Below are positions 1 to 36,367 of a DNA stretch of 36,367 nt, piece after piece. Within the stretch, counting starts at the first letter, position 1. The number at the start of each line of letters is the position of its first letter. A program made the position numbers and the translations under genes. The DNA lies in the IMG/VR virus record IMGVR_UViG_3300042564_001565, positions 1 through 36,367 of that record; one strand, given 5' to 3'. The stretch is from a virus. The notes beneath the pieces are model-generated. The model saw nothing but the letters and a program-made list of their open reading frames with translations, ran no database searches and was not told the DNA's origin.

Positions 1-127
1 CCCTTCGCCGCGCTTATGACCGCCGCGCTCAAATCTGGACACGACGGGACCGGGATTGTGACCGCTCTTGCGGAAACCGATCTAACCGGAGGCGGGGCAA
101 ACGCCGCGATCACCACCACCAGCGCGG
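1..127. repeat. Left copy of 127-bp terminal direct repeat
   Basis: These 127 bases recur without change at 36241-36367. The tail gene reads in frame from the right end into the left end, so the molecule closes into a circle of 36,240 bp. A repeat of exactly 127 bp matches a common assembler k-mer, so it is more likely an assembly overlap than a biological terminal repeat (inference). Confidence 0.97.
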
Positions 128-417
128 AAGCCGTTGCGCTCATCAACGCCAGCCCGCTTGCATCGCGCCACTTCACCGCCGCGCTGAAAGCAGCTTATGA
201 CGGAGAAGGCTTGTTAGAAGAATTGGCCGAAGCATCCTTCACGAGCGGCACGGCTGGAACGTTTGTGGATTTCCAAGGCGACAACGCCGTTAGCTTTACG
301 GCAGCGGGCGGGAAGATCAGCACCAACGTCGGCGTTCTTCCGACGATCAACATCAACCTAGCAGGCGCGACTTCGCCAAGCATCCGCGTTATCGTCACCG
401 AGCTTCCAATCGAATGA
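1..417 (+). CDS. Tail fibre/tail-associated structural protein, C-terminal part (gene spans the circle junction)
   Basis: This is the 3' part of the gene that starts at 35680. Joined across the junction it encodes 325 aa. The frame is open from base 1, so the ATG at 16 is internal. The protein is rich in Ala, Thr and Gly, as phage tail appendages often are. Around the junction it contains an imperfect repeat: a unit beginning INASPLASRHFTAALK resembles the preceding unit with AYAPFAALMTAALK, and each is followed by a D-G-x-G segment and an acidic stretch. The stop codon overlaps the start of the LamG-like gene (ATGA), so the two are probably translationally coupled. The role is inferred from position downstream of the tape measure and from composition; no enzymatic motif is visible. 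Confidence 0.85.
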   Translation, partial: PFAALMTAALKSGHDGTGIVTALAETDLTGGGANAAITTTSAEAVALINASPLASRHFTAALKAAYDGEGLLEELAEASFTSGTAGTFVDFQGDNAVSFTAAGGKISTNVGVLPTININLAGATSPSIRVIVTELPIE

Positions 418-1172
418 CCCGGAATTTCACAAGGAACTTCACACGCAACTTCACCCGGAATTTTTCTCCGGGTGCTTTCAATCCTACTTCCATTCCTAAC
501 CTAGCAATCTGGCTTGATGCTAATGACCCCGCATGCGTTTTGAGGGACACGGGTAGCGGCTTTGTTCCCGCTCTCAACGGAGAAGCCGTGGCGCGCTGGG
601 TGGATAAATCCGCCAACGCCCACATCCTCGCGCAGACCACCGCAGGCAGCAGGCCGTTACTTTCGACCTCTAACGGTCCAAGCGGAGGGCGAGCAATCAA
701 TTTTGACGGTGCTGACGATGCACTTTTCAAAACAGGCAACCTATTCAGCCTGCCATGCACCGTTTTTGCGGTGATGAATCAAAGGAGCTGGACGATTAAC
801 GAGTTGCTTTGGGACACCGCGATGAGCGGAAACCGTGCATACGGAATCCAGCGCAACACTTCCGGGATGATCCGAACAACGGGCGACGTTCCAACTTCAA
901 ACAACAACCAAACCCTTAACAACTGGGATGTCGTCACATGGGAAATTGCCAACGGAGCGCAATCCGTTCGGATCAATTCCGCCACGCCGGGAACCGCTAC
1001 CTCATCGTTTACCCCAACTGCCTCAGCCGAACTACGACTTGGCGGAGCTACTTCAGGACTAAATACGAGTCACGTTTCCTACGCTGCATTCATCGCCTAC
1101 TCCCGAGTGTTGACTGACGCCGAGGAAGTGCAGATGCGCGCATACCTTAAATCAACCTACGGAACGCCATGA
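414..1172 (+). CDS. LamG/concanavalin A-like tail protein
   Basis: The 252-aa protein has the pattern of a LamG-type beta-sandwich domain: an early 'IWLDANDP' segment (about residues 31-38), a 'WVDKSANAH' segment (about 61-69), 'INFDGADDAL' (about 98-107) and a C-terminal 'YSRVLTDAEEVQMRAYL' segment typical of this family. Such domains bind carbohydrate or decorate tail tips, so a role in host-surface binding is likely (inference). The N-terminus is odd: the four residues TRNF (TRNF, TRNF, TRNF, then RNFS) are repeated in tandem, encoded by diverged 12-nt units. It overlaps both neighbours by 4 nt (ATGA) and is the last clear tail gene before the lysis cassette. Confidence 0.85.
   Translation: MTRNFTRNFTRNFTRNFSPGAFNPTSIPNLAIWLDANDPACVLRDTGSGFVPALNGEAVARWVDKSANAHILAQTTAGSRPLLSTSNGPSGGRAINFDGADDALFKTGNLFSLPCTVFAVMNQRSWTINELLWDTAMSGNRAYGIQRNTSGMIRTTGDVPTSNNNQTLNNWDVVTWEIANGAQSVRINSATPGTATSSFTPTASAELRLGGATSGLNTSHVSYAAFIAYSRVLTDAEEVQMRAYLKSTYGTP
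420..467 (+). repeat. Four 12-nt tandem units encoding Thr-Arg-Asn-Phe
   Basis: Near-identical 12-nt units follow the start codon of the LamG-like gene, each encoding Arg-Asn-Phe plus a Thr or Ser. The units differ at third positions, so the peptide repeat has been kept while the DNA drifted. Confidence 0.8.
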
Positions 1173-1453
1173 GATTCTTTCGCGCATCCTCGGAAACCTA
1201 CGAAGCCGCCCGCCTTGGCCTCGATGCCATTTACGGCCACCCCTTCCGCAGCGATCCGCAAAACCCGGACCTCATAACCACTGAGTCTTGCATGACGCCC
1301 GCAGAATTTGCACCGAAAGACGCGCAAGGCCGATGCCTCATCGCCGTCTCCGAAGAAGACGCTGCCCGCCCGGAAGTCGAAGCAAAGATCGCGGAATTGA
1401 CCGCCGCTAATCTCGCGGAGGAAATTGCAGAATCACAATTCAAGCCCGTATGA
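1169..1453 (+). CDS. Hypothetical protein between tail and lysis genes
   Basis: I do not recognise this 94-aa protein. It starts by ATGA overlap with the LamG-like gene and overlaps the next gene by 4 nt, so it belongs to the tail/lysis operon. It has no signal peptide or membrane segment. The C-terminal half is Glu/Ala-rich and probably helical (about residues 60-90, 'EVEAKIAELTAANLAEEIAE'). By position it could be a fibre-assembly or tail-associated accessory protein, but the sequence does not establish this. Confidence 0.75.
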   Translation: MRFFRASSETYEAARLGLDAIYGHPFRSDPQNPDLITTESCMTPAEFAPKDAQGRCLIAVSEEDAARPEVEAKIAELTAANLAEEIAESQFKPV

Positions 1454-1620
1454 AATCCACCGCCATCGTCATCCTATCCGCCCTAGCAGTCATCGTCGCT
1501 GAGGTTCTCGATCACCTCGACGCATCGCCCACCACCGTCCTGCAACCCGAACTCATCTTCGGAGCAATCGGCGGCGTCATTGCCTATTTCAAAGCCAAGT
1601 CTAGCGGTCCAAAACAATGA
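1450..1620 (+). CDS. Small holin-like membrane protein
   Basis: This 56-aa ORF overlaps both neighbours (ATGA at each end), which supports it as a real gene despite its size. It has two hydrophobic stretches, about residues 3-19 (STAIVILSALAVIVAEV) and 36-48 (PELIFGAIGGVIAYF), joined by a short Asp/His-bearing loop, and a Lys-rich C-terminal tail. This fits a class II holin topology. It lies three genes upstream of the endolysin. The holin role is inferred from size, topology and place; holins are too diverse to confirm by eye. Confidence 0.7.
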   Translation: MKSTAIVILSALAVIVAEVLDHLDASPTTVLQPELIFGAIGGVIAYFKAKSSGPKQ

Positions 1621-1895
1621 ACGACGCATCAATTGACGTTTGGATCAAAGCTCTAACCGGGAGCGCCGGGGCGGTTGTGGCCATGGGGCTTTGGGTGCGC
1701 TCGCTTATTCAACAAACGAGGGAGCTTGGCGCGATCATCGAAAAGAAAGACACCCGAATCAATGAGATTTCAGACAAGGCGGTTGAGGCTTTGACCACGC
1801 TTTCCATCGTCGCCAAAACCGATCGAGAGTGGAAGGATGAGGTGGCGAAACAAATCGGTGAGATCCACAGGCTCGTTGAAAATTCCACGCCGTAA
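1617..1895 (+). CDS. Single-TM coiled-coil protein of the lysis cassette (holin/i-spanin-like)
   Basis: The 92-aa product has one N-terminal membrane segment (about residues 12-28, 'ALTGSAGAVVAMGLWV') and then a long charged, probably coiled-coil region to the end (about 33-88). One N-terminal anchor plus a coiled coil resembles inner-membrane spanins (Rz-like). A tiny lipoprotein follows, as Rz1 follows Rz, which supports that reading. It could instead be a holin or antiholin. It overlaps the preceding small membrane gene by 4 nt. Confidence 0.7.
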   Translation: MNDASIDVWIKALTGSAGAVVAMGLWVRSLIQQTRELGAIIEKKDTRINEISDKAVEALTTLSIVAKTDREWKDEVAKQIGEIHRLVENSTP

Positions 1896-1943
1896 AAAAT
1901 GGGCGCTTGACCAGCCTGCCGTGGTTTGCAAGGTTTTCGGGAA

Positions 1944-2099
1944 ATGAAAACCTCGCTCAAAACCTCCCTCATCACCGCCGTTATTGCCATCATCGCCCTC
2001 GCGCTCATGTCCTGCTCCTTCCAGACTGCAGAAGGAGCTAGCGGCAGCGTGGACGCGGCATCCGTCTTGAAGGCCATTCAAATCCTTTCGGAGAAATGA
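1944..2099 (+). CDS. Small lipoprotein, candidate outer-membrane spanin (Rz1-like)
   Basis: This 51-aa ORF begins with a short positive region (MKTSLKTS), a hydrophobic core (LITAVIAIIALA) and the lipobox-like LMSC, so the mature protein would start at Cys24 and be only 28 aa. Its stop overlaps the endolysin ATG. Size, lipobox and place between a single-TM coiled-coil protein and the endolysin suggest an o-spanin. Against this, the mature part lacks the proline richness of many Rz1 proteins. The 48-nt gap before it is the only gap in the lysis cassette. Confidence 0.65.
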   Translation: MKTSLKTSLITAVIAIIALALMSCSFQTAEGASGSVDAASVLKAIQILSEK

Positions 2100-2635
2100 A
2101 CCACGACTGGTTGACCGCCCTCAAAGGTAAACCAAAAACGATCATCCTCGCCCTCGCTGAATTGGGCGTTAAGGAGGTTGTTGGCAAAGGATCAAACAAG
2201 ACCATCATCGGATGGCGGGATGAACTCAATCAAGCTGGCGTGAAGATCGCAGGATACTCCGACGACGACATTCCGTGGTGCGGATTGTTTGCTGCCATCG
2301 TTTGCTATCGCCGGATGAAGAACGCCGGCGAGGTGGTGAAGGATCCGCTATGGGCGCGGAATTGGTCAAGGTATGGTGTGAAGTCCCAGCAAGCATCGCT
2401 TGGCGACGTTCTCGTTTTCGAACGTGGCAGCGGCGGGCATGTCGGCTTCTACGTCGGCGAGGACTCAACCGCTTACCACGTTCTTGGCGGCAACCAAGGC
2501 AACCGCGTGAGCATTGCGAGGATCGCTAAGGCTCGCTGCATTGCCGTTCGCCGCCCGCCTTACTCTACGACTCCAAAAGCGGTCAAGCCGTATCGGATCG
2601 CCGCCACGGGGAATCTTTCTGCTAATGAGGCTTGA
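2096..2635 (+). CDS. Endolysin, CHAP/NlpC-P60-like cysteine peptidase (TIGR02594-type)
   Basis: The 179-aa protein matches the layout of small phage peptidoglycan hydrolases of the TIGR02594 type. Visible features are 'GVKEVVGKGSN' near residues 24-34, the nucleophile in 'IPWCGLFAA' (Cys62), the catalytic His in 'GGHVGFYVG' (His115) and a polar third residue in 'HVLGGNQGN' (Asn133). It probably cuts peptide cross-links in the cell wall at the end of infection. There is no signal peptide, so it needs the holin to reach its substrate. It is the last plus-strand gene before the convergent minus-strand block. Confidence 0.88.
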   Translation: MNHDWLTALKGKPKTIILALAELGVKEVVGKGSNKTIIGWRDELNQAGVKIAGYSDDDIPWCGLFAAIVCYRRMKNAGEVVKDPLWARNWSRYGVKSQQASLGDVLVFERGSGGHVGFYVGEDSTAYHVLGGNQGNRVSIARIAKARCIAVRRPPYSTTPKAVKPYRIAATGNLSANEA

Positions 2636-2636
2636 T

Positions 2637-2657
2637 TTAGCAGTTGATTAGCAGTTG
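2637..2657 (+). repeat. Tandem TTAGCAGTTG pair after the endolysin gene
   Basis: The 10-nt word TTAGCAGTTG occurs at 2637-2646 and again at 2648-2657, an 11-bp period. It lies just after the stop of the last rightward gene. It may be a chance duplication or a protein-binding site; nothing else points to a function. Confidence 0.5.
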
Positions 2658-2731
2658 GATACAGACTTTCCCACAAAAACGAAGCCAGCCAGCGGAATCG
2701 CCTTTCGAGGCCCGTTGATGACGGCAGGGAA

Positions 2732-2805
2732 GCCCCCGTAGCTCAGTGGTCAAGAGTGGCTGAACTTAAGCAGCCGGGTCGCAGGTTCGAATCCTGCCGG
2801 GGGTT
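2732..2805 (+). tRNA. tRNA-like gene with expanded anticodon loop; identity not assignable
   Basis: The sequence folds as a tRNA. The acceptor stem is GCCCCCG/CGGGGGT (2732-2738 with 2798-2804, first pair G-U). U8-A9 follow, then a D stem GCTC/GAGT, and a perfect T arm GCAGG-TTCGAAT-CCTGC (2781-2797). The anticodon stem GGCTG/CAGCC (2758-2762 with 2771-2775) closes an 8-nt loop, AACTTAAG, where 7 is normal. U33 is therefore ambiguous and no anticodon can be assigned safely. No CCA is encoded. The last bases overlap the stop codon of the convergent gene at 2804. It could be a decaying tRNA, a frameshift-suppressor type, or a tRNA-like processing or termination element. The T arm makes a tRNA origin nearly certain. 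Confidence 0.75.
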
Positions 2806-3103
2806 AATACAGGTTCTCGCTATAAAGGCATCCTTCATCGCCTCCGCATCGCCTCCTGATTTGTCCTTGATCGACAGCGACAATCCACGCCTCTTCACGG
2901 GTCATCCAGTCGCCGAACTGGTCGATGAAGCCTTGATCCCATTCACCAAATCCGGTCCCCAGCGCGGAGGCTTGAGCCCTCATAACCTTGTCCCAGTGCC
3001 GCGCACCACAGATGACGAGGCGCGAGTGATGATGGCGGTTAGCAGCACAAACAACACGTCGAGGCGTTTTTGAGTAATCGGGTTTCCACGGTTCTTCATT
3101 CAT
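2804..3103 (-). CDS. Conserved phage protein of unknown function (C-terminus LYSENLY)
   Basis: The 99-aa protein has the hallmarks of a family widespread in phages: 'RRVVCAANRH', 'ICGARHWDKVM', 'QGFIDQFGDWMTREEAWIVA' and the C-terminal 'LYSENLY'. I know of no established function. The conserved Cys, His and Asp residues could form a metal or nucleotide site (inference). It is the terminal gene of the minus block, and its stop codon lies within the 3' end of the tRNA-like gene on the other strand. Confidence 0.85.
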   Translation of the reverse strand: MNEEPWKPDYSKTPRRVVCAANRHHHSRLVICGARHWDKVMRAQASALGTGFGEWDQGFIDQFGDWMTREEAWIVAVDQGQIRRRCGGDEGCLYSENLY

Positions 3104-3138
3104 AACGATAGACTAGGTTTGGTGAATCAGGAAGCGGG

Positions 3139-3633
3139 TCAACCGTGATTGGCAAACTCCCCATGAAGTTCTTCGCGTTTCAGCCTTGCCGCCTCCGCAG
3201 CTTCTTCCGGCGTATTGTACCGCCCGACGCTGTGTTTGGCGTAATTGACGTAAACCTCCGCTTTCCACATTCCGCTCACCTTGCAAAAGTGGACGCCTTT
3301 GAATCCAGACGTGTTCCGGCATGACAGCTTGCGGTTGAATTGATTTTGGGAGTCGGTGGCAATCCGTAGGTTTTCGATACGGTTGTCGTCTTTGATTCCG
3401 TTGACGTGATCGAGTTGACCTTGCGGCCATTCTCCGTAAGTCAAAAGCCAAGCGATGCGATGAACACGATACATGCGACCTTTGAAGAATATCCGACGAT
3501 ACCCTTTCTTGGATATTGATCCGGCTTGCAAGCCTTCGCGCTTTCTGAATGGAGTCTTCCACGCGACGATTCCCGTTTGAGGATCGTATGAAAAGCAGGC
3601 TTTGATATTTTCGATTTCCACGTCTTGATTCAT
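3139..3633 (-). CDS. HNH homing endonuclease with AP2-like DNA-binding domain
   Basis: The 164-aa protein carries the HNH_3-type core around residues 56-90 (VHRIAWLLTYGEWP, then LDHVNGIKDDNRIENLR, with the His, Asp-His and Asn of the ββα-metal nuclease). After it comes an AP2-like segment from about residue 108 (NTSGFKGVHF, then GMWKAEVYVN, then EEAAEAARLKREELHGEFANH). This pairing is characteristic of free-standing phage homing endonucleases. The gene is separated from the upstream operon by an intrinsic terminator, so it may be transcribed separately. It is one of three HNH genes in the genome. Start ATG at 3633. Confidence 0.92.
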   Translation of the reverse strand: MNQDVEIENIKACFSYDPQTGIVAWKTPFRKREGLQAGSISKKGYRRIFFKGRMYRVHRIAWLLTYGEWPQGQLDHVNGIKDDNRIENLRIATDSQNQFNRKLSCRNTSGFKGVHFCKVSGMWKAEVYVNYAKHSVGRYNTPEEAAEAARLKREELHGEFANHG

Positions 3634-3653
3634 GTTTTTGATTGGTTGCCATT

Positions 3654-3690
3654 AAAAAACCCGCACCGGGACTTCCACATACCGGGCGGG
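3654..3690 (-). terminator. Intrinsic terminator (minus strand)
   Basis: On the minus strand a GC-rich hairpin (CCCGC-CCGG pairing with CCGG-T-GCGGG, one bulged base) is followed at once by six T residues (3659-3654). It lies downstream of the gene at 3803 and upstream of the HNH gene, and would end the transcription unit started by the promoter at 4517-4545. Confidence 0.85.
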
Positions 3691-3802
3691 CTTTTCTGGT
3701 TATGCTGGCGTGAAGCCATCAACCGGAAATCTGCGACGTGAGGTGGAAGTCTCGTCGGCGCAATCCATACCCCGGCAATCGGGCGAGGGCAAGCGGAAAG
3801 TT

Positions 3803-4015
3803 TCATTTTGGCGGAAGTGGTAGCGGCATCCAGCGGGTCGGTTGAATGATAAACGGCAAAGGCTCCATCCCATCATCCTCCCATCTTGGTCCGTCGAAAG
3901 CATCACTATTGAAATTTCCGATTACCGCATCGCCTATCCAAAGCAAAACTCTGGTGTCCCTTGGCGCGGTTTCAATCGGCATCCAGCCGGGTGATTCTGT
4001 TTCGGTCGCACTCAC
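3803..4015 (-). CDS. DUF551-like small phage protein
   Basis: The 70-aa protein has the typical DUF551 pattern: 'GWMPIETAPRDTRVLLW' near the start and 'PTRWMPLPLPPK' at the end. The function of this phage/prophage family is unknown. It starts at a GTG that overlaps the stop of the 37-aa gene upstream (GTGA). It is the last gene before the intrinsic terminator. Confidence 0.82.
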   Translation of the reverse strand: MSATETESPGWMPIETAPRDTRVLLWIGDAVIGNFNSDAFDGPRWEDDGMEPLPFIIQPTRWMPLPLPPK

Positions 4016-4125
4016 TTGACCAGACCCCTCTCCTTCGCCCGCCGTAACTCAGGCAGCGCGCGGATTACTAGGGCTTGAAGCGAGGTGATTTCGCGCTTCG
4101 TGTCTTTTTTACGGGGTGGTTTCAT
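4012..4125 (-). CDS. Tiny basic hypothetical protein (37 aa)
   Basis: The ORF starts by ATGA overlap with the stop of the gene upstream and ends by GTGA overlap with the DUF551-like gene, so it fits the packed operon style. The product is strongly basic (MKPPRKKDTKRE..., ending RRAKERGLVK) and probably helical. It could bind nucleic acid, but nothing proves this. Confidence 0.6.
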   Translation of the reverse strand: MKPPRKKDTKREITSLQALVIRALPELRRAKERGLVK

Positions 4126-4394
4126 TGGGGTGATTTGGAGATGTTGTGCAGAGAAATTACCCGCTGGCATTCAAGCTGCATCTTCCGACCTTCGGGCAGC
4201 GTGGAAAACCACGCCTCACAGCGATAAAGCATATCCAGCAAGTCCTCGATAGTGTCGCACCGCCCGGTAGCGGTGATGGAGCATGGTTCCACGTCGTGGC
4301 AGAACGAGGAGCACACCCGACCCTTTACAGGGTCGCTGCCATGGCTTTCAGTTTTTCGGGGTTGGCTTGTGCCAGGACTAGGAGTTGGATGCAT
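4122..4394 (-). CDS. Hypothetical Cys-rich protein; start uncertain
   Basis: The frame is open to an ATG at 4394 (90 aa), but that start lies inside the preceding gene, which ends at 4325. A GTG at 4316, just after that stop, gives 64 aa and fits the operon spacing better. The reliable part has Cys residues in C-x3-C-x5-C spacing (CSSFCHDVEPC) and a later 'TIEDLLDMLYRCEAWFSTLPEGRKM' helix. The stop overlaps the next ATG. No family recognised. Confidence 0.55.
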   Translation of the reverse strand: MHPTPSPGTSQPRKTESHGSDPVKGRVCSSFCHDVEPCSITATGRCDTIEDLLDMLYRCEAWFSTLPEGRKMQLECQRVISLHNISKSPQ

Positions 4395-4510
4395 TGTTGG
4401 GTGGATTCGTGGTTCTTGTAAAGTTCCACAGCTTCGGTCACTGAGACTCCAAGGCTGTTTGCGTAGAAATCGATTGCGTTTTTGACGGCGGCTTGTGCGG
4501 TGTTGGTCAT
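4325..4510 (-). CDS. Small hypothetical protein, first gene of a leaderless transcript
   Basis: From the ATG at 4510 the product is 61 aa, largely helical (AAVKNAIDFYANSLGVSVTEAVELYKNH...), with no recognised domain. A TTG 6 nt upstream would add two residues but is less likely. The ATG lies 6 nt after the -10 of the promoter at 4517-4545, so transcription probably begins at or next to the start codon and the mRNA would be leaderless. It heads the short unit that ends at the terminator near 3660. Confidence 0.7.
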   Translation of the reverse strand: MTNTAQAAVKNAIDFYANSLGVSVTEAVELYKNHESTQQCIQLLVLAQANPEKLKAMAATL

Positions 4511-4516
4511 GCGCAA

Positions 4517-4545
4517 TACCTACCCGACGCCCCGCAACCCGTCAA
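4517..4545 (-). promoter_or_regulatory. Sigma70-like promoter A (minus strand)
   Basis: TTGACG (4545-4540), 17-nt spacer, TAGGTA (4522-4517), preceded by an A/T-rich stretch. The core TTGTTGACGGG is shared with two more minus-strand promoters at 12295-12323 and 14521-14549. The spacer also contains GCGGGGCGTCGGG, nearly the same as in promoter B. Confidence 0.8.
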
Positions 4546-4564
4546 CAATAAATTGAATTATTTT

Positions 4565-5956
4565 TCATCGGCCAAATCCATGGGGCTCCGGCTCGGGCGC
4601 GGGCCTGCCACTTTCGAACCTCGCAAGCTCTTTGATAAAGGTCAACGGAATCCTCCCCGTCGGCCCGTTGCGGTTCTTGGCTAGGTCAAGACAAGCCTCC
4701 CCGGTATCTTCCTCGCCTTGGTAGTCTGCCCTCCAGAGCAACGCAATCTGATCCGCGTCCTGCTCAATAGACCCAGATTCCCGAAGGTCGGACATGACGG
4801 GCAGCGCGGTTTTACCGTCGCCCTTCCCGCGCTTTTCGACGCTCCGGTTAAGCTGTGCGAGGACAACCACCGGAATCCCCAAATCCTTTGCTAGTGCCTT
4901 TAGACCCGCTGAAATCTCCGCGATTTCCCGTTCCCGTGAGTTAACCGACTGCTTTGATTCGCCCTTGCATAGTTGCAGGTAGTCGATCCCGATGAGCCTG
5001 ATCCCATGCTCTCGGACCATCCTGCGTGCCTTGGCGCGGATGTAGCCGATGGTGGGGCCGCTCTTGTCGTCGATGAAAAGCGGCGCGGCGGCGATTTCCG
5101 TAGAGGCGCGGTGGATCCGTTGCAAGTCGCCTTTGTTTGGCGCATAGCCCCGTAGAAGCTGGGAGCGTGAGAATCGGGCACGACTGTAAATCATGCGGTC
5201 CACAATCGAATCAGTGGACATTTCCGCTGAAAAGACAAGGCACGGAATCCCACCATCTACGCAGGCGTGCTCAACGATGTTCATGAGGCATGCCGTCTTC
5301 CCCATCGAGGGTCTCGCCCCAATGACGATCATTTCAGACTCTTTTAACCCTCCCATGCGGTCCCACTCCTCGAAGCCCGTGGATAGCCCCTTGGCGCTTG
5401 GCTTGTGGTTCAATTCGTCTTCCAGCCGTTCGATGGCCACAGCAACCGCCTGCTTGACGGTTCGCCCCACCGTATTGACATCATCCCGGATGGCCATTAC
5501 CTCGCTCTCTAGCCGTTCCAGCGTCGTCTGGATGTTGTCCGGCGAGTCATACACGGCGGCGATTGCTCCGTTGCTTACGGACAGGATAGCGCGGGCCTTT
5601 TGCTTCTCGCGCAGAATCTCCACTTGTCTCTTAAAATGGGCGTTGCTTGGCGAGTAGGTGTGAAGGTCAGCAAGCGCGGCAGGCCCGCCGATGCGGTCAA
5701 GCAGGCCCTTGTCAAGCAGTCGCTGGGTAAGCGAAACAAGCTCAATCTCCTGGCCCGCCTCGGACAACTCCAGCAGGAACCCAAACAGCCTCGCATGCGC
5801 TGGCAGGTAGAAGTGGTCGGAGGTAACGCCCATTTCCACGGCAAGCGGGATGAACTCCACCGGATCGTTTAGGAGCGTGGAGAGCGTGGATTTTTCGCAC
5901 GGGAGGCTGAATGGCAGCGGGCGCGTTACGTCCCATTCGTCGGTTTTGAAGCTCAT
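4565..5956 (-). CDS. dnaB: Replicative DNA helicase, DnaB-like
   Basis: The 463-aa protein is a full-length DnaB-family helicase that unwinds DNA at the phage fork. The N-terminal domain spans about residues 18-110 (EKSTLSTLL..., 'HARLFGFLLELSEAG'). The RecA-like domain has Walker A GARPSMGKT (213-221), 'LVFSAEMS' (240-247), Walker B LIGIDYLQL (321-329), 'VVVLAQLNR' and 'SGSIEQDADQIALLWR'. It overlaps the upstream resolvase gene by 4 nt. Its likely loader is the DnaC-like ATPase at 18941 and its likely recruiter the initiator at 16231 (inference from family roles). Confidence 0.95.
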   Translation of the reverse strand: MSFKTDEWDVTRPLPFSLPCEKSTLSTLLNDPVEFIPLAVEMGVTSDHFYLPAHARLFGFLLELSEAGQEIELVSLTQRLLDKGLLDRIGGPAALADLHTYSPSNAHFKRQVEILREKQKARAILSVSNGAIAAVYDSPDNIQTTLERLESEVMAIRDDVNTVGRTVKQAVAVAIERLEDELNHKPSAKGLSTGFEEWDRMGGLKESEMIVIGARPSMGKTACLMNIVEHACVDGGIPCLVFSAEMSTDSIVDRMIYSRARFSRSQLLRGYAPNKGDLQRIHRASTEIAAAPLFIDDKSGPTIGYIRAKARRMVREHGIRLIGIDYLQLCKGESKQSVNSREREIAEISAGLKALAKDLGIPVVVLAQLNRSVEKRGKGDGKTALPVMSDLRESGSIEQDADQIALLWRADYQGEEDTGEACLDLAKNRNGPTGRIPLTFIKELARFESGRPAPEPEPHGFGR

Positions 5957-6441
5957 AGTTTCTTCAACCTCCCGTATTCAGCAATCAGAGCGGCGTCAAT
6001 CAATCCCTCGTGAGGCTTTGAGCAACGGTCTGTTTTCAGCCATCCTTCACGCGGCCAGATTTGCCTGACCTTCGCAAGCGCGGCGGGCTTCGTGTCACCC
6101 TTCGCGCATCCGGGCAGCATGAATTTTTGCCACGCTTGCGGAGTGATCCGGTGATGGCGAAAACCCCGGCATTCAAGAACGCCACGAATCGCGCCGTAGC
6201 TATCCCACATCGAACACAACGCTTGCACTCCGGGCGAGTGCTTTCCGGGCGTTTCAAGAATGACGGTGGTGGTTTCGCGGTCAAACATATCGAGGAAGCT
6301 GAACACAAGCTCAGCGTCCACTTCGTTGCCTTTTGCTTTTCCCCTAGTCGGCATGACTTGCATGTCGATTGGTGGTCCCGGATGGTCGGACAGCGCCACA
6401 AGCCCTCCGGTTAAACCGTTGTCGATACCGATGTAGATCAT
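5953..6441 (-). CDS. RuvC-like Holliday junction resolvase
   Basis: The 162-aa protein shows the RNase H-fold resolvase pattern: IGIDNGLTGG with Asp7, VILETPG with Glu63, and the C-terminal HEGLIDAALIAEYG with His144, Glu145 and Asp149. These give the acidic metal-binding set. It would cut four-way junctions before packaging. It overlaps dnaB downstream and the zinc-ribbon gene upstream by 4 nt each, and lies in the same operon as the exonuclease/RecT pair. Confidence 0.88.
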   Translation of the reverse strand: MIYIGIDNGLTGGLVALSDHPGPPIDMQVMPTRGKAKGNEVDAELVFSFLDMFDRETTTVILETPGKHSPGVQALCSMWDSYGAIRGVLECRGFRHHRITPQAWQKFMLPGCAKGDTKPAALAKVRQIWPREGWLKTDRCSKPHEGLIDAALIAEYGRLKKL

Positions 6442-6623
6442 GATTCATCCCCCACTTTCTCGGTTGAGTAATCAACAAACACATTGCGCGAGTATCTGAA
6501 AGTCTTCCCGCAATTGCTGCATTCATCCTCCCCATCATCACGCCGTTCCCATGAATCTCCATGGACTTCTCCGCACCATGGGCAGGTGATTTCGTTAGTG
6601 TGGGTATGGTCAATATCGTTCAC
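6438..6623 (-). CDS. Small zinc-ribbon protein
   Basis: With the GTG start at 6623, which overlaps the upstream stop (GTGA), the product is 61 aa. It has a clear zinc ribbon: CPWC near residues 12-15 and CSNC about 19 residues later, followed by 'KTFRYSRNVFVDYS'. An ATG at 6677 would add 18 residues but would overlap the preceding gene by 58 nt. Such phage zinc ribbons often bind nucleic acid or RNA polymerase; no specific role can be read here. Confidence 0.8.
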   Translation of the reverse strand: MNDIDHTHTNEITCPWCGEVHGDSWERRDDGEDECSNCGKTFRYSRNVFVDYSTEKVGDES

Positions 6624-6970
6624 CCCTCCACCTTTCCAGCTTTGGCTAGGGCTTTGGACCGCAAGGCGGCGCAGCAAGTCAACTTGTGGCGATACGTCTC
6701 CTCAAAAAACGGATCGGTTTGATCGGCGTTTGCAATCCACTCCTCAGCGTCTTCTTGTGCCTGCAAAGCCTCCACAAGCTCATCGTGGCAATTCACGGCG
6801 CGGATGATCGTATCCACCCGCTCTTGCGTTGGGTCGGTTTTCTCGCGGCGATGTTTTTCCATATCAGTGCCCGAAGGAAGCGATGCGACGGCAATCATGT
6901 TTCCTTCCGCATCGCGTATCCATCCCCAATCAGCAAATTCTTGATCATCTTTCTTTAGTGGTATTTTCAT
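6620..6970 (-). CDS. Conserved phage hypothetical protein
   Basis: The 116-aa protein contains the phrase 'RVDTIIRAVNCHDELVEALQ' (about residues 51-70), which recurs in many phage accessory proteins of unknown function, followed by acidic helical sequence with two adjacent Cys. It is coupled to the exonuclease gene upstream by a 4-nt overlap. The ATG follows an ACCAATG context. Confidence 0.8.
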   Translation of the reverse strand: MKIPLKKDDQEFADWGWIRDAEGNMIAVASLPSGTDMEKHRREKTDPTQERVDTIIRAVNCHDELVEALQAQEDAEEWIANADQTDPFFEETYRHKLTCCAALRSKALAKAGKVEG

Positions 6971-7779
6971 TGGTTCAATTTGGTTTTCAGTTTTCTCATT
7001 TCCAGCACGGTTTCTTGAATCCCGCGCTCAAGTCTTTCCGTTGTGTCGTCACGTTTGACGGTTACAAGGAACGGCTTATCTCCGGGGCAGTAGCTAAGAA
7101 AATCCCACGATTCCGCTCCCGTCGCAGCAAGGCAAGCGTGAACTTGGATGAAGTGCTGGGGCGGTAATAACCCATCATCAAGCCATTCCAAGTGTGTTTC
7201 TGGAATCGGGCATTTGATTTCAAGCCCCTTGACGATCTTCTCGCCCTTGAAAATCACCCCATCCGGCGAGCATCCCCAACCGTCGCGTTCCACGAATCCA
7301 ACGGTTGTCATGCGCGGGTCGATGTTGTCAATATACCACTGCCGGGCGAGCGGCTCTAGCTGGTTGCCGTATTTGACGGGGATGTTATATTCGAAAGCCC
7401 GCTCCTCCTTGGCGTGCATTTCCTGTTGCCTTTCCAGCCAGTAGCCATTCTCTAACGAGATTTGATCGGCTGGCAGCGACGACAAGAAAAGGAACTTGTG
7501 ATCGGTGATCTTTGAATAGATGGCAGACCGCGCCCCTTGGCAAAGGGTCTTGTAATTCTCATGGTTTGGGAGCAATTCAAGCAGCGCATCACGGCTGGCA
7601 TTGCCCTTGTGTGGGATTTCAAGCCGCGTCAATTCCTCCTTGATCTTCGCAACGGTTAGCTGGATGCGGAACGGTTCAAGCACCCACTCGCCAAGCTCGG
7701 AGGCGGTAAAGTTTCGTTTGCGGAGGTCATGCCAGCGGTATGATCCCTGTTGCAAGTTATGGTGAATGATTGGGTTCAT
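6967..7779 (-). CDS. YqaJ/lambda-exo-type recombination exonuclease with SAP-like insert
   Basis: The start at 7779 is chosen for its ATGA overlap with the upstream gene (270 aa); an ATG at 7800 would add 7 residues. Exonuclease features are 'GSYRWHDLRKRNFTASELGEW' at the N-terminus (recognition arginine and fold signature), 'GNQLEPLARQWY' with Glu142, 'GCSPDGVI' with Asp173, 'GLEIKCP' with Glu187 and Lys189, and 'QHFIQVHACLAATG' with Gln212. This is the PD-(D/E)XK nuclease that resects dsDNA ends for the RecT annealase. Between the arms, about residues 43-71 (KIKEELTRLEIPHKGNASRD...) resembles a SAP DNA-binding motif, which is unusual for the family. Confidence 0.92.
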   Translation of the reverse strand: MNPIIHHNLQQGSYRWHDLRKRNFTASELGEWVLEPFRIQLTVAKIKEELTRLEIPHKGNASRDALLELLPNHENYKTLCQGARSAIYSKITDHKFLFLSSLPADQISLENGYWLERQQEMHAKEERAFEYNIPVKYGNQLEPLARQWYIDNIDPRMTTVGFVERDGWGCSPDGVIFKGEKIVKGLEIKCPIPETHLEWLDDGLLPPQHFIQVHACLAATGAESWDFLSYCPGDKPFLVTVKRDDTTERLERGIQETVLEMRKLKTKLNQ

Positions 7780-8102
7780 GGCTTTGCGGCGTGATTCCAT
7801 ACTCTCAGGGACTCTTGAACTTTGGCGGTGATCGTTTCAAAAGTGCAATCGTTGAAAGCGTAGAGCTGAATTTTGATCCAATGGCCGCTTGTAACTTCGC
7901 CGTTGCATTCGATCTCGACACTTGGCTTTCCATCGTGGCGGATTTTGTATAGATAGACCTCCACCTGCTTTCGTTTGCCTTCATTGCAAACGCACTCAGG
8001 ATACCCTTCGAACGACTTGTAAAAAGCGAGGCATTTAGAGCGGAGTTGAGATTGGAAAGAACGCCAGCCGTCTTGTGTTAGTTGTTCGATAAGTTCTTTC
8101 AT
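7776..8102 (-). CDS. Hypothetical protein between exonuclease and RecT
   Basis: I do not recognise this 108-aa protein. It has an N-terminal helix, three Cys (one in 'YPECVCNEGKRKQVEVYLYKI') and a beta-rich middle ('PSVEIECNGEVTSGHWIKIQLY'), and resembles small recombination-cluster accessory proteins only by place. It overlaps both neighbours by 4 nt. A link to homologous recombination is inferred from position alone. Confidence 0.78.
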   Translation of the reverse strand: MKELIEQLTQDGWRSFQSQLRSKCLAFYKSFEGYPECVCNEGKRKQVEVYLYKIRHDGKPSVEIECNGEVTSGHWIKIQLYAFNDCTFETITAKVQESLRVWNHAAKP

Positions 8103-8245
8103 TTCATTTTGTCCTTACACCGCTCGCAAGTCACCTCGGCGGGGTTGGTTGTTGTTGTCTGGCGGGAAAAGCGACCGCACGCAAGGCGATAGCTCGGGTA
8201 TTGGTTACGGGGTAGCCGCACCGTCAAGAGGAGGTGTGTTTTCAT
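8099..8245 (-). CDS. Tiny Cys-containing protein (48 aa)
   Basis: The ATG at 8245 has an ATTGGC-type context on the minus strand (GCCAATG), and the stop overlaps the next ATG. Three Cys occur as 'LACGRFS' and 'VTCERCK', the reduced zinc-knuckle pattern seen in many small phage proteins. The N-terminus is hydrophobic and basic. It is too short for the usual gene-size cut-off, but its coupling supports it. Confidence 0.65.
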   Translation of the reverse strand: MKTHLLLTVRLPRNQYPSYRLACGRFSRQTTTTNPAEVTCERCKDKMK

Positions 8246-8250
8246 TGGCA

Positions 8251-8273
8251 AAAGCGAGGGGTCGGACCTCGCT
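8251..8273 (-). terminator. Weak hairpin terminator/attenuator after recT
   Basis: A perfect 7-bp stem (AGCGAGG/CCTCGCT, 7-nt loop) on the minus strand is followed by TTT-TG. It lies between recT and the 48-aa gene, in one of the few gaps of the operon, and could lower expression of the downstream genes relative to recT. Confidence 0.5.
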
Positions 8274-8284
8274 GGGGTTTGGGG

Positions 8285-9304
8285 TTAGGACTGCGCGATG
8301 GCAAGGCGGTTTTCGTGGATCGTCCGCAACTTCTCAATCGAAACGTCGCGGATGGTTTCCGTTGCATCCATGAACCCGGCTTTCTTGGCTTTGCCGCCGA
8401 ATGTTGCAAGGGTGATTTCACAATCTGAGTTTGTTTCCGCAATGCCTTCCATCAGGCGGGCGCGCTCCGTTTGCTCAGACACCTCCACTGGCGACTCATG
8501 CGGTTCTTCTAGGCCGTCCACAGGCTCAAGCGGGGGCAGTTCCTCGTATCCGCTAATCGTCGGCGCTTCCTCGTTCACCACGCGACCGGATGCTGTGCGG
8601 AGCGCGTCGGGGTCCGGCGTGTAATCATCATCGCCCTTTTCCAGCGCATCGCGGATTTCCGGCGAAAGCTGCAACCATTTGGAGCAACGCTTGAACACGG
8701 TTTTCTTGGCCATCTCGTCAAAATCCGTAAGCCACGGATGGCTTTTCTTGTATTGAATCGCTGACTTGTAACCTTGCGAGCGTTCGCGGATAGCTTCGAT
8801 GTCCTCCATGTTCATCACCTCCGCTTTCTCAGAGCCGTCCTTGAACCGGACAAGAGCATAATAGGCGTAAGCGTTCCCGCGTGGCTTTTTGAAGTCGATC
8901 TTGTGCTGTTTGATTTCTCCCCGGTCATATTCGAAAGCGTCATTCTCGCACACCTTGTCGGCATGGATGATCGAAACGATGCCCGAACGCATGACCAACT
9001 CCACCGTGCCTTTGTAATCGACAACTAGCGTGCATTCCTTGCCGTAGGGGATGAGATGGGCGCGGCGTCCGTCCGGTTCCAACCCCATCGCTGAGAGGTC
9101 AAGCAGGCAGCGCATGAAGCTCTCCGGCGTGCATTCCTGCAATTTCGGGTTGCGAGTCAGGGCGGTAATACAGACGCGGGTAAAGCGGTCGGCGGTGAGG
9201 TGTTTTGGCAAAGCGCGGGCGAATTGCTCGCGCATCGTGTCGGAGTTGATGAGGGATTTGAGTCCCTTTGGCTCTTTTGTTTCTTGGATGGTGTTGTTGC
9301 TCAT
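8285..9304 (-). CDS. recT: RecT-family single-strand annealing protein
   Basis: The 339-aa protein has the RecT core: 'LTADRFTRVCITALTRNPKLQECTPESF' (about 37-64), 'LLDLSAMGLEPDGRRAHLIPYG', 'LVVDYKGTVELVMRSG' and 'FDEMAKKTVFKRCSKWLQLSPE' (about 195-216). It anneals complementary ssDNA made by the YqaJ-type nuclease two genes on. It is longer than typical RecT (about 270 aa). The extra C-terminal 100 residues are acidic and end in a separate helical piece (ITLATFGGKAKKAGFMDATE...), perhaps for partner binding. The ATG stands in a CAACCAATG context with no Shine-Dalgarno sequence. Confidence 0.93.
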   Translation of the reverse strand: MSNNTIQETKEPKGLKSLINSDTMREQFARALPKHLTADRFTRVCITALTRNPKLQECTPESFMRCLLDLSAMGLEPDGRRAHLIPYGKECTLVVDYKGTVELVMRSGIVSIIHADKVCENDAFEYDRGEIKQHKIDFKKPRGNAYAYYALVRFKDGSEKAEVMNMEDIEAIRERSQGYKSAIQYKKSHPWLTDFDEMAKKTVFKRCSKWLQLSPEIRDALEKGDDDYTPDPDALRTASGRVVNEEAPTISGYEELPPLEPVDGLEEPHESPVEVSEQTERARLMEGIAETNSDCEITLATFGGKAKKAGFMDATETIRDVSIEKLRTIHENRLAIAQS

Positions 9305-9334
9305 TGGTTGTTTTGGTTTGTGTTTTGTTGGAGA

Positions 9335-9586
9335 TTAACGAATCCAGCGCGATTCTTCATCGGCTTGGATGCGGTAGAGTGTTCGGAAGCGGAAAAAAGA
9401 TGAGAGGTTTTCAAACGTGTAAATCAAGCTGCAAAATCCGGAAATTGACGCCGCCAATAAAATAAGCCATTCATGCGCGATATAACCTAGCCAAGCGCAT
9501 AACGCCAGACCGATAGTCGCAATCGCGCAGTTGGTTGAGTAAAACGCATGCTTCATCGCAAGCGCACGAAGTCGGGTCGAGTTCAT
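9335..9586 (-). CDS. Small two-TM membrane protein
   Basis: The start at 9586 forms an ATGA overlap with the upstream stop; the product is 83 aa. Two hydrophobic stretches are clear: about 15-35 (FYSTNCAIATIGLALCAWLGY) and 41-57 (LILLAASISGFCSLIYTF), with an Arg-rich C-terminus. In an early region, such proteins may act in superinfection exclusion or membrane modification, but there is no direct evidence. Confidence 0.72.
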   Translation of the reverse strand: MNSTRLRALAMKHAFYSTNCAIATIGLALCAWLGYIAHEWLILLAASISGFCSLIYTFENLSSFFRFRTLYRIQADEESRWIR

Positions 9587-9921
9587 TCGATTACCTCCCG
9601 GAATTTTTTGATAGTGTGCGGGGCGTTTTGCGGGAATGCGGTATCCCATCCATTAAGAGTCGAGGAAGTGATCGCTTCCGGCCTCCCGTGGCAATTCATC
9701 ACAACCATAACCTCCAGCGGCTCGCGGACCTCGATGAGGTCAAAATGGGAATCAAGCCAATCTGCATCTTCTAAACCCTCATCCGTCCATGACATCGCTC
9801 TTTCGTCGACCCAGCCCATCCATGTATAGGGGCCTGGCCACCCATCCGGCGCTCGGTGAAGGTGTTCGACGGGATACCCGCCGCTGGTGTATTTCTTATT
9901 CGGATCAATCTTCGGTTTCAT
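9583..9921 (-). CDS. Conserved phage hypothetical protein
   Basis: From the ATG at 9921 the product is 112 aa, beginning 'MKPKIDPNKKYTSGGYPVEHL', a start typical of small phage proteins that carry a 'K-Y-x-T-x-x-G-x-P-V' segment. An ATG at 9954 would add 11 residues but extend the overlap with the zinc-ribbon gene. The middle is Trp-rich (GWPGPYTWMGWVDERAMSW). The function is unknown. Confidence 0.75.
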   Translation of the reverse strand: MKPKIDPNKKYTSGGYPVEHLHRAPDGWPGPYTWMGWVDERAMSWTDEGLEDADWLDSHFDLIEVREPLEVMVVMNCHGRPEAITSSTLNGWDTAFPQNAPHTIKKFREVIE

Positions 9922-10024
9922 CGGTTTCTGTTTCTGTTGGTTCTGGTTCTTCATAGCATAGCGGGCAAGTCGTGTCTGGCGTTGGCCAGTGGACGGACCC
10001 GCAAACTGTGCAGGGAAAATTCAT
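9905..10024 (-). CDS. Tiny zinc-ribbon protein with acidic tail (39 aa)
   Basis: The ATG at 10024 overlaps the upstream stop (ATGA), which makes this short gene credible. The product is a minimal C-x2-C...C-x2-C ribbon (CTVCGSVHWPTPDTTCPLC) followed by a tail made almost only of Glu, Thr, Pro and Asp. The tail coding sequence is shared with the start of the next gene in another frame. The role is unknown. Confidence 0.7.
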   Translation of the reverse strand: MNFPCTVCGSVHWPTPDTTCPLCYEEPEPTETETDETED

Positions 10025-10221
10025 CGGAACTTGACTTGGATTTCGGGGAAAGCCGCCAACAATCGCTCACGGTCGCGTTGTGAGCCGTGCTCAAGGCATC
10101 CGGCTAGGTGTTGCTCAAAGAAGTCGCCCTTGGCCCGCATGGATGAAATAAGGCGCTTAATCGGGCATTGCTCTTGCGGGGCGTCTTCGATCATGCGGGA
10201 TAGGATGGTGGTGGCGTTCAT
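10021..10221 (-). CDS. Small hypothetical protein
   Basis: The start at 10221 is chosen by ATGA overlap (66 aa); a longer frame to 10275 would run over the upstream gene. The product is helical and charged, with two Cys ('EQCPIKRLIS' and 'LAGCLEHGSQ'). I do not recognise it. It lies in a run of five coupled small genes between recT and the first methyltransferase. Confidence 0.7.
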   Translation of the reverse strand: MNATTILSRMIEDAPQEQCPIKRLISSMRAKGDFFEQHLAGCLEHGSQRDRERLLAAFPEIQVKFR

Positions 10222-10499
10222 GCGTCCTCCTTCCGTTCGCGGGCGGCTAGCATGGCGTCGGCATAACCATAGCATTGTTGTGCGGTTTTAGTTGCCTCAA
10301 ATCCAGACGGATCGCGTGTTGGGTAAACATTTCTCCCAGCTAGATACCCTTGCAAAGCCTGACCAGCAAACCAATCACGCATGGACATTCCTCCGCAGCC
10401 AACGTCTGAGGCCGTCATGTGCATTCCGTATTGGCCTCGACCCGGATCAAAATAGTGATTCTCAGGAAAAGCAGGCCCGCCGTCGTTTGGTGCAGTCAC
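10218..10499 (-). CDS. Conserved phage protein (GGPAFP / MSMRDWFAGQAL type)
   Basis: The 93-aa protein has the signature of a very common small phage family: 'NDGGPAFPENH', then 'GMSMRDWFAGQALQGYLAG', and 'YGYADAMLAARER' at the end. No function is established for this family. It starts at GTG 10499 with a GTGA overlap with the upstream stop. Confidence 0.87.
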   Translation of the reverse strand: MTAPNDGGPAFPENHYFDPGRGQYGMHMTASDVGCGGMSMRDWFAGQALQGYLAGRNVYPTRDPSGFEATKTAQQCYGYADAMLAARERKEDA

Positions 10500-10891
10500 A
10501 ATTCCACCCCCTCTCCGGATGTCAGGGATGCGATCGCTTTCCCGTGGAGGGCGGCGGCTTCGCGGGTTAGGTGGATGAGGCCGCGTTTCATTCGCATATT
10601 GTCCTCGCGGTCATCCCACCACATGGATTCATGGTAAAACAAATGCGTTTTGGGATCAGCCAAATAATACTCCTGATCATCCTTCATCTCCCCCCGATAC
10701 GGCTCAGAAACGTCGAAAGCGCCGATGCGCATGGTGCGAGGGGCGGTGCGGTAGCGGCTTGGGGATTTGATGAACTCAAGCCGCTCAACGTTTAGCGACC
10801 ATTCGCCTTGCTCGGTTTGAAAATCCACCTTCTGCCCGTTCGCAAACGCGGTGATGATCGGAAGCAATGCTGCCCAGTGTTCGCGGTTCAT
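10496..10891 (-). CDS. Conserved phage hypothetical protein
   Basis: The 131-aa protein begins 'MNREHWAALLPIITAFANGQ', the opening of a widespread phage family of unknown function in which a helical 'LLPIIxAFAxG' segment precedes a beta-rich region. Here that region includes 'MRIGAFDVSEPYRGE' and 'DPKTHLFYHESMWWDD'. It overlaps both neighbours by 4 nt. Confidence 0.8.
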   Translation of the reverse strand: MNREHWAALLPIITAFANGQKVDFQTEQGEWSLNVERLEFIKSPSRYRTAPRTMRIGAFDVSEPYRGEMKDDQEYYLADPKTHLFYHESMWWDDREDNMRMKRGLIHLTREAAALHGKAIASLTSGEGVEL

Positions 10892-11034
10892 TGCTCGCCC
10901 TCCTTGATGGCTTGGCTTGGCATGACGGGCATGCGCGCAATGTTCGCATCCAACGCGTCAAGGATAGCCCTAGCGCGGGCGATGCAGTCCGCGATCTTGT
11001 CGGCGGCGGTGTCGATTGTGATTCTGATTTTCAT
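10888..11034 (-). CDS. Tiny hypothetical protein (48 aa)
   Basis: The ATG at 11034 has a CAACCAATG context and overlaps the methyltransferase stop; its own stop overlaps the next ATG. The product starts with a beta strand (MKIRITID) followed by an Ala-rich helix (AADKIADCIARARAILDALDAN). No domain is recognised; it might be a small nucleic-acid-binding or adaptor protein. Confidence 0.65.
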   Translation of the reverse strand: MKIRITIDTAADKIADCIARARAILDALDANIARMPVMPSQAIKEGEQ

Positions 11035-11738
11035 TGGTTGTTATGCCCAAGGAATAGATCCCCCTGGGCAAGTTCGTTGGTGATTCGTTTCAGTGCGGTG
11101 GCGTAGTGGCCGGGATCGCGTTCCACTCCAACGAAGCGCCGCCCCGTGCGGATGCAGGCGATTCCGGTGGTGCCGCTTCCCATGTAGGGATCGAAGACCG
11201 TCGCGCCGCTTGGCACCTTCATTGCGTCCATCGTCCACGCCATCGCCAGCACCGGCTTTTGCGTCGGATGGTCGTTGCCGTCCCGACGTGGCATCGTCTT
11301 CATGCGGGCGGCGAAGTTTCGAGATGTCCAGCAGAGTTCCGCATCGGCGAGGCTGAATCCCGTTTCGGCTTCTGGCTTGCGCCAGATCAGCCACCCGCCA
11401 CTTGCCGGGAAGCAGTCCGCGAAGTAGTTCCCGCCCCACACGGCCACCAGATCGGCGAGTGTTGGCAGTTTCCGCAGCGTCTCAGGTGCAGGGCGTTGCT
11501 TGTCCCATTCACTTTCCGGCCACGCTCCATTGTCGCGGATGCTGCTATGCGCCTTCGCTTTGTCGGCTTCGATGCCGTAGGGCGGGTCAGTCACCACGGC
11601 ATCACATTTGATGCTTGGCAGCGTTTCCCAGTCTCCCAGATACAAGGTCACCCGGCCACACGAAGAGGCATAACAATGACCTGCATGGAACGCCGAGGAC
11701 GTTCCTTCTTGATTTCGGGCTGTATTGGCGGCGTCCAT
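11031..11738 (-). CDS. DNA methyltransferase, beta-class (N6-adenine or N4-cytosine)
   Basis: The 235-aa protein has the order of motifs typical of beta-class amino-methyltransferases: catalytic DPPYG (51-55), then HPTQKP (157-162), then the AdoMet-binding FDPYMGSGTTG (182-192). It is an orphan with no restriction enzyme beside it, so it probably modifies phage DNA to evade host restriction or alters host methylation (inference). The target site cannot be read from the sequence. A second, distinct methyltransferase lies at 13399. Confidence 0.93.
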   Translation of the reverse strand: MDAANTARNQEGTSSAFHAGHCYASSCGRVTLYLGDWETLPSIKCDAVVTDPPYGIEADKAKAHSSIRDNGAWPESEWDKQRPAPETLRKLPTLADLVAVWGGNYFADCFPASGGWLIWRKPEAETGFSLADAELCWTSRNFAARMKTMPRRDGNDHPTQKPVLAMAWTMDAMKVPSGATVFDPYMGSGTTGIACIRTGRRFVGVERDPGHYATALKRITNELAQGDLFLGHNNQ

Positions 11739-11742
11739 GAGG

Positions 11743-12030
11743 TCAAGCGTTCAGTTGCGCAAGTTTCTCCTCAAGTTCTTTCCGGTATTGCAATCCTTGG
11801 GATTTTACGCCTTTTCCCATGAAAACCGAACGGCATTCGATGACTTGGATTATGCCTTTTGAGCGTTCTGAAATCATCGCTGGTTCTTGCAGTCCTAGTG
11901 ACTCGAGGATTTGGCAATCCACTTTGACGAGGGCCATTTTGAGGTATCCGGTCCCGTATTGGCGAGCCTTGCCCCCGAGCGCGGGGCGGCGGGTCATTAT
12001 CAGGTGTTTGGTTGTTGCTGTGGCGGTCAT
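11743..12030 (-). CDS. Small hypothetical protein
   Basis: The start at 12030 is chosen because it has the AACCAATG context; the open frame continues upstream into the next gene region without a better start. The 95-aa product is basic in its first half (TRRPALGGKARQYGTGY), then has 'LVKVDCQILESLGLQEP', and ends in a charged helix (YRKELEEKLAQLNA). No family is recognised. It directly precedes the methyltransferase by 4 nt. Confidence 0.68.
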   Translation of the reverse strand: MTATATTKHLIMTRRPALGGKARQYGTGYLKMALVKVDCQILESLGLQEPAMISERSKGIIQVIECRSVFMGKGVKSQGLQYRKELEEKLAQLNA

Positions 12031-12080
12031 TGGTTTTGGTGGTGTTGCGGGGGATTGAACCCCGCGTGGGTTGTGGTTGC

Positions 12081-12260
12081 TTAGTAGTGGGTAACGGAAA
12101 ACAAAACCGTCTCCTCGCCTTTGCGGAACCATCCGCCGTTGGGGGTGATGCAGTAGTCAGTAGCGCCAAGGTCAACAAGGTGTTGCTGGATGGTCTTGCC
12201 TGTGACGATTGTGCCGCGCTTTGCTTGACCGAAACGGATGCCGAATTTGATGGTGTTCAT
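12081..12260 (-). CDS. Small hypothetical protein, first gene behind promoter B
   Basis: From the ATG at 12260 (AAACCAATG context) the product is 59 aa: 'MNTIKFGIRFGQAKRGTIV', a helix 'TIQQHLVDLGATDYCI', and 'GGWFRKGEETVLFSV'. It looks like a compact alpha/beta protein, not recognised. It is the first gene after the promoter at 12295-12323, with a 5' leader of about 30 nt. Confidence 0.7.
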   Translation of the reverse strand: MNTIKFGIRFGQAKRGTIVTGKTIQQHLVDLGATDYCITPNGGWFRKGEETVLFSVTHY

Positions 12261-12294
12261 TGGTTTGAGTCGCTGGGTTCGTGGCGACGGGCAA

Positions 12295-12323
12295 GAGATA
12301 CCCGACGCCCGCGATCCCGTCAA
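12295..12323 (-). promoter_or_regulatory. Sigma70-like promoter B (minus strand)
   Basis: TTGACG (12323-12318), 17-nt spacer, TATCTC (12300-12295), with an A/T-rich upstream run. The -35 contains the TGA stop of the ribbon-helix-helix gene. It would drive the long recombination/replication operon from 12260 down to dnaB. Confidence 0.82.
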
Positions 12324-12520
12324 CAATTTTTCTGTTTATTTTTCCGGGCGAGGAAAAGCTCCCACAAGAACTTCCCCCGGCTCATCCGTCCTCGGGCGCG
12401 GTCGAAGGCCGTCCATTGCTTCGGATGAAGGGAAAAGCTGGCGGTGACGGCTTTCTCTCCCGCCGCTTTCGGCTTAGGTCCGGGCTTTTGCTTTAGGTGT
12501 GCTGGTTTGCGTGGGGTCAT
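12320..12520 (-). CDS. Ribbon-helix-helix-like small DNA-binding protein
   Basis: From the ATG at 12520 the product is 66 aa. A basic Lys/Pro-rich N-terminus (KPAHLKQKPGPKPK) is followed by a candidate ribbon-helix-helix core: strand 'TASFSLHPKQWTAFDRAR', helix turn 'GRMSRGKFLWELFLARK'. RHH proteins are small dimeric repressors. Its stop codon lies inside the -35 of promoter B, so it may regulate that promoter, but this is inference. Confidence 0.7.
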   Translation of the reverse strand: MTPRKPAHLKQKPGPKPKAAGEKAVTASFSLHPKQWTAFDRARGRMSRGKFLWELFLARKNKQKNC

Positions 12521-12521
12521 G

Positions 12522-12851
12522 TTATTCGGGGGTTGAGTCTTTCCAGAGGTTGAGGGTGCGGAGGAATGCTTCTCCGCGTTGGGCGGCAGTTGCGTGCCAA
12601 CACCAACCAACGTGATTCATTACCGTGGAAAGTTGGTCTTCGTATTCGATGAATAGTTGCGGGTCACCCAATGTTTTTTCCGCTTCATGCATAGCGTTGA
12701 GGTCTTTGAGGTAGTCGGGGCAAAATGCTGTGCTGCGTAAATCCGAAGTCAGCATAATCAGATGTCCGCAAGCAGACTCCTTTTCGCCAGCTATCGGCTC
12801 CAGCCCTAAGTGGGCTCTGGCAATCGCCACCCGTTGCGCTTCTGGCGTCAT
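12522..12851 (-). CDS. Phage ABA sandwich domain-like protein
   Basis: The 109-aa protein has the phrase 'CPDYLKDLNAMHEAEKTL' followed by 'ATAAQRGEAFLRTLNLW', typical of the small phage ABA-sandwich family. No function is known for it. The start overlaps the MazG-like gene stop by 4 nt, and it ends 1 nt before the RHH gene start. Confidence 0.82.
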   Translation of the reverse strand: MTPEAQRVAIARAHLGLEPIAGEKESACGHLIMLTSDLRSTAFCPDYLKDLNAMHEAEKTLGDPQLFIEYEDQLSTVMNHVGWCWHATAAQRGEAFLRTLNLWKDSTPE

Positions 12852-13393
12852 GGCTTCGCCTCCTCATTTTTTACGAAAACTCCGTTCTCCATCTTCCCGG
12901 TCCTGCGGGAAATTACCTCGTAGGCGGCGGCGAGGCATTCTTCTGTGGTAACGCCTGCCATGTCGCAGATGATGCGGAGGTGGGAGAGGATGCGGGCGAT
13001 ATGCTCTTGCGCATCGCCAAGGTATCCTTCGGAAACCCACCAAATCAAAGTGACGACCGATTTCTGTGCCTCCTTGTGCTGGGCCAAGATGCTTTCCTCG
13101 CGGTTCACTTCCGGCTTGGTATCGCACTCTTGAAGCGTCGTGCCTATCATGTCGCAAAGCAGGATCAGCGTAACGATGGTATCCCCAATGCCATCCATTA
13201 ACTCAGCCTCAACGTCGAAGCGTCCGCTGTGGTTTGAGGGAAGGAAGTCAAGCAGCACCGCCGCATCCCTGATTTCGGTAAATTCCTCCTGATGCTTTTG
13301 GAGTTGCCCGAGGATCGTCCCCTTGCCCTCCGGTCCGATTATCTGTTTGGCTTTGCCCCATTCAAGGACGGCTTCGATTTGGTTGGTTGTCAT
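12848..13393 (-). CDS. MazG-like nucleotide pyrophosphohydrolase
   Basis: The 181-aa protein has the MazG-type all-alpha signature. 'QKHQEEFTEIRDAAVLLDF' (about 32-50) carries the paired Glu residues and 'VEAELMDGIGDTIVTLILLCDMIG' (about 61-84) the E-x2-D-x3-D metal motif. It ends with the common phage 'CLAAAYEVISRRTGKMENGVFVKNEE'. Such enzymes hydrolyse (d)NTPs or alarmones and may adjust nucleotide pools or starvation signals during infection. The middle region (about 95-145) repeats helical sequence and makes it longer than many phage MazG-like proteins. Confidence 0.85.
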   Translation of the reverse strand: MTTNQIEAVLEWGKAKQIIGPEGKGTILGQLQKHQEEFTEIRDAAVLLDFLPSNHSGRFDVEAELMDGIGDTIVTLILLCDMIGTTLQECDTKPEVNREESILAQHKEAQKSVVTLIWWVSEGYLGDAQEHIARILSHLRIICDMAGVTTEECLAAAYEVISRRTGKMENGVFVKNEEAKP

Positions 13394-13398
13394 ATCAA

Positions 13399-14070
13399 TT
13401 ATGGTTGTTCGATTTTTGATTGTTGGATGAGAAGCGGAAATTCGGTCTGCATCGTTTCACGCTCGATGCGTTTGCAGGCGGCGGCGTAATAGTCAGGATC
13501 AATCTCCGTTGCGGTCAGGTGGTATCCGGCGTAGTGGCAGGCTATGGCAATGCTGCCCGAGCCTAAATGCGAATCAAAAATGCGGTCTCCGGGTTTGGCG
13601 TAGTTGGCCAGCAGCCAGTCGTAGAGTTTCACGGGCTTTTGCGTCGGGTGGATTCGGCCATCTTGGAGCGGGTGGCACTGGAACTTTTTCGCGGTGCTAT
13701 CGAAGGATGTCCACGCCAGTTCCGCCGCCGCGAAGCTCACTTCGTTCGAGAACATCTTATCCCATACGATCCAACAGGCGGAGTTGATGGGCAGGCGTTC
13801 GATAAAGTGATTCGCGCCCCACACGATTTGATGCTTCGACACGCGGCGGAGTTCCGCGAAGTATTCCACGGGCGGGGCCTCGTGATCCCAATCGCCCATC
13901 TTGTAGGTTGCGCGGGCATCGCCTTTCCTGCGCCCCATCCCTTGCTTGTTATCTCCCACGTGGATTCCATACGGCGGGTCAACAATCGCCAAATCGTAAA
14001 ACCCATCCGGCGTCTCCCGCATGAGATCCATGCAGTCGCCAAGTCGGAGGTCTAGGAGGTCGGTTTTCAT
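13399..14070 (-). CDS. Second DNA methyltransferase, beta-class
   Basis: From the ATG at 14070 (GACCAATG context) the protein has 223 aa. Motifs: 'LRLGDCMDLM', catalytic DPPYG (31-35), 'WGANHFIERLP', HPTQKP (141-146) and FDSHLGSGSIAIA (165-177). It differs clearly from the methyltransferase at 11031, so it is not a recent duplicate and probably has another target. A frame to 14109 adds 13 residues but would run through the structured leader. It is an orphan, with no restriction partner seen. Confidence 0.92.
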   Translation of the reverse strand: MKTDLLDLRLGDCMDLMRETPDGFYDLAIVDPPYGIHVGDNKQGMGRRKGDARATYKMGDWDHEAPPVEYFAELRRVSKHQIVWGANHFIERLPINSACWIVWDKMFSNEVSFAAAELAWTSFDSTAKKFQCHPLQDGRIHPTQKPVKLYDWLLANYAKPGDRIFDSHLGSGSIAIACHYAGYHLTATEIDPDYYAAACKRIERETMQTEFPLLIQQSKIEQP

Positions 14071-14085
14071 TGGTCTAAAAAGTTT

Positions 14086-14157
14086 CCCTCCCGCTGCTTT
14101 CCCGCGCAATCCCGGCTAAAGGTCTGACGGTTCGGCCGGCAACGTGCCACGGGAGGG
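14086..14157 (-). promoter_or_regulatory. Structured leader before the methyltransferase gene
   Basis: In this gap an 8-bp stem (CCCTCCCG/CGGGAGGG, 14086-14093 with 14150-14157) encloses 56 nt. These contain a 5-bp inner stem (CCGGC/GCCGG, 14112-14116 with 14135-14139) and an alternative small hairpin (GGCA/TGCC). On the minus strand it is followed by AAACTTTTT and then the start codon. It could be a terminator/attenuator or a cis-regulatory RNA. It matches no riboswitch consensus I could recall. Confidence 0.5.
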
Positions 14158-14167
14158 GGTTCAGCCG

Positions 14168-14368
14168 TCACTCGACGGGAGAGGGGTTAAAGGCGCGAAG
14201 AAGCTCTTGCACCTCCGCGAAGTGATGCGCCATGCAAAGCTCATCTTGCGGGAGGGTGCGGAGGAGCAGGGTCAAGCCAAGGGCCATGTAGAAGTTATGC
14301 GGGCTGTCTTCCTCGTCAAAGGCAAGCATGGCGAGGATGCGGAGGAGGTCGGAGTTGGTGAGGTTCAT
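14168..14368 (-). CDS. Small helical hypothetical protein
   Basis: The 66-aa protein is almost wholly helical and Leu-rich ('LLRILAMLAFDEEDSP', 'YMALGLTLLLRTLPQDEL'), with 'CMAHHFAEVQELLRAF' near the end. No domain is recognised. The ATGA overlap with the gene upstream supports the start. A 5-bp hairpin (CCGTC/GACGG, 14165-14178) overlaps its stop codon. Confidence 0.72.
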   Translation of the reverse strand: MNLTNSDLLRILAMLAFDEEDSPHNFYMALGLTLLLRTLPQDELCMAHHFAEVQELLRAFNPSPVE

Positions 14369-14487
14369 GGCTTGCCGATGATTTTGGTGACATGAACGTA
14401 TTTGGTAGCGCCGCTGATTTCGCAGGTCGCCACGTTGTCGAAGATCGAGATGATCCGTGTGATTTTTTCGCCGTAGATTGTTTTCAT
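14365..14487 (-). CDS. Tiny hypothetical protein (40 aa), first gene of the minus block
   Basis: The ATG at 14487 (CAACCAATG context) is the first after promoter C, and the stop overlaps the next start. The product looks like a small beta protein (MKTIYGEKITRIISIFDN, then CEISGATKYVHVTKIIGK). This size and pattern recur in phage early proteins without known function. Confidence 0.68.
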   Translation of the reverse strand: MKTIYGEKITRIISIFDNVATCEISGATKYVHVTKIIGKP

Positions 14488-14520
14488 TGGTTGGTGTGTC
14501 GCAGGTCAGGCGACGCCGGA

Positions 14521-14549
14521 GAATTACCGGATGATTCCCGACCCGTCAA
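14521..14549 (-). promoter_or_regulatory. Sigma70-like promoter C (minus strand)
   Basis: TTGACG (14549-14544), 17-nt spacer, TAATTC (14526-14521), with an A/T-rich upstream run. It shares the TTGTTGACGGG core with promoters A and B and drives the first minus-strand operon. It lies back to back with a plus-strand promoter at 14583, so this is the divergent control region of the genome. Confidence 0.83.
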
Positions 14550-14582
14550 CAAATTATTTTCGCGTTGGCAAAAAATCTTTTC

Positions 14583-14610
14583 TTGCCCTTGCTGCCGGGG
14601 GTGGTATTGG
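14583..14610 (+). promoter_or_regulatory. Divergent plus-strand promoter
   Basis: TTGCCC (14583-14588), 16-nt spacer, TATTGG (14605-14610), 12 nt before the ATG at 14623. The -10 is only moderate, but the place fits the first rightward gene. The A/T-rich stretch 14550-14580 lies between it and promoter C. Confidence 0.6.
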
Positions 14611-14622
14611 AGGGGCGAACCA

Positions 14623-14913
14623 ATGACCAAACTAACACACTACCGCAAAAACGGCCACGACTTCCAGCTTGTTCGACGCTATGCCAGAATCGCCATCTTC
14701 CACGGACAGCGCATCGGTGGCAATTCCGAAACGTGGGAAGTCATCCACATCCAATCCCACAACGGGAGGGAGATCGCCGGGAACTTTTGCCCGCCCGCTG
14801 AGTTCCCGCCGTCTAACGAACAATGGGGCGCGAAGGGATGGACGTTGACGAGCCTAGACGATGCGGAGGATCGGATGAACTCGGAGCTTGTGAAACTCAA
14901 CCAACCGAACTAA
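14623..14913 (+). CDS. Conserved phage hypothetical protein, first rightward gene
   Basis: From the ATG at 14623 (GAACCAATG context) the product is 96 aa. It is beta-rich (FQLVRRYARIAIFHGQRIGG, then WEVIHIQSHNGREI) and ends 'WGAKGWTLTSLDDAEDRMNSEL'. The longer open frame to 14392 crosses the divergent promoters and is not used. The domain is unknown. Confidence 0.78.
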   Translation: MTKLTHYRKNGHDFQLVRRYARIAIFHGQRIGGNSETWEVIHIQSHNGREIAGNFCPPAEFPPSNEQWGAKGWTLTSLDDAEDRMNSELVKLNQPN

Positions 14914-15140
14914 TGAGCGACGACTATACATGGGCTTATTGCAACGATCAGACGGTGCGATACATGGTGGACACCGGGGAGGACGCGCAAGCCATCATCG
15001 GCCAACTCGCCAAGGAGAAGAAAGTCTTAATCGACAAGATTCTGATGCTCCACTCCATAGCCCCGCGCAAGGTCAAACTGCCCGGTGGCGGCGTTGCAAT
15101 CTGGCGTTGCCCTGATGAGCTCGTGCCGGATGCTGAGTAA
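14913..15140 (+). CDS. Hypothetical early protein
   Basis: The ATG shares its A with the preceding stop (TAATG). The 75-aa product has an acidic, Tyr/Trp-containing start (SDDYTWAYCNDQTVRYM), a helix 'DAQAIIGQLAKEKKVLIDKILML' and a short beta end ('VKLPGGGVAIWRCPDE'). No family is recognised. Confidence 0.72.
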   Translation: MSDDYTWAYCNDQTVRYMVDTGEDAQAIIGQLAKEKKVLIDKILMLHSIAPRKVKLPGGGVAIWRCPDELVPDAE

Positions 15141-15170
15141 ACTTCCCGATTGACACCCCCGCCCGAGATT

Positions 15171-15527
15171 ATGAGAACCAAAACAGTCAAACGTCATTAT
15201 TGCGACCATTGCAACAAAGGCATGTTTTTCCGCCCATCGATGGAAACGCATGAAAAGCATTGCACGATGAATCCTGATAGGGTTTGCCGAATGTGCCAAT
15301 TCGTCGGCTTGGATCAAGTTCCCATGCCCGAGCTTGTTGCCGCCGCGAAACTAGCCGACCCGATGACGGGCGAGGACATAGGCAAATTACGCGAGCTTTC
15401 GAACGGATGCCCCGCTTGCATGCTTGCCGCTCTTCGTATGGCCGGGACCAGTATTGACGATTTCAATTTCAAGGAGGAATCAACGCGGCTATTTGAGGCA
15501 ATGAAGGATTTTCGAAATGGGAATTGA
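15171..15527 (+). CDS. Zinc-finger phage protein (C2H2-like plus CxxC pairs)
   Basis: The start at 15171 is preferred to 15150; it follows the recurrent TTGACAC motif at 15150. The 118-aa protein begins 'KRHYCDHCNKGMFF' with Cys11 and Cys14, then 'METHEKHC' with His27, His30 and Cys31, a C2H2-like finger. Two more pairs follow: 'CRMC' (39-42) and 'CPAC' (80-83), likely a second zinc site. The family is seen in phages, with unknown function; DNA binding is plausible. The TGA stop lies inside the -35 of the next promoter. Confidence 0.82.
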   Translation: MRTKTVKRHYCDHCNKGMFFRPSMETHEKHCTMNPDRVCRMCQFVGLDQVPMPELVAAAKLADPMTGEDIGKLRELSNGCPACMLAALRMAGTSIDDFNFKEESTRLFEAMKDFRNGN

Positions 15528-15551
15528 CACCCCCGCCCGATTTGCTAGTTT
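15524..15551 (+). promoter_or_regulatory. Sigma70-like promoter before the structured leader
   Basis: TTGACA (15524-15529), 16-nt spacer, TAGTTT (15546-15551). The 18-nt word ATTGACACCCCCGCCCGA is shared exactly with the site at 15149. Transcription would start near 15558 and run through the structured leader into the HNH gene. Confidence 0.78.
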
Positions 15552-15577
15552 GCGGCGTCGCCTTTGGTGGCCGTCCG

Positions 15578-15688
15578 ATGAGAGCCGGAATGAAAGCAAT
15601 CCCCACAATGCGCCCCGTCGCTTCAGCATGCCGCCCCCTTGGGGTGGGTTCTCCATGCCGAGGCCTCGGGGCGATCCTTTTACGGTAA
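15578..15688 (+). CDS. 36-codon ORF (RPLG-type peptide) overlapping a structured leader
   Basis: An ATG at 15578 (second ATG at 15590) opens 36 codons; its TAA directly abuts the HNH start at 15689. The peptide includes 'MRPVASACRPLGVGSPCRGLGA', with a repeated Cys-Arg-(Pro)-Leu-Gly / Cys-Arg-Gly-Leu-Gly pattern. The same DNA folds strongly at 15611-15673, so the open frame may be real, may be a leader peptide, or may follow from constrained RNA sequence. No known domain applies. Confidence 0.45.
   Translation: MRAGMKAIPTMRPVASACRPLGVGSPCRGLGAILLR
15611..15673 (+). ncRNA. Predicted structured RNA leader upstream of an HNH gene
   Basis: Three nested helices are visible: CGCCCCG/CGGGGCG (15611-15617 with 15667-15673), GCATG/CATGC (15626-15630 with 15654-15658) and CCGCCC/GGGUGG, including one G-U pair (15631-15636 with 15642-15647). 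The 12-nt palindrome CCGAGGCCTCGG (15658-15669) sits on the 3' side and could pair in an alternative fold or a dimer. It follows a good promoter. The structure is read by eye; its function is unknown. Confidence 0.55.
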
Positions 15689-16195
15689 ATGAGAACTTAC
15701 TCCCAAAAACTACTCGATCCCCGCTGGCAACGCAAACGGCTTGAAATCATGGAGCGTGATGGCTGGAAATGCCGTCATTGCTTGAATGACAAGAAAACTC
15801 TTCACGTTCACCATCGTGAATACATAAAGAACAGGGAACCATGGGATTATCCAGATGAGAATTTCAAAACGCTGTGTGAGTCCTGCCACGAATTTGAGCA
15901 TGGAGAAAAACGTGATGATGAAGTAATGAAAATTCTTTCAGACGCAATAAGATCGGACGCTTCCACACAAAAATTTGTGGTCCAGCTTGCATGGTTAGCG
16001 GTGATGTATAAGCTTTTGATGTATCATCATAATAATTGGGAAACCCCCAAGGGCGAGGAATGTTTTAAGAAATACCTAAGTTTGATGGAGAAATCAAAGC
16101 GTGCCAGAGAAATAGTTCGGTTGTTTTTGGATAATACTGAAGCAATCGCCAAACTTGAAATTGATCCATCGGACGATCAGGAAGTCGAAATATGA
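15689..16195 (+). CDS. HNH endonuclease
   Basis: The 168-aa protein has a compact HNH domain with structural zinc: 'SQKLLDPRWQRKRLEIMERDGWKCRHC' (Cys28, Cys31), 'TLHVHHREYIKNREPWDYPDENF' (His41-His42) and 'TLCESCHEFEH' (Cys63, Cys66). The C-terminal 90 residues are helical and not recognised. Such proteins nick or cut DNA and are often mobile or act in packaging. It lies between a structured leader and the replication initiator, far from the terminase, so a homing or regulatory role is more likely than packaging (inference). The base composition is more AT-rich than its neighbours. Confidence 0.9.
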   Translation: MRTYSQKLLDPRWQRKRLEIMERDGWKCRHCLNDKKTLHVHHREYIKNREPWDYPDENFKTLCESCHEFEHGEKRDDEVMKILSDAIRSDASTQKFVVQLAWLAVMYKLLMYHHNNWETPKGEECFKKYLSLMEKSKRAREIVRLFLDNTEAIAKLEIDPSDDQEVEI

Positions 16196-16224
16196 TTGAC
16201 TGTAACGCCTTGTAACGCTACTGT
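16196..16224 (+). promoter_or_regulatory. Promoter of the initiator gene, embedded in iterons
   Basis: TTGACT (16196-16201), 17-nt spacer, TACTGT (16219-16224), then 6 nt to the ATG at 16231, so the mRNA could be leaderless. Two GTAACGC iterons fill the spacer and a third overlaps the -10. Binding of the initiator there would block the promoter, a classical autoregulation layout (inference). Confidence 0.65.
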
Positions 16225-16229
16225 AACGC
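16202..16229 (+). repeat. Iteron array 1 (three GTAACGC copies)
   Basis: GTAACGC occurs at 16202-16208, 16212-16218 and 16223-16229, each preceded by T. The spacing is 10 and 11 bp, one helical turn, so all copies face the same side of the DNA. It lies directly upstream of the initiator-like gene. Confidence 0.8.
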
Positions 16230-16230
16230 C

Positions 16231-17064
16231 ATGTTCGTAAAGCTATTCACTCAGATACTCGACTCATCCATCGCCGATGATCGCCGCTTGCGCCATTTCT
16301 TCACCGATCTACTGCTTTGCGCGGACCCTAAAGGCTACGTAATGATGACGGAATCAGCCATCGCCCGCCGCATCGGAACCACGCTTGAGGAGGTTGAATG
16401 GGGTATTGCGGAACTGGAAAAGCCCGACCCTCGCAGTAAAACACCTGACATGGAAGGCAGGCGGATTGAGCGTCTGGAGGGCACTGGATATGGATGGCGA
16501 ATCATCAATTTTGAGGCTTACAAGTTTCTGAAAAGTGCCGACGAAATGCGCGAAAAAACCAAGGAGCGAGTTCGTAAGCATCGGGAAAACAAAGCCTTAC
16601 AAAGCAGTAACGCCGATGTAACACCTTGTAACGCTGGTAACACCACGAAGAGGAAGAGGCAGACGCAAAGGAAGAAGCAGAATGAAGAGGAAGAGAATAC
16701 CCCTAGCGGGGAGGAGGATGAAATCTTCGAAAGCTGGAACGTGATGGCTTCACAAACCGGACTCCCAAAAATCGCCAAATCCTCAACCGAACGCCGCGCC
16801 AAAGCCAAGACCCGACTCCGCGATCAATTCTTCCGCGACAACTGGAGGGAAGGAATCGAAGCCATCAAGGAACGCGGATTCCTACGCGGCCAGAATGACC
16901 GGGGATGGGAGGCGACAATCGACTGGTTCTTGAAGCCCGAAAGCCTCATCCGTATCGTCGAGGGGCAATACAAGGACAAGGTGCCGACACAGCAGGAACT
17001 AGCCCCCCGCTGCTTCCCCGGCGAGATGATCCCCGAAAAGAAACCACTCCCGCCCGTTTTCTGA
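16231..17064 (+). CDS. Replication initiator-like protein (O/DnaD-type)
   Basis: The 277-aa protein has a winged-helix-like N-terminal domain (about 1-110: 'LRHFFTDLLLCADPKGYVMMTESAIARRIGTTLEEVEWGIAELEKPD' and 'GYGWRIINFEAYKFL'), a charged linker (about 111-170, rich in Lys, Arg, Glu) and a C-terminal domain with 'FRDNWREGIEAIKERGFLRGQNDRGWEATIDWFLKPESLIRIVEGQY'. This order is typical of phage initiators that bind the origin and recruit the helicase loader. Four iterons lie inside its linker-coding region, as lambda's origin lies inside gene O. The start at 16231 fits the promoter 6 nt upstream. Confidence 0.83.
   Translation: MFVKLFTQILDSSIADDRRLRHFFTDLLLCADPKGYVMMTESAIARRIGTTLEEVEWGIAELEKPDPRSKTPDMEGRRIERLEGTGYGWRIINFEAYKFLKSADEMREKTKERVRKHRENKALQSSNADVTPCNAGNTTKRKRQTQRKKQNEEEENTPSGEEDEIFESWNVMASQTGLPKIAKSSTERRAKAKTRLRDQFFRDNWREGIEAIKERGFLRGQNDRGWEATIDWFLKPESLIRIVEGQYKDKVPTQQELAPRCFPGEMIPEKKPLPPVF
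16607..16643 (+). repeat. Iteron array 2 inside the initiator gene; candidate replication origin
   Basis: GTAACGC/GTAACAC occur at 16607-16613, 16618-16624, 16628-16634 and 16637-16643 (spacing 11, 10, 9 bp). The words match array 1, 380 bp upstream. They encode a low-complexity Ser/Asn/Thr linker (SNADVTPCNAGNTTK), so the DNA rather than the protein may be under selection. A purine-rich AAGAGGAAG stretch follows at once and could be the melting region (inference). Confidence 0.78.
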
Positions 17065-17107
17065 AACCGCAAATAACCACCCACCCCAACCAAACCATAA
17101 CCACCCC

Positions 17108-17158
17108 ATGAAACCAACCAAGCAGCACCTCATCACCGAACACGAAAGCAAACCATGA
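17108..17158 (+). CDS. Mini-ORF (16 aa)
   Basis: ATG to TGA, 17 codons, basic peptide (MKPTKQHLITEHESKP), following a C/A-rich untranslated stretch (17065-17107). Its stop overlaps the next mini-ORF start (ATGA), which is the only sign that it is translated. Confidence 0.35.
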   Translation: MKPTKQHLITEHESKP

Positions 17159-17205
17159 TTACAGTAAACATCAACGTAACCAAGATTCCCCGCGAAAACC
17201 CTTGA
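17155..17205 (+). pseudogene. Possible remnant of an SSB-like gene start
   Basis: The 16-codon frame reads MITVNINVTKIPRENP. The first 11 residues resemble the usual N-terminus of the phage SSB-like family whose intact member starts at 17937 (MKTARIDYSKI, then DQTALFHGKQGTYLN). It stops after the shared K-I, exactly where the family would continue. Between the two copies lie the small RGG gene and an AT-rich HNH gene. I read it as a 5' remnant left by an insertion; a chance match of this length is possible. Confidence 0.4.
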
Positions 17206-17229
17206 CTAGCCAAGCCGCTTTGGTAAGAT
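17202..17229 (+). promoter_or_regulatory. Sigma70-like promoter before the RGG gene
   Basis: TTGACT (17202-17207), 16-nt spacer, TAAGAT (17224-17229), then 5 nt to the ATG at 17235, giving a leaderless or nearly leaderless mRNA. The TGA stop of the mini-ORF is part of the -35. Confidence 0.8.
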
Positions 17230-17234
17230 CCGCC

Positions 17235-17426
17235 ATGAAAGATGAAATTAAACGATACCTGTCAGAAATCGGGAAACGAGGAGGTTGCTCAAAATCCCAA
17301 AAGAAAACAGAGGCGGCGAGGAGAAATGCCAAAAGACCTCGCCGAAAGAAAGCGCATGCTTGCCAGATTGAGGTATTACAAAAACAGGGAAAAGAACCTA
17401 AAAGCGGTCAAGGATTACAGGGATAG
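17235..17426 (+). CDS. Small RGG/KR-rich phage protein, 3' end altered by the HNH gene
   Basis: From the ATG at 17235 the frame encodes 63 aa. The first 40 (MKDEIKRYLSEIGKRGG..., SKSQKKTEAARRNAK) match the pattern of small phage/bacterial 'E-I-G-x-R-G-G-x...K-T-x-A-A-R-x-N' proteins, which normally end soon after. The last ~20 residues come from the DNA that also encodes the HNH protein in another frame (overlap 101 nt). The natural C-terminus was therefore probably replaced when the HNH gene arrived. The function of the family is unknown. Confidence 0.65.
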   Translation: MKDEIKRYLSEIGKRGGCSKSQKKTEAARRNAKRPRRKKAHACQIEVLQKQGKEPKSGQGLQG

Positions 17427-17940
17427 AAACAAGGAAAAAGTAGCACTCGCAAAAAAACTTGACGCGGAAAGAAACAAGGATCGCGTCAAAAACACAAGAA
17501 TCAGGCATTACCTAAAAAACAAGGAATCAATCGACAAGAGGGTAAAAAACTGGAAGAAAAACAATAGAGCTAGGCTCAACGAAAGGAATAGGCAGCGATA
17601 TAAAACCGATGTAGCATACAGAATAACTGTAAATTATAGAAATAGGTTTTATGATGTCGTCAAAAACAAGAGAACTAGCAAATCAATAAAATTCCTAGGT
17701 TGCTCCATAGATCATTTCAAGGAATACCTAGAATCACTCTTTACAAAAAAAATGACATGGGAAAACCACGGAACTTATTGGCACATTGACCACATCATGC
17801 CATGCGCTTCATTTGATTTGACTGATGAGGCACACCAAAAACGATGCTTTCACTACACCAACATGCAGCCATTAGAGGCTAAGAAAAATTTAACCAAAAA
17901 CAAAACACAACCCCAAAGCCATCAATTTTTACTTTTATGA
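17326..17940 (+). CDS. HNH homing endonuclease, AT-rich insertion
   Basis: From the ATG at 17326 the product is 204 aa (an ATG at 17242 would add 28 residues, overlapping the RGG gene almost fully). The N-terminal half is a long Lys/Arg/Asn-rich helix region (KNREKNLKAVKDYRDRNKEK...). The C-terminal part has the HNH signature 'YWHIDHIMPCASFDL' and 'HYTNMQPLEAKKNLTKNK'. The DNA is visibly A-rich and unlike its neighbours, a sign of recent transfer. Its stop overlaps the start of the SSB-like gene (ATGA), so it has become part of the operon. Confidence 0.9.
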   Translation: MPKDLAERKRMLARLRYYKNREKNLKAVKDYRDRNKEKVALAKKLDAERNKDRVKNTRIRHYLKNKESIDKRVKNWKKNNRARLNERNRQRYKTDVAYRITVNYRNRFYDVVKNKRTSKSIKFLGCSIDHFKEYLESLFTKKMTWENHGTYWHIDHIMPCASFDLTDEAHQKRCFHYTNMQPLEAKKNLTKNKTQPQSHQFLLL

Positions 17941-18212
17941 AAACAGCACGAATCGACTACTCGAAAATTGACCAAACCGCCCTATTCCACGGGAAGCAGG
18001 GAACATACCTAAACATCGTTCTCCACGACAAGCCGACTGAATACGGCGATGGATTCATCACGCAGGATTTAGGCCAGGAGCGACGCAAGGCAGGCGAGCG
18101 CGGTCCTATCCTTGGAAACTGGAAAAACCTCGCCACGCCAGCCCCAGCGCCAAAGACGGCCCAGCCTAAGCAGGGGGAGGATTTCGATACCCAGGATGAC
18201 GTGCCTTTCTGA
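17937..18212 (+). CDS. SSB-like phage protein with acidic C-terminal tip
   Basis: The 91-aa protein belongs by pattern to a small phage family: 'SKIDQTALFHGKQGTYLNIVLHDKP', 'GDGFITQDLGQERRKAGERGPILGNWKNL', then a Pro/Ala linker and the tail 'DTQDDVPF'. That tail is the hallmark of single-strand DNA-binding proteins, which use it to dock replication and repair partners. A role in coating ssDNA at the fork or for RecT is likely (inference). It is shorter than bacterial SSB. It is translationally coupled to the upstream HNH gene. Confidence 0.8.
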   Translation: MKTARIDYSKIDQTALFHGKQGTYLNIVLHDKPTEYGDGFITQDLGQERRKAGERGPILGNWKNLATPAPAPKTAQPKQGEDFDTQDDVPF

Positions 18213-18238
18213 AAAATCACCCGCCCCAAAAATAATTG

Positions 18239-18266
18239 TTGCCAAGTTGCCGGATGTTTGTAAGAT
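18239..18266 (+). promoter_or_regulatory. Sigma70-like promoter before the gene at 18291
   Basis: TTGCCA (18239-18244), 16-nt spacer, TAAGAT (18261-18266), with AAAAATAATTG upstream. The -10 and spacing are the same as in the promoter at 17202. The 5' leader would be about 18 nt and ends ACAAACCAATG. Confidence 0.75.
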
Positions 18267-18290
18267 GGGCGCACACCAACCGACAAACCA

Positions 18291-18632
18291 ATGACAACCA
18301 CCACCACCAACTACGAAAACGCAATCCGCTACATGGTATCTCTCAACCAAGGAGCTACCCCTGCGCAATGCCGCCAATACCTCGACCTGCAAATCAAAGT
18401 ACTGGGAGAGGAAGCAGGCATCGCAAAAATCTACCGCCAAGGCCGTTATGGAAAACTCGTCGGGCCTGTCAGTGATGCGCTCGGAACCAAGCAAAGCCAA
18501 TCCCGATGGGATGACGCCAATGAAGGATTCGTTATTACCCGGAACGGAATTGACGTCGTTCAGTGGCTCAATGAAAAGATCGCCAGCGGCATGACCGACG
18601 AGCAAATCCTCGAATCAGCTAAAAACGCATAA
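18291..18632 (+). CDS. Hypothetical protein, early region
   Basis: The 113-aa protein starts with a Thr run and has helical segments ('AQCRQYLDLQIKVLGEEAGIAKIY', 'GIDVVQWLNEKIASGMTDEQILESAKNA'). The central 'GKLVGPVSDALGTKQSQSRWDDANEGFVITRNG' looks globular. No domain is recognised. Alone behind its own promoter, it may be highly expressed early. A GC-rich hairpin (GCCGGG/CCCGGC, 18642-18659) without a T tract lies just downstream. Confidence 0.75.
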   Translation: MTTTTTNYENAIRYMVSLNQGATPAQCRQYLDLQIKVLGEEAGIAKIYRQGRYGKLVGPVSDALGTKQSQSRWDDANEGFVITRNGIDVVQWLNEKIASGMTDEQILESAKNA

Positions 18633-18674
18633 ACGAACACGCCGCCGGGTTCTACCCCCGGCACACAAAAACCA

Positions 18675-18944
18675 ATGAACCTACTCCCACCAAACCCGAC
18701 GCCGTTTGACTACTTCCACGCGATCCGCGCCTTAGCCTCCCGCGAAGGCAACAAGGCGATTTTCGACCTAGCGGACGCGGCGATGAATCTGCCCGAGCCG
18801 AAGGGACAGACGCCGGAAACGGATGCGGCGTGGAAATGGGCGAACAAGTGCGACGAATGGGATGAGGTTGTGTCAGCCAAATTCGCCCGTAACCTCGAAC
18901 GCCAGCGAGACGAAGCCCGCGCAACCCTCAACCCAAAGCCATGA
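18675..18944 (+). CDS. Conserved phage hypothetical protein (TPETDAAW type)
   Basis: The 89-aa protein contains 'TPETDAAWKWANKCDEWDEVVSAKFARNLERQRDEARATL', a phrase frequent in small phage proteins: a TPETD start followed by a coiled coil ending in ERxRDEA. The N-terminal 'PPNPTPFDYFHAIRAL' is less typical. Function unknown. It is coupled to the helicase-loader-like gene by ATGA. Confidence 0.78.
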   Translation: MNLLPPNPTPFDYFHAIRALASREGNKAIFDLADAAMNLPEPKGQTPETDAAWKWANKCDEWDEVVSAKFARNLERQRDEARATLNPKP

Positions 18945-19591
18945 CAACGCCCTACCACCCGCCAACCCCATGGCCAGCGGTAAACCTGCCGACGCATTAC
19001 GACGGCATGCCCTTTCCCACTGGCCCCGCCGCATGGCTGGAAAAGGGCTCAAAGGCGCTCCGCATCGTCGAGGCTGGCGGGATCGTCCTGCTGAATGGCG
19101 CTTACGGAACCGGGAAAACATGGATGGCGACGCTTATCGCCCGACAGGTCACACCATCGCTCAAACAGCCGTATTTCCCAGCGCATCCGCCATTGCCAGA
19201 CCATCGCCGGCCGATCGTCTACTGGCATGCGAAAGAGCTTATGGACCGAATCAAGGCCAACTACGGCACCGGGGGCAACGTCGCTTTGATTGACGACATG
19301 GCAGAGGCGTCGGTGCTAATCCTAGACGAGCTTTCCAAGGCGGTAAAATCGCCGCATGACGGGGAGGCGCTGGCGACGATCATTGACCGCCGTTACCGGG
19401 ATAATCGGCCCGTCATCCTTTGCGCCAATTTTGACATTGATCGGCTGGATCACTTTCTGGACGGTTCGACAATCGACCGGATCCGCGAAGTCGGGGGGAT
19501 TATGTCCTTTGACTGGCCGGGTTTTCGGGGGAGGAACGCCGATGTGATGGCACGCGGCGACAACGCCACTCCGACAACTCCCAAACCTTAA
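18941..19591 (+). CDS. DnaC-like helicase-loader ATPase
   Basis: The 216-aa protein is a AAA+ ATPase with Walker A GAYGTGKT (53-60), Walker B VLILDE (125-130), a sensor-like 'PVILCANFD' and an arginine-containing 'STIDRIREVGGIMSFDW'. This matches phage DnaC/IstB-type loaders that place the replicative helicase on the origin. It follows the initiator and SSB-like genes, and the phage has its own DnaB, so it probably loads that helicase. It lacks the N-terminal helicase-binding domain of E. coli DnaC. The start overlaps the preceding stop by 4 nt. Confidence 0.85.
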   Translation: MTTPYHPPTPWPAVNLPTHYDGMPFPTGPAAWLEKGSKALRIVEAGGIVLLNGAYGTGKTWMATLIARQVTPSLKQPYFPAHPPLPDHRRPIVYWHAKELMDRIKANYGTGGNVALIDDMAEASVLILDELSKAVKSPHDGEALATIIDRRYRDNRPVILCANFDIDRLDHFLDGSTIDRIREVGGIMSFDWPGFRGRNADVMARGDNATPTTPKP

Positions 19592-19599
19592 TAACTACC

Positions 19600-20061
19600 A
19601 TGGAAAATCTGACAGATGACGGGGCCGCGTTGCCCATCCACGACTTGTTCTCGGTTGCCGGTGACACCCCCGAGACGGATCAACTCTTGGAATGTGACCA
19701 GCACAAAGTTGACGAGGACAGCGCGGAATACTCCGCATACCGCAGGATGGTTGAACACGCGCAAGCCCTGGAGCGGCGCTTGAATGTCGCCCCGTCCGAA
19801 AAGGAAGGATGCGCCAGGCTGATGGAAGAAGCTGAATATGAAATCTTCGATGTGGTGGACGATGGGCAGCCCGTGGTGATCGAACTGCATCCCGGCCACA
19901 ATGGGAGAAGTTCGTATCTGTTCTGGCGTCCGCTGAAAGACCACGACGAAGCGCAACTGTGGGAGTTCGTCCACGACTCGCCCGGCCCGGAAATCCGCAA
20001 CGTGTCGTTCCTTGGCGAACCTGCCAAGGCGCTCCGCAAATTCCTTTCCGAGAACCCCTAG
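19600..20061 (+). CDS. Phage hypothetical protein (DTPETDQLLE type)
   Basis: The 153-aa acidic protein has 'GDTPETDQLLECDQ' and 'YRRMVEHAQALERRLN' (about 22-66), the TPETD-plus-coiled-coil module also seen in the gene at 18675, followed by a beta-rich half ('DDGQPVVIELHPGHNGRSSYLFWRPL'). It may be related to that gene by module sharing. The ATG has a TAACTACCATGG context. Function unknown. Confidence 0.78.
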   Translation: MENLTDDGAALPIHDLFSVAGDTPETDQLLECDQHKVDEDSAEYSAYRRMVEHAQALERRLNVAPSEKEGCARLMEEAEYEIFDVVDDGQPVVIELHPGHNGRSSYLFWRPLKDHDEAQLWEFVHDSPGPEIRNVSFLGEPAKALRKFLSENP

Positions 20062-20102
20062 CCCATCCGCCAAAGGTCGGATGCGGCGACCGTTCTTTTT
20101 GC

Positions 20103-20133
20103 TTGACCTAACAGTGACTAAGAGCGGTAAAAT
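20103..20133 (+). promoter_or_regulatory. Possible promoter before the HTH gene
   Basis: TTGACC (20103-20108) and TAAAAT (20128-20133) with a long 19-nt spacer, in the 112-nt gap before 20174. The boxes are good but the spacing is poor, so activity may need a helper factor. Confidence 0.5.
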
Positions 20134-20173
20134 GAAGAGGTAGAAACCAGCAAGACGCAGAAAGGCCACCCAA

Positions 20174-20584
20174 ATGCAGCCAGAACCAAACGATGACGAC
20201 GATTGGGCAGACCTCACGCTTGCGGAGTTTTCCGAACGATGCCCGATTGCTGCGAGGGAGCTGATGAGGGCGGTGATTCCGGCGATTTCAACGGTTCTTG
20301 AGAAACAGCCAGACACTCCAGACAAATGGGGCGCGGCCTTCGCCGTTGGTGCTTCATTCTGTTTTGGGCGGTCAATGAGCGAGAAAGCCGCACAGCTTGG
20401 ATGCTCAAGGGCACTTCTCAGCCACAAGGCGACGGAGATTTGCAAGGCGCTAGGATGGCCGCCATCGGCTTATATGAAGTCGGAGGAAGCTGCCGAAGTC
20501 GCAAGGGAGGCGAGGAATCGGGTGGTGAATAAGGACTTGGAATCACTCATCGAAACGTCTAGGAAGAAAGGAATCATCAAATGA
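20174..20584 (+). CDS. Helix-turn-helix regulatory protein
   Basis: The 136-aa protein has an acidic start (EPNDDDDWADLT), a helical first half and an HTH-like segment 'SMSEKAAQLGCSRALLSHKATEICKALGWPPS' (about 72-103), in which 'EKAAQLGCSRALLSHKATEI' has HTH spacing. It stands between the early and late regions, so a switch to late transcription is one attractive role, but this rests on position alone. It overlaps the next gene by 4 nt. Confidence 0.72.
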   Translation: MQPEPNDDDDWADLTLAEFSERCPIAARELMRAVIPAISTVLEKQPDTPDKWGAAFAVGASFCFGRSMSEKAAQLGCSRALLSHKATEICKALGWPPSAYMKSEEAAEVAREARNRVVNKDLESLIETSRKKGIIK

Positions 20585-21087
20585 ACGCAGACACGGAAAT
20601 CATGCCAGCCTTGGCCGAGGAAATCGCCAAGCACCACCGAGCGGCTCAATCGCTAGCCGAGGACGCCAAGGAAAGCGCACAGCAAGCACTAGAACACGCT
20701 GTAAGGGCTGGCGACTACCTCAACCAAGCGGGCAGCGTCCACAAGGGAAGGTTGCTGGCATGGCTCAGGGACAACGTGCCGGACATCACGCCGGATCGCG
20801 CCAAGGCTTACCTTTCGATCTTTCACACTGATTGCAAACGCAATTCGATTGCAATAGATCATCGCCAGTTGATTTTGCTTGGAATCGTTGACAAGGCTGA
20901 GATGGAGGCAGCGCCTAAGCAGTCGGGAGGGAAGGACAGCAAGTGGGTGTCATGGGTTGGGAATCTCAGGGGATACTTCACCGACACGCTAAAGGCCCGC
21001 CCTGTCAGCCAGTGGACAACGGAAGAAAGGGAGGCGGTGGCGGATCAGCTCAAGCCATTGGTGGAGCTTTATCAGAAACTGCAATGA
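20581..21087 (+). CDS. DUF3102-like phage protein
   Basis: The 168-aa protein begins 'LAEEIAKHHRAAQSLAEDAKESAQQALEHAVRAGDYLNQAGS', the usual opening of DUF3102-type proteins, which look like DNA-binding or chromosome-associated factors. It continues 'GRLLAWLRDNVPDITPDRAKAYLSIFH', an HTH-like piece. The C-terminal half is helical and not recognised. It is the last gene before the AT-rich gap and the terminase, so it could act on packaging or the late switch (inference). Confidence 0.8.
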   Translation: MNADTEIMPALAEEIAKHHRAAQSLAEDAKESAQQALEHAVRAGDYLNQAGSVHKGRLLAWLRDNVPDITPDRAKAYLSIFHTDCKRNSIAIDHRQLILLGIVDKAEMEAAPKQSGGKDSKWVSWVGNLRGYFTDTLKARPVSQWTTEEREAVADQLKPLVELYQKLQ

Positions 21088-21283
21088 TTTGGGCAAAGGA
21101 AAATTTGCAAAAATCGGCAAAAATCATCGCAAAATCCACATCATTGTCATAATTCATTAAATATCAATACCCCCGGTAACTAATATCTTACTTTGCCCGG
21201 CTCCATCGGGGTTCCGCCTCACCCCGAAATTTCCCTATGCCAAGTTTTTCCAGCCCATTAACGCAAACCGCTTGCAATAAGCC
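21088..21283 (+). other. AT-rich intergenic region; candidate packaging site/late promoter region
   Basis: This is the longest gap in the right half. It holds phased A-tracts (starts 21100, 21109, 21119, 21131), repeated GCAAAAATC-like words, an A/T-rich stretch (21140-21190) and a hairpin CGGGGT/ACCCCG (21207-21226). No gene is visible, and no promoter of usual quality could be fixed. In lambda-like phages cos lies just upstream of the small terminase gene, as here. Confidence 0.5.
21100..21134 (+). repeat. Phased A-tracts with GCAAAAATC-like repeats
   Basis: Four runs of 4-5 A at 9-12 bp spacing predict intrinsically bent DNA. GCAAAAATC occurs twice (21107-21115, 21117-21125) and GCAAAATCC once (21129-21137). 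Confidence 0.65.
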
Positions 21284-21784
21284 ATGAGCGCCAAGAAACA
21301 CCCCCCGGAACCACTAGCCAAACGCAAGCAAGGCGGGCAGGTTCGCGGCGAAATTTCCCGCAAGGAACTATCCGAAATCGTGGGGGTTAGCGTCCCGACG
21401 TTGTGGCGATGGGAGAAGGAAGAGGGCATTAACCTCGACGACATGGAAGCGGTCAAAGTGCGGGCGGCGAAAGTCCACGACCGGAACGAATCAGCGGAAG
21501 ACGAGAAAGAAGCCAAGCTCCGCAAGCTCAAAGCGGAAGCGGACCTGATGGAGCACAAACTCAAAGTCCAGCGTGGCGAGTTTGTCTCATCCGCTGAAAT
21601 GAACGCCGAGGGTGTGAGGATCGGAATGGCAGTCGGAACGATCTTCGCCAAGATTCCCGAGGAGCTTCCGCCGTTGCTGGCAGGACAAGACGCGGCAACG
21701 ATCAAGAAACTCCTGACCAAGTGGCAGCGTGAGAAACGCACCGAGCTTTCGCAGTATCAATCCCCGATCAAATTTGACCAGTAA
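21284..21784 (+). CDS. Terminase small subunit
   Basis: The 166-aa protein has an N-terminal HTH of Nu1 type ('SRKELSEIVGVSVPTLWRWEKEEGINLDDMEAV', about 25-57), then a long charged helix ('DRNESAEDEKEAKLRKLKAEADLMEHKLKVQRGEFVSSAEM'), as in lambda-type small terminases. The end 'IFAKIPEELPPLLAGQDAATIKKLLTKW' is also typical. It recognises the packaging site and guides the large subunit at 22392. Two small genes separate the pair, which is unusual. Confidence 0.9.
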   Translation: MSAKKHPPEPLAKRKQGGQVRGEISRKELSEIVGVSVPTLWRWEKEEGINLDDMEAVKVRAAKVHDRNESAEDEKEAKLRKLKAEADLMEHKLKVQRGEFVSSAEMNAEGVRIGMAVGTIFAKIPEELPPLLAGQDAATIKKLLTKWQREKRTELSQYQSPIKFDQ

Positions 21785-21796
21785 CCAACCAGACCA

Positions 21797-22165
21797 ATGG
21801 CGCAACAAGAATACACACTCACGATGGGGTTGGCTGAAAAGTCGATACACGATCACCCAACCATCAAGAAAATCCGAAACAAGCGGCATCGAAAACGGAT
21901 TATCAAGAAGCTGAAAAAGATGGGCGTTCGGACATTTCTGGTTCCAGAAATCGCGCGTGCATTGAGCCAAAAAGGAAAATCGCCTTTTGGATACACTCAC
22001 CCAGAACGCGACAAACGGGAAATGTGCCGCTACTGCTACAATGAGGACACCCGGAGGATGGTCGGGCTAGAGCTTGCGCTTTACGAGGACTATTACGCTG
22101 GAAAGCCATTCAAAGCGTTTGAATGCGAATGCTGCCGCGCCAAGTTTCATTTTTCAACCCAATAA
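21797..22165 (+). CDS. Hypothetical protein with Cys pairs between terminase genes
   Basis: The 122-aa protein is basic in its first half (KKIRNKRHRKRIIKKLKKMG) and has 'MCRYCYNEDTRR' and 'FECECCRAKFHF', which together could bind zinc. I do not recognise it. Its place between the small and large terminase genes suggests a packaging accessory role, unproven. The ATG follows AGACCAATGG. Confidence 0.75.
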   Translation: MAQQEYTLTMGLAEKSIHDHPTIKKIRNKRHRKRIIKKLKKMGVRTFLVPEIARALSQKGKSPFGYTHPERDKREMCRYCYNEDTRRMVGLELALYEDYYAGKPFKAFECECCRAKFHFSTQ

Positions 22166-22182
22166 CCAACCGCCCCAATACC

Positions 22183-22395
22183 ATGGCAATACACGGAACA
22201 CCAATACCATTCGGAGTCACAGAACCCAAGCCTCTAAAAGGGTTTCCAGATGGCAAGGCAAGGATCAGAATCAGGCACGATGAATTTGTGAGAATCCGAA
22301 TCTGCAACAAAAAAGGCATCAGAGAATTTCACCCAAAAGACGAAGGTGGTTTTTGGGTTCCGCTTTGCGAATGCGGGAGCAATCAAGACGCATGA
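22183..22395 (+). CDS. Small hypothetical protein coupled to the large terminase
   Basis: From the ATG at 22183 the product is 70 aa, beta-rich and basic ('KARIRIRHDEFVRIRICNKKG'), ending 'GFWVPLCECGSNQDA'. Its stop overlaps the terminase ATG at 22392. The longer frame to 22123 overlaps the previous gene and is less likely. No domain is recognised. Confidence 0.7.
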   Translation: MAIHGTPIPFGVTEPKPLKGFPDGKARIRIRHDEFVRIRICNKKGIREFHPKDEGGFWVPLCECGSNQDA

Positions 22396-24140
22396 ACTCC
22401 CCCCTTGCCGCCGGATTCTGCCAAGGCGTATCACCGCCGCCCGAGCAACCCCTTCGTGAATGGGTGTGCGAAAACGTTTACCTTCCCAACTCTCCCGAGG
22501 GTGCGCGTTATTCGCTGGAAGCAGTCCCAGCACACGCGACGATCTGGGATTGGCTGGAAGACCCCGGCGTTAAGGAAATCGCCATCATTGCATGCGTTGG
22601 GTTTGGCAAGACAGCAATCATCGAGGGGCTTTGCGCTCGCATCGTTGCGGTTGAGCAAGGCGACACGCTGGCGGTAGGGCAAACCGGGAACATGGTTCAA
22701 GCATGGATGGAGGGGCGGATGCGGAAGGTTTGGCAAATGTCGCCAACTACAAGGCAGCACATCCCCACCGGACCTCTTCGCCACAACTGGAAAAAAGACA
22801 GTGTGATTTTTCCGGGGATGAATTTCTACGCATCGCCCGCAAACATCACCGAGCTTCAAGAACGATCCATGACCAACACCATTGGGGATGAGGTCTGGCG
22901 GTGGGATGATGGGATGATCGACTTCCTTCTAAAGCGGCATCATGGCCGATGGAACCGCCGCAACCTCATGCTCTCGCAAGGCGGGAATGAAGATGGACAG
23001 TGGCACCGATTCGCCAAGGATGGCAAGTGGCATGAGTTGGAACACGTTTGCCCGTCATGCTCAATGGGCAGCGTTTTCGATTGGGATAATTTCAAGTATG
23101 AAGTCATCAAGGACGGCAACGAGGAATTTGATTGGTCCGCCATCTTTGAAACCGTCCGGTTGAAATGCCCGCATTGTGGAACCGACTTCCAAGATACCGA
23201 ATACAACCGCCGCCAATGGGCTAAGTGCCGCCCGGTTTACAACGAGGGCAAGCACATCCCCGAACGCATGACCCTCCGCGCCACGTTCATGACCGTGTGG
23301 CGCTACCAATGGAGGGACATCGTGAAGGAATGGATTCTCGCCAACGAGGACAAGCGCAACGGCTCATTCGAAAAACTCCAGAACGTCATCAACCAACGTT
23401 TCGCGCAATTCTGGAAAGAGCCAACCGACACGCCGACGCTTGAATACTCAGGCGACCCATACTCGAAAAAGGCTTATCATGACGGGCAAAAGTGGGAGCT
23501 TGAGGATTTCCGATTCCTGACGATTGACGTGCAGCAAGGTCACTTTTGGGCAGTCATCCGAGCATGCAAAATCGGCGGCGAGTCGCGGCTACTTTGGGAA
23601 GGCCGGATCGAAACATGGGACAACGTGCTTCACCTTCAAGACCGTTACGGAATTGAGAACCGTTTCGTTTACGTCGATTGCGGATACGATCAGGAAAAGG
23701 TTGCCAAGAAAGCGCGGGAGGCATCAATGCGGAAAGCCGACGATCCAAACCCGTGGAAGCTCTTGAAAGGCGAGGACTCGAAAGGGTATCTTAAAATTAT
23801 CAAGGACCGCAAGTTCATGCGGATTTTCAGTGATTACACCCACATCAAAAGCAGCGAGGGATGGAGTTACAAGATCATCCGGTTTTCCAACTTACTCGCC
23901 AAGGACAAGCTCTCGCACATGATGGGATCCGGAAACTTTGGAATCCCAACCGACGCCAGCAAAACCTATCATGTCCACATGCAGAACGAAACCAAGCGGG
24001 AAATCTCGCCGGGGGTGTGGCGCTGGCAACCCGTGAAGCCGAAGGCGGCAAACCACCTTTGGGACTGCGAAGTTGAGCAGGTGGTGGCTCAGTGTATCAC
24101 AGGAGTATTGCAAGGAATGGCGGAAGTGACAAAGGAATGA
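22392..24140 (+). CDS. Terminase large subunit, GpA family
   Basis: From the ATG at 22392 (ATGA overlap) the protein has 582 aa. ATPase part: Walker A-like CVGFGKT (68-74) and Walker B GDEV (165-168). A zinc-binding insert follows (CPSC 220-223, CPHC 259-262). Nuclease part: 'FLTIDVQQGHFWAVIRA' (Asp379), 'YVDCGYDQEKV' and 'ANHLWDCEVEQV' give the acidic metal ligands. This is the lambda gpA arrangement, so packaging is probably cos-like or related. The N-terminal 'LREWVCENVYLPNSPEGARYSLE' is also typical of the family. The Walker A has the canonical GKT, unlike lambda's variant. Confidence 0.95.
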   Translation: MNSPLAAGFCQGVSPPPEQPLREWVCENVYLPNSPEGARYSLEAVPAHATIWDWLEDPGVKEIAIIACVGFGKTAIIEGLCARIVAVEQGDTLAVGQTGNMVQAWMEGRMRKVWQMSPTTRQHIPTGPLRHNWKKDSVIFPGMNFYASPANITELQERSMTNTIGDEVWRWDDGMIDFLLKRHHGRWNRRNLMLSQGGNEDGQWHRFAKDGKWHELEHVCPSCSMGSVFDWDNFKYEVIKDGNEEFDWSAIFETVRLKCPHCGTDFQDTEYNRRQWAKCRPVYNEGKHIPERMTLRATFMTVWRYQWRDIVKEWILANEDKRNGSFEKLQNVINQRFAQFWKEPTDTPTLEYSGDPYSKKAYHDGQKWELEDFRFLTIDVQQGHFWAVIRACKIGGESRLLWEGRIETWDNVLHLQDRYGIENRFVYVDCGYDQEKVAKKAREASMRKADDPNPWKLLKGEDSKGYLKIIKDRKFMRIFSDYTHIKSSEGWSYKIIRFSNLLAKDKLSHMMGSGNFGIPTDASKTYHVHMQNETKREISPGVWRWQPVKPKAANHLWDCEVEQVVAQCITGVLQGMAEVTKE

Positions 24141-24164
24141 CCCTTTTGACACGGCGGCAAGAGC

Positions 24165-24446
24165 GTGGCAGCTACCGCTTACGATACCGCACGGGAAATC
24201 TTCTTTTGGGCGAAGGACAACGAAACCCGGACGGCAGACGTCCAAGCCGCATATGACCTAGCGGGCGCAAATCCCATCGCCAAGGGCGGTCTTGATTCGG
24301 TGCTTTCGGCCACGAAAAACAATGTTACCATGCAGAAGACGGTTGGACTCAGCGAGCTGGATCGCGTCAAGGCTTTGCGATGGGCGCTGCAATGGCTGGA
24401 CGCTGGACGCATGCCGTCGAAGCGAACAATTGGCGTCTTCTTTTGA
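24165..24446 (+). CDS. Small head-region protein (position of lambda gpW)
   Basis: The 93-aa product starts at GTG 24165, 13 nt after a TTGACA motif. It is helical ('AYDTAREIFFWAKDNETRTADVQAAYDLAGANP', 'LSELDRVKALRWALQWLDAGRMPS'). Between large terminase and portal, lambda has gpW, a head-tail joiner; sequence similarity is not evident, so only the position is shared. Confidence 0.72.
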   Translation: MAATAYDTAREIFFWAKDNETRTADVQAAYDLAGANPIAKGGLDSVLSATKNNVTMQKTVGLSELDRVKALRWALQWLDAGRMPSKRTIGVFF

Positions 24447-24461
24447 CACGCTGAATAAGCG

Positions 24462-25919
24462 ATGGCACTTTTGGATCAATGGGGCAACGCATTCCGCTAC
24501 AAAGCGGCAGCGGGGGCAGAACGCTTTTCGCGGGATCGCCCGTGGGAACCCGTTCAACTCAAGGACATCACGAAGCTCATCCCGCCAGTTGACCGGGAAA
24601 CGCTCTATTCCGCCTCACGCCGCCTCTTCATCAACCTTGGCGTCGCACGGGGAGCGATTGAGCAAAAGGCAATGTATGCGGTTGGCCGCGCATGGTCGGC
24701 ACAATTCACCGGAGCCGATAACGATTTCGGAACCGTCGCGCAGGACTGGCTGAATAATCAATGGTATGGTATCGGCAACGTTAAAGGCGGGCAGCACGAC
24801 TTTAAAACTTCGCTTTTCCTCATCTCCGTCGCTATTGACCGGGACGGCGAGTGCTTCATCCTTTTAACTCAATCCGAGGACGGATACCCGCGTTTTCAAT
24901 TTATCCCAGGCCATCAAATCGCCACGCCGGCAAACATCGAGGAAGGCGCAAGGTTAGGAGCCGGAACGATCACTGACGGCATTGTTTACAACTCACAAGG
25001 CACTCCCGTTCAGTATTGCCTTGTGGATTCTAACAAGCAACAGCTTGAGCTTATCAACGCTTCAAGCATGATCCATTGCTTTGATCCGTCATGGCAGGAG
25101 CAGGGGCGCGGTTTGCCAGCGTTCACCCACGCCATCAACGACCTGCGTGACATGCGGCAGTCTCACGAATGGGAACGCCGCGCACAGCTAATGCTTTCCA
25201 GCATCGGGATCATCGAAACCACTGAAACCGGAGCGCCGGATTTTGACGATCCAGCTTTCGAGACTCAGGAAATCACCGGGACATCCGTTGGCCTAACACT
25301 TGAGACGTTGGAAGGCGGGATGATTCGCCATCTCAAAGCCGGAACCGGATCGAAAATCGAGACGATCAAAAGCGACCGCCCCGGCGAACCATGGGAAAAC
25401 TTCCACGATAGAATCATCCGTTCCGCGCTGTCTGGGATTAACTGGCCATATTCAATGGCATGGAAGGCGACGGGACAAGGCACCGCCGAGCGTTCCGACC
25501 TTGGCAAAGCGCAACGGGCGGTTGAGGACCGCCAAGACGTTATCCATTACGCCGCATTCCGGCTTGTTGGCTATGCCGTCGCAAAGCGGCAAAAAATGGG
25601 CGACCTTCCCGAGTCTGCCGATTGGTGGAGATGGAAATTCAACCATCCGCGCAAGCTAACAATCGACGATGGGCGGGTCAACAAGGAGCTTCTTGAGTTG
25701 TGGCGTGCGGGCAAACTCAACGATGACTCATTCCTTGCCGCTCTTGGCGAGGAGGAACCGCAAGCCCATTACCGCATGCGGGCAAAGCTGGCAGCGCAAC
25801 GGGAAATTGCCCGTGTCGAAGCCGAGAAAGAATACGGCGTGACGATTGACCCCCGCGAAATGTCCATGTTTACCCCGAACGATCAACCACTTCAAAACGA
25901 TGAAACTCCTGCAAATTGA
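24462..25919 (+). CDS. Portal protein, lambda family
   Basis: The 485-aa protein matches the lambda gpB portal family: 'NLGVARGAIEQKAMYAVG' (about 54-71), 'SMIHCFDPSWQEQGRGLPAFTHAINDLRDMRQSHEWE' (about 204-240, the conserved GRGLP..L.D), 'SALSGINWPYSMAWKA' and 'HYAAFRLVGYAVAKRQ'. It forms the dodecameric portal at one capsid vertex through which the terminase pumps DNA. The last 20 nt overlap the protease gene. The start follows the TTGACAC motif by 13 nt. Confidence 0.95.
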   Translation: MALLDQWGNAFRYKAAAGAERFSRDRPWEPVQLKDITKLIPPVDRETLYSASRRLFINLGVARGAIEQKAMYAVGRAWSAQFTGADNDFGTVAQDWLNNQWYGIGNVKGGQHDFKTSLFLISVAIDRDGECFILLTQSEDGYPRFQFIPGHQIATPANIEEGARLGAGTITDGIVYNSQGTPVQYCLVDSNKQQLELINASSMIHCFDPSWQEQGRGLPAFTHAINDLRDMRQSHEWERRAQLMLSSIGIIETTETGAPDFDDPAFETQEITGTSVGLTLETLEGGMIRHLKAGTGSKIETIKSDRPGEPWENFHDRIIRSALSGINWPYSMAWKATGQGTAERSDLGKAQRAVEDRQDVIHYAAFRLVGYAVAKRQKMGDLPESADWWRWKFNHPRKLTIDDGRVNKELLELWRAGKLNDDSFLAALGEEEPQAHYRMRAKLAAQREIARVEAEKEYGVTIDPREMSMFTPNDQPLQNDETPAN

Positions 25920-26973
25920 AAACCGTGTCGCCAAGGTCCGGCTAAACGATGCTGTCACGCCATGGTCTGCCGATGACTTAATCGGAGAGATTGAGCGAAG
26001 CTACGGAAACAAAGCGGTAGCTGAAAATCTAACCGTTGGAGGATTCCAAGCCAAGGCGGATGACGCATTGGAGACGCTGGAAATCGAAATCAACTCCCCC
26101 GGTGGCAGCGTGTTGGATGGCTATCGCGTCTATAACGCTATCATGCAAATGCGCGGGCGTGGCGTGCGCGTTGTGGCCACAGTCAACACCCTAGCGGCTT
26201 CGATGGGTAGCGTCATTCTCATGGCGGCAGACGAGGTTAAAATCGTCGAGGGCGGGCGCATTATGATCCACGAAGCGTCGCAAGTTGTCGCCGGAAACAG
26301 CGCCGATCATGCGCGGGCAGCGAAGAATCTTGAGGAAATCAGCGAGGAGATTGCTGGCATCTACGCCAAGCGCACCGGAGGCAAACCCGAGGAAATGCGG
26401 GAGCTTATGAAAGCCGAAACTTGGATGGGCGCGAAGGAAGCGGTTGAGCGTGGATTCGCTGATTCTGTCTTGAAATTTGACACCAAACCAAAAGCGATGA
26501 GCATTTTAGCCAAACTTTTCCCCGGTAACGCCGAAGCCGCACAGCTTGAGGCTGAAATTGCCGAAAACTCCACCCTCCGCGCCGATTTGATTTCCGCGCA
26601 AAGCAAGATCACCGAGCTTCAAGGGCTTTCCGCCGTTGTTGCTGAGAAGGATCAGGAAATCCAAGCCAAGATCACCGAGCTTGCGGAAGCGAATGCGAAG
26701 ATTGCCGATTTCACCGCAGCCCTCACCAAAAAGGATGAGGAGATTGCTGATCTAACCGAAAAAGCAACCGTCACCGCTGAAAAGATCGAAATCGAGGCTT
26801 CTCGCCAGCTTGCCGCGCAAGGCCATCCCGCCCCGGTCGCCGTCAATCAATCCGGCACCGATGCCAAAGCGGAAACCAAATACGAGCACTACCGCAAACT
26901 GCAATCTTCCGATCCCGTCGCCGCCAGCGCGTTTTGGGACGCTAACGAAAAGGACATCATCGCTGGTAAATAA
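25900..26973 (+). CDS. ClpP-like prohead protease fused to scaffold-like coiled coil
   Basis: From the ATG at 25900 the protein has 357 aa. Residues 1-190 form a ClpP/S14-type protease: 'LEIEINSPGGSVLDGYRVYNAI' (60-81), nucleophile in 'TLAASMGSVILMAADEV' (Ser101), 'GRIMIHEASQVV' (His124) and 'AETWMGAKEAVERGFADSV'. Residues about 205-310 are an Ala/Glu/Lys coiled coil, as in phage scaffolds, and the end 'SQHYRKL'-like helix (KYEHYRKLQSSDPVAASAFWD) resembles a capsid-binding tail. A protease-scaffold fusion would organise and then mature the prohead, like lambda C/Nu3 in one chain. Confidence 0.92.
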   Translation: MKLLQIENRVAKVRLNDAVTPWSADDLIGEIERSYGNKAVAENLTVGGFQAKADDALETLEIEINSPGGSVLDGYRVYNAIMQMRGRGVRVVATVNTLAASMGSVILMAADEVKIVEGGRIMIHEASQVVAGNSADHARAAKNLEEISEEIAGIYAKRTGGKPEEMRELMKAETWMGAKEAVERGFADSVLKFDTKPKAMSILAKLFPGNAEAAQLEAEIAENSTLRADLISAQSKITELQGLSAVVAEKDQEIQAKITELAEANAKIADFTAALTKKDEEIADLTEKATVTAEKIEIEASRQLAAQGHPAPVAVNQSGTDAKAETKYEHYRKLQSSDPVAASAFWDANEKDIIAGK

Positions 26974-27003
26974 ACAACTCTCCACCACTAACTAACTACC
27001 ACC

Positions 27004-27906
27004 ATGGCAAACGCCGACTTCTCCAGCAACGGGGTGAATGACGAAATCATCGCCCGGAACTTCCTTCGCGGATTCACCGCAACCATCGCGCCTCTCGCGG
27101 CTCTTTCCACTTCGTTTTCTAACGATGCTGGACGCCCCGGCGAAACCATTAAGATCATCCGCGACAATACCGCGATTGATGCCGTTCAAACCAAATCGCT
27201 TGCGGCTGCTTACACCATCCAAGACGCCGACGCGGACAAGGTGGACATCACCCTTGGCCTTCCGAAATACATTTCGTGGAGTCTCGACGATGTTGAGGTT
27301 GCCCGCGCATCCGGTATCTCGATTGAGCTTTTCGGAGTTCGCAAGGGTAACGCCCTCGCCAAGTCCGTCATGCAAGACATCCTTGGAGTTGTCACGAATG
27401 CCAACTATGGCGCCGCCGCCTTCACCGGAGCCGCTTCGACCTTCGATGAAGACGACGTTGCCGACATTGCCAAGGTCTGCGACGATGCCGACATCCCCGA
27501 AGAAAACCGCGTGTTGATGCTGTCTAACGGCTACATCGCCGCGCTTCGCAAATCCGGCGCAATCAAGGACACTTCCGGTTACGGCTTCAATGCCATCATG
27601 TCCGGCGACGTTCCGATGCTCCATGGTTTCCGAATCATCAAGTCGAACATCATCCCGGCCAACTCGGAAAACCTCGTCGGCTTCGCTTGCGATCCTTCCG
27701 CGATTGTCTCCGCATTCCGCTACAACGCCCCTCAAGCTGGTCACAAGTATAACCGCGCTGAAGCGGTTGTCGGTGAAGGCGGAATGACCCTTGGCCTGCG
27801 TGACTGGTATGACGAAAACAGCGGCACCCGCCGGATGGTCATGGAAGCCGTCTATGGCAAAGCCGTTGGAATCGCCGCCGGACTCAAGCGCCTCGTCTCC
27901 GCATAA
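27004..27906 (+). CDS. Major capsid protein
   Basis: The 300-aa protein sits directly after the protease and has capsid-protein features: 'IIARNFLRGFTATIAPLAALSTSFS' (about 15-39), 'DKVDITLGLPKYISWSLDDVEVARASG', 'VLMLSNGYIAALRKSG' and 'MSGDVPMLHGFRIIKSNIIP'. The last is the usual 'G.V.G F.v..S..lp' strand of coat proteins. It forms the icosahedral shell, probably with the HK97 fold (P22-coat-like by pattern). The ATG has a CACCATGG context. It is likely the most abundant product, consistent with the isolated hairpin after it. Confidence 0.92.
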   Translation: MANADFSSNGVNDEIIARNFLRGFTATIAPLAALSTSFSNDAGRPGETIKIIRDNTAIDAVQTKSLAAAYTIQDADADKVDITLGLPKYISWSLDDVEVARASGISIELFGVRKGNALAKSVMQDILGVVTNANYGAAAFTGAASTFDEDDVADIAKVCDDADIPEENRVLMLSNGYIAALRKSGAIKDTSGYGFNAIMSGDVPMLHGFRIIKSNIIPANSENLVGFACDPSAIVSAFRYNAPQAGHKYNRAEAVVGEGGMTLGLRDWYDENSGTRRMVMEAVYGKAVGIAAGLKRLVSA

Positions 27907-27914
27907 CTTCAACC

Positions 27915-27943
27915 GGGGCGCTAGGGTTATTCTTTAGCGCCCC
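27915..27943 (+). terminator. Perfect 9-bp hairpin after the capsid gene
   Basis: GGGGCGCTA pairs perfectly with TAGCGCCCC across an 11-nt loop. There is no T tract after it, so it more likely protects the 3' end of the capsid mRNA or gives partial termination. Confidence 0.65.
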
Positions 27944-27960
27944 TCAACCTTATTAACAAT

Positions 27961-28290
27961 ATGGCACAAGTTGCACTTCTCATCGGCGTCAAAAACGGCA
28001 AACGCGAATTGATTGGCCAAGGCGACCCCCGCGAAATCCGCCGCAAGTTCAAGCTGTCGCAAGACGGCGAGGGCTTCGACGAATGGGAGGTTTTCGAGTC
28101 AACGGTCGGACGTTCACGCCGCAAGCGATTCGTGAAGGATGCGCCAATGCCAGAGCTTGATTCCGAACAAGCGCCGGAACCCGTCGAAACTCCCGAGCTT
28201 GACAGCGAGGAAGAAACCGACGAAGATCCCGCCGCCGAAGCGGAAGGCGAAGCGCCAAAACGTCGCGGACGCCCTCCCAAGGTTCATTGA
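27961..28290 (+). CDS. Head-associated hypothetical protein with AT-hook-like tail
   Basis: The 109-aa protein has a short beta-rich start ('AQVALLIGVKNGKRELIGQ'), a basic middle ('RSRRKRFVKD'), an acidic Pro/Glu-rich region (about 65-98) and a C-terminal KRRGRPPK, which is AT-hook-like. It lies after the capsid gene where lambda has FI or decoration/packaging factors. It may contact DNA during packaging (inference). An intrinsic terminator follows. Confidence 0.75.
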   Translation: MAQVALLIGVKNGKRELIGQGDPREIRRKFKLSQDGEGFDEWEVFESTVGRSRRKRFVKDAPMPELDSEQAPEPVETPELDSEEETDEDPAAEAEGEAPKRRGRPPKVH

Positions 28291-28323
28291 TTATCTGTTG
28301 TGTGCATTCATTGGTCCGAAAGG

Positions 28324-28351
28324 CCCGCTCTCGAAAGGGGGCGGGTCTTTT
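28324..28351 (+). terminator. Intrinsic terminator with GAAA tetraloop (plus strand)
   Basis: CCCGCTCTC pairs with GGGGGCGGG (28324-28332 with 28337-28345, including G-T pairs) around a GAAA loop, followed by TCTTTTGTT. It separates head genes from connector/tail genes. Confidence 0.87.
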
Positions 28352-28371
28352 GTTGACACCGCCGCCATAGC

Positions 28372-28689
28372 GTGAGCCTAGTCGATGATTTTTTGCTGTC
28401 TGGAAATGATGAGGTTGACGAAGCCTTTGGAACGAAATCCATTGTCTGCAACGGCCAGACGTTCGACGTTGTTTGGAATGACTCACGGAAGGCGCTAGAC
28501 GGCGAGATCGGAGGACTAGAGCCAAACGTTCAAGCGGTCGGTGTGGCGCAACCAGCGGACGTTACAAGCCCTCTCAGCATGCTAAACAAACGATGCACGG
28601 TTGGAGGCGTCGCCTATCGCGTTGCCGAGGTTGTCGTGGGAACCGTGGCAATTCATTTCACCCTTGTTGACCCGAACGAAAGCCGATGA
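28372..28689 (+). CDS. Head-tail connector protein (positional)
   Basis: The 105-aa product starts at GTG 28372, 13 nt after a TTGACA motif. It is a mixed alpha/beta protein ('DEAFGTKSIVCNGQTFDVVWND', 'LNKRCTVGGVAYRVAEVVVGTVAIHFTLVDP'). That layout resembles lambda FII/head-closure proteins of similar size, but the match is by place and style only. Confidence 0.72.
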   Translation: MSLVDDFLLSGNDEVDEAFGTKSIVCNGQTFDVVWNDSRKALDGEIGGLEPNVQAVGVAQPADVTSPLSMLNKRCTVGGVAYRVAEVVVGTVAIHFTLVDPNESR

Positions 28690-29387
28690 TCAAGGTCCAG
28701 ATAGACGCGGCGTCATCCGCCAAGTTTCGCCGCGACATGAAAGAGTTTACGCGGCTCGCTGGGATTTCCGTTGGCGAAGGCGTTGCGGTCATCGCCAAGG
28801 ACGCATCCAAACAACTAGCATCCAAGGTGCAACCGTGGGGACTTTCCAACGAGGTCGGGGACAAGTTCCAGAAAAGCATCGCCAAGCAGGTGGCAAGGGC
28901 CACACGCGCCGGAAACATCAAAGGAACACCGGGAGACGCATTGACGGTTCACGCCGCCAACCGAGACGGGCGCGGAAGAGTGCCTATGGGCCTGCCAGAG
29001 CGCGGACAGTTCAAGCGCAAGCCTCTCGACCCGGAAGAAGTCAATCGCGCCGTGGAGAAGCGCCAGAAAGCCGCAGGACGGCTAAAGGCGGCATGGATCG
29101 CGGCGGGCGAGGCGATTACCACCGCTTACAATCTTACAAAAAGAGGAAAAGCCCGAAAAATCACGGGAGTCGGGCAATGGATTCGCCGCCATGTGGATCG
29201 CAAGGAAGGAAGCGCCAAGTGGAATTTGTCACGCGGGATTTCAAGCTACGTGGACATTACTAACGACGCACAAAACATCGAACGCCACCAAAAGACCAGC
29301 GACGCGAAAGCCGGGCTTGCAATCGCCTATCGAGCCGGAACCCGTGAGATGAAAAAGATTCTCCGCAAACTTCAAAAGACAATATGA
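28686..29387 (+). CDS. Minor tail/tail-completion protein (gpZ/gp10-like)
   Basis: The 233-aa protein is basic and helical. It opens 'KVQIDAASSAKFRRDMKEFTRLAG', an 'A...F...L' start common to HK97 gp10/lambda Z-type proteins, and ends in a Lys-rich helix (MKKILRKLQK). It is coupled to both neighbours by 4-nt overlaps. The central part contains 'AGRLKAAWIAAGEAITTAYN' and an Arg-rich 'VGQWIRRHVDRKEG'. Role by position. Confidence 0.75.
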   Translation: MIKVQIDAASSAKFRRDMKEFTRLAGISVGEGVAVIAKDASKQLASKVQPWGLSNEVGDKFQKSIAKQVARATRAGNIKGTPGDALTVHAANRDGRGRVPMGLPERGQFKRKPLDPEEVNRAVEKRQKAAGRLKAAWIAAGEAITTAYNLTKRGKARKITGVGQWIRRHVDRKEGSAKWNLSRGISSYVDITNDAQNIERHQKTSDAKAGLAIAYRAGTREMKKILRKLQKTI

Positions 29388-29803
29388 CCGCCGACAAACT
29401 GAAACGCCAACTGATTGCCACGCTGACCCGATTGCGACCCAGCCAAGATTTAAATGTGGTTGACGCTAACAACCTTGAGGAAATCGAAATGCCCGTTCTC
29501 GCGGTTGGAGTTCCAACCATGGAACCTCACAACGTCGCGCTTGTTGGAGTTCATCGCGTCGGCATTGAAATAACCCTTCGCGCTCAATCCGGCGACGATC
29601 AAACCCGTGAGGAAATCGAAGCGTGGTGCGATACCATCGAAACCGCGCTGAATGATCCATCGCTTATGAAAGCTCAATTCTCAGGATCGCAATCCGGCAT
29701 TCGGCTTGACCATTGGGAGTATGAGGGATGCACGCCAGACTGGAAAAACACCACGCTGGAATGCACGTTCGCGGCAAATGGATTAATTCAGCGTCTCCAG
29801 TAA
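29384..29803 (+). CDS. Tail terminator-like protein
   Basis: The 139-aa protein lies just before the likely tail tube gene, the usual place of lambda gpU. Its strand-rich middle ('MEPHNVALVGVHRVGIEITLRAQS') followed by an acidic helix ('REEIEAWCDTIETALNDPSLM') and a final strand ('NTTLECTFAANGL') fits tail terminators. It would cap the tail tube and stop its growth. Confidence 0.75.
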   Translation: MTADKLKRQLIATLTRLRPSQDLNVVDANNLEEIEMPVLAVGVPTMEPHNVALVGVHRVGIEITLRAQSGDDQTREEIEAWCDTIETALNDPSLMKAQFSGSQSGIRLDHWEYEGCTPDWKNTTLECTFAANGLIQRLQ

Positions 29804-29827
29804 TTTGACACGCCGCAAGGGATAGCT

Positions 29828-30202
29828 ATGGCTACCCAATTTCCCGCTTCCAGCCCCGCGCCTTTCGGCATTCCTGCCGCTGAAACTGGCATCGTCGCGG
29901 ACTCCGTTGGCTACAATTACAGCCATCAGAAAAAGCAACTCCGTGACGTTGACGGCGACACCATCGCAGTGGCGTATTACGATGAGATGTGCGAAATCTC
30001 GCTTTCTGGTTTCCTTCCCGGCTCATCCGCTTTTTCGACCACGCTCGCATCAGCAATCACCCTCGTGACCGCAGTCCCTGATTTCTTCAAGGGCAGCGTC
30101 GGGGGCTTGACCGTTGTCGAAACCGTCAACCGCACCAACTCATCGGAAGAGTATCAGCGCGTGGAAGTTACCGCCAGCCATCACCCACTTGTGACGGCAT
30201 AA
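29828..30202 (+). CDS. Tail tube-like protein
   Basis: The 124-aa beta-rich protein contains 'ETGIVADSVGYNYSHQKKQLRDVDGDTIAVAYYDEMCEISLSG' and 'EEYQRVEVTASHHP', a pattern seen in small tail tube proteins where a strand pair follows 'D.dGd'. It follows the tail-terminator-like gene. The start is 17 nt after a TTGACA motif. Major tail protein is the best assignment by position. Confidence 0.75.
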   Translation: MATQFPASSPAPFGIPAAETGIVADSVGYNYSHQKKQLRDVDGDTIAVAYYDEMCEISLSGFLPGSSAFSTTLASAITLVTAVPDFFKGSVGGLTVVETVNRTNSSEEYQRVEVTASHHPLVTA

Positions 30203-30214
30203 CAATTTCAAGAC

Positions 30215-30907
30215 ATGCAAATACCTAAATTCTCCGTCAACACGTTTGACGGCATCCGCGGCGATACGCGAAACACAAGGCTTGCCGCGCTCATTCTGGC
30301 GATGGAAGTCCCATTGAAGCCGGAAAACCCTTACAGCACGCAAGCAGGCGATGGATTCAGCGGGGTGCGGGTCACTTGGAACTTCATGGAATCAAACCCC
30401 GCAGGATTGAAGCCGGGGAAGATCATCCAAGCATGGATCGACCTCAAATGGTGTGCGGAAAATCCCGATCATGTCATTCCAAAAGTCAAAAAGGCTTTCG
30501 AGGAATACGACCGATTGCTTGCATGCGCGAAGGGTAATTTCTCATCCGTTCCGAACGTCGGTAAACTGCCAACGCTCAAAACCCATGACACGCGGCAAGC
30601 TGCTGGAATGGTTGCGCTAGGCCATCCGATTTGCGGCAAGTCGATTTCCGGTGATGTGGTTTTCTGGCATTTCAACCAATCCGCCGCCGCCGATCTAGCA
30701 ACGTGGGACGCATACGCCGATCACCACAAGCTCCCTGACACCGACCTATGCGTCATCCGCGCAACCATGGAGAATCACAAGCGAGTTGTGGACGCAACCA
30801 AGGCAATTCAATTCGCCCGCGTCACTCACAAGGGCAGGACGGCAATCATCGGGCGCGACGCAACTCCAGACCAAATCTCACAAATCGAACGAATCCTATA
30901 CAGATGA
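30215..30907 (+). CDS. Conserved tail-region protein of unknown function
   Basis: The 230-aa protein sits between the tube and chaperone genes. It has 'VRVTWNFMESNPAGLKPGKIIQAWIDLKWCAENPDHVIPKVKKAF' and 'RQAAGMVALGHPICGKSISGDVVFWHFN', not recognised. It may be a tail accessory or a regulator; its globular Trp-rich make-up argues against a fibre. The start ATG at 30215 has only a weak context. Confidence 0.7.
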   Translation: MQIPKFSVNTFDGIRGDTRNTRLAALILAMEVPLKPENPYSTQAGDGFSGVRVTWNFMESNPAGLKPGKIIQAWIDLKWCAENPDHVIPKVKKAFEEYDRLLACAKGNFSSVPNVGKLPTLKTHDTRQAAGMVALGHPICGKSISGDVVFWHFNQSAAADLATWDAYADHHKLPDTDLCVIRATMENHKRVVDATKAIQFARVTHKGRTAIIGRDATPDQISQIERILYR

Positions 30908-31275
30908 GCATCCTACACGATACCCCAGAAATCACGGTTGAGGGCGAGAAGCGGAAACTTCGCCCCATGACCGACATGGTTCAAGCCTTCATCGCAAATC
31001 AAATCAAGGACTTGGATGAGAACGAGCGCAACAGCGCGTTTGTCATCGCTTATGCCTTGTGCGCCGGATTGCCGGGAGTTGAGACGGCAAGGATGGCAAA
31101 GGACGGCACGTTTTTGGAGGAGGTCCAAGGACTCGCCATTGAGCTATCCGAGGAGGATACGCAATCAGTCATTGACTACCTGACTGGATACTTCGAACGC
31201 CGCAACGACGCCAACTTCAACGTCCCCGAAGGCGCAAAAAAGCAGACGCGGGCGACCCACCGCCCGAGGAAATAA
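30904..31275 (+). CDS. Tail assembly chaperone, G-like
   Basis: From the ATG at 30904 (ATGA overlap) the product is 123 aa, acidic and helical ('TDMVQAFIANQIKDLDENERNSAFVIAYALCAGLPG', 'EEDTQSVIDYLTGYFERRNDANF'). It has the place and build of lambda gpG, which keeps the tape measure soluble. Near the end, codons GCA-AAA-AAG form a -1 slippery site, after which the short normal C-terminus (KQTRATHRPRK) is replaced in a fraction of products. Confidence 0.85.
   Translation: MSILHDTPEITVEGEKRKLRPMTDMVQAFIANQIKDLDENERNSAFVIAYALCAGLPGVETARMAKDGTFLEEVQGLAIELSEEDTQSVIDYLTGYFERRNDANFNVPEGAKKQTRATHRPRK
31236..31266 (+). promoter_or_regulatory. Programmed -1 ribosomal frameshift signal
   Basis: Slippery heptamer A-AAA-AAG (31236-31242) in the zero frame. 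After a 6-nt spacer comes a 6-bp GC hairpin CGGGCG/CGCCCG (31249-31254 with 31261-31266, loop ACCCAC). The -1 frame is open from here to 31469. Confidence 0.87.
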
Positions 31276-31469
31276 GCCTGATTGATATGCTGGCGAGTGA
31301 ATACGGATGGGGTATTGAATACATCGAAGGACTTGGCAGCGATGCGACAACCGGACTTATCCACGCGATTCTCTACCGCAAAGGAGTGAAGGTCACGAAG
31401 CTCGCATCGCAACCGACCGGAACGCTCGCAAGCCGGATCAAGGAAATCATTGACACCACGCAAGACTAA
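31242..31469 (+). CDS. Tail assembly chaperone, T-like extension made by -1 frameshift
   Basis: Read in the -1 frame from the slippery site, this adds 75 codons to the G-like protein, giving a fusion of about 188 aa (30904-31469). The extension includes 'GDPPPEEISLIDMLASEYGWGIEYIEGL' and ends 'SRIKEIIDTTQD'. An internal ATG at 31287 exists, but the frame is open through the shift site, as in lambda G-T. The T part usually recruits the tail tube protein to the tape measure. Its stop is directly followed by the tape measure ATG. Confidence 0.85.
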   Translation, partial: ADAGDPPPEEISLIDMLASEYGWGIEYIEGLGSDATTGLIHAILYRKGVKVTKLASQPTGTLASRIKEIIDTTQD

Positions 31470-32720
31470 ATGGCCCTCACTGTCAGAATCAAAGGCGATG
31501 CCAGCCACTTGGAAAGGGTGCTAGCTAAAACCAAGGCTTCGCTTTCTGGCGTCGGTAGCATCCTCAAAGGCACAGGGATTGGCGTTCTTGCCCTTGGCGC
31601 TGCCGCTACCGCAACGGCGGCGGGTTTGGCAACAATGTATGCGAAAATGGCCGTTGTTGGCGAACAGGCTATTGCAGACGATAAACGGCTGGAAAATATC
31701 ACTAAGCAAATGGGGCTTTTTGGAAATCAAACATCCAAAGTCACAGAACGGCTTCTCAATTTTGCGGATGCTCAAGAACGATCAACCGGAGCCGACACCG
31801 TTGTTGCGACTCAGGCCAAGCTGATGACGTTCAAGGAGCTTGCCAAAACAGCCGATGTTGTGGGCGGATCGTTTGACCGAGCAACGATGGCGGCGATTGA
31901 CATGGCAGCGGCAGGCTTTGGAAGCGCGGAACAGAATGCGGTCCAGCTTGGAAAAGCCCTCAATGATCCAATCAAGGGCATTAACTCGCTGACACGTTCG
32001 GGGATTACTTTCACGCTCAAAGAAAAGGAAAAGATTGCCGCTCTTGTGCAAAGTGGAAACATTCTCAAAGCACAAGGAATCATCCTCAAGGCTATTGAAA
32101 CGCAAGTTGGAGGAACAGCGGAAGCAACCGCGTCATCGACTGGAAAACTTCGCCAATACTATCAGCAACTTTTGGAAGAGTTTGCAAAGCCTTTTGCGCT
32201 TTCATTGACTGGATTGCCGGGGCAGATAGAAGAGGCGTTTCCTATGCTTAAAGAAAAAGCAGGAATGGCGGGCAGCATCATTTCCCGCGCAATTCAAGAC
32301 GGAATCCGTGGCGATTTTGACAGATTGGCAGAGCTTGCCATGATTGGGGGAAGGGTGATTGCCGAGGGGATCAAGATTGGACTTAAAGGCGCTCTTGTTG
32401 GTGTGGGCGAATCGTCGATGAAATTCATGGAAGACATCAACCCGATTCGAATGATTCCCGGCGTTGGTAACGCGGCAAAAGGCTCAGAATACATATCACA
32501 AAACAAAGACGAATACCTACGCTCCAGCATGCAAGATGCGGTTGACGCGATCATGGCTAGCATCCGCGACAAATACGCGCCAGTGGGCGTGTCCCCATCG
32601 GCTCAACGCCTATACGATCAAGGATCACGCAGCGACTCCCCCGGCATGACCGAGGACATGCGCCGGATGCTTCGCGTATTGGAGGACATCAACCGCAAAA
32701 CTTCACCGATTACATACTAA
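31470..32720 (+). CDS. Tape measure protein (short)
   Basis: The 416-aa protein has clear tape measure features: a hydrophobic segment (about 30-63, 'GSILKGTGIGVLALGAAATATAAGLATMYAKMAVVG') and the widespread 'AEQNAVQLGKALNDPIKGINSLTRSGITFTLKEKEKIAALVQSGNILKAQGIILKAIETQVGGTAEA' block, here given in part as a long conserved helix region (about 150-215). It sets tail length and helps DNA entry. At 416 aa it is short; using about 0.15 nm per residue the tail would be around 60 nm, a short siphovirus-type tail (inference). Confidence 0.9.
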   Translation: MALTVRIKGDASHLERVLAKTKASLSGVGSILKGTGIGVLALGAAATATAAGLATMYAKMAVVGEQAIADDKRLENITKQMGLFGNQTSKVTERLLNFADAQERSTGADTVVATQAKLMTFKELAKTADVVGGSFDRATMAAIDMAAAGFGSAEQNAVQLGKALNDPIKGINSLTRSGITFTLKEKEKIAALVQSGNILKAQGIILKAIETQVGGTAEATASSTGKLRQYYQQLLEEFAKPFALSLTGLPGQIEEAFPMLKEKAGMAGSIISRAIQDGIRGDFDRLAELAMIGGRVIAEGIKIGLKGALVGVGESSMKFMEDINPIRMIPGVGNAAKGSEYISQNKDEYLRSSMQDAVDAIMASIRDKYAPVGVSPSAQRLYDQGSRSDSPGMTEDMRRMLRVLEDINRKTSPITY

Positions 32721-32721
32721 C

Positions 32722-33540
32722 ATGCCAACCACCTACGGACTAGGAGCAACTGAGATTGTCGCAGAACCGGGATTCACCGCGACGCGAGACGACAACGGCG
32801 GATGGAGTGGAACGCACCGCTTTACCGTCAAGCGTGAGCTGTGGGCGACGCCATCGGGAAGGGCGCAGTTTGCGAGAACTACCCCGATCACACTGCTAGA
32901 CGCGTCACTACCGTCCTTCTATTCCTTCCTCGTCATCAACGATTTCACTGTGACAAATGAGGAATGCGAGTGGGTTTCCATATCGGTAAATCTTTCTGGA
33001 AGCGTTTTTGCCACTTATCCAAGCGGAGACGCAGCAGAGCCAGAAGCTCCAACATATCAACTGGACGGAGCGCTCGAAGAAGCTCCTTTTTCAGACCACA
33101 AAAAATGGAAAGACCTAACGTCAAAACAAAAGTCATTTCTTGGCGATTTACTAAATGGCGTGATTGTTTGGGACATGGAAAGCCAAACAGGACAGATTCC
33201 AGCAGAGGACGGCGGCATGTTGAAATCCGATAAAAGGAGCGCAGAAATTACTGATGACGCTGCAAAATTTGCAGATTTGATTTCACAAGGTCAAAGCACT
33301 TACAAACGCCCTGCCTTCACATGGTCCGAACACGCCAGCGGAAATTCTAAGCTCTCAGCCAATCAAATTAACGACTTAGGAAAAATTTCAACGCCGCGAG
33401 GATCACCGCCAGAACCTACTGGAGAAAGGAACTGGATGCTAACAAGCGCAAGCCAAACGGAAAGGGCCGGGGTATATTCCACCAGCGTAACATGGACACT
33501 TTCAGAGAAAGGAGGACACGATGAGTTCCTTTACGACTAA
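32722..33540 (+). CDS. Tail tip-region protein
   Basis: The 272-aa protein is beta-rich at both ends: 'GGWSGTHRFTVKRELWATPSGRAQFARTTPITLLD' and 'VTNEECEWVSISVNLSGSVFATYPSG' early, 'AGVYSTSVTWTLSEKGGHDEFLYD' late. This style fits distal-tail or baseplate components that follow the tape measure. It is not similar to a family I can name. It overlaps the next gene by 20 nt. Confidence 0.75.
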   Translation: MPTTYGLGATEIVAEPGFTATRDDNGGWSGTHRFTVKRELWATPSGRAQFARTTPITLLDASLPSFYSFLVINDFTVTNEECEWVSISVNLSGSVFATYPSGDAAEPEAPTYQLDGALEEAPFSDHKKWKDLTSKQKSFLGDLLNGVIVWDMESQTGQIPAEDGGMLKSDKRSAEITDDAAKFADLISQGQSTYKRPAFTWSEHASGNSKLSANQINDLGKISTPRGSPPEPTGERNWMLTSASQTERAGVYSTSVTWTLSEKGGHDEFLYD

Positions 33541-34789
33541 CGGGTTGACGCCCATTCGCATCCCGCCGCCAATCCGCTCAGGACCGAGGGAGTTGATGGA
33601 TTATCTTAATATGCTCAGGGATTCGATCATTGGCCTAAGCAACCGCAAGCCAAAATCAATACCAGCAGTTCGGCGAGCAGGCAAATCAAGGAATCTCGAC
33701 GTAATCAACTTAAACAAAAAGCCATCAGAAAGCGAAGAAGAGGGAGGCGAAGAGGAGCCGCAAATCTGGACGGTAAACGTTCGCCCCGGATACGTTGTAG
33801 AAAGGGTGGTCTTGGCCGAGACTGATTCGGTTGTTTATTGGGAGCCGGATGGAATCTTTGATGAGGAGGAGCCAACCAAGCTCAAAGATTACGAAATAAC
33901 GGCGGATCAGGCGATTTATGTCCAAGTCGAAGTTTTGAAAACCGGGGCAATCGGCATTGAGCCGGAAGTGCCACCGCTAGACCCGCCGCCACCGCCCGTG
34001 CTTATCGCGGTGATGCCGAATGACCAGGAGTCAACACACTTCGAACCGCCAATCGGTGAAGGAGAGGGAGCGCCGGGAACTTACTACTACAAACTTGCAG
34101 AGCTTGAAACCGTGGACGGAGTGACGCGCATCAAGTCAACCATGGGCGGGCAGAACATCGACCATTGGCTTGACCTGCTCACGTTTAAGGTTCGATCCGG
34201 TGCAAACCCTTGGAAGGAATGGAACGCGGAAGAGGGCATCTACTACACCAAAGGATTCATCGCCGCTGGCCAGTTGACCCTTGCCGAGAACGAGGATGAT
34301 TTAACCTACCAAGGCAACAAGCGAAACCTTGAGGTGCGATTCCGCGAGGCCGATGCGTCCGAGCCGGAAGGGGAAGAAACGCTGAATTTCGAGGACGGTT
34401 TGAGCATGGACGGTGAGGTTGACGCCGCGCCAGCAACGGAAAGAGACATCATCCTGCCGATCGTTTCTGGGATTTCACCAATCATCGTTAACCGAGTGGG
34501 AGAGGGGGAGAGGAACTTTCAAATCAGCCTTGAGGAAGGCGGCGACGGCGACAATTTCAACATCAAGCTGCTCAACGTCTCAATCACTGAATCAGGCGGA
34601 GAAACCTTTGTTTCTGACATCGGATGGGGCAGCGCCGAGCGGCTTTTCTACGTCCGAGGCGGCAAGCTATTCCTGACAGACGACGCGGCTGTCGTGGATA
34701 CTTACGAAGTGATTTCCCGCATCCAAGGCGAGGATTTTAGCGTCAACCCAACCAACCAATCCGGCGACGGGCTAACCCCGGCATCCTAA
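33521..34789 (+). CDS. Tail fibre/hub-like structural protein
   Basis: The 422-aa protein has a Pro/Arg-rich N-terminus ('PIRIPPPIRSGPRELMDYLNMLRDSI', a module that often anchors fibres), an acidic linker ('SESEEEGGEEE'), a polyproline stretch ('PPLDPPPPPV') and beta-rich domains with many aromatic and Gly residues. It contains no lytic motif. It probably forms part of the tip or a side fibre. The stop TAA is followed at once by a TTGACAC motif. Confidence 0.77.
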   Translation: MSSFTTNGLTPIRIPPPIRSGPRELMDYLNMLRDSIIGLSNRKPKSIPAVRRAGKSRNLDVINLNKKPSESEEEGGEEEPQIWTVNVRPGYVVERVVLAETDSVVYWEPDGIFDEEEPTKLKDYEITADQAIYVQVEVLKTGAIGIEPEVPPLDPPPPPVLIAVMPNDQESTHFEPPIGEGEGAPGTYYYKLAELETVDGVTRIKSTMGGQNIDHWLDLLTFKVRSGANPWKEWNAEEGIYYTKGFIAAGQLTLAENEDDLTYQGNKRNLEVRFREADASEPEGEETLNFEDGLSMDGEVDAAPATERDIILPIVSGISPIIVNRVGEGERNFQISLEEGGDGDNFNIKLLNVSITESGGETFVSDIGWGSAERLFYVRGGKLFLTDDAAVVDTYEVISRIQGEDFSVNPTNQSGDGLTPAS

Positions 34790-34809
34790 TTTGACACCCC
34801 CACAAGACG

Positions 34810-35667
34810 ATGGAAGTCTCCAACGCCCGCGCAAGAATTGAGCTTATCGCCAACGCGACGCCAACCAGTACGAACGTGCAGAATGATGTGGCGATTGGGC
34901 ATCCGCTGGAGGTTGTGAGCTTTGCAGATGCAGACGTTGCCTATTCCGTGCGGGCGATCATTGCCGAAGGTTCTGATTTTGTCCTTAACGTAGCAGACGG
35001 AACCACCACCGGAAGCGATGCGTGGGTTGCTGGAACGGCTCAAGTCGAAACCGCCACCGCAGCGGGAACGATTACTGCGACCGGAAATGCCACCGTTACC
35101 GTAACAGCGGCAGGCATGACCGGAAGCCCGAAAGCGATTTCTGTCGCGGTTTTGTCAGGCGACACGGCAGCGGTTTGGGCAGGAAAAGTGCGTGACGCTC
35201 TTGCGGCAGACGTTGATGTTTCTGCGGTATTTTCCGTTAGCGGAGCATCAACCGCGATTGTTTTAACAGTTAAGGAAATCGGGGGGCTGTCCATTCCAAT
35301 TTACCCAGCCAACGACTCAACAATCAATGTCGCCCTCGACAACGGGACATGCACGGGAATTACCACAGCCGCCACCAGCGCCAATACCACGGCAGGCGTT
35401 GCCACTAGCGGATGCACAATTTATGACGGCGACGGAAAGGATTTTGAGGGAACAACTATTGCAACCATTTCAACTTTGGATGCCGCATTGCTATCTTGTT
35501 CAAGTGGCGTGGTTACATACGTTGACTCAGGCGAAGATGTAAAGGGAACGCTGGCGAGTGGAAAAGTTTCGACGCTTATTGGTGATAGCAATTTTTTGAG
35601 CCAAATAACTTTCACGGCTTCAATCCCATCCGACATCAAAATCACCGTCATCGGCAAAACCGCTTAA
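34810..35667 (+). CDS. Tail fibre-like protein with Ig/adhesin-like repeats
   Basis: The 285-aa Thr/Ala/Val-rich protein contains 'ATVTVTAAGMTGSPKAISVAVLSGDTAAVWAGKVRDALAAD' (about 94-135) and 'AVFSVSGASTAIVLTVKEIGG', a repeat module common in phage tail fibres ('G-x-A-x-V-T-V-T-A-A-G-M-T-G-S-P'). It probably binds host surface polymers. It starts 13 nt after TTGACA with an AGACGATGG context. The next gene shares its composition and perhaps its ancestry. Confidence 0.82.
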   Translation: MEVSNARARIELIANATPTSTNVQNDVAIGHPLEVVSFADADVAYSVRAIIAEGSDFVLNVADGTTTGSDAWVAGTAQVETATAAGTITATGNATVTVTAAGMTGSPKAISVAVLSGDTAAVWAGKVRDALAADVDVSAVFSVSGASTAIVLTVKEIGGLSIPIYPANDSTINVALDNGTCTGITTAATSANTTAGVATSGCTIYDGDGKDFEGTTIATISTLDAALLSCSSGVVTYVDSGEDVKGTLASGKVSTLIGDSNFLSQITFTASIPSDIKITVIGKTA

Positions 35668-35679
35668 CCATTTCCAAAT

Positions 35680-36367
35680 ATGACCTCACTCCTCCTCACC
35701 GCAAACGGCAACACGCCGATCAACTCAATCGGATTCGGGCGCGAGTTTTCCGTTGCCGTCTCAGGAACATTCGGCAGCGGCACCGTCAAGGCTCAATATG
35801 CCACCGCTGGACCCGTCGCCGCATCGCTGGCCGTTGACGACGACACCGAAACCCCCGCGTTTACCCTGACAGCCATTGACGCCGGAACCGCCGGCAACTC
35901 GCTTACCTTCGCCATCGCCGCCGCCGCTGCTAGCCAAGCATTGAGCCTGACTCAAAGCGGGCTTGATTTCGTTCTAACGCCCGCATGCGACGCCGGGGAC
36001 GCCGCTGCCGTTGAAACGTCGATGACCGGAAGCCACAACGACATCCGCGTTGAGTCCGACACCGCCGGAACCATCGGCAACGGTTACAGCTTCGAATTGC
36101 TGGACCCTAGCGCCAACAGCGCAACGCTCTTGGTTTCGACTACCGACTACCTCAAATTCACGGTCAGCCTTGCCACGGGCGCGGGAGGAGCCATTACAAC
36201 CACCGGGAACCAACTTATCGCCGCGCTCAATGCTTATGCGCCCTTCGCCGCGCTTATGACCGCCGCGCTCAAATCTGGACACGACGGGACCGGGATTGTG
36301 ACCGCTCTTGCGGAAACCGATCTAACCGGAGGCGGGGCAAACGCCGCGATCACCACCACCAGCGCGG
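35680..36367 (+). CDS. Tail fibre/tail-associated structural protein, N-terminal part (continues at 1-417)
   Basis: The frame runs from the ATG at 35680 off the right end without a stop and continues at base 1. The full gene is 978 nt (325 aa). The segment here has two related halves: 'IDAGTAGNSLTFAIAAAAA' with 'LSLTQSGLDFVLT', and 'SDTAGTIGNGYSFELLDPS' with 'LLVSTTDYLKFTVSL', a repeated 'AGTxGNxxxF' fold typical of fibre repeats. The last 127 nt duplicate the start of the window. Confidence 0.85.
   Translation, partial: MTSLLLTANGNTPINSIGFGREFSVAVSGTFGSGTVKAQYATAGPVAASLAVDDDTETPAFTLTAIDAGTAGNSLTFAIAAAAASQALSLTQSGLDFVLTPACDAGDAAAVETSMTGSHNDIRVESDTAGTIGNGYSFELLDPSANSATLLVSTTDYLKFTVSLATGAGGAITTTGNQLIAALNAYAPFAALMTAALKSGHDGTGIVTALAETDLTGGGANAAITTTSA
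36241..36367. repeat. Right copy of 127-bp terminal direct repeat
   Basis: Identical to 1-127; should be removed before circularising. The reading frame agrees across the join (codon 188 of the gene begins at 36241 and equally at base 1). Confidence 0.97.

What the first reader, a model, noticed from the sequence alone, without database searches (positions are those of the whole stretch)
15524..15688. Structured leader and an RPLG-type 36-codon ORF before an HNH gene
A good promoter is followed by a 63-nt nested hairpin inside a 36-codon open frame that ends exactly at the HNH start codon. The peptide has a repeated Cys-Arg/Leu-Gly pattern. The segment may be a regulatory RNA, a leader peptide that couples to HNH translation, or a mobile RNA-plus-HNH unit. 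Its compact structure is not explained by any gene.
Basis: partly seen in the sequence, partly recalled or inferred. Interest (0 to 1): 0.75.

Follow-up and report, generated by a model that had tools for sequence, protein, structure and literature searches.

The report
Translated hairpin leader before phage replication genes
A phage carries a short RNA leader whose very stable hairpin lies inside a tiny reading frame ending exactly where an HNH nuclease gene starts; related phages keep the hairpin through matched base changes and use the same leader in front of their DNA-replication-initiation genes with no HNH gene present, so it looks like an undescribed on/off control for phage replication operons.

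Summary
At 15611-15673 (+) lies the most stable 63-nt segment of the phage genome on either strand. It sits inside a 36-codon ORF whose stop abuts the HNH start codon, behind a -35/-10 pair shared with a relative. It is a conserved RNA: that relative (L020, terminase 72% identical) has a gapless homologue in which 6 of 24 pairs changed on both sides and one broke. The peptide is not conserved: the frame through the hairpin differs, yet both ORFs from the aligned ATG are 32 codons long and stop at the next gene. In L020 the leader directly precedes a replication initiator, so it belongs to the replication operon and HNH is a passenger. Among 153 HNH homologues, 34 (30 sequence clusters) have a strong hairpin here; 15 of 34 carry a coupled ORF (3.4 expected) and 20 of 34 a T-run (3 of 92 without hairpin). 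No Rfam match. Most likely: a leader whose translation through a terminator-like hairpin licenses HNH and replication-initiator expression. The mechanism is inferred, not shown, and the window's own U-tract is weak. The mobile RNA-plus-HNH reading is not supported.

The parts
15524..15551 (+). promoter: -35 TTGACA (15524-15529), 16-bp C-rich spacer, -10 TAGTTT (15546-15551)
   Evidence: Aligns without gaps to L020 leader A (TTGACC-CGTCCCGCCTTTAAGC-TACAAT) and leader B (TTGCCT-TGTCCCGCCTTTGAGC-TACTAT), each followed by GCGTC. Not listed by the consensus scan.
15578..15688 (+). leader ORF, 36 codons (MRAGMKAIPTMRPVASACRPLGVGSPCRGLGAILLR), TAA directly before the HNH ATG; start aligned with L020 is ATG 15590 (32 codons)
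   Evidence: L020 ORF from the aligned ATG also has 32 codons, in another frame through the hairpin
15611..15673 (+). nested hairpin: P1 15611-15617/15667-15673; P2 15620-15624/15660-15664 and 15626-15630/15654-15658; apical 15631-15637/15641-15647, loop CUU
   Evidence: -42.2 kcal/mol, rank 1 of 10,374; z -5.0; 6 pairs with both sides changed between window and L020, 1 broken
15648..15653 (+). 6-nt 3'-side bulge GUUCUC between apical stem and P2
   Evidence: the same kind of 5-9-nt 3'-side bulge recurs in other leaders (GUCUCA in L153 and L058, GGUUCA in L159, GGCUCA in L198)
15674..15681 (+). tail ATCCTTTT after P1 (weak U-tract)
   Evidence: GGGGCGATCCTTTT identical in L020; other leaders have runs of five or more T
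15689..16195 (+). HNH endonuclease gene, 168 aa, zinc and HNH residues intact
   Evidence: phrog_119 1.8e-16; invariant C28, C31, H42, C63, C66, H67; Pfam HNH below cut-off
16231..17064 (+). replication initiator (DnaD-like / O-like), next gene of the operon
   Evidence: phrog_10469 1.9e-22, phrog_345 4.6e-20
15171..15527 (+). upstream gene (Cys/His-rich protein), not part of the leader
   Evidence: 39% identical homologue in L014

Best explanation
This is the 5' leader of the phage's replication-initiation operon, with an HNH gene inserted as first gene. Shown: a promoter-like pair shared with a relative, a hairpin whose pairs are maintained by compensatory changes, and a short ORF that runs through the hairpin and stops at the start codon of the next gene. 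Inferred: the leader works as a translation-dependent switch. When ribosomes translate the short ORF they melt the hairpin, so transcription passes the terminator-like stem and ribosomes ending at the stop reinitiate at the abutting AUG; when the ORF is not translated the hairpin stands and transcription or translation stops before HNH and the initiator. The act of translation matters, not the peptide, which explains why the frame may change while ORF length and stop position are kept.
For: Hairpin outlier. Covariation with L020 and among a second set L153/L058/L020 leader A (7 of 26 pairs with both-side changes). A covariance model made from window and L020 alone finds the leader before an HNH gene in an unrelated phage (L153, E 4e-5 in 443 kb), and weaker hits at the leaders of L058, L159 and L146. 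Coupled ORF 15/34 vs 3.4 expected, in 12 of 30 sequence clusters. T-run before ATG 20/34 vs 3/92. No room for a promoter between hairpin and ATG, so the gene must be read through the hairpin. HNH is followed by an initiator-type gene, mostly with overlapping ATGA; 8 of 10 downstream genes checked are recognised by PHROGs. Unbiased scan of 18 contigs: the three best hairpin-plus-ORF leaders are L054 A, L054 B and the window.
Against: The window's U-tract is weak (ATCCTTTT). 19 of 34 hairpin leaders have no ORF ending at the next start. In L058 the ORF runs in frame into the gene instead of stopping. No Shine-Dalgarno before the window's leader ORF or before HNH. Window and L020 are only two sequences for the closest covariation test (9 of 500 shuffles as high). 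No expression data.
Confidence: 0.55

Rival explanations
1. Plain terminator or RNase processing site at the border between two operons; the overlapping ORF is chance. Some read-through feeds HNH and the initiator.
For: T-runs after the stem in 20 of 34 leaders; 19 of 34 hairpin leaders lack a coupled ORF; strong hairpins also stand before some other genes (21 of 1177 controls at z<=-4).
Against: Coupled ORFs are four times more frequent than in shuffles, and only in hairpin leaders. Stem with internal loops and a recurring 3' bulge is more elaborate than a terminator needs. The leader has its own upstream promoter in window and L020.
Confidence: 0.22
2. Translational silencer of T4 type (mobE, I-TevI): the hairpin keeps HNH untranslated on long early transcripts.
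For: Hairpins that sequester the ribosome binding site are described for phage HNH/homing nuclease genes (mobE, I-TevI; PMC3014915).
Against: The hairpin ends 15 nt before the AUG and holds neither AUG nor a Shine-Dalgarno. The same leader occurs with no HNH gene.
Confidence: 0.1
3. Separate small RNA (for example an antisense or decoy RNA) that ends at the hairpin; the gene downstream lies there by chance.
For: Own promoter plus terminator-like end would give a 100-130-nt RNA; compensatory changes.
Against: ORF coupling; short distance of 2-19 nt to the next start codon in most leaders.
Confidence: 0.08
4. DNA element: single-stranded hairpin or cruciform used in replication initiation or cut by the HNH protein.
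For: Lies just upstream of the replication-initiator gene; DNA folds too (-19.7 kcal/mol).
Against: G-U pairs make the + strand RNA better than the - strand (-42.3 vs -31.6 in L020); leader with ORF also before a gene of unknown function (L020 leader A).
Confidence: 0.05

Closest known systems
Leader-peptide control of plasmid replication initiators (R1 tap-repA with CopA; ColIb-P9 repY-repZ)
   Same: Short ORF through a structured leader, its stop at the initiator operon's first gene; translation of the leader is needed, peptide sequence unimportant (own knowledge; primary papers listed in PMC10724649).
   Different: Phage operon; HNH first gene in this phage; no antisense RNA promoter found; terminator-like 3' side; no sequence relation.
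pyrBI-type transcription attenuation (E. coli)
   Same: Leader ORF translated through an attenuator stem and ending just before the structural gene (own knowledge).
   Different: No regulator known; weak U-tract in the window; regulates phage replication genes.
Transcription attenuators of replication initiators (pT181 repC, pIP501 repR)
   Same: Terminator-like stem right before an initiator gene (own knowledge; pT181 paper listed in PMC10724649).
   Different: Those are driven by countertranscripts and need no leader ORF.
RBS-sequestering hairpins of phage homing endonuclease genes (Aeh1 mobE, T4 I-TevI)
   Same: Hairpin at the 5' end of a phage nuclease gene (PMC3014915).
   Different: Here AUG is free, a coupled ORF crosses the hairpin, and the leader exists without the nuclease.
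HEARO / IscB omega RNA
   Same: Structured RNA upstream of an HNH ORF.
   Different: No Rfam match; small HNH protein; leader is not tied to HNH.

Membership tests
Leader-ORF/attenuator control of a downstream operon (pyrBI or tap-repA type) | short ORF overlapping the hairpin and ending at the next start codon | tested here: met
   window, L020 A and B, and 15/34 hairpin HNH leaders vs 3.4 expected
Leader-ORF/attenuator control of a downstream operon (pyrBI or tap-repA type) | base-paired structure under selection | tested here: met
   6 compensatory pairs of 24 window vs L020, slid controls 0-1; second set 7 of 26
pyrBI-type transcription attenuator | U-tract directly after the stem (intrinsic terminator) | tested here: inconclusive
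   window only ATCCTTTT; 20/34 leaders of the wider set have T5 within 25 nt of ATG
pyrBI-type transcription attenuator | expression depends on translation of the leader ORF | not testable with these tools
   needs reporter mutants or ribosome profiling
Plasmid initiator control by antisense RNA (CopA, Inc, RNAIII) | antisense promoter reading into the hairpin | tested here: inconclusive
   none among consensus matches on the - strand near the leader; scan covers only one promoter type
T4-type RBS-sequestering hairpin (mobE, I-TevI) | Shine-Dalgarno or AUG paired inside the hairpin | tested here: not met
   hairpin ends 15 nt before the AUG, AUG unpaired in the minimum-energy fold
HEARO / IscB omega RNA | match to the RNA family | tested here: not met
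   no Rfam match at gathering; at E up to 5 only an unrelated snoRNA hit outside the leader
HEARO / IscB omega RNA | RNA always linked to the nuclease gene | tested here: not met
   homologous leader before a replication initiator without HNH
C4 antisense RNA (P1, P4 phages) | match to Rfam C4 | tested here: not met
   no Rfam match
HNH endonuclease | conserved zinc Cys and HNH residues | tested here: met

The most novel reading that the evidence does not exclude
A widespread, undescribed RNA device of phages: a translated hairpin leader (apical stem plus a 6-nt 3' bulge of GUCUCA type) that decides when the replication-initiation operon is expressed, evolving as a structure plus an open frame of free sequence, with HNH genes repeatedly sitting behind it as first gene of the operon.
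Probability: 0.35. Interest if true: 0.8.

Novelty: new variant of a known kind. Interest (0 to 1): 0.64.

Why it matters
Timing of phage replication is usually explained by repressors and antiterminators. A translation-gated leader on initiator operons would be a phage counterpart of plasmid copy-number leaders, would let a phage sense host translation before committing to replication, and could explain why HNH genes so often stand first in these operons. It is absent from Rfam and can be tested with simple reporters.

Tried and rejected
Rfam on the window, on the leader at low stringency and on 20 HNH loci: nothing for the leader. blastn of the leader region against GenBank phages: no match. 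Terminase scan of bacterial genomes: no relative, so the host is unknown. HNH, initiator and zinc-finger proteins are not found by sequence in 16 terminase relatives. HK639 'M3-like RNA' before its initiator region: folds no better than shuffles. Covariance model over 241 genomes of the phylum of L220: one match at E 0.006 per genome, about what chance gives. MAFFT of six leaders is not reliable, so no family-wide covariation count was made. Idea that 15524 is only a copy of the TTGACAC gene-start motif: dropped as sole reading, because the -35/-10 pair and the following GCGTC align with L020; the 17-nt identity with 15150 remains unexplained.

Full report
What is there. The window is one phage record of 36,367 bases with a 127-base repeat at its ends, lambda-type portal and gpA-type terminase. 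Between a Cys/His-rich protein gene (stop 15527) and an HNH gene (15689-16195) lie 161 bases. They hold most of a -35/-10 pair (15524-15551), a 36-codon ORF (15578-15688) whose TAA abuts the HNH ATG, and a 63-nt hairpin (15611-15673) inside that ORF. After HNH comes a replication initiator (16231-17064; phrog_10469 and phrog_345).

Is it more than chance. A scan of the genome with 63-nt segments on both strands puts the hairpin first of 10,374 segments (-42.2 against -33.8 for the next; GC-corrected z -4.6). The fold of the whole 160-nt leader is not exceptional (z -1.5). The consensus promoter scan does not list the promoter.

A homologue decides for RNA. The terminase is shared with 42 IMG/VR fragments. 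One of these phages, L020 (also seen as L050, L054, L068; identical leader), has the same leader. Both sides of P1 are identical (CAATGCGCCCC ... GGGGCGATCCTTTT) and the 63 bases of the hairpin align without a gap. Of 24 window pairs 15 are unchanged, 2 changed on one side, 6 on both sides with pairing kept, 1 is broken; sliding the partners by 1-3 columns leaves 31-50% paired and 0-1 double changes, and 9 of 500 shuffles reach the observed values. RNAalifold gives 22 pairs with 6 compensatory ones. G-U pairs make the + strand the better RNA.

The peptide is free, the open frame is not. From the aligned ATG (window 15590, L020 2702) both ORFs have exactly 32 codons and stop at the next gene (0 and 7 nt before its ATG), but relative to the gapless hairpin the frames differ by one base (read directly from the sequences). 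So low dN/dS cannot be expected. In L149 and L174, two related HNH leaders, the frame through the hairpin also differs while the end is the same (read directly).

The leader belongs to the replication operon. In L020 the leader stands directly before a replication initiator (phrog_678, 5.8e-25) followed by a DnaC-like loader, with no HNH gene between. L020 has a second leader of the same build (ORF of 31 codons, fold z -5.2) before a small gene of unknown function, and its flanks match the leader before the HNH gene of an unrelated phage, L153, and a leader in L058 that precedes a small gene and then a replication initiator (phrog_2509, 2.5e-50). In L058 the ORF runs in frame into the small gene. 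In that trio 7 of 26 pairs show double changes and the 3' bulge GUCUCA is identical in L153 and L058. A covariance model from window and L020 alone finds L153 at E 4e-5 in 443 kb, and at weaker scores (E 0.07 to 2) the leaders of L058, L159 and L146.

The same build before HNH genes elsewhere. Two scans with the HNH N-terminal alignment and the loci fetched before gave 153 distinct homologues with enough upstream DNA. z<=-4 in the 90 nt before the start: 18 of 153 HNH genes against 11 of 613 other genes of the same loci and 21 of 1177 in a wider control. Hairpin leaders (z<=-2.5): 34, in 30 sequence clusters; T5 run within 25 nt of ATG 20 of 34 against 3 of 92 without hairpin; ORF of 22-60 codons ending close to the start 15 of 34 against 3.4 in shuffles, and 5 of 92 against 4.6 in HNH genes without hairpin. 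The gene after HNH mostly overlaps it by ATGA; of ten downstream genes checked, including that of L058, eight are replication initiator or primosomal proteins by PHROGs and two have no family. HNH genes without hairpin often overlap the upstream gene instead.

Mechanism. Shown: structure, ORF position, operon context. Inferred: ribosomes translating the ORF melt the stem and reinitiate at the abutting start; without them the stem ends transcription or blocks the operon. This resembles leader-peptide control of plasmid initiators (R1, ColIb-P9) and pyrBI attenuation (own knowledge; plasmid papers listed in PMC10724649), not the RBS-hiding hairpins of mobE and I-TevI (PMC3014915). The weak points are the window's short U-tract, leaders without coupled ORF, and no expression data.

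Novelty. No Rfam family and no paper found for HNH with leader peptide and attenuation or phage initiator with leader peptide coupling (one unrelated hit); the library is limited, so this is weak evidence. I file it as a new variant of a known kind.

Noticed in passing
window 15150, 24146, 24443, 26477, 28353, 29805, 31450, 34791 (+): TTGACAC stands 19-23 nt before start codons of many genes, mostly structural, including an in-frame start (26497) inside a larger ORF, and recurs before genes of relatives whose terminases are 59-72% identical. It is the top 7-mer of 8114 for this place (51 of 77 occurrences vs 3% base; some contigs are redundant). No -10 box fits and most starts lack a Shine-Dalgarno: possibly an unknown start or promoter signal.
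   Followed up: partly
window 15150-15166 and 15524-15540: 17 identical bases TTGACACCCCCGCCCGA: one copy is the start motif of the zinc-finger gene, the other the -35 region of the leader; both following genes begin ATGAGAAC.
   Followed up: partly
window 16200-16230 and 16605-16640: Repeated TGTAACGCC-like words just before and inside the replication-initiator gene: possible origin iterons, as in lambda O.
   Followed up: no
window 4566-4504, 12344-12282, 14552-14525 (-): Three similar early promoters TTGACG-N17-TANNTN on the minus strand; one lies only a few bases before an ATG (possibly leaderless).
   Followed up: partly
window 2731-2806: tRNA-like gene with unusual 4-base anticodon call (ctta); Rfam tRNA 46 bits.
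   Followed up: no
L070 (Verrucomicrobia phage P8625) 5412, 10736, 15558: TTGACA with TATTGGATAC or a variant ending close to the ATG: possible leaderless promoters in a Verrucomicrobia phage.
   Followed up: no
L016 1501-2070 (Acinetobacter phage Abp95): Unannotated 189-aa HNH ORF overlapping the replication-initiator gene.
   Followed up: no

Follow-up and report, generated by a model that had tools for sequence, protein, structure and literature searches.

In phage lambda, the iterons of ori-lambda lie in the middle of the O gene (nt 349-433) and are followed by an unwinding tract and then by the helicase-loading genes. The tract is AT-rich, and O proteins are described as binding single strands there (PMC7466680). 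The ori-lambda variants of Stx phages, treated in that source, are grouped here with lambda as the closest known system. Phage SPP1 is described as having direct repeats within the gene of its initiator gp38 (oriL), an unwinding element, and loader and helicase genes (PMC6316719). In addition, several members of the family phage_rep_org_N (PF09681 / TIGR01714) carry GTNAC iterons, an AGA tract and a hexad in a basic helix.

The window analyzed here is a viral record of 36,367 bases (IMGVR_UViG_3300042564_001565), a tailed-phage genome with terminase and portal genes. Its gene at 16231-17064 (+ strand) very probably encodes an O-like initiator with GTAACRC as its iterons, the iteron array inside the gene and the AGA-rich tract 3' of it forming the origin. 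As in lambda, the iterons occupy the middle of the gene (nt 377-413), and the order is the same: iterons, proposed unwinding tract, helicase loading. The preliminary description had placed the internal array where lambda keeps its origin, and the mapped lambda iterons indeed fall at the same place in O. In contrast to the 18-bp iterons of lambda, the word in the window is only 7 bp long and is phased at 9-11 bp. The window also has an array at the start codon, whereas none is annotated in lambda. While the lambda tract is AT-rich, that of the relatives repeats every 6 nt and has a G+C content of about half, and the window itself has a mixed-G+C AGA-rich tract beside the iterons rather than an AT-rich region. 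A relation between a helix of the initiator and the iteron word further sets the window system apart from the lambda origin. The N-terminal profile of phage_rep_org_N is not matched by the window protein; what the two have in common is the arrangement of helix, iterons and tract, not the N-terminal family.

The initiator gene encodes a protein of 277 aa, classed as O-like/DnaD-like from PHROG matches. It matched phrog_345 (E 4.6e-20 over aa 2-250) and phrog_10469 (E 1.9e-22), placing it over most of its length among the O-like phage initiators; the presence of putative iterons within the gene is a second feature of this group. Pfam and NCBIfam profile searches with the protein returned no family and a PDB sequence search returned no match. 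The AlphaFold2 model, built with 71 sequences, comprises a winged helix (~aa 7-91), a basic helix (94-124), a linker (125-184) and a C-terminal part (185-245). The N-terminal domain is confidently predicted (pLDDT mostly 94-98), as is the long helix 94-124. The linker is disordered, and its codons contain both the internal iterons and the tract; the C-terminal part is weakly modelled. Best structural matches of the N-terminal model were CRP-type winged helices (Z 7.6, 63 residues, rmsd 2.1); two plasmid Rep initiators, 5kbj and 4pt7, scored Z 6.7-6.8. Note that these Z values may reflect only a widely shared arrangement. A Foldseek search with the model gave nothing at E <= 0.001.

Directly 5' of the initiator gene lies an HNH-endonuclease-like gene (15689-16195, + strand; Pfam/PHROG matches). 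Downstream follows a gene for a DnaC-like helicase loader of the AAA+ type (18941-19591, + strand; Pfam IstB_IS21/AAA, phrog_50, phrog_3277), likely the partner of the initiator. A DnaB-like helicase gene, recognized by PHROG matches, is on the opposite strand from the initiator gene. The region also contains a 232-aa ORF (17242-17940) without Pfam match, whose C-terminal end resembles an HNH-type endonuclease by impression from the sequence, and, on the minus strand, a gene for a DNA methyltransferase (13399-14109), close to the switch of gene direction.

Seven copies of GTAACRC had been reported at this locus, and an exact word search located all of them, on the + strand: GTAACGC at 16202, 16212, 16223, 16607 and 16628, and GTAACAC at 16618 and 16637. 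The start-proximal array (16202-16229; three GTAACGC spaced by 10 and 11 bp) fills the gap between the stop codon of the upstream gene and the ATG. The internal array (16607-16643, + strand), in the linker codons, consists of GTAACGC, GTAACAC, GTAACGC and GTAACAC spaced by 11, 10 and 9 bp. These positions bear out the distance of ~380 bp between the two clusters. In the whole window the word occurs 13 times, compared to 3.75 copies expected, a number reached by 0/100 shuffles. Few copies had been anticipated outside the arrays; the six further copies in the record were all single, and all five phased pairs fall within the two arrays, while the reversed word forms no phased pair in the record. 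When the gene was resampled with synonymous codons, keeping the 277-aa protein fixed, four or more copies arose in 0/20,000 trials. A chance origin of the arrays is thus rejected on the shuffles, the phased-pair counts and the synonymous resampling. The DnaB-like helicase gene holds two GTAACGC that point in opposite directions and are separated by 100 bp (5823-5929), probably by chance. A GC-skew analysis for the origin, proposed in the preliminary description, produced no clear signal and was uninformative.

A promoter had been placed under the first array. The two hexamers are present, TTGACT (16196-16201) and TACTGT (16219-16224), and the 17-bp spacer between them consists of two iterons; however, the match of this promoter-like site (16196-16224, + strand) is weak and below the scan threshold. 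If used, it would yield a nearly leaderless mRNA.

At least 119 viral stretches contain three phased GTAACGC, so that the word is not peculiar to the phage of the window. From 120 strand matches among the stretches listed, 75 non-redundant cases with a usable ORF were obtained (30 had no ORF, 3 lay at an edge and 12 were near-duplicates). Scanning of 90 proteins (89 array ORFs and the window protein) revealed many initiator PHROGs among the matches listed, led by phrog_9474 (22), phrog_9327 (19) and phrog_270 (16). Some matches to phased GTAACGC were plainly unrelated repeat proteins. Relatives were also collected by N-terminal protein patterns, with the repeat not in the query. This yielded 282 loci, of which the best 80 contained 65 distinct relatives, and a further 19 loci from named genomes. 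Genome labels of the prophage relatives included Proteobacteria, Verrucomicrobia, Acidobacteria, Phycisphaerales and others, many of them MAGs.

Among the 65 distinct relatives (best 80 of 282 loci), array sites were at nt 358-460 within the gene and at -5 to -43 upstream. At least one internal GTAACRC was present in 43/65, and an upstream copy within 200 bp in 25/65. The remaining 22/65 genes had no internal GTAACRC; such relatives often had a different word instead (GTCAC, GTGAC, GTCCC, GTCAAC, GTAGA, GTGGAC or GTAAGC), and 4/85 classified genes lacked every word on the list. In 34/82 relatives the best phased internal 6-mer was found again within 70 bp 5' of the start codon, whereas 1,000 permutations of the array pairs gave 14.3 such cases on average and 23 at most. 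To judge from the sequences, a change of word thus tends to affect the two arrays jointly, the trace expected from one protein reading both. A ribosome-binding site was absent in 39/45 relatives with upstream iterons and in 26/39 without, a weak contrast. In two relatives (L206:1950-1994 and L242:1930-1991) the upstream arrays hold the inverted pair GTTACAGTAAC, unlike the direct repeats inside the gene; an inverted pair at an operator suggests a dimer site. Phages Evi, phi1 and pAEv1818 show a different version of the two-array layout, where two GTNAC arrays lie within the initiator gene (L401:889-1959, L402:889-1790 and L403:817-1734, respectively), in Evi and phi1 at about nt 128-192 and 388-429.

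Adjoining the last iteron of the internal array is a polar AGA-rich tract (16646-16697, + strand), which we propose as the unwinding element. In the window it is degenerate, with an AGA chain of 4, and non-significant by itself (chains of 4 or longer arose in 228/4,000 trials of synonymous resampling). Most relatives have a 6-nt repeat such as GCAGAA 3' of the internal array. A chain of four or more AGA, 5-7 nt apart, occurred in 53/83 relatives at +400 to +500 but in 0/86 at offsets 0-250, and around GTAACGC arrays the AGA chain was found downstream in 38/99 and upstream in 0/99. Other initiator families have tracts with different periods and words. The arrangement resembles the B. subtilis DnaA-trio/DRE, where a strand-specific repeat of short period in the unwinding region likewise adjoins sites bound by the initiator as double strands (PMC10201434). 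The tract differs from that element in its period of mostly 6 and the absence of the trio word; by inspection, many AGA-tract hexamers also lack the TnnT spacing. By this analogy, a DnaA-trio-like recognition of the single strand is putative.

The same words could instead be operator sites for autoregulation only, recognized by the initiator itself or by some other regulator of the phage, with the origin elsewhere. One array does overlie the promoter-like site at the start codon, and some relatives have inverted GTTAC/GTAAC pairs in the start-codon array. Against this, the array within the gene is both the larger and the commoner one (43/65 compared to 25/65 upstream, among the best 80 of 282 loci), and the AGA tract follows it on its 3' side, as the unwinding region follows the iterons in lambda. 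We consider an operator-only role unlikely. The view of the preliminary description, a likely origin of initiator-binding iterons, is supported at the sequence level by the initiator-family matches, the arrays of the relatives, the covariation of the word and the position shared with lambda. Its arrays are borne out; it mentions neither the AGA tract nor a link between word and basic helix.

The reversed word CGCAATG was tried as a neutral control and rejected. Many of the 68 stretches obtained with it turned out to be iterons of other phage initiators, which we take to be DUF1376-like. Since CGCAATG is not neutral, it was unusable as a null, and within-gene offsets, synonymous codons and permutations were used instead. 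The CGCAATG arrays (loci L126-L193; unit ~AACGCAATGCG, 11-bp spacing) lie within the linker of these initiators, and [AV]x0-2RW precedes them in 22/39 cases, compared to 2/75 for GTAACGC arrays.

We propose, on the basis of sequence and model, that the word is associated with a hexad of the basic helix, RVRKHR in the window (aa 113-118), the codons of which (16567-16584, + strand) end 22 bp 5' of the internal array. RVxxHR-like hexads occur with GTAAC and RKRxQR with GTCAC. The genes of loci L199 and L214 have identical N-terminal cores (identity 1.00) and diverge from the basic helix onward, with GTAAC and GTCCC as their words. At a core identity of 0.6-0.7, helix similarity was 0.34 for gene pairs with different words versus 0.49 for pairs with the same word, and at 0.8-0.9 it was 0.48 versus 0.60. 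Two exact motifs stated beforehand failed: RKQxQR preceded GTCACGC arrays in 2/83 cases and [KR]RKxRYR preceded TGTCCC arrays in 0/65, the latter set being mostly non-initiators. Post hoc, after both failures, the fifth residue (position 5) of hexads fitting R[VQKIAL]xx?R was found to be H/Y/F/W in 37/42 GTAACGC versus 6/41 GTCACGC cases. This contrast held in 47/50 hexad-containing loci of a previously unused set (79 loci kept, chosen by GTAACRC and tract).

A further prediction was recorded before a search with the peptide ERKRxQRER, a query without any iteron. From 120 stretches, 50 loci were kept (48 had no open frame, 20 were near-duplicates and 2 were too short). In the downstream 200 nt, at least two GTCAC were present in 33/50 loci, at least two GTGAC in 9/50 and at least two GTAAC in 0/50, though these loci are not independent lineages. 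The converse search, for ERVxxHREK across 398 genomes, yielded 2 matches, too few to inform. Among 11 named phages compared, those of one N-terminal family with arrays had H/Y at position 5 with GTAAC in 4/4 cases (SM1, IPP62, 71 and StB20) and Q with GTCAC in 5/5 (187, CNPx, OE33PA6, phi6229 and phiRM10). Phage phiS11 has the hexad RMQKSR and the word GTTAC, and Bacillus phage 031MP003 has the GTAAC-type hexad RVAKYR and no linker array. In the window's own family, GTCAC genes break the position-5 rule, with an aromatic residue or His in 3/6. Judged from these sequences, the relation between hexad and word is an association, due in part to shared ancestry, rather than a one-residue code.

The association also bears on whether a host protein, rather than the initiator, reads the arrays. 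Binding of the initiator to them is deduced from sequence, which leaves room for another reader; yet the word tracks the basic helix of the initiator itself and varies between related phages, making a host reader very improbable.

Selection on the internal array appears to act on the DNA. The internal copies are read in two frames, 87 as V-T and 72 as N-A, with none in the frame containing a stop, and both frames are used in 35/38 genes with at least two internal copies. The copies are therefore kept at the DNA rather than the peptide level. The Val codon was GTA in 87/87 array codons versus 159/1,111 outside the array. In phage phi6229 the initiator ORF stops after the basic helix, and array and tract persist behind the stop codon; they are intergenic in this phage, and a DnaD-like gene then follows (L769:501-1390). 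In another stretch (L007:2695-2761), seven copies of GTAACGC recur every 10 bp exactly and no 100-aa ORF spans them, a possible non-coding origin judging by its sequence.

Within the tract, Ala, Thr and Ser are encoded almost exclusively by codons ending in CA. Genes with dipeptide runs (53/65) used GCA for Ala in 218/221 run codons versus 356/1,488 elsewhere in these genes, and ACA for Thr in 65/71 versus 178/903. Note that a few of the runs sit in the iteron array and not in the tract, and such runs weaken the codon effect. The tract is mostly in a constant frame (154/163 loci, with 4 in another frame and 5 without ORF, in a sample selected for the RCAGAN pattern), so that a peptide constraint may add to the DNA constraint. 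For a DNA-level constraint on the tract, the codon bias is stronger evidence than the frame. Linkers are often repetitive, and the RCAGAN tract keeps one frame in most loci of the selected sample, but that the internal repeats are no more than a peptide linker of low complexity (N-A / V-T followed by dipeptides) is hardly credible given the use of both frames within single arrays, the GTA and CA-ending codons, the identical words in non-coding upstream DNA and the phi6229 array behind its stop codon.

For the O-like initiator and its intragenic origin, the following course of events is the most likely. The initiator would bind the iterons through the winged helix together with the basic helix next to it, which carries the hexad RVRKHR. 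Several bound copies would open the AGA-tract side of the internal array, and the DnaC-like loader would bring the helicase to the opened tract. On the start-proximal array, bound initiator would cover the promoter-like site and the ribosome-binding region, limiting its own synthesis. Looping between the two arrays, suggested earlier, is possible.

Hexad codons, iterons and tract lie within ~130 bp and could thus be exchanged together. We tentatively propose, at somewhat less than an even chance, that initiators of several scaffolds share an exchangeable cassette, consisting of a hexad that sets the word, iterons in the codons that follow, and a DnaA-trio-like AGA tract as a landing strip on the single strand. 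RVxxHR would then set GTAAC, RKRxQR would set GTCAC, and other hexads would set further words, an assignment we hold just as tentatively. No description of the GTAACRC word, the AGA tract or the helix-word relation was recognized in the open-access literature searched.

To our knowledge, most phage origins are unmapped. If the relation of helix, word and tract holds, the sequences of many uncultured phages and prophages would suffice to predict their origins and the specificity of these. How an initiator changes its specificity when the origin lies inside its own gene would become a question directly testable with harmless phages and plasmids of the laboratory. The AGA tract would give the search for sequence-specific unwinding elements a phage case. 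Should the cassette exist as proposed, origin specificity would be predictable from the protein and could be changed by one recombination.
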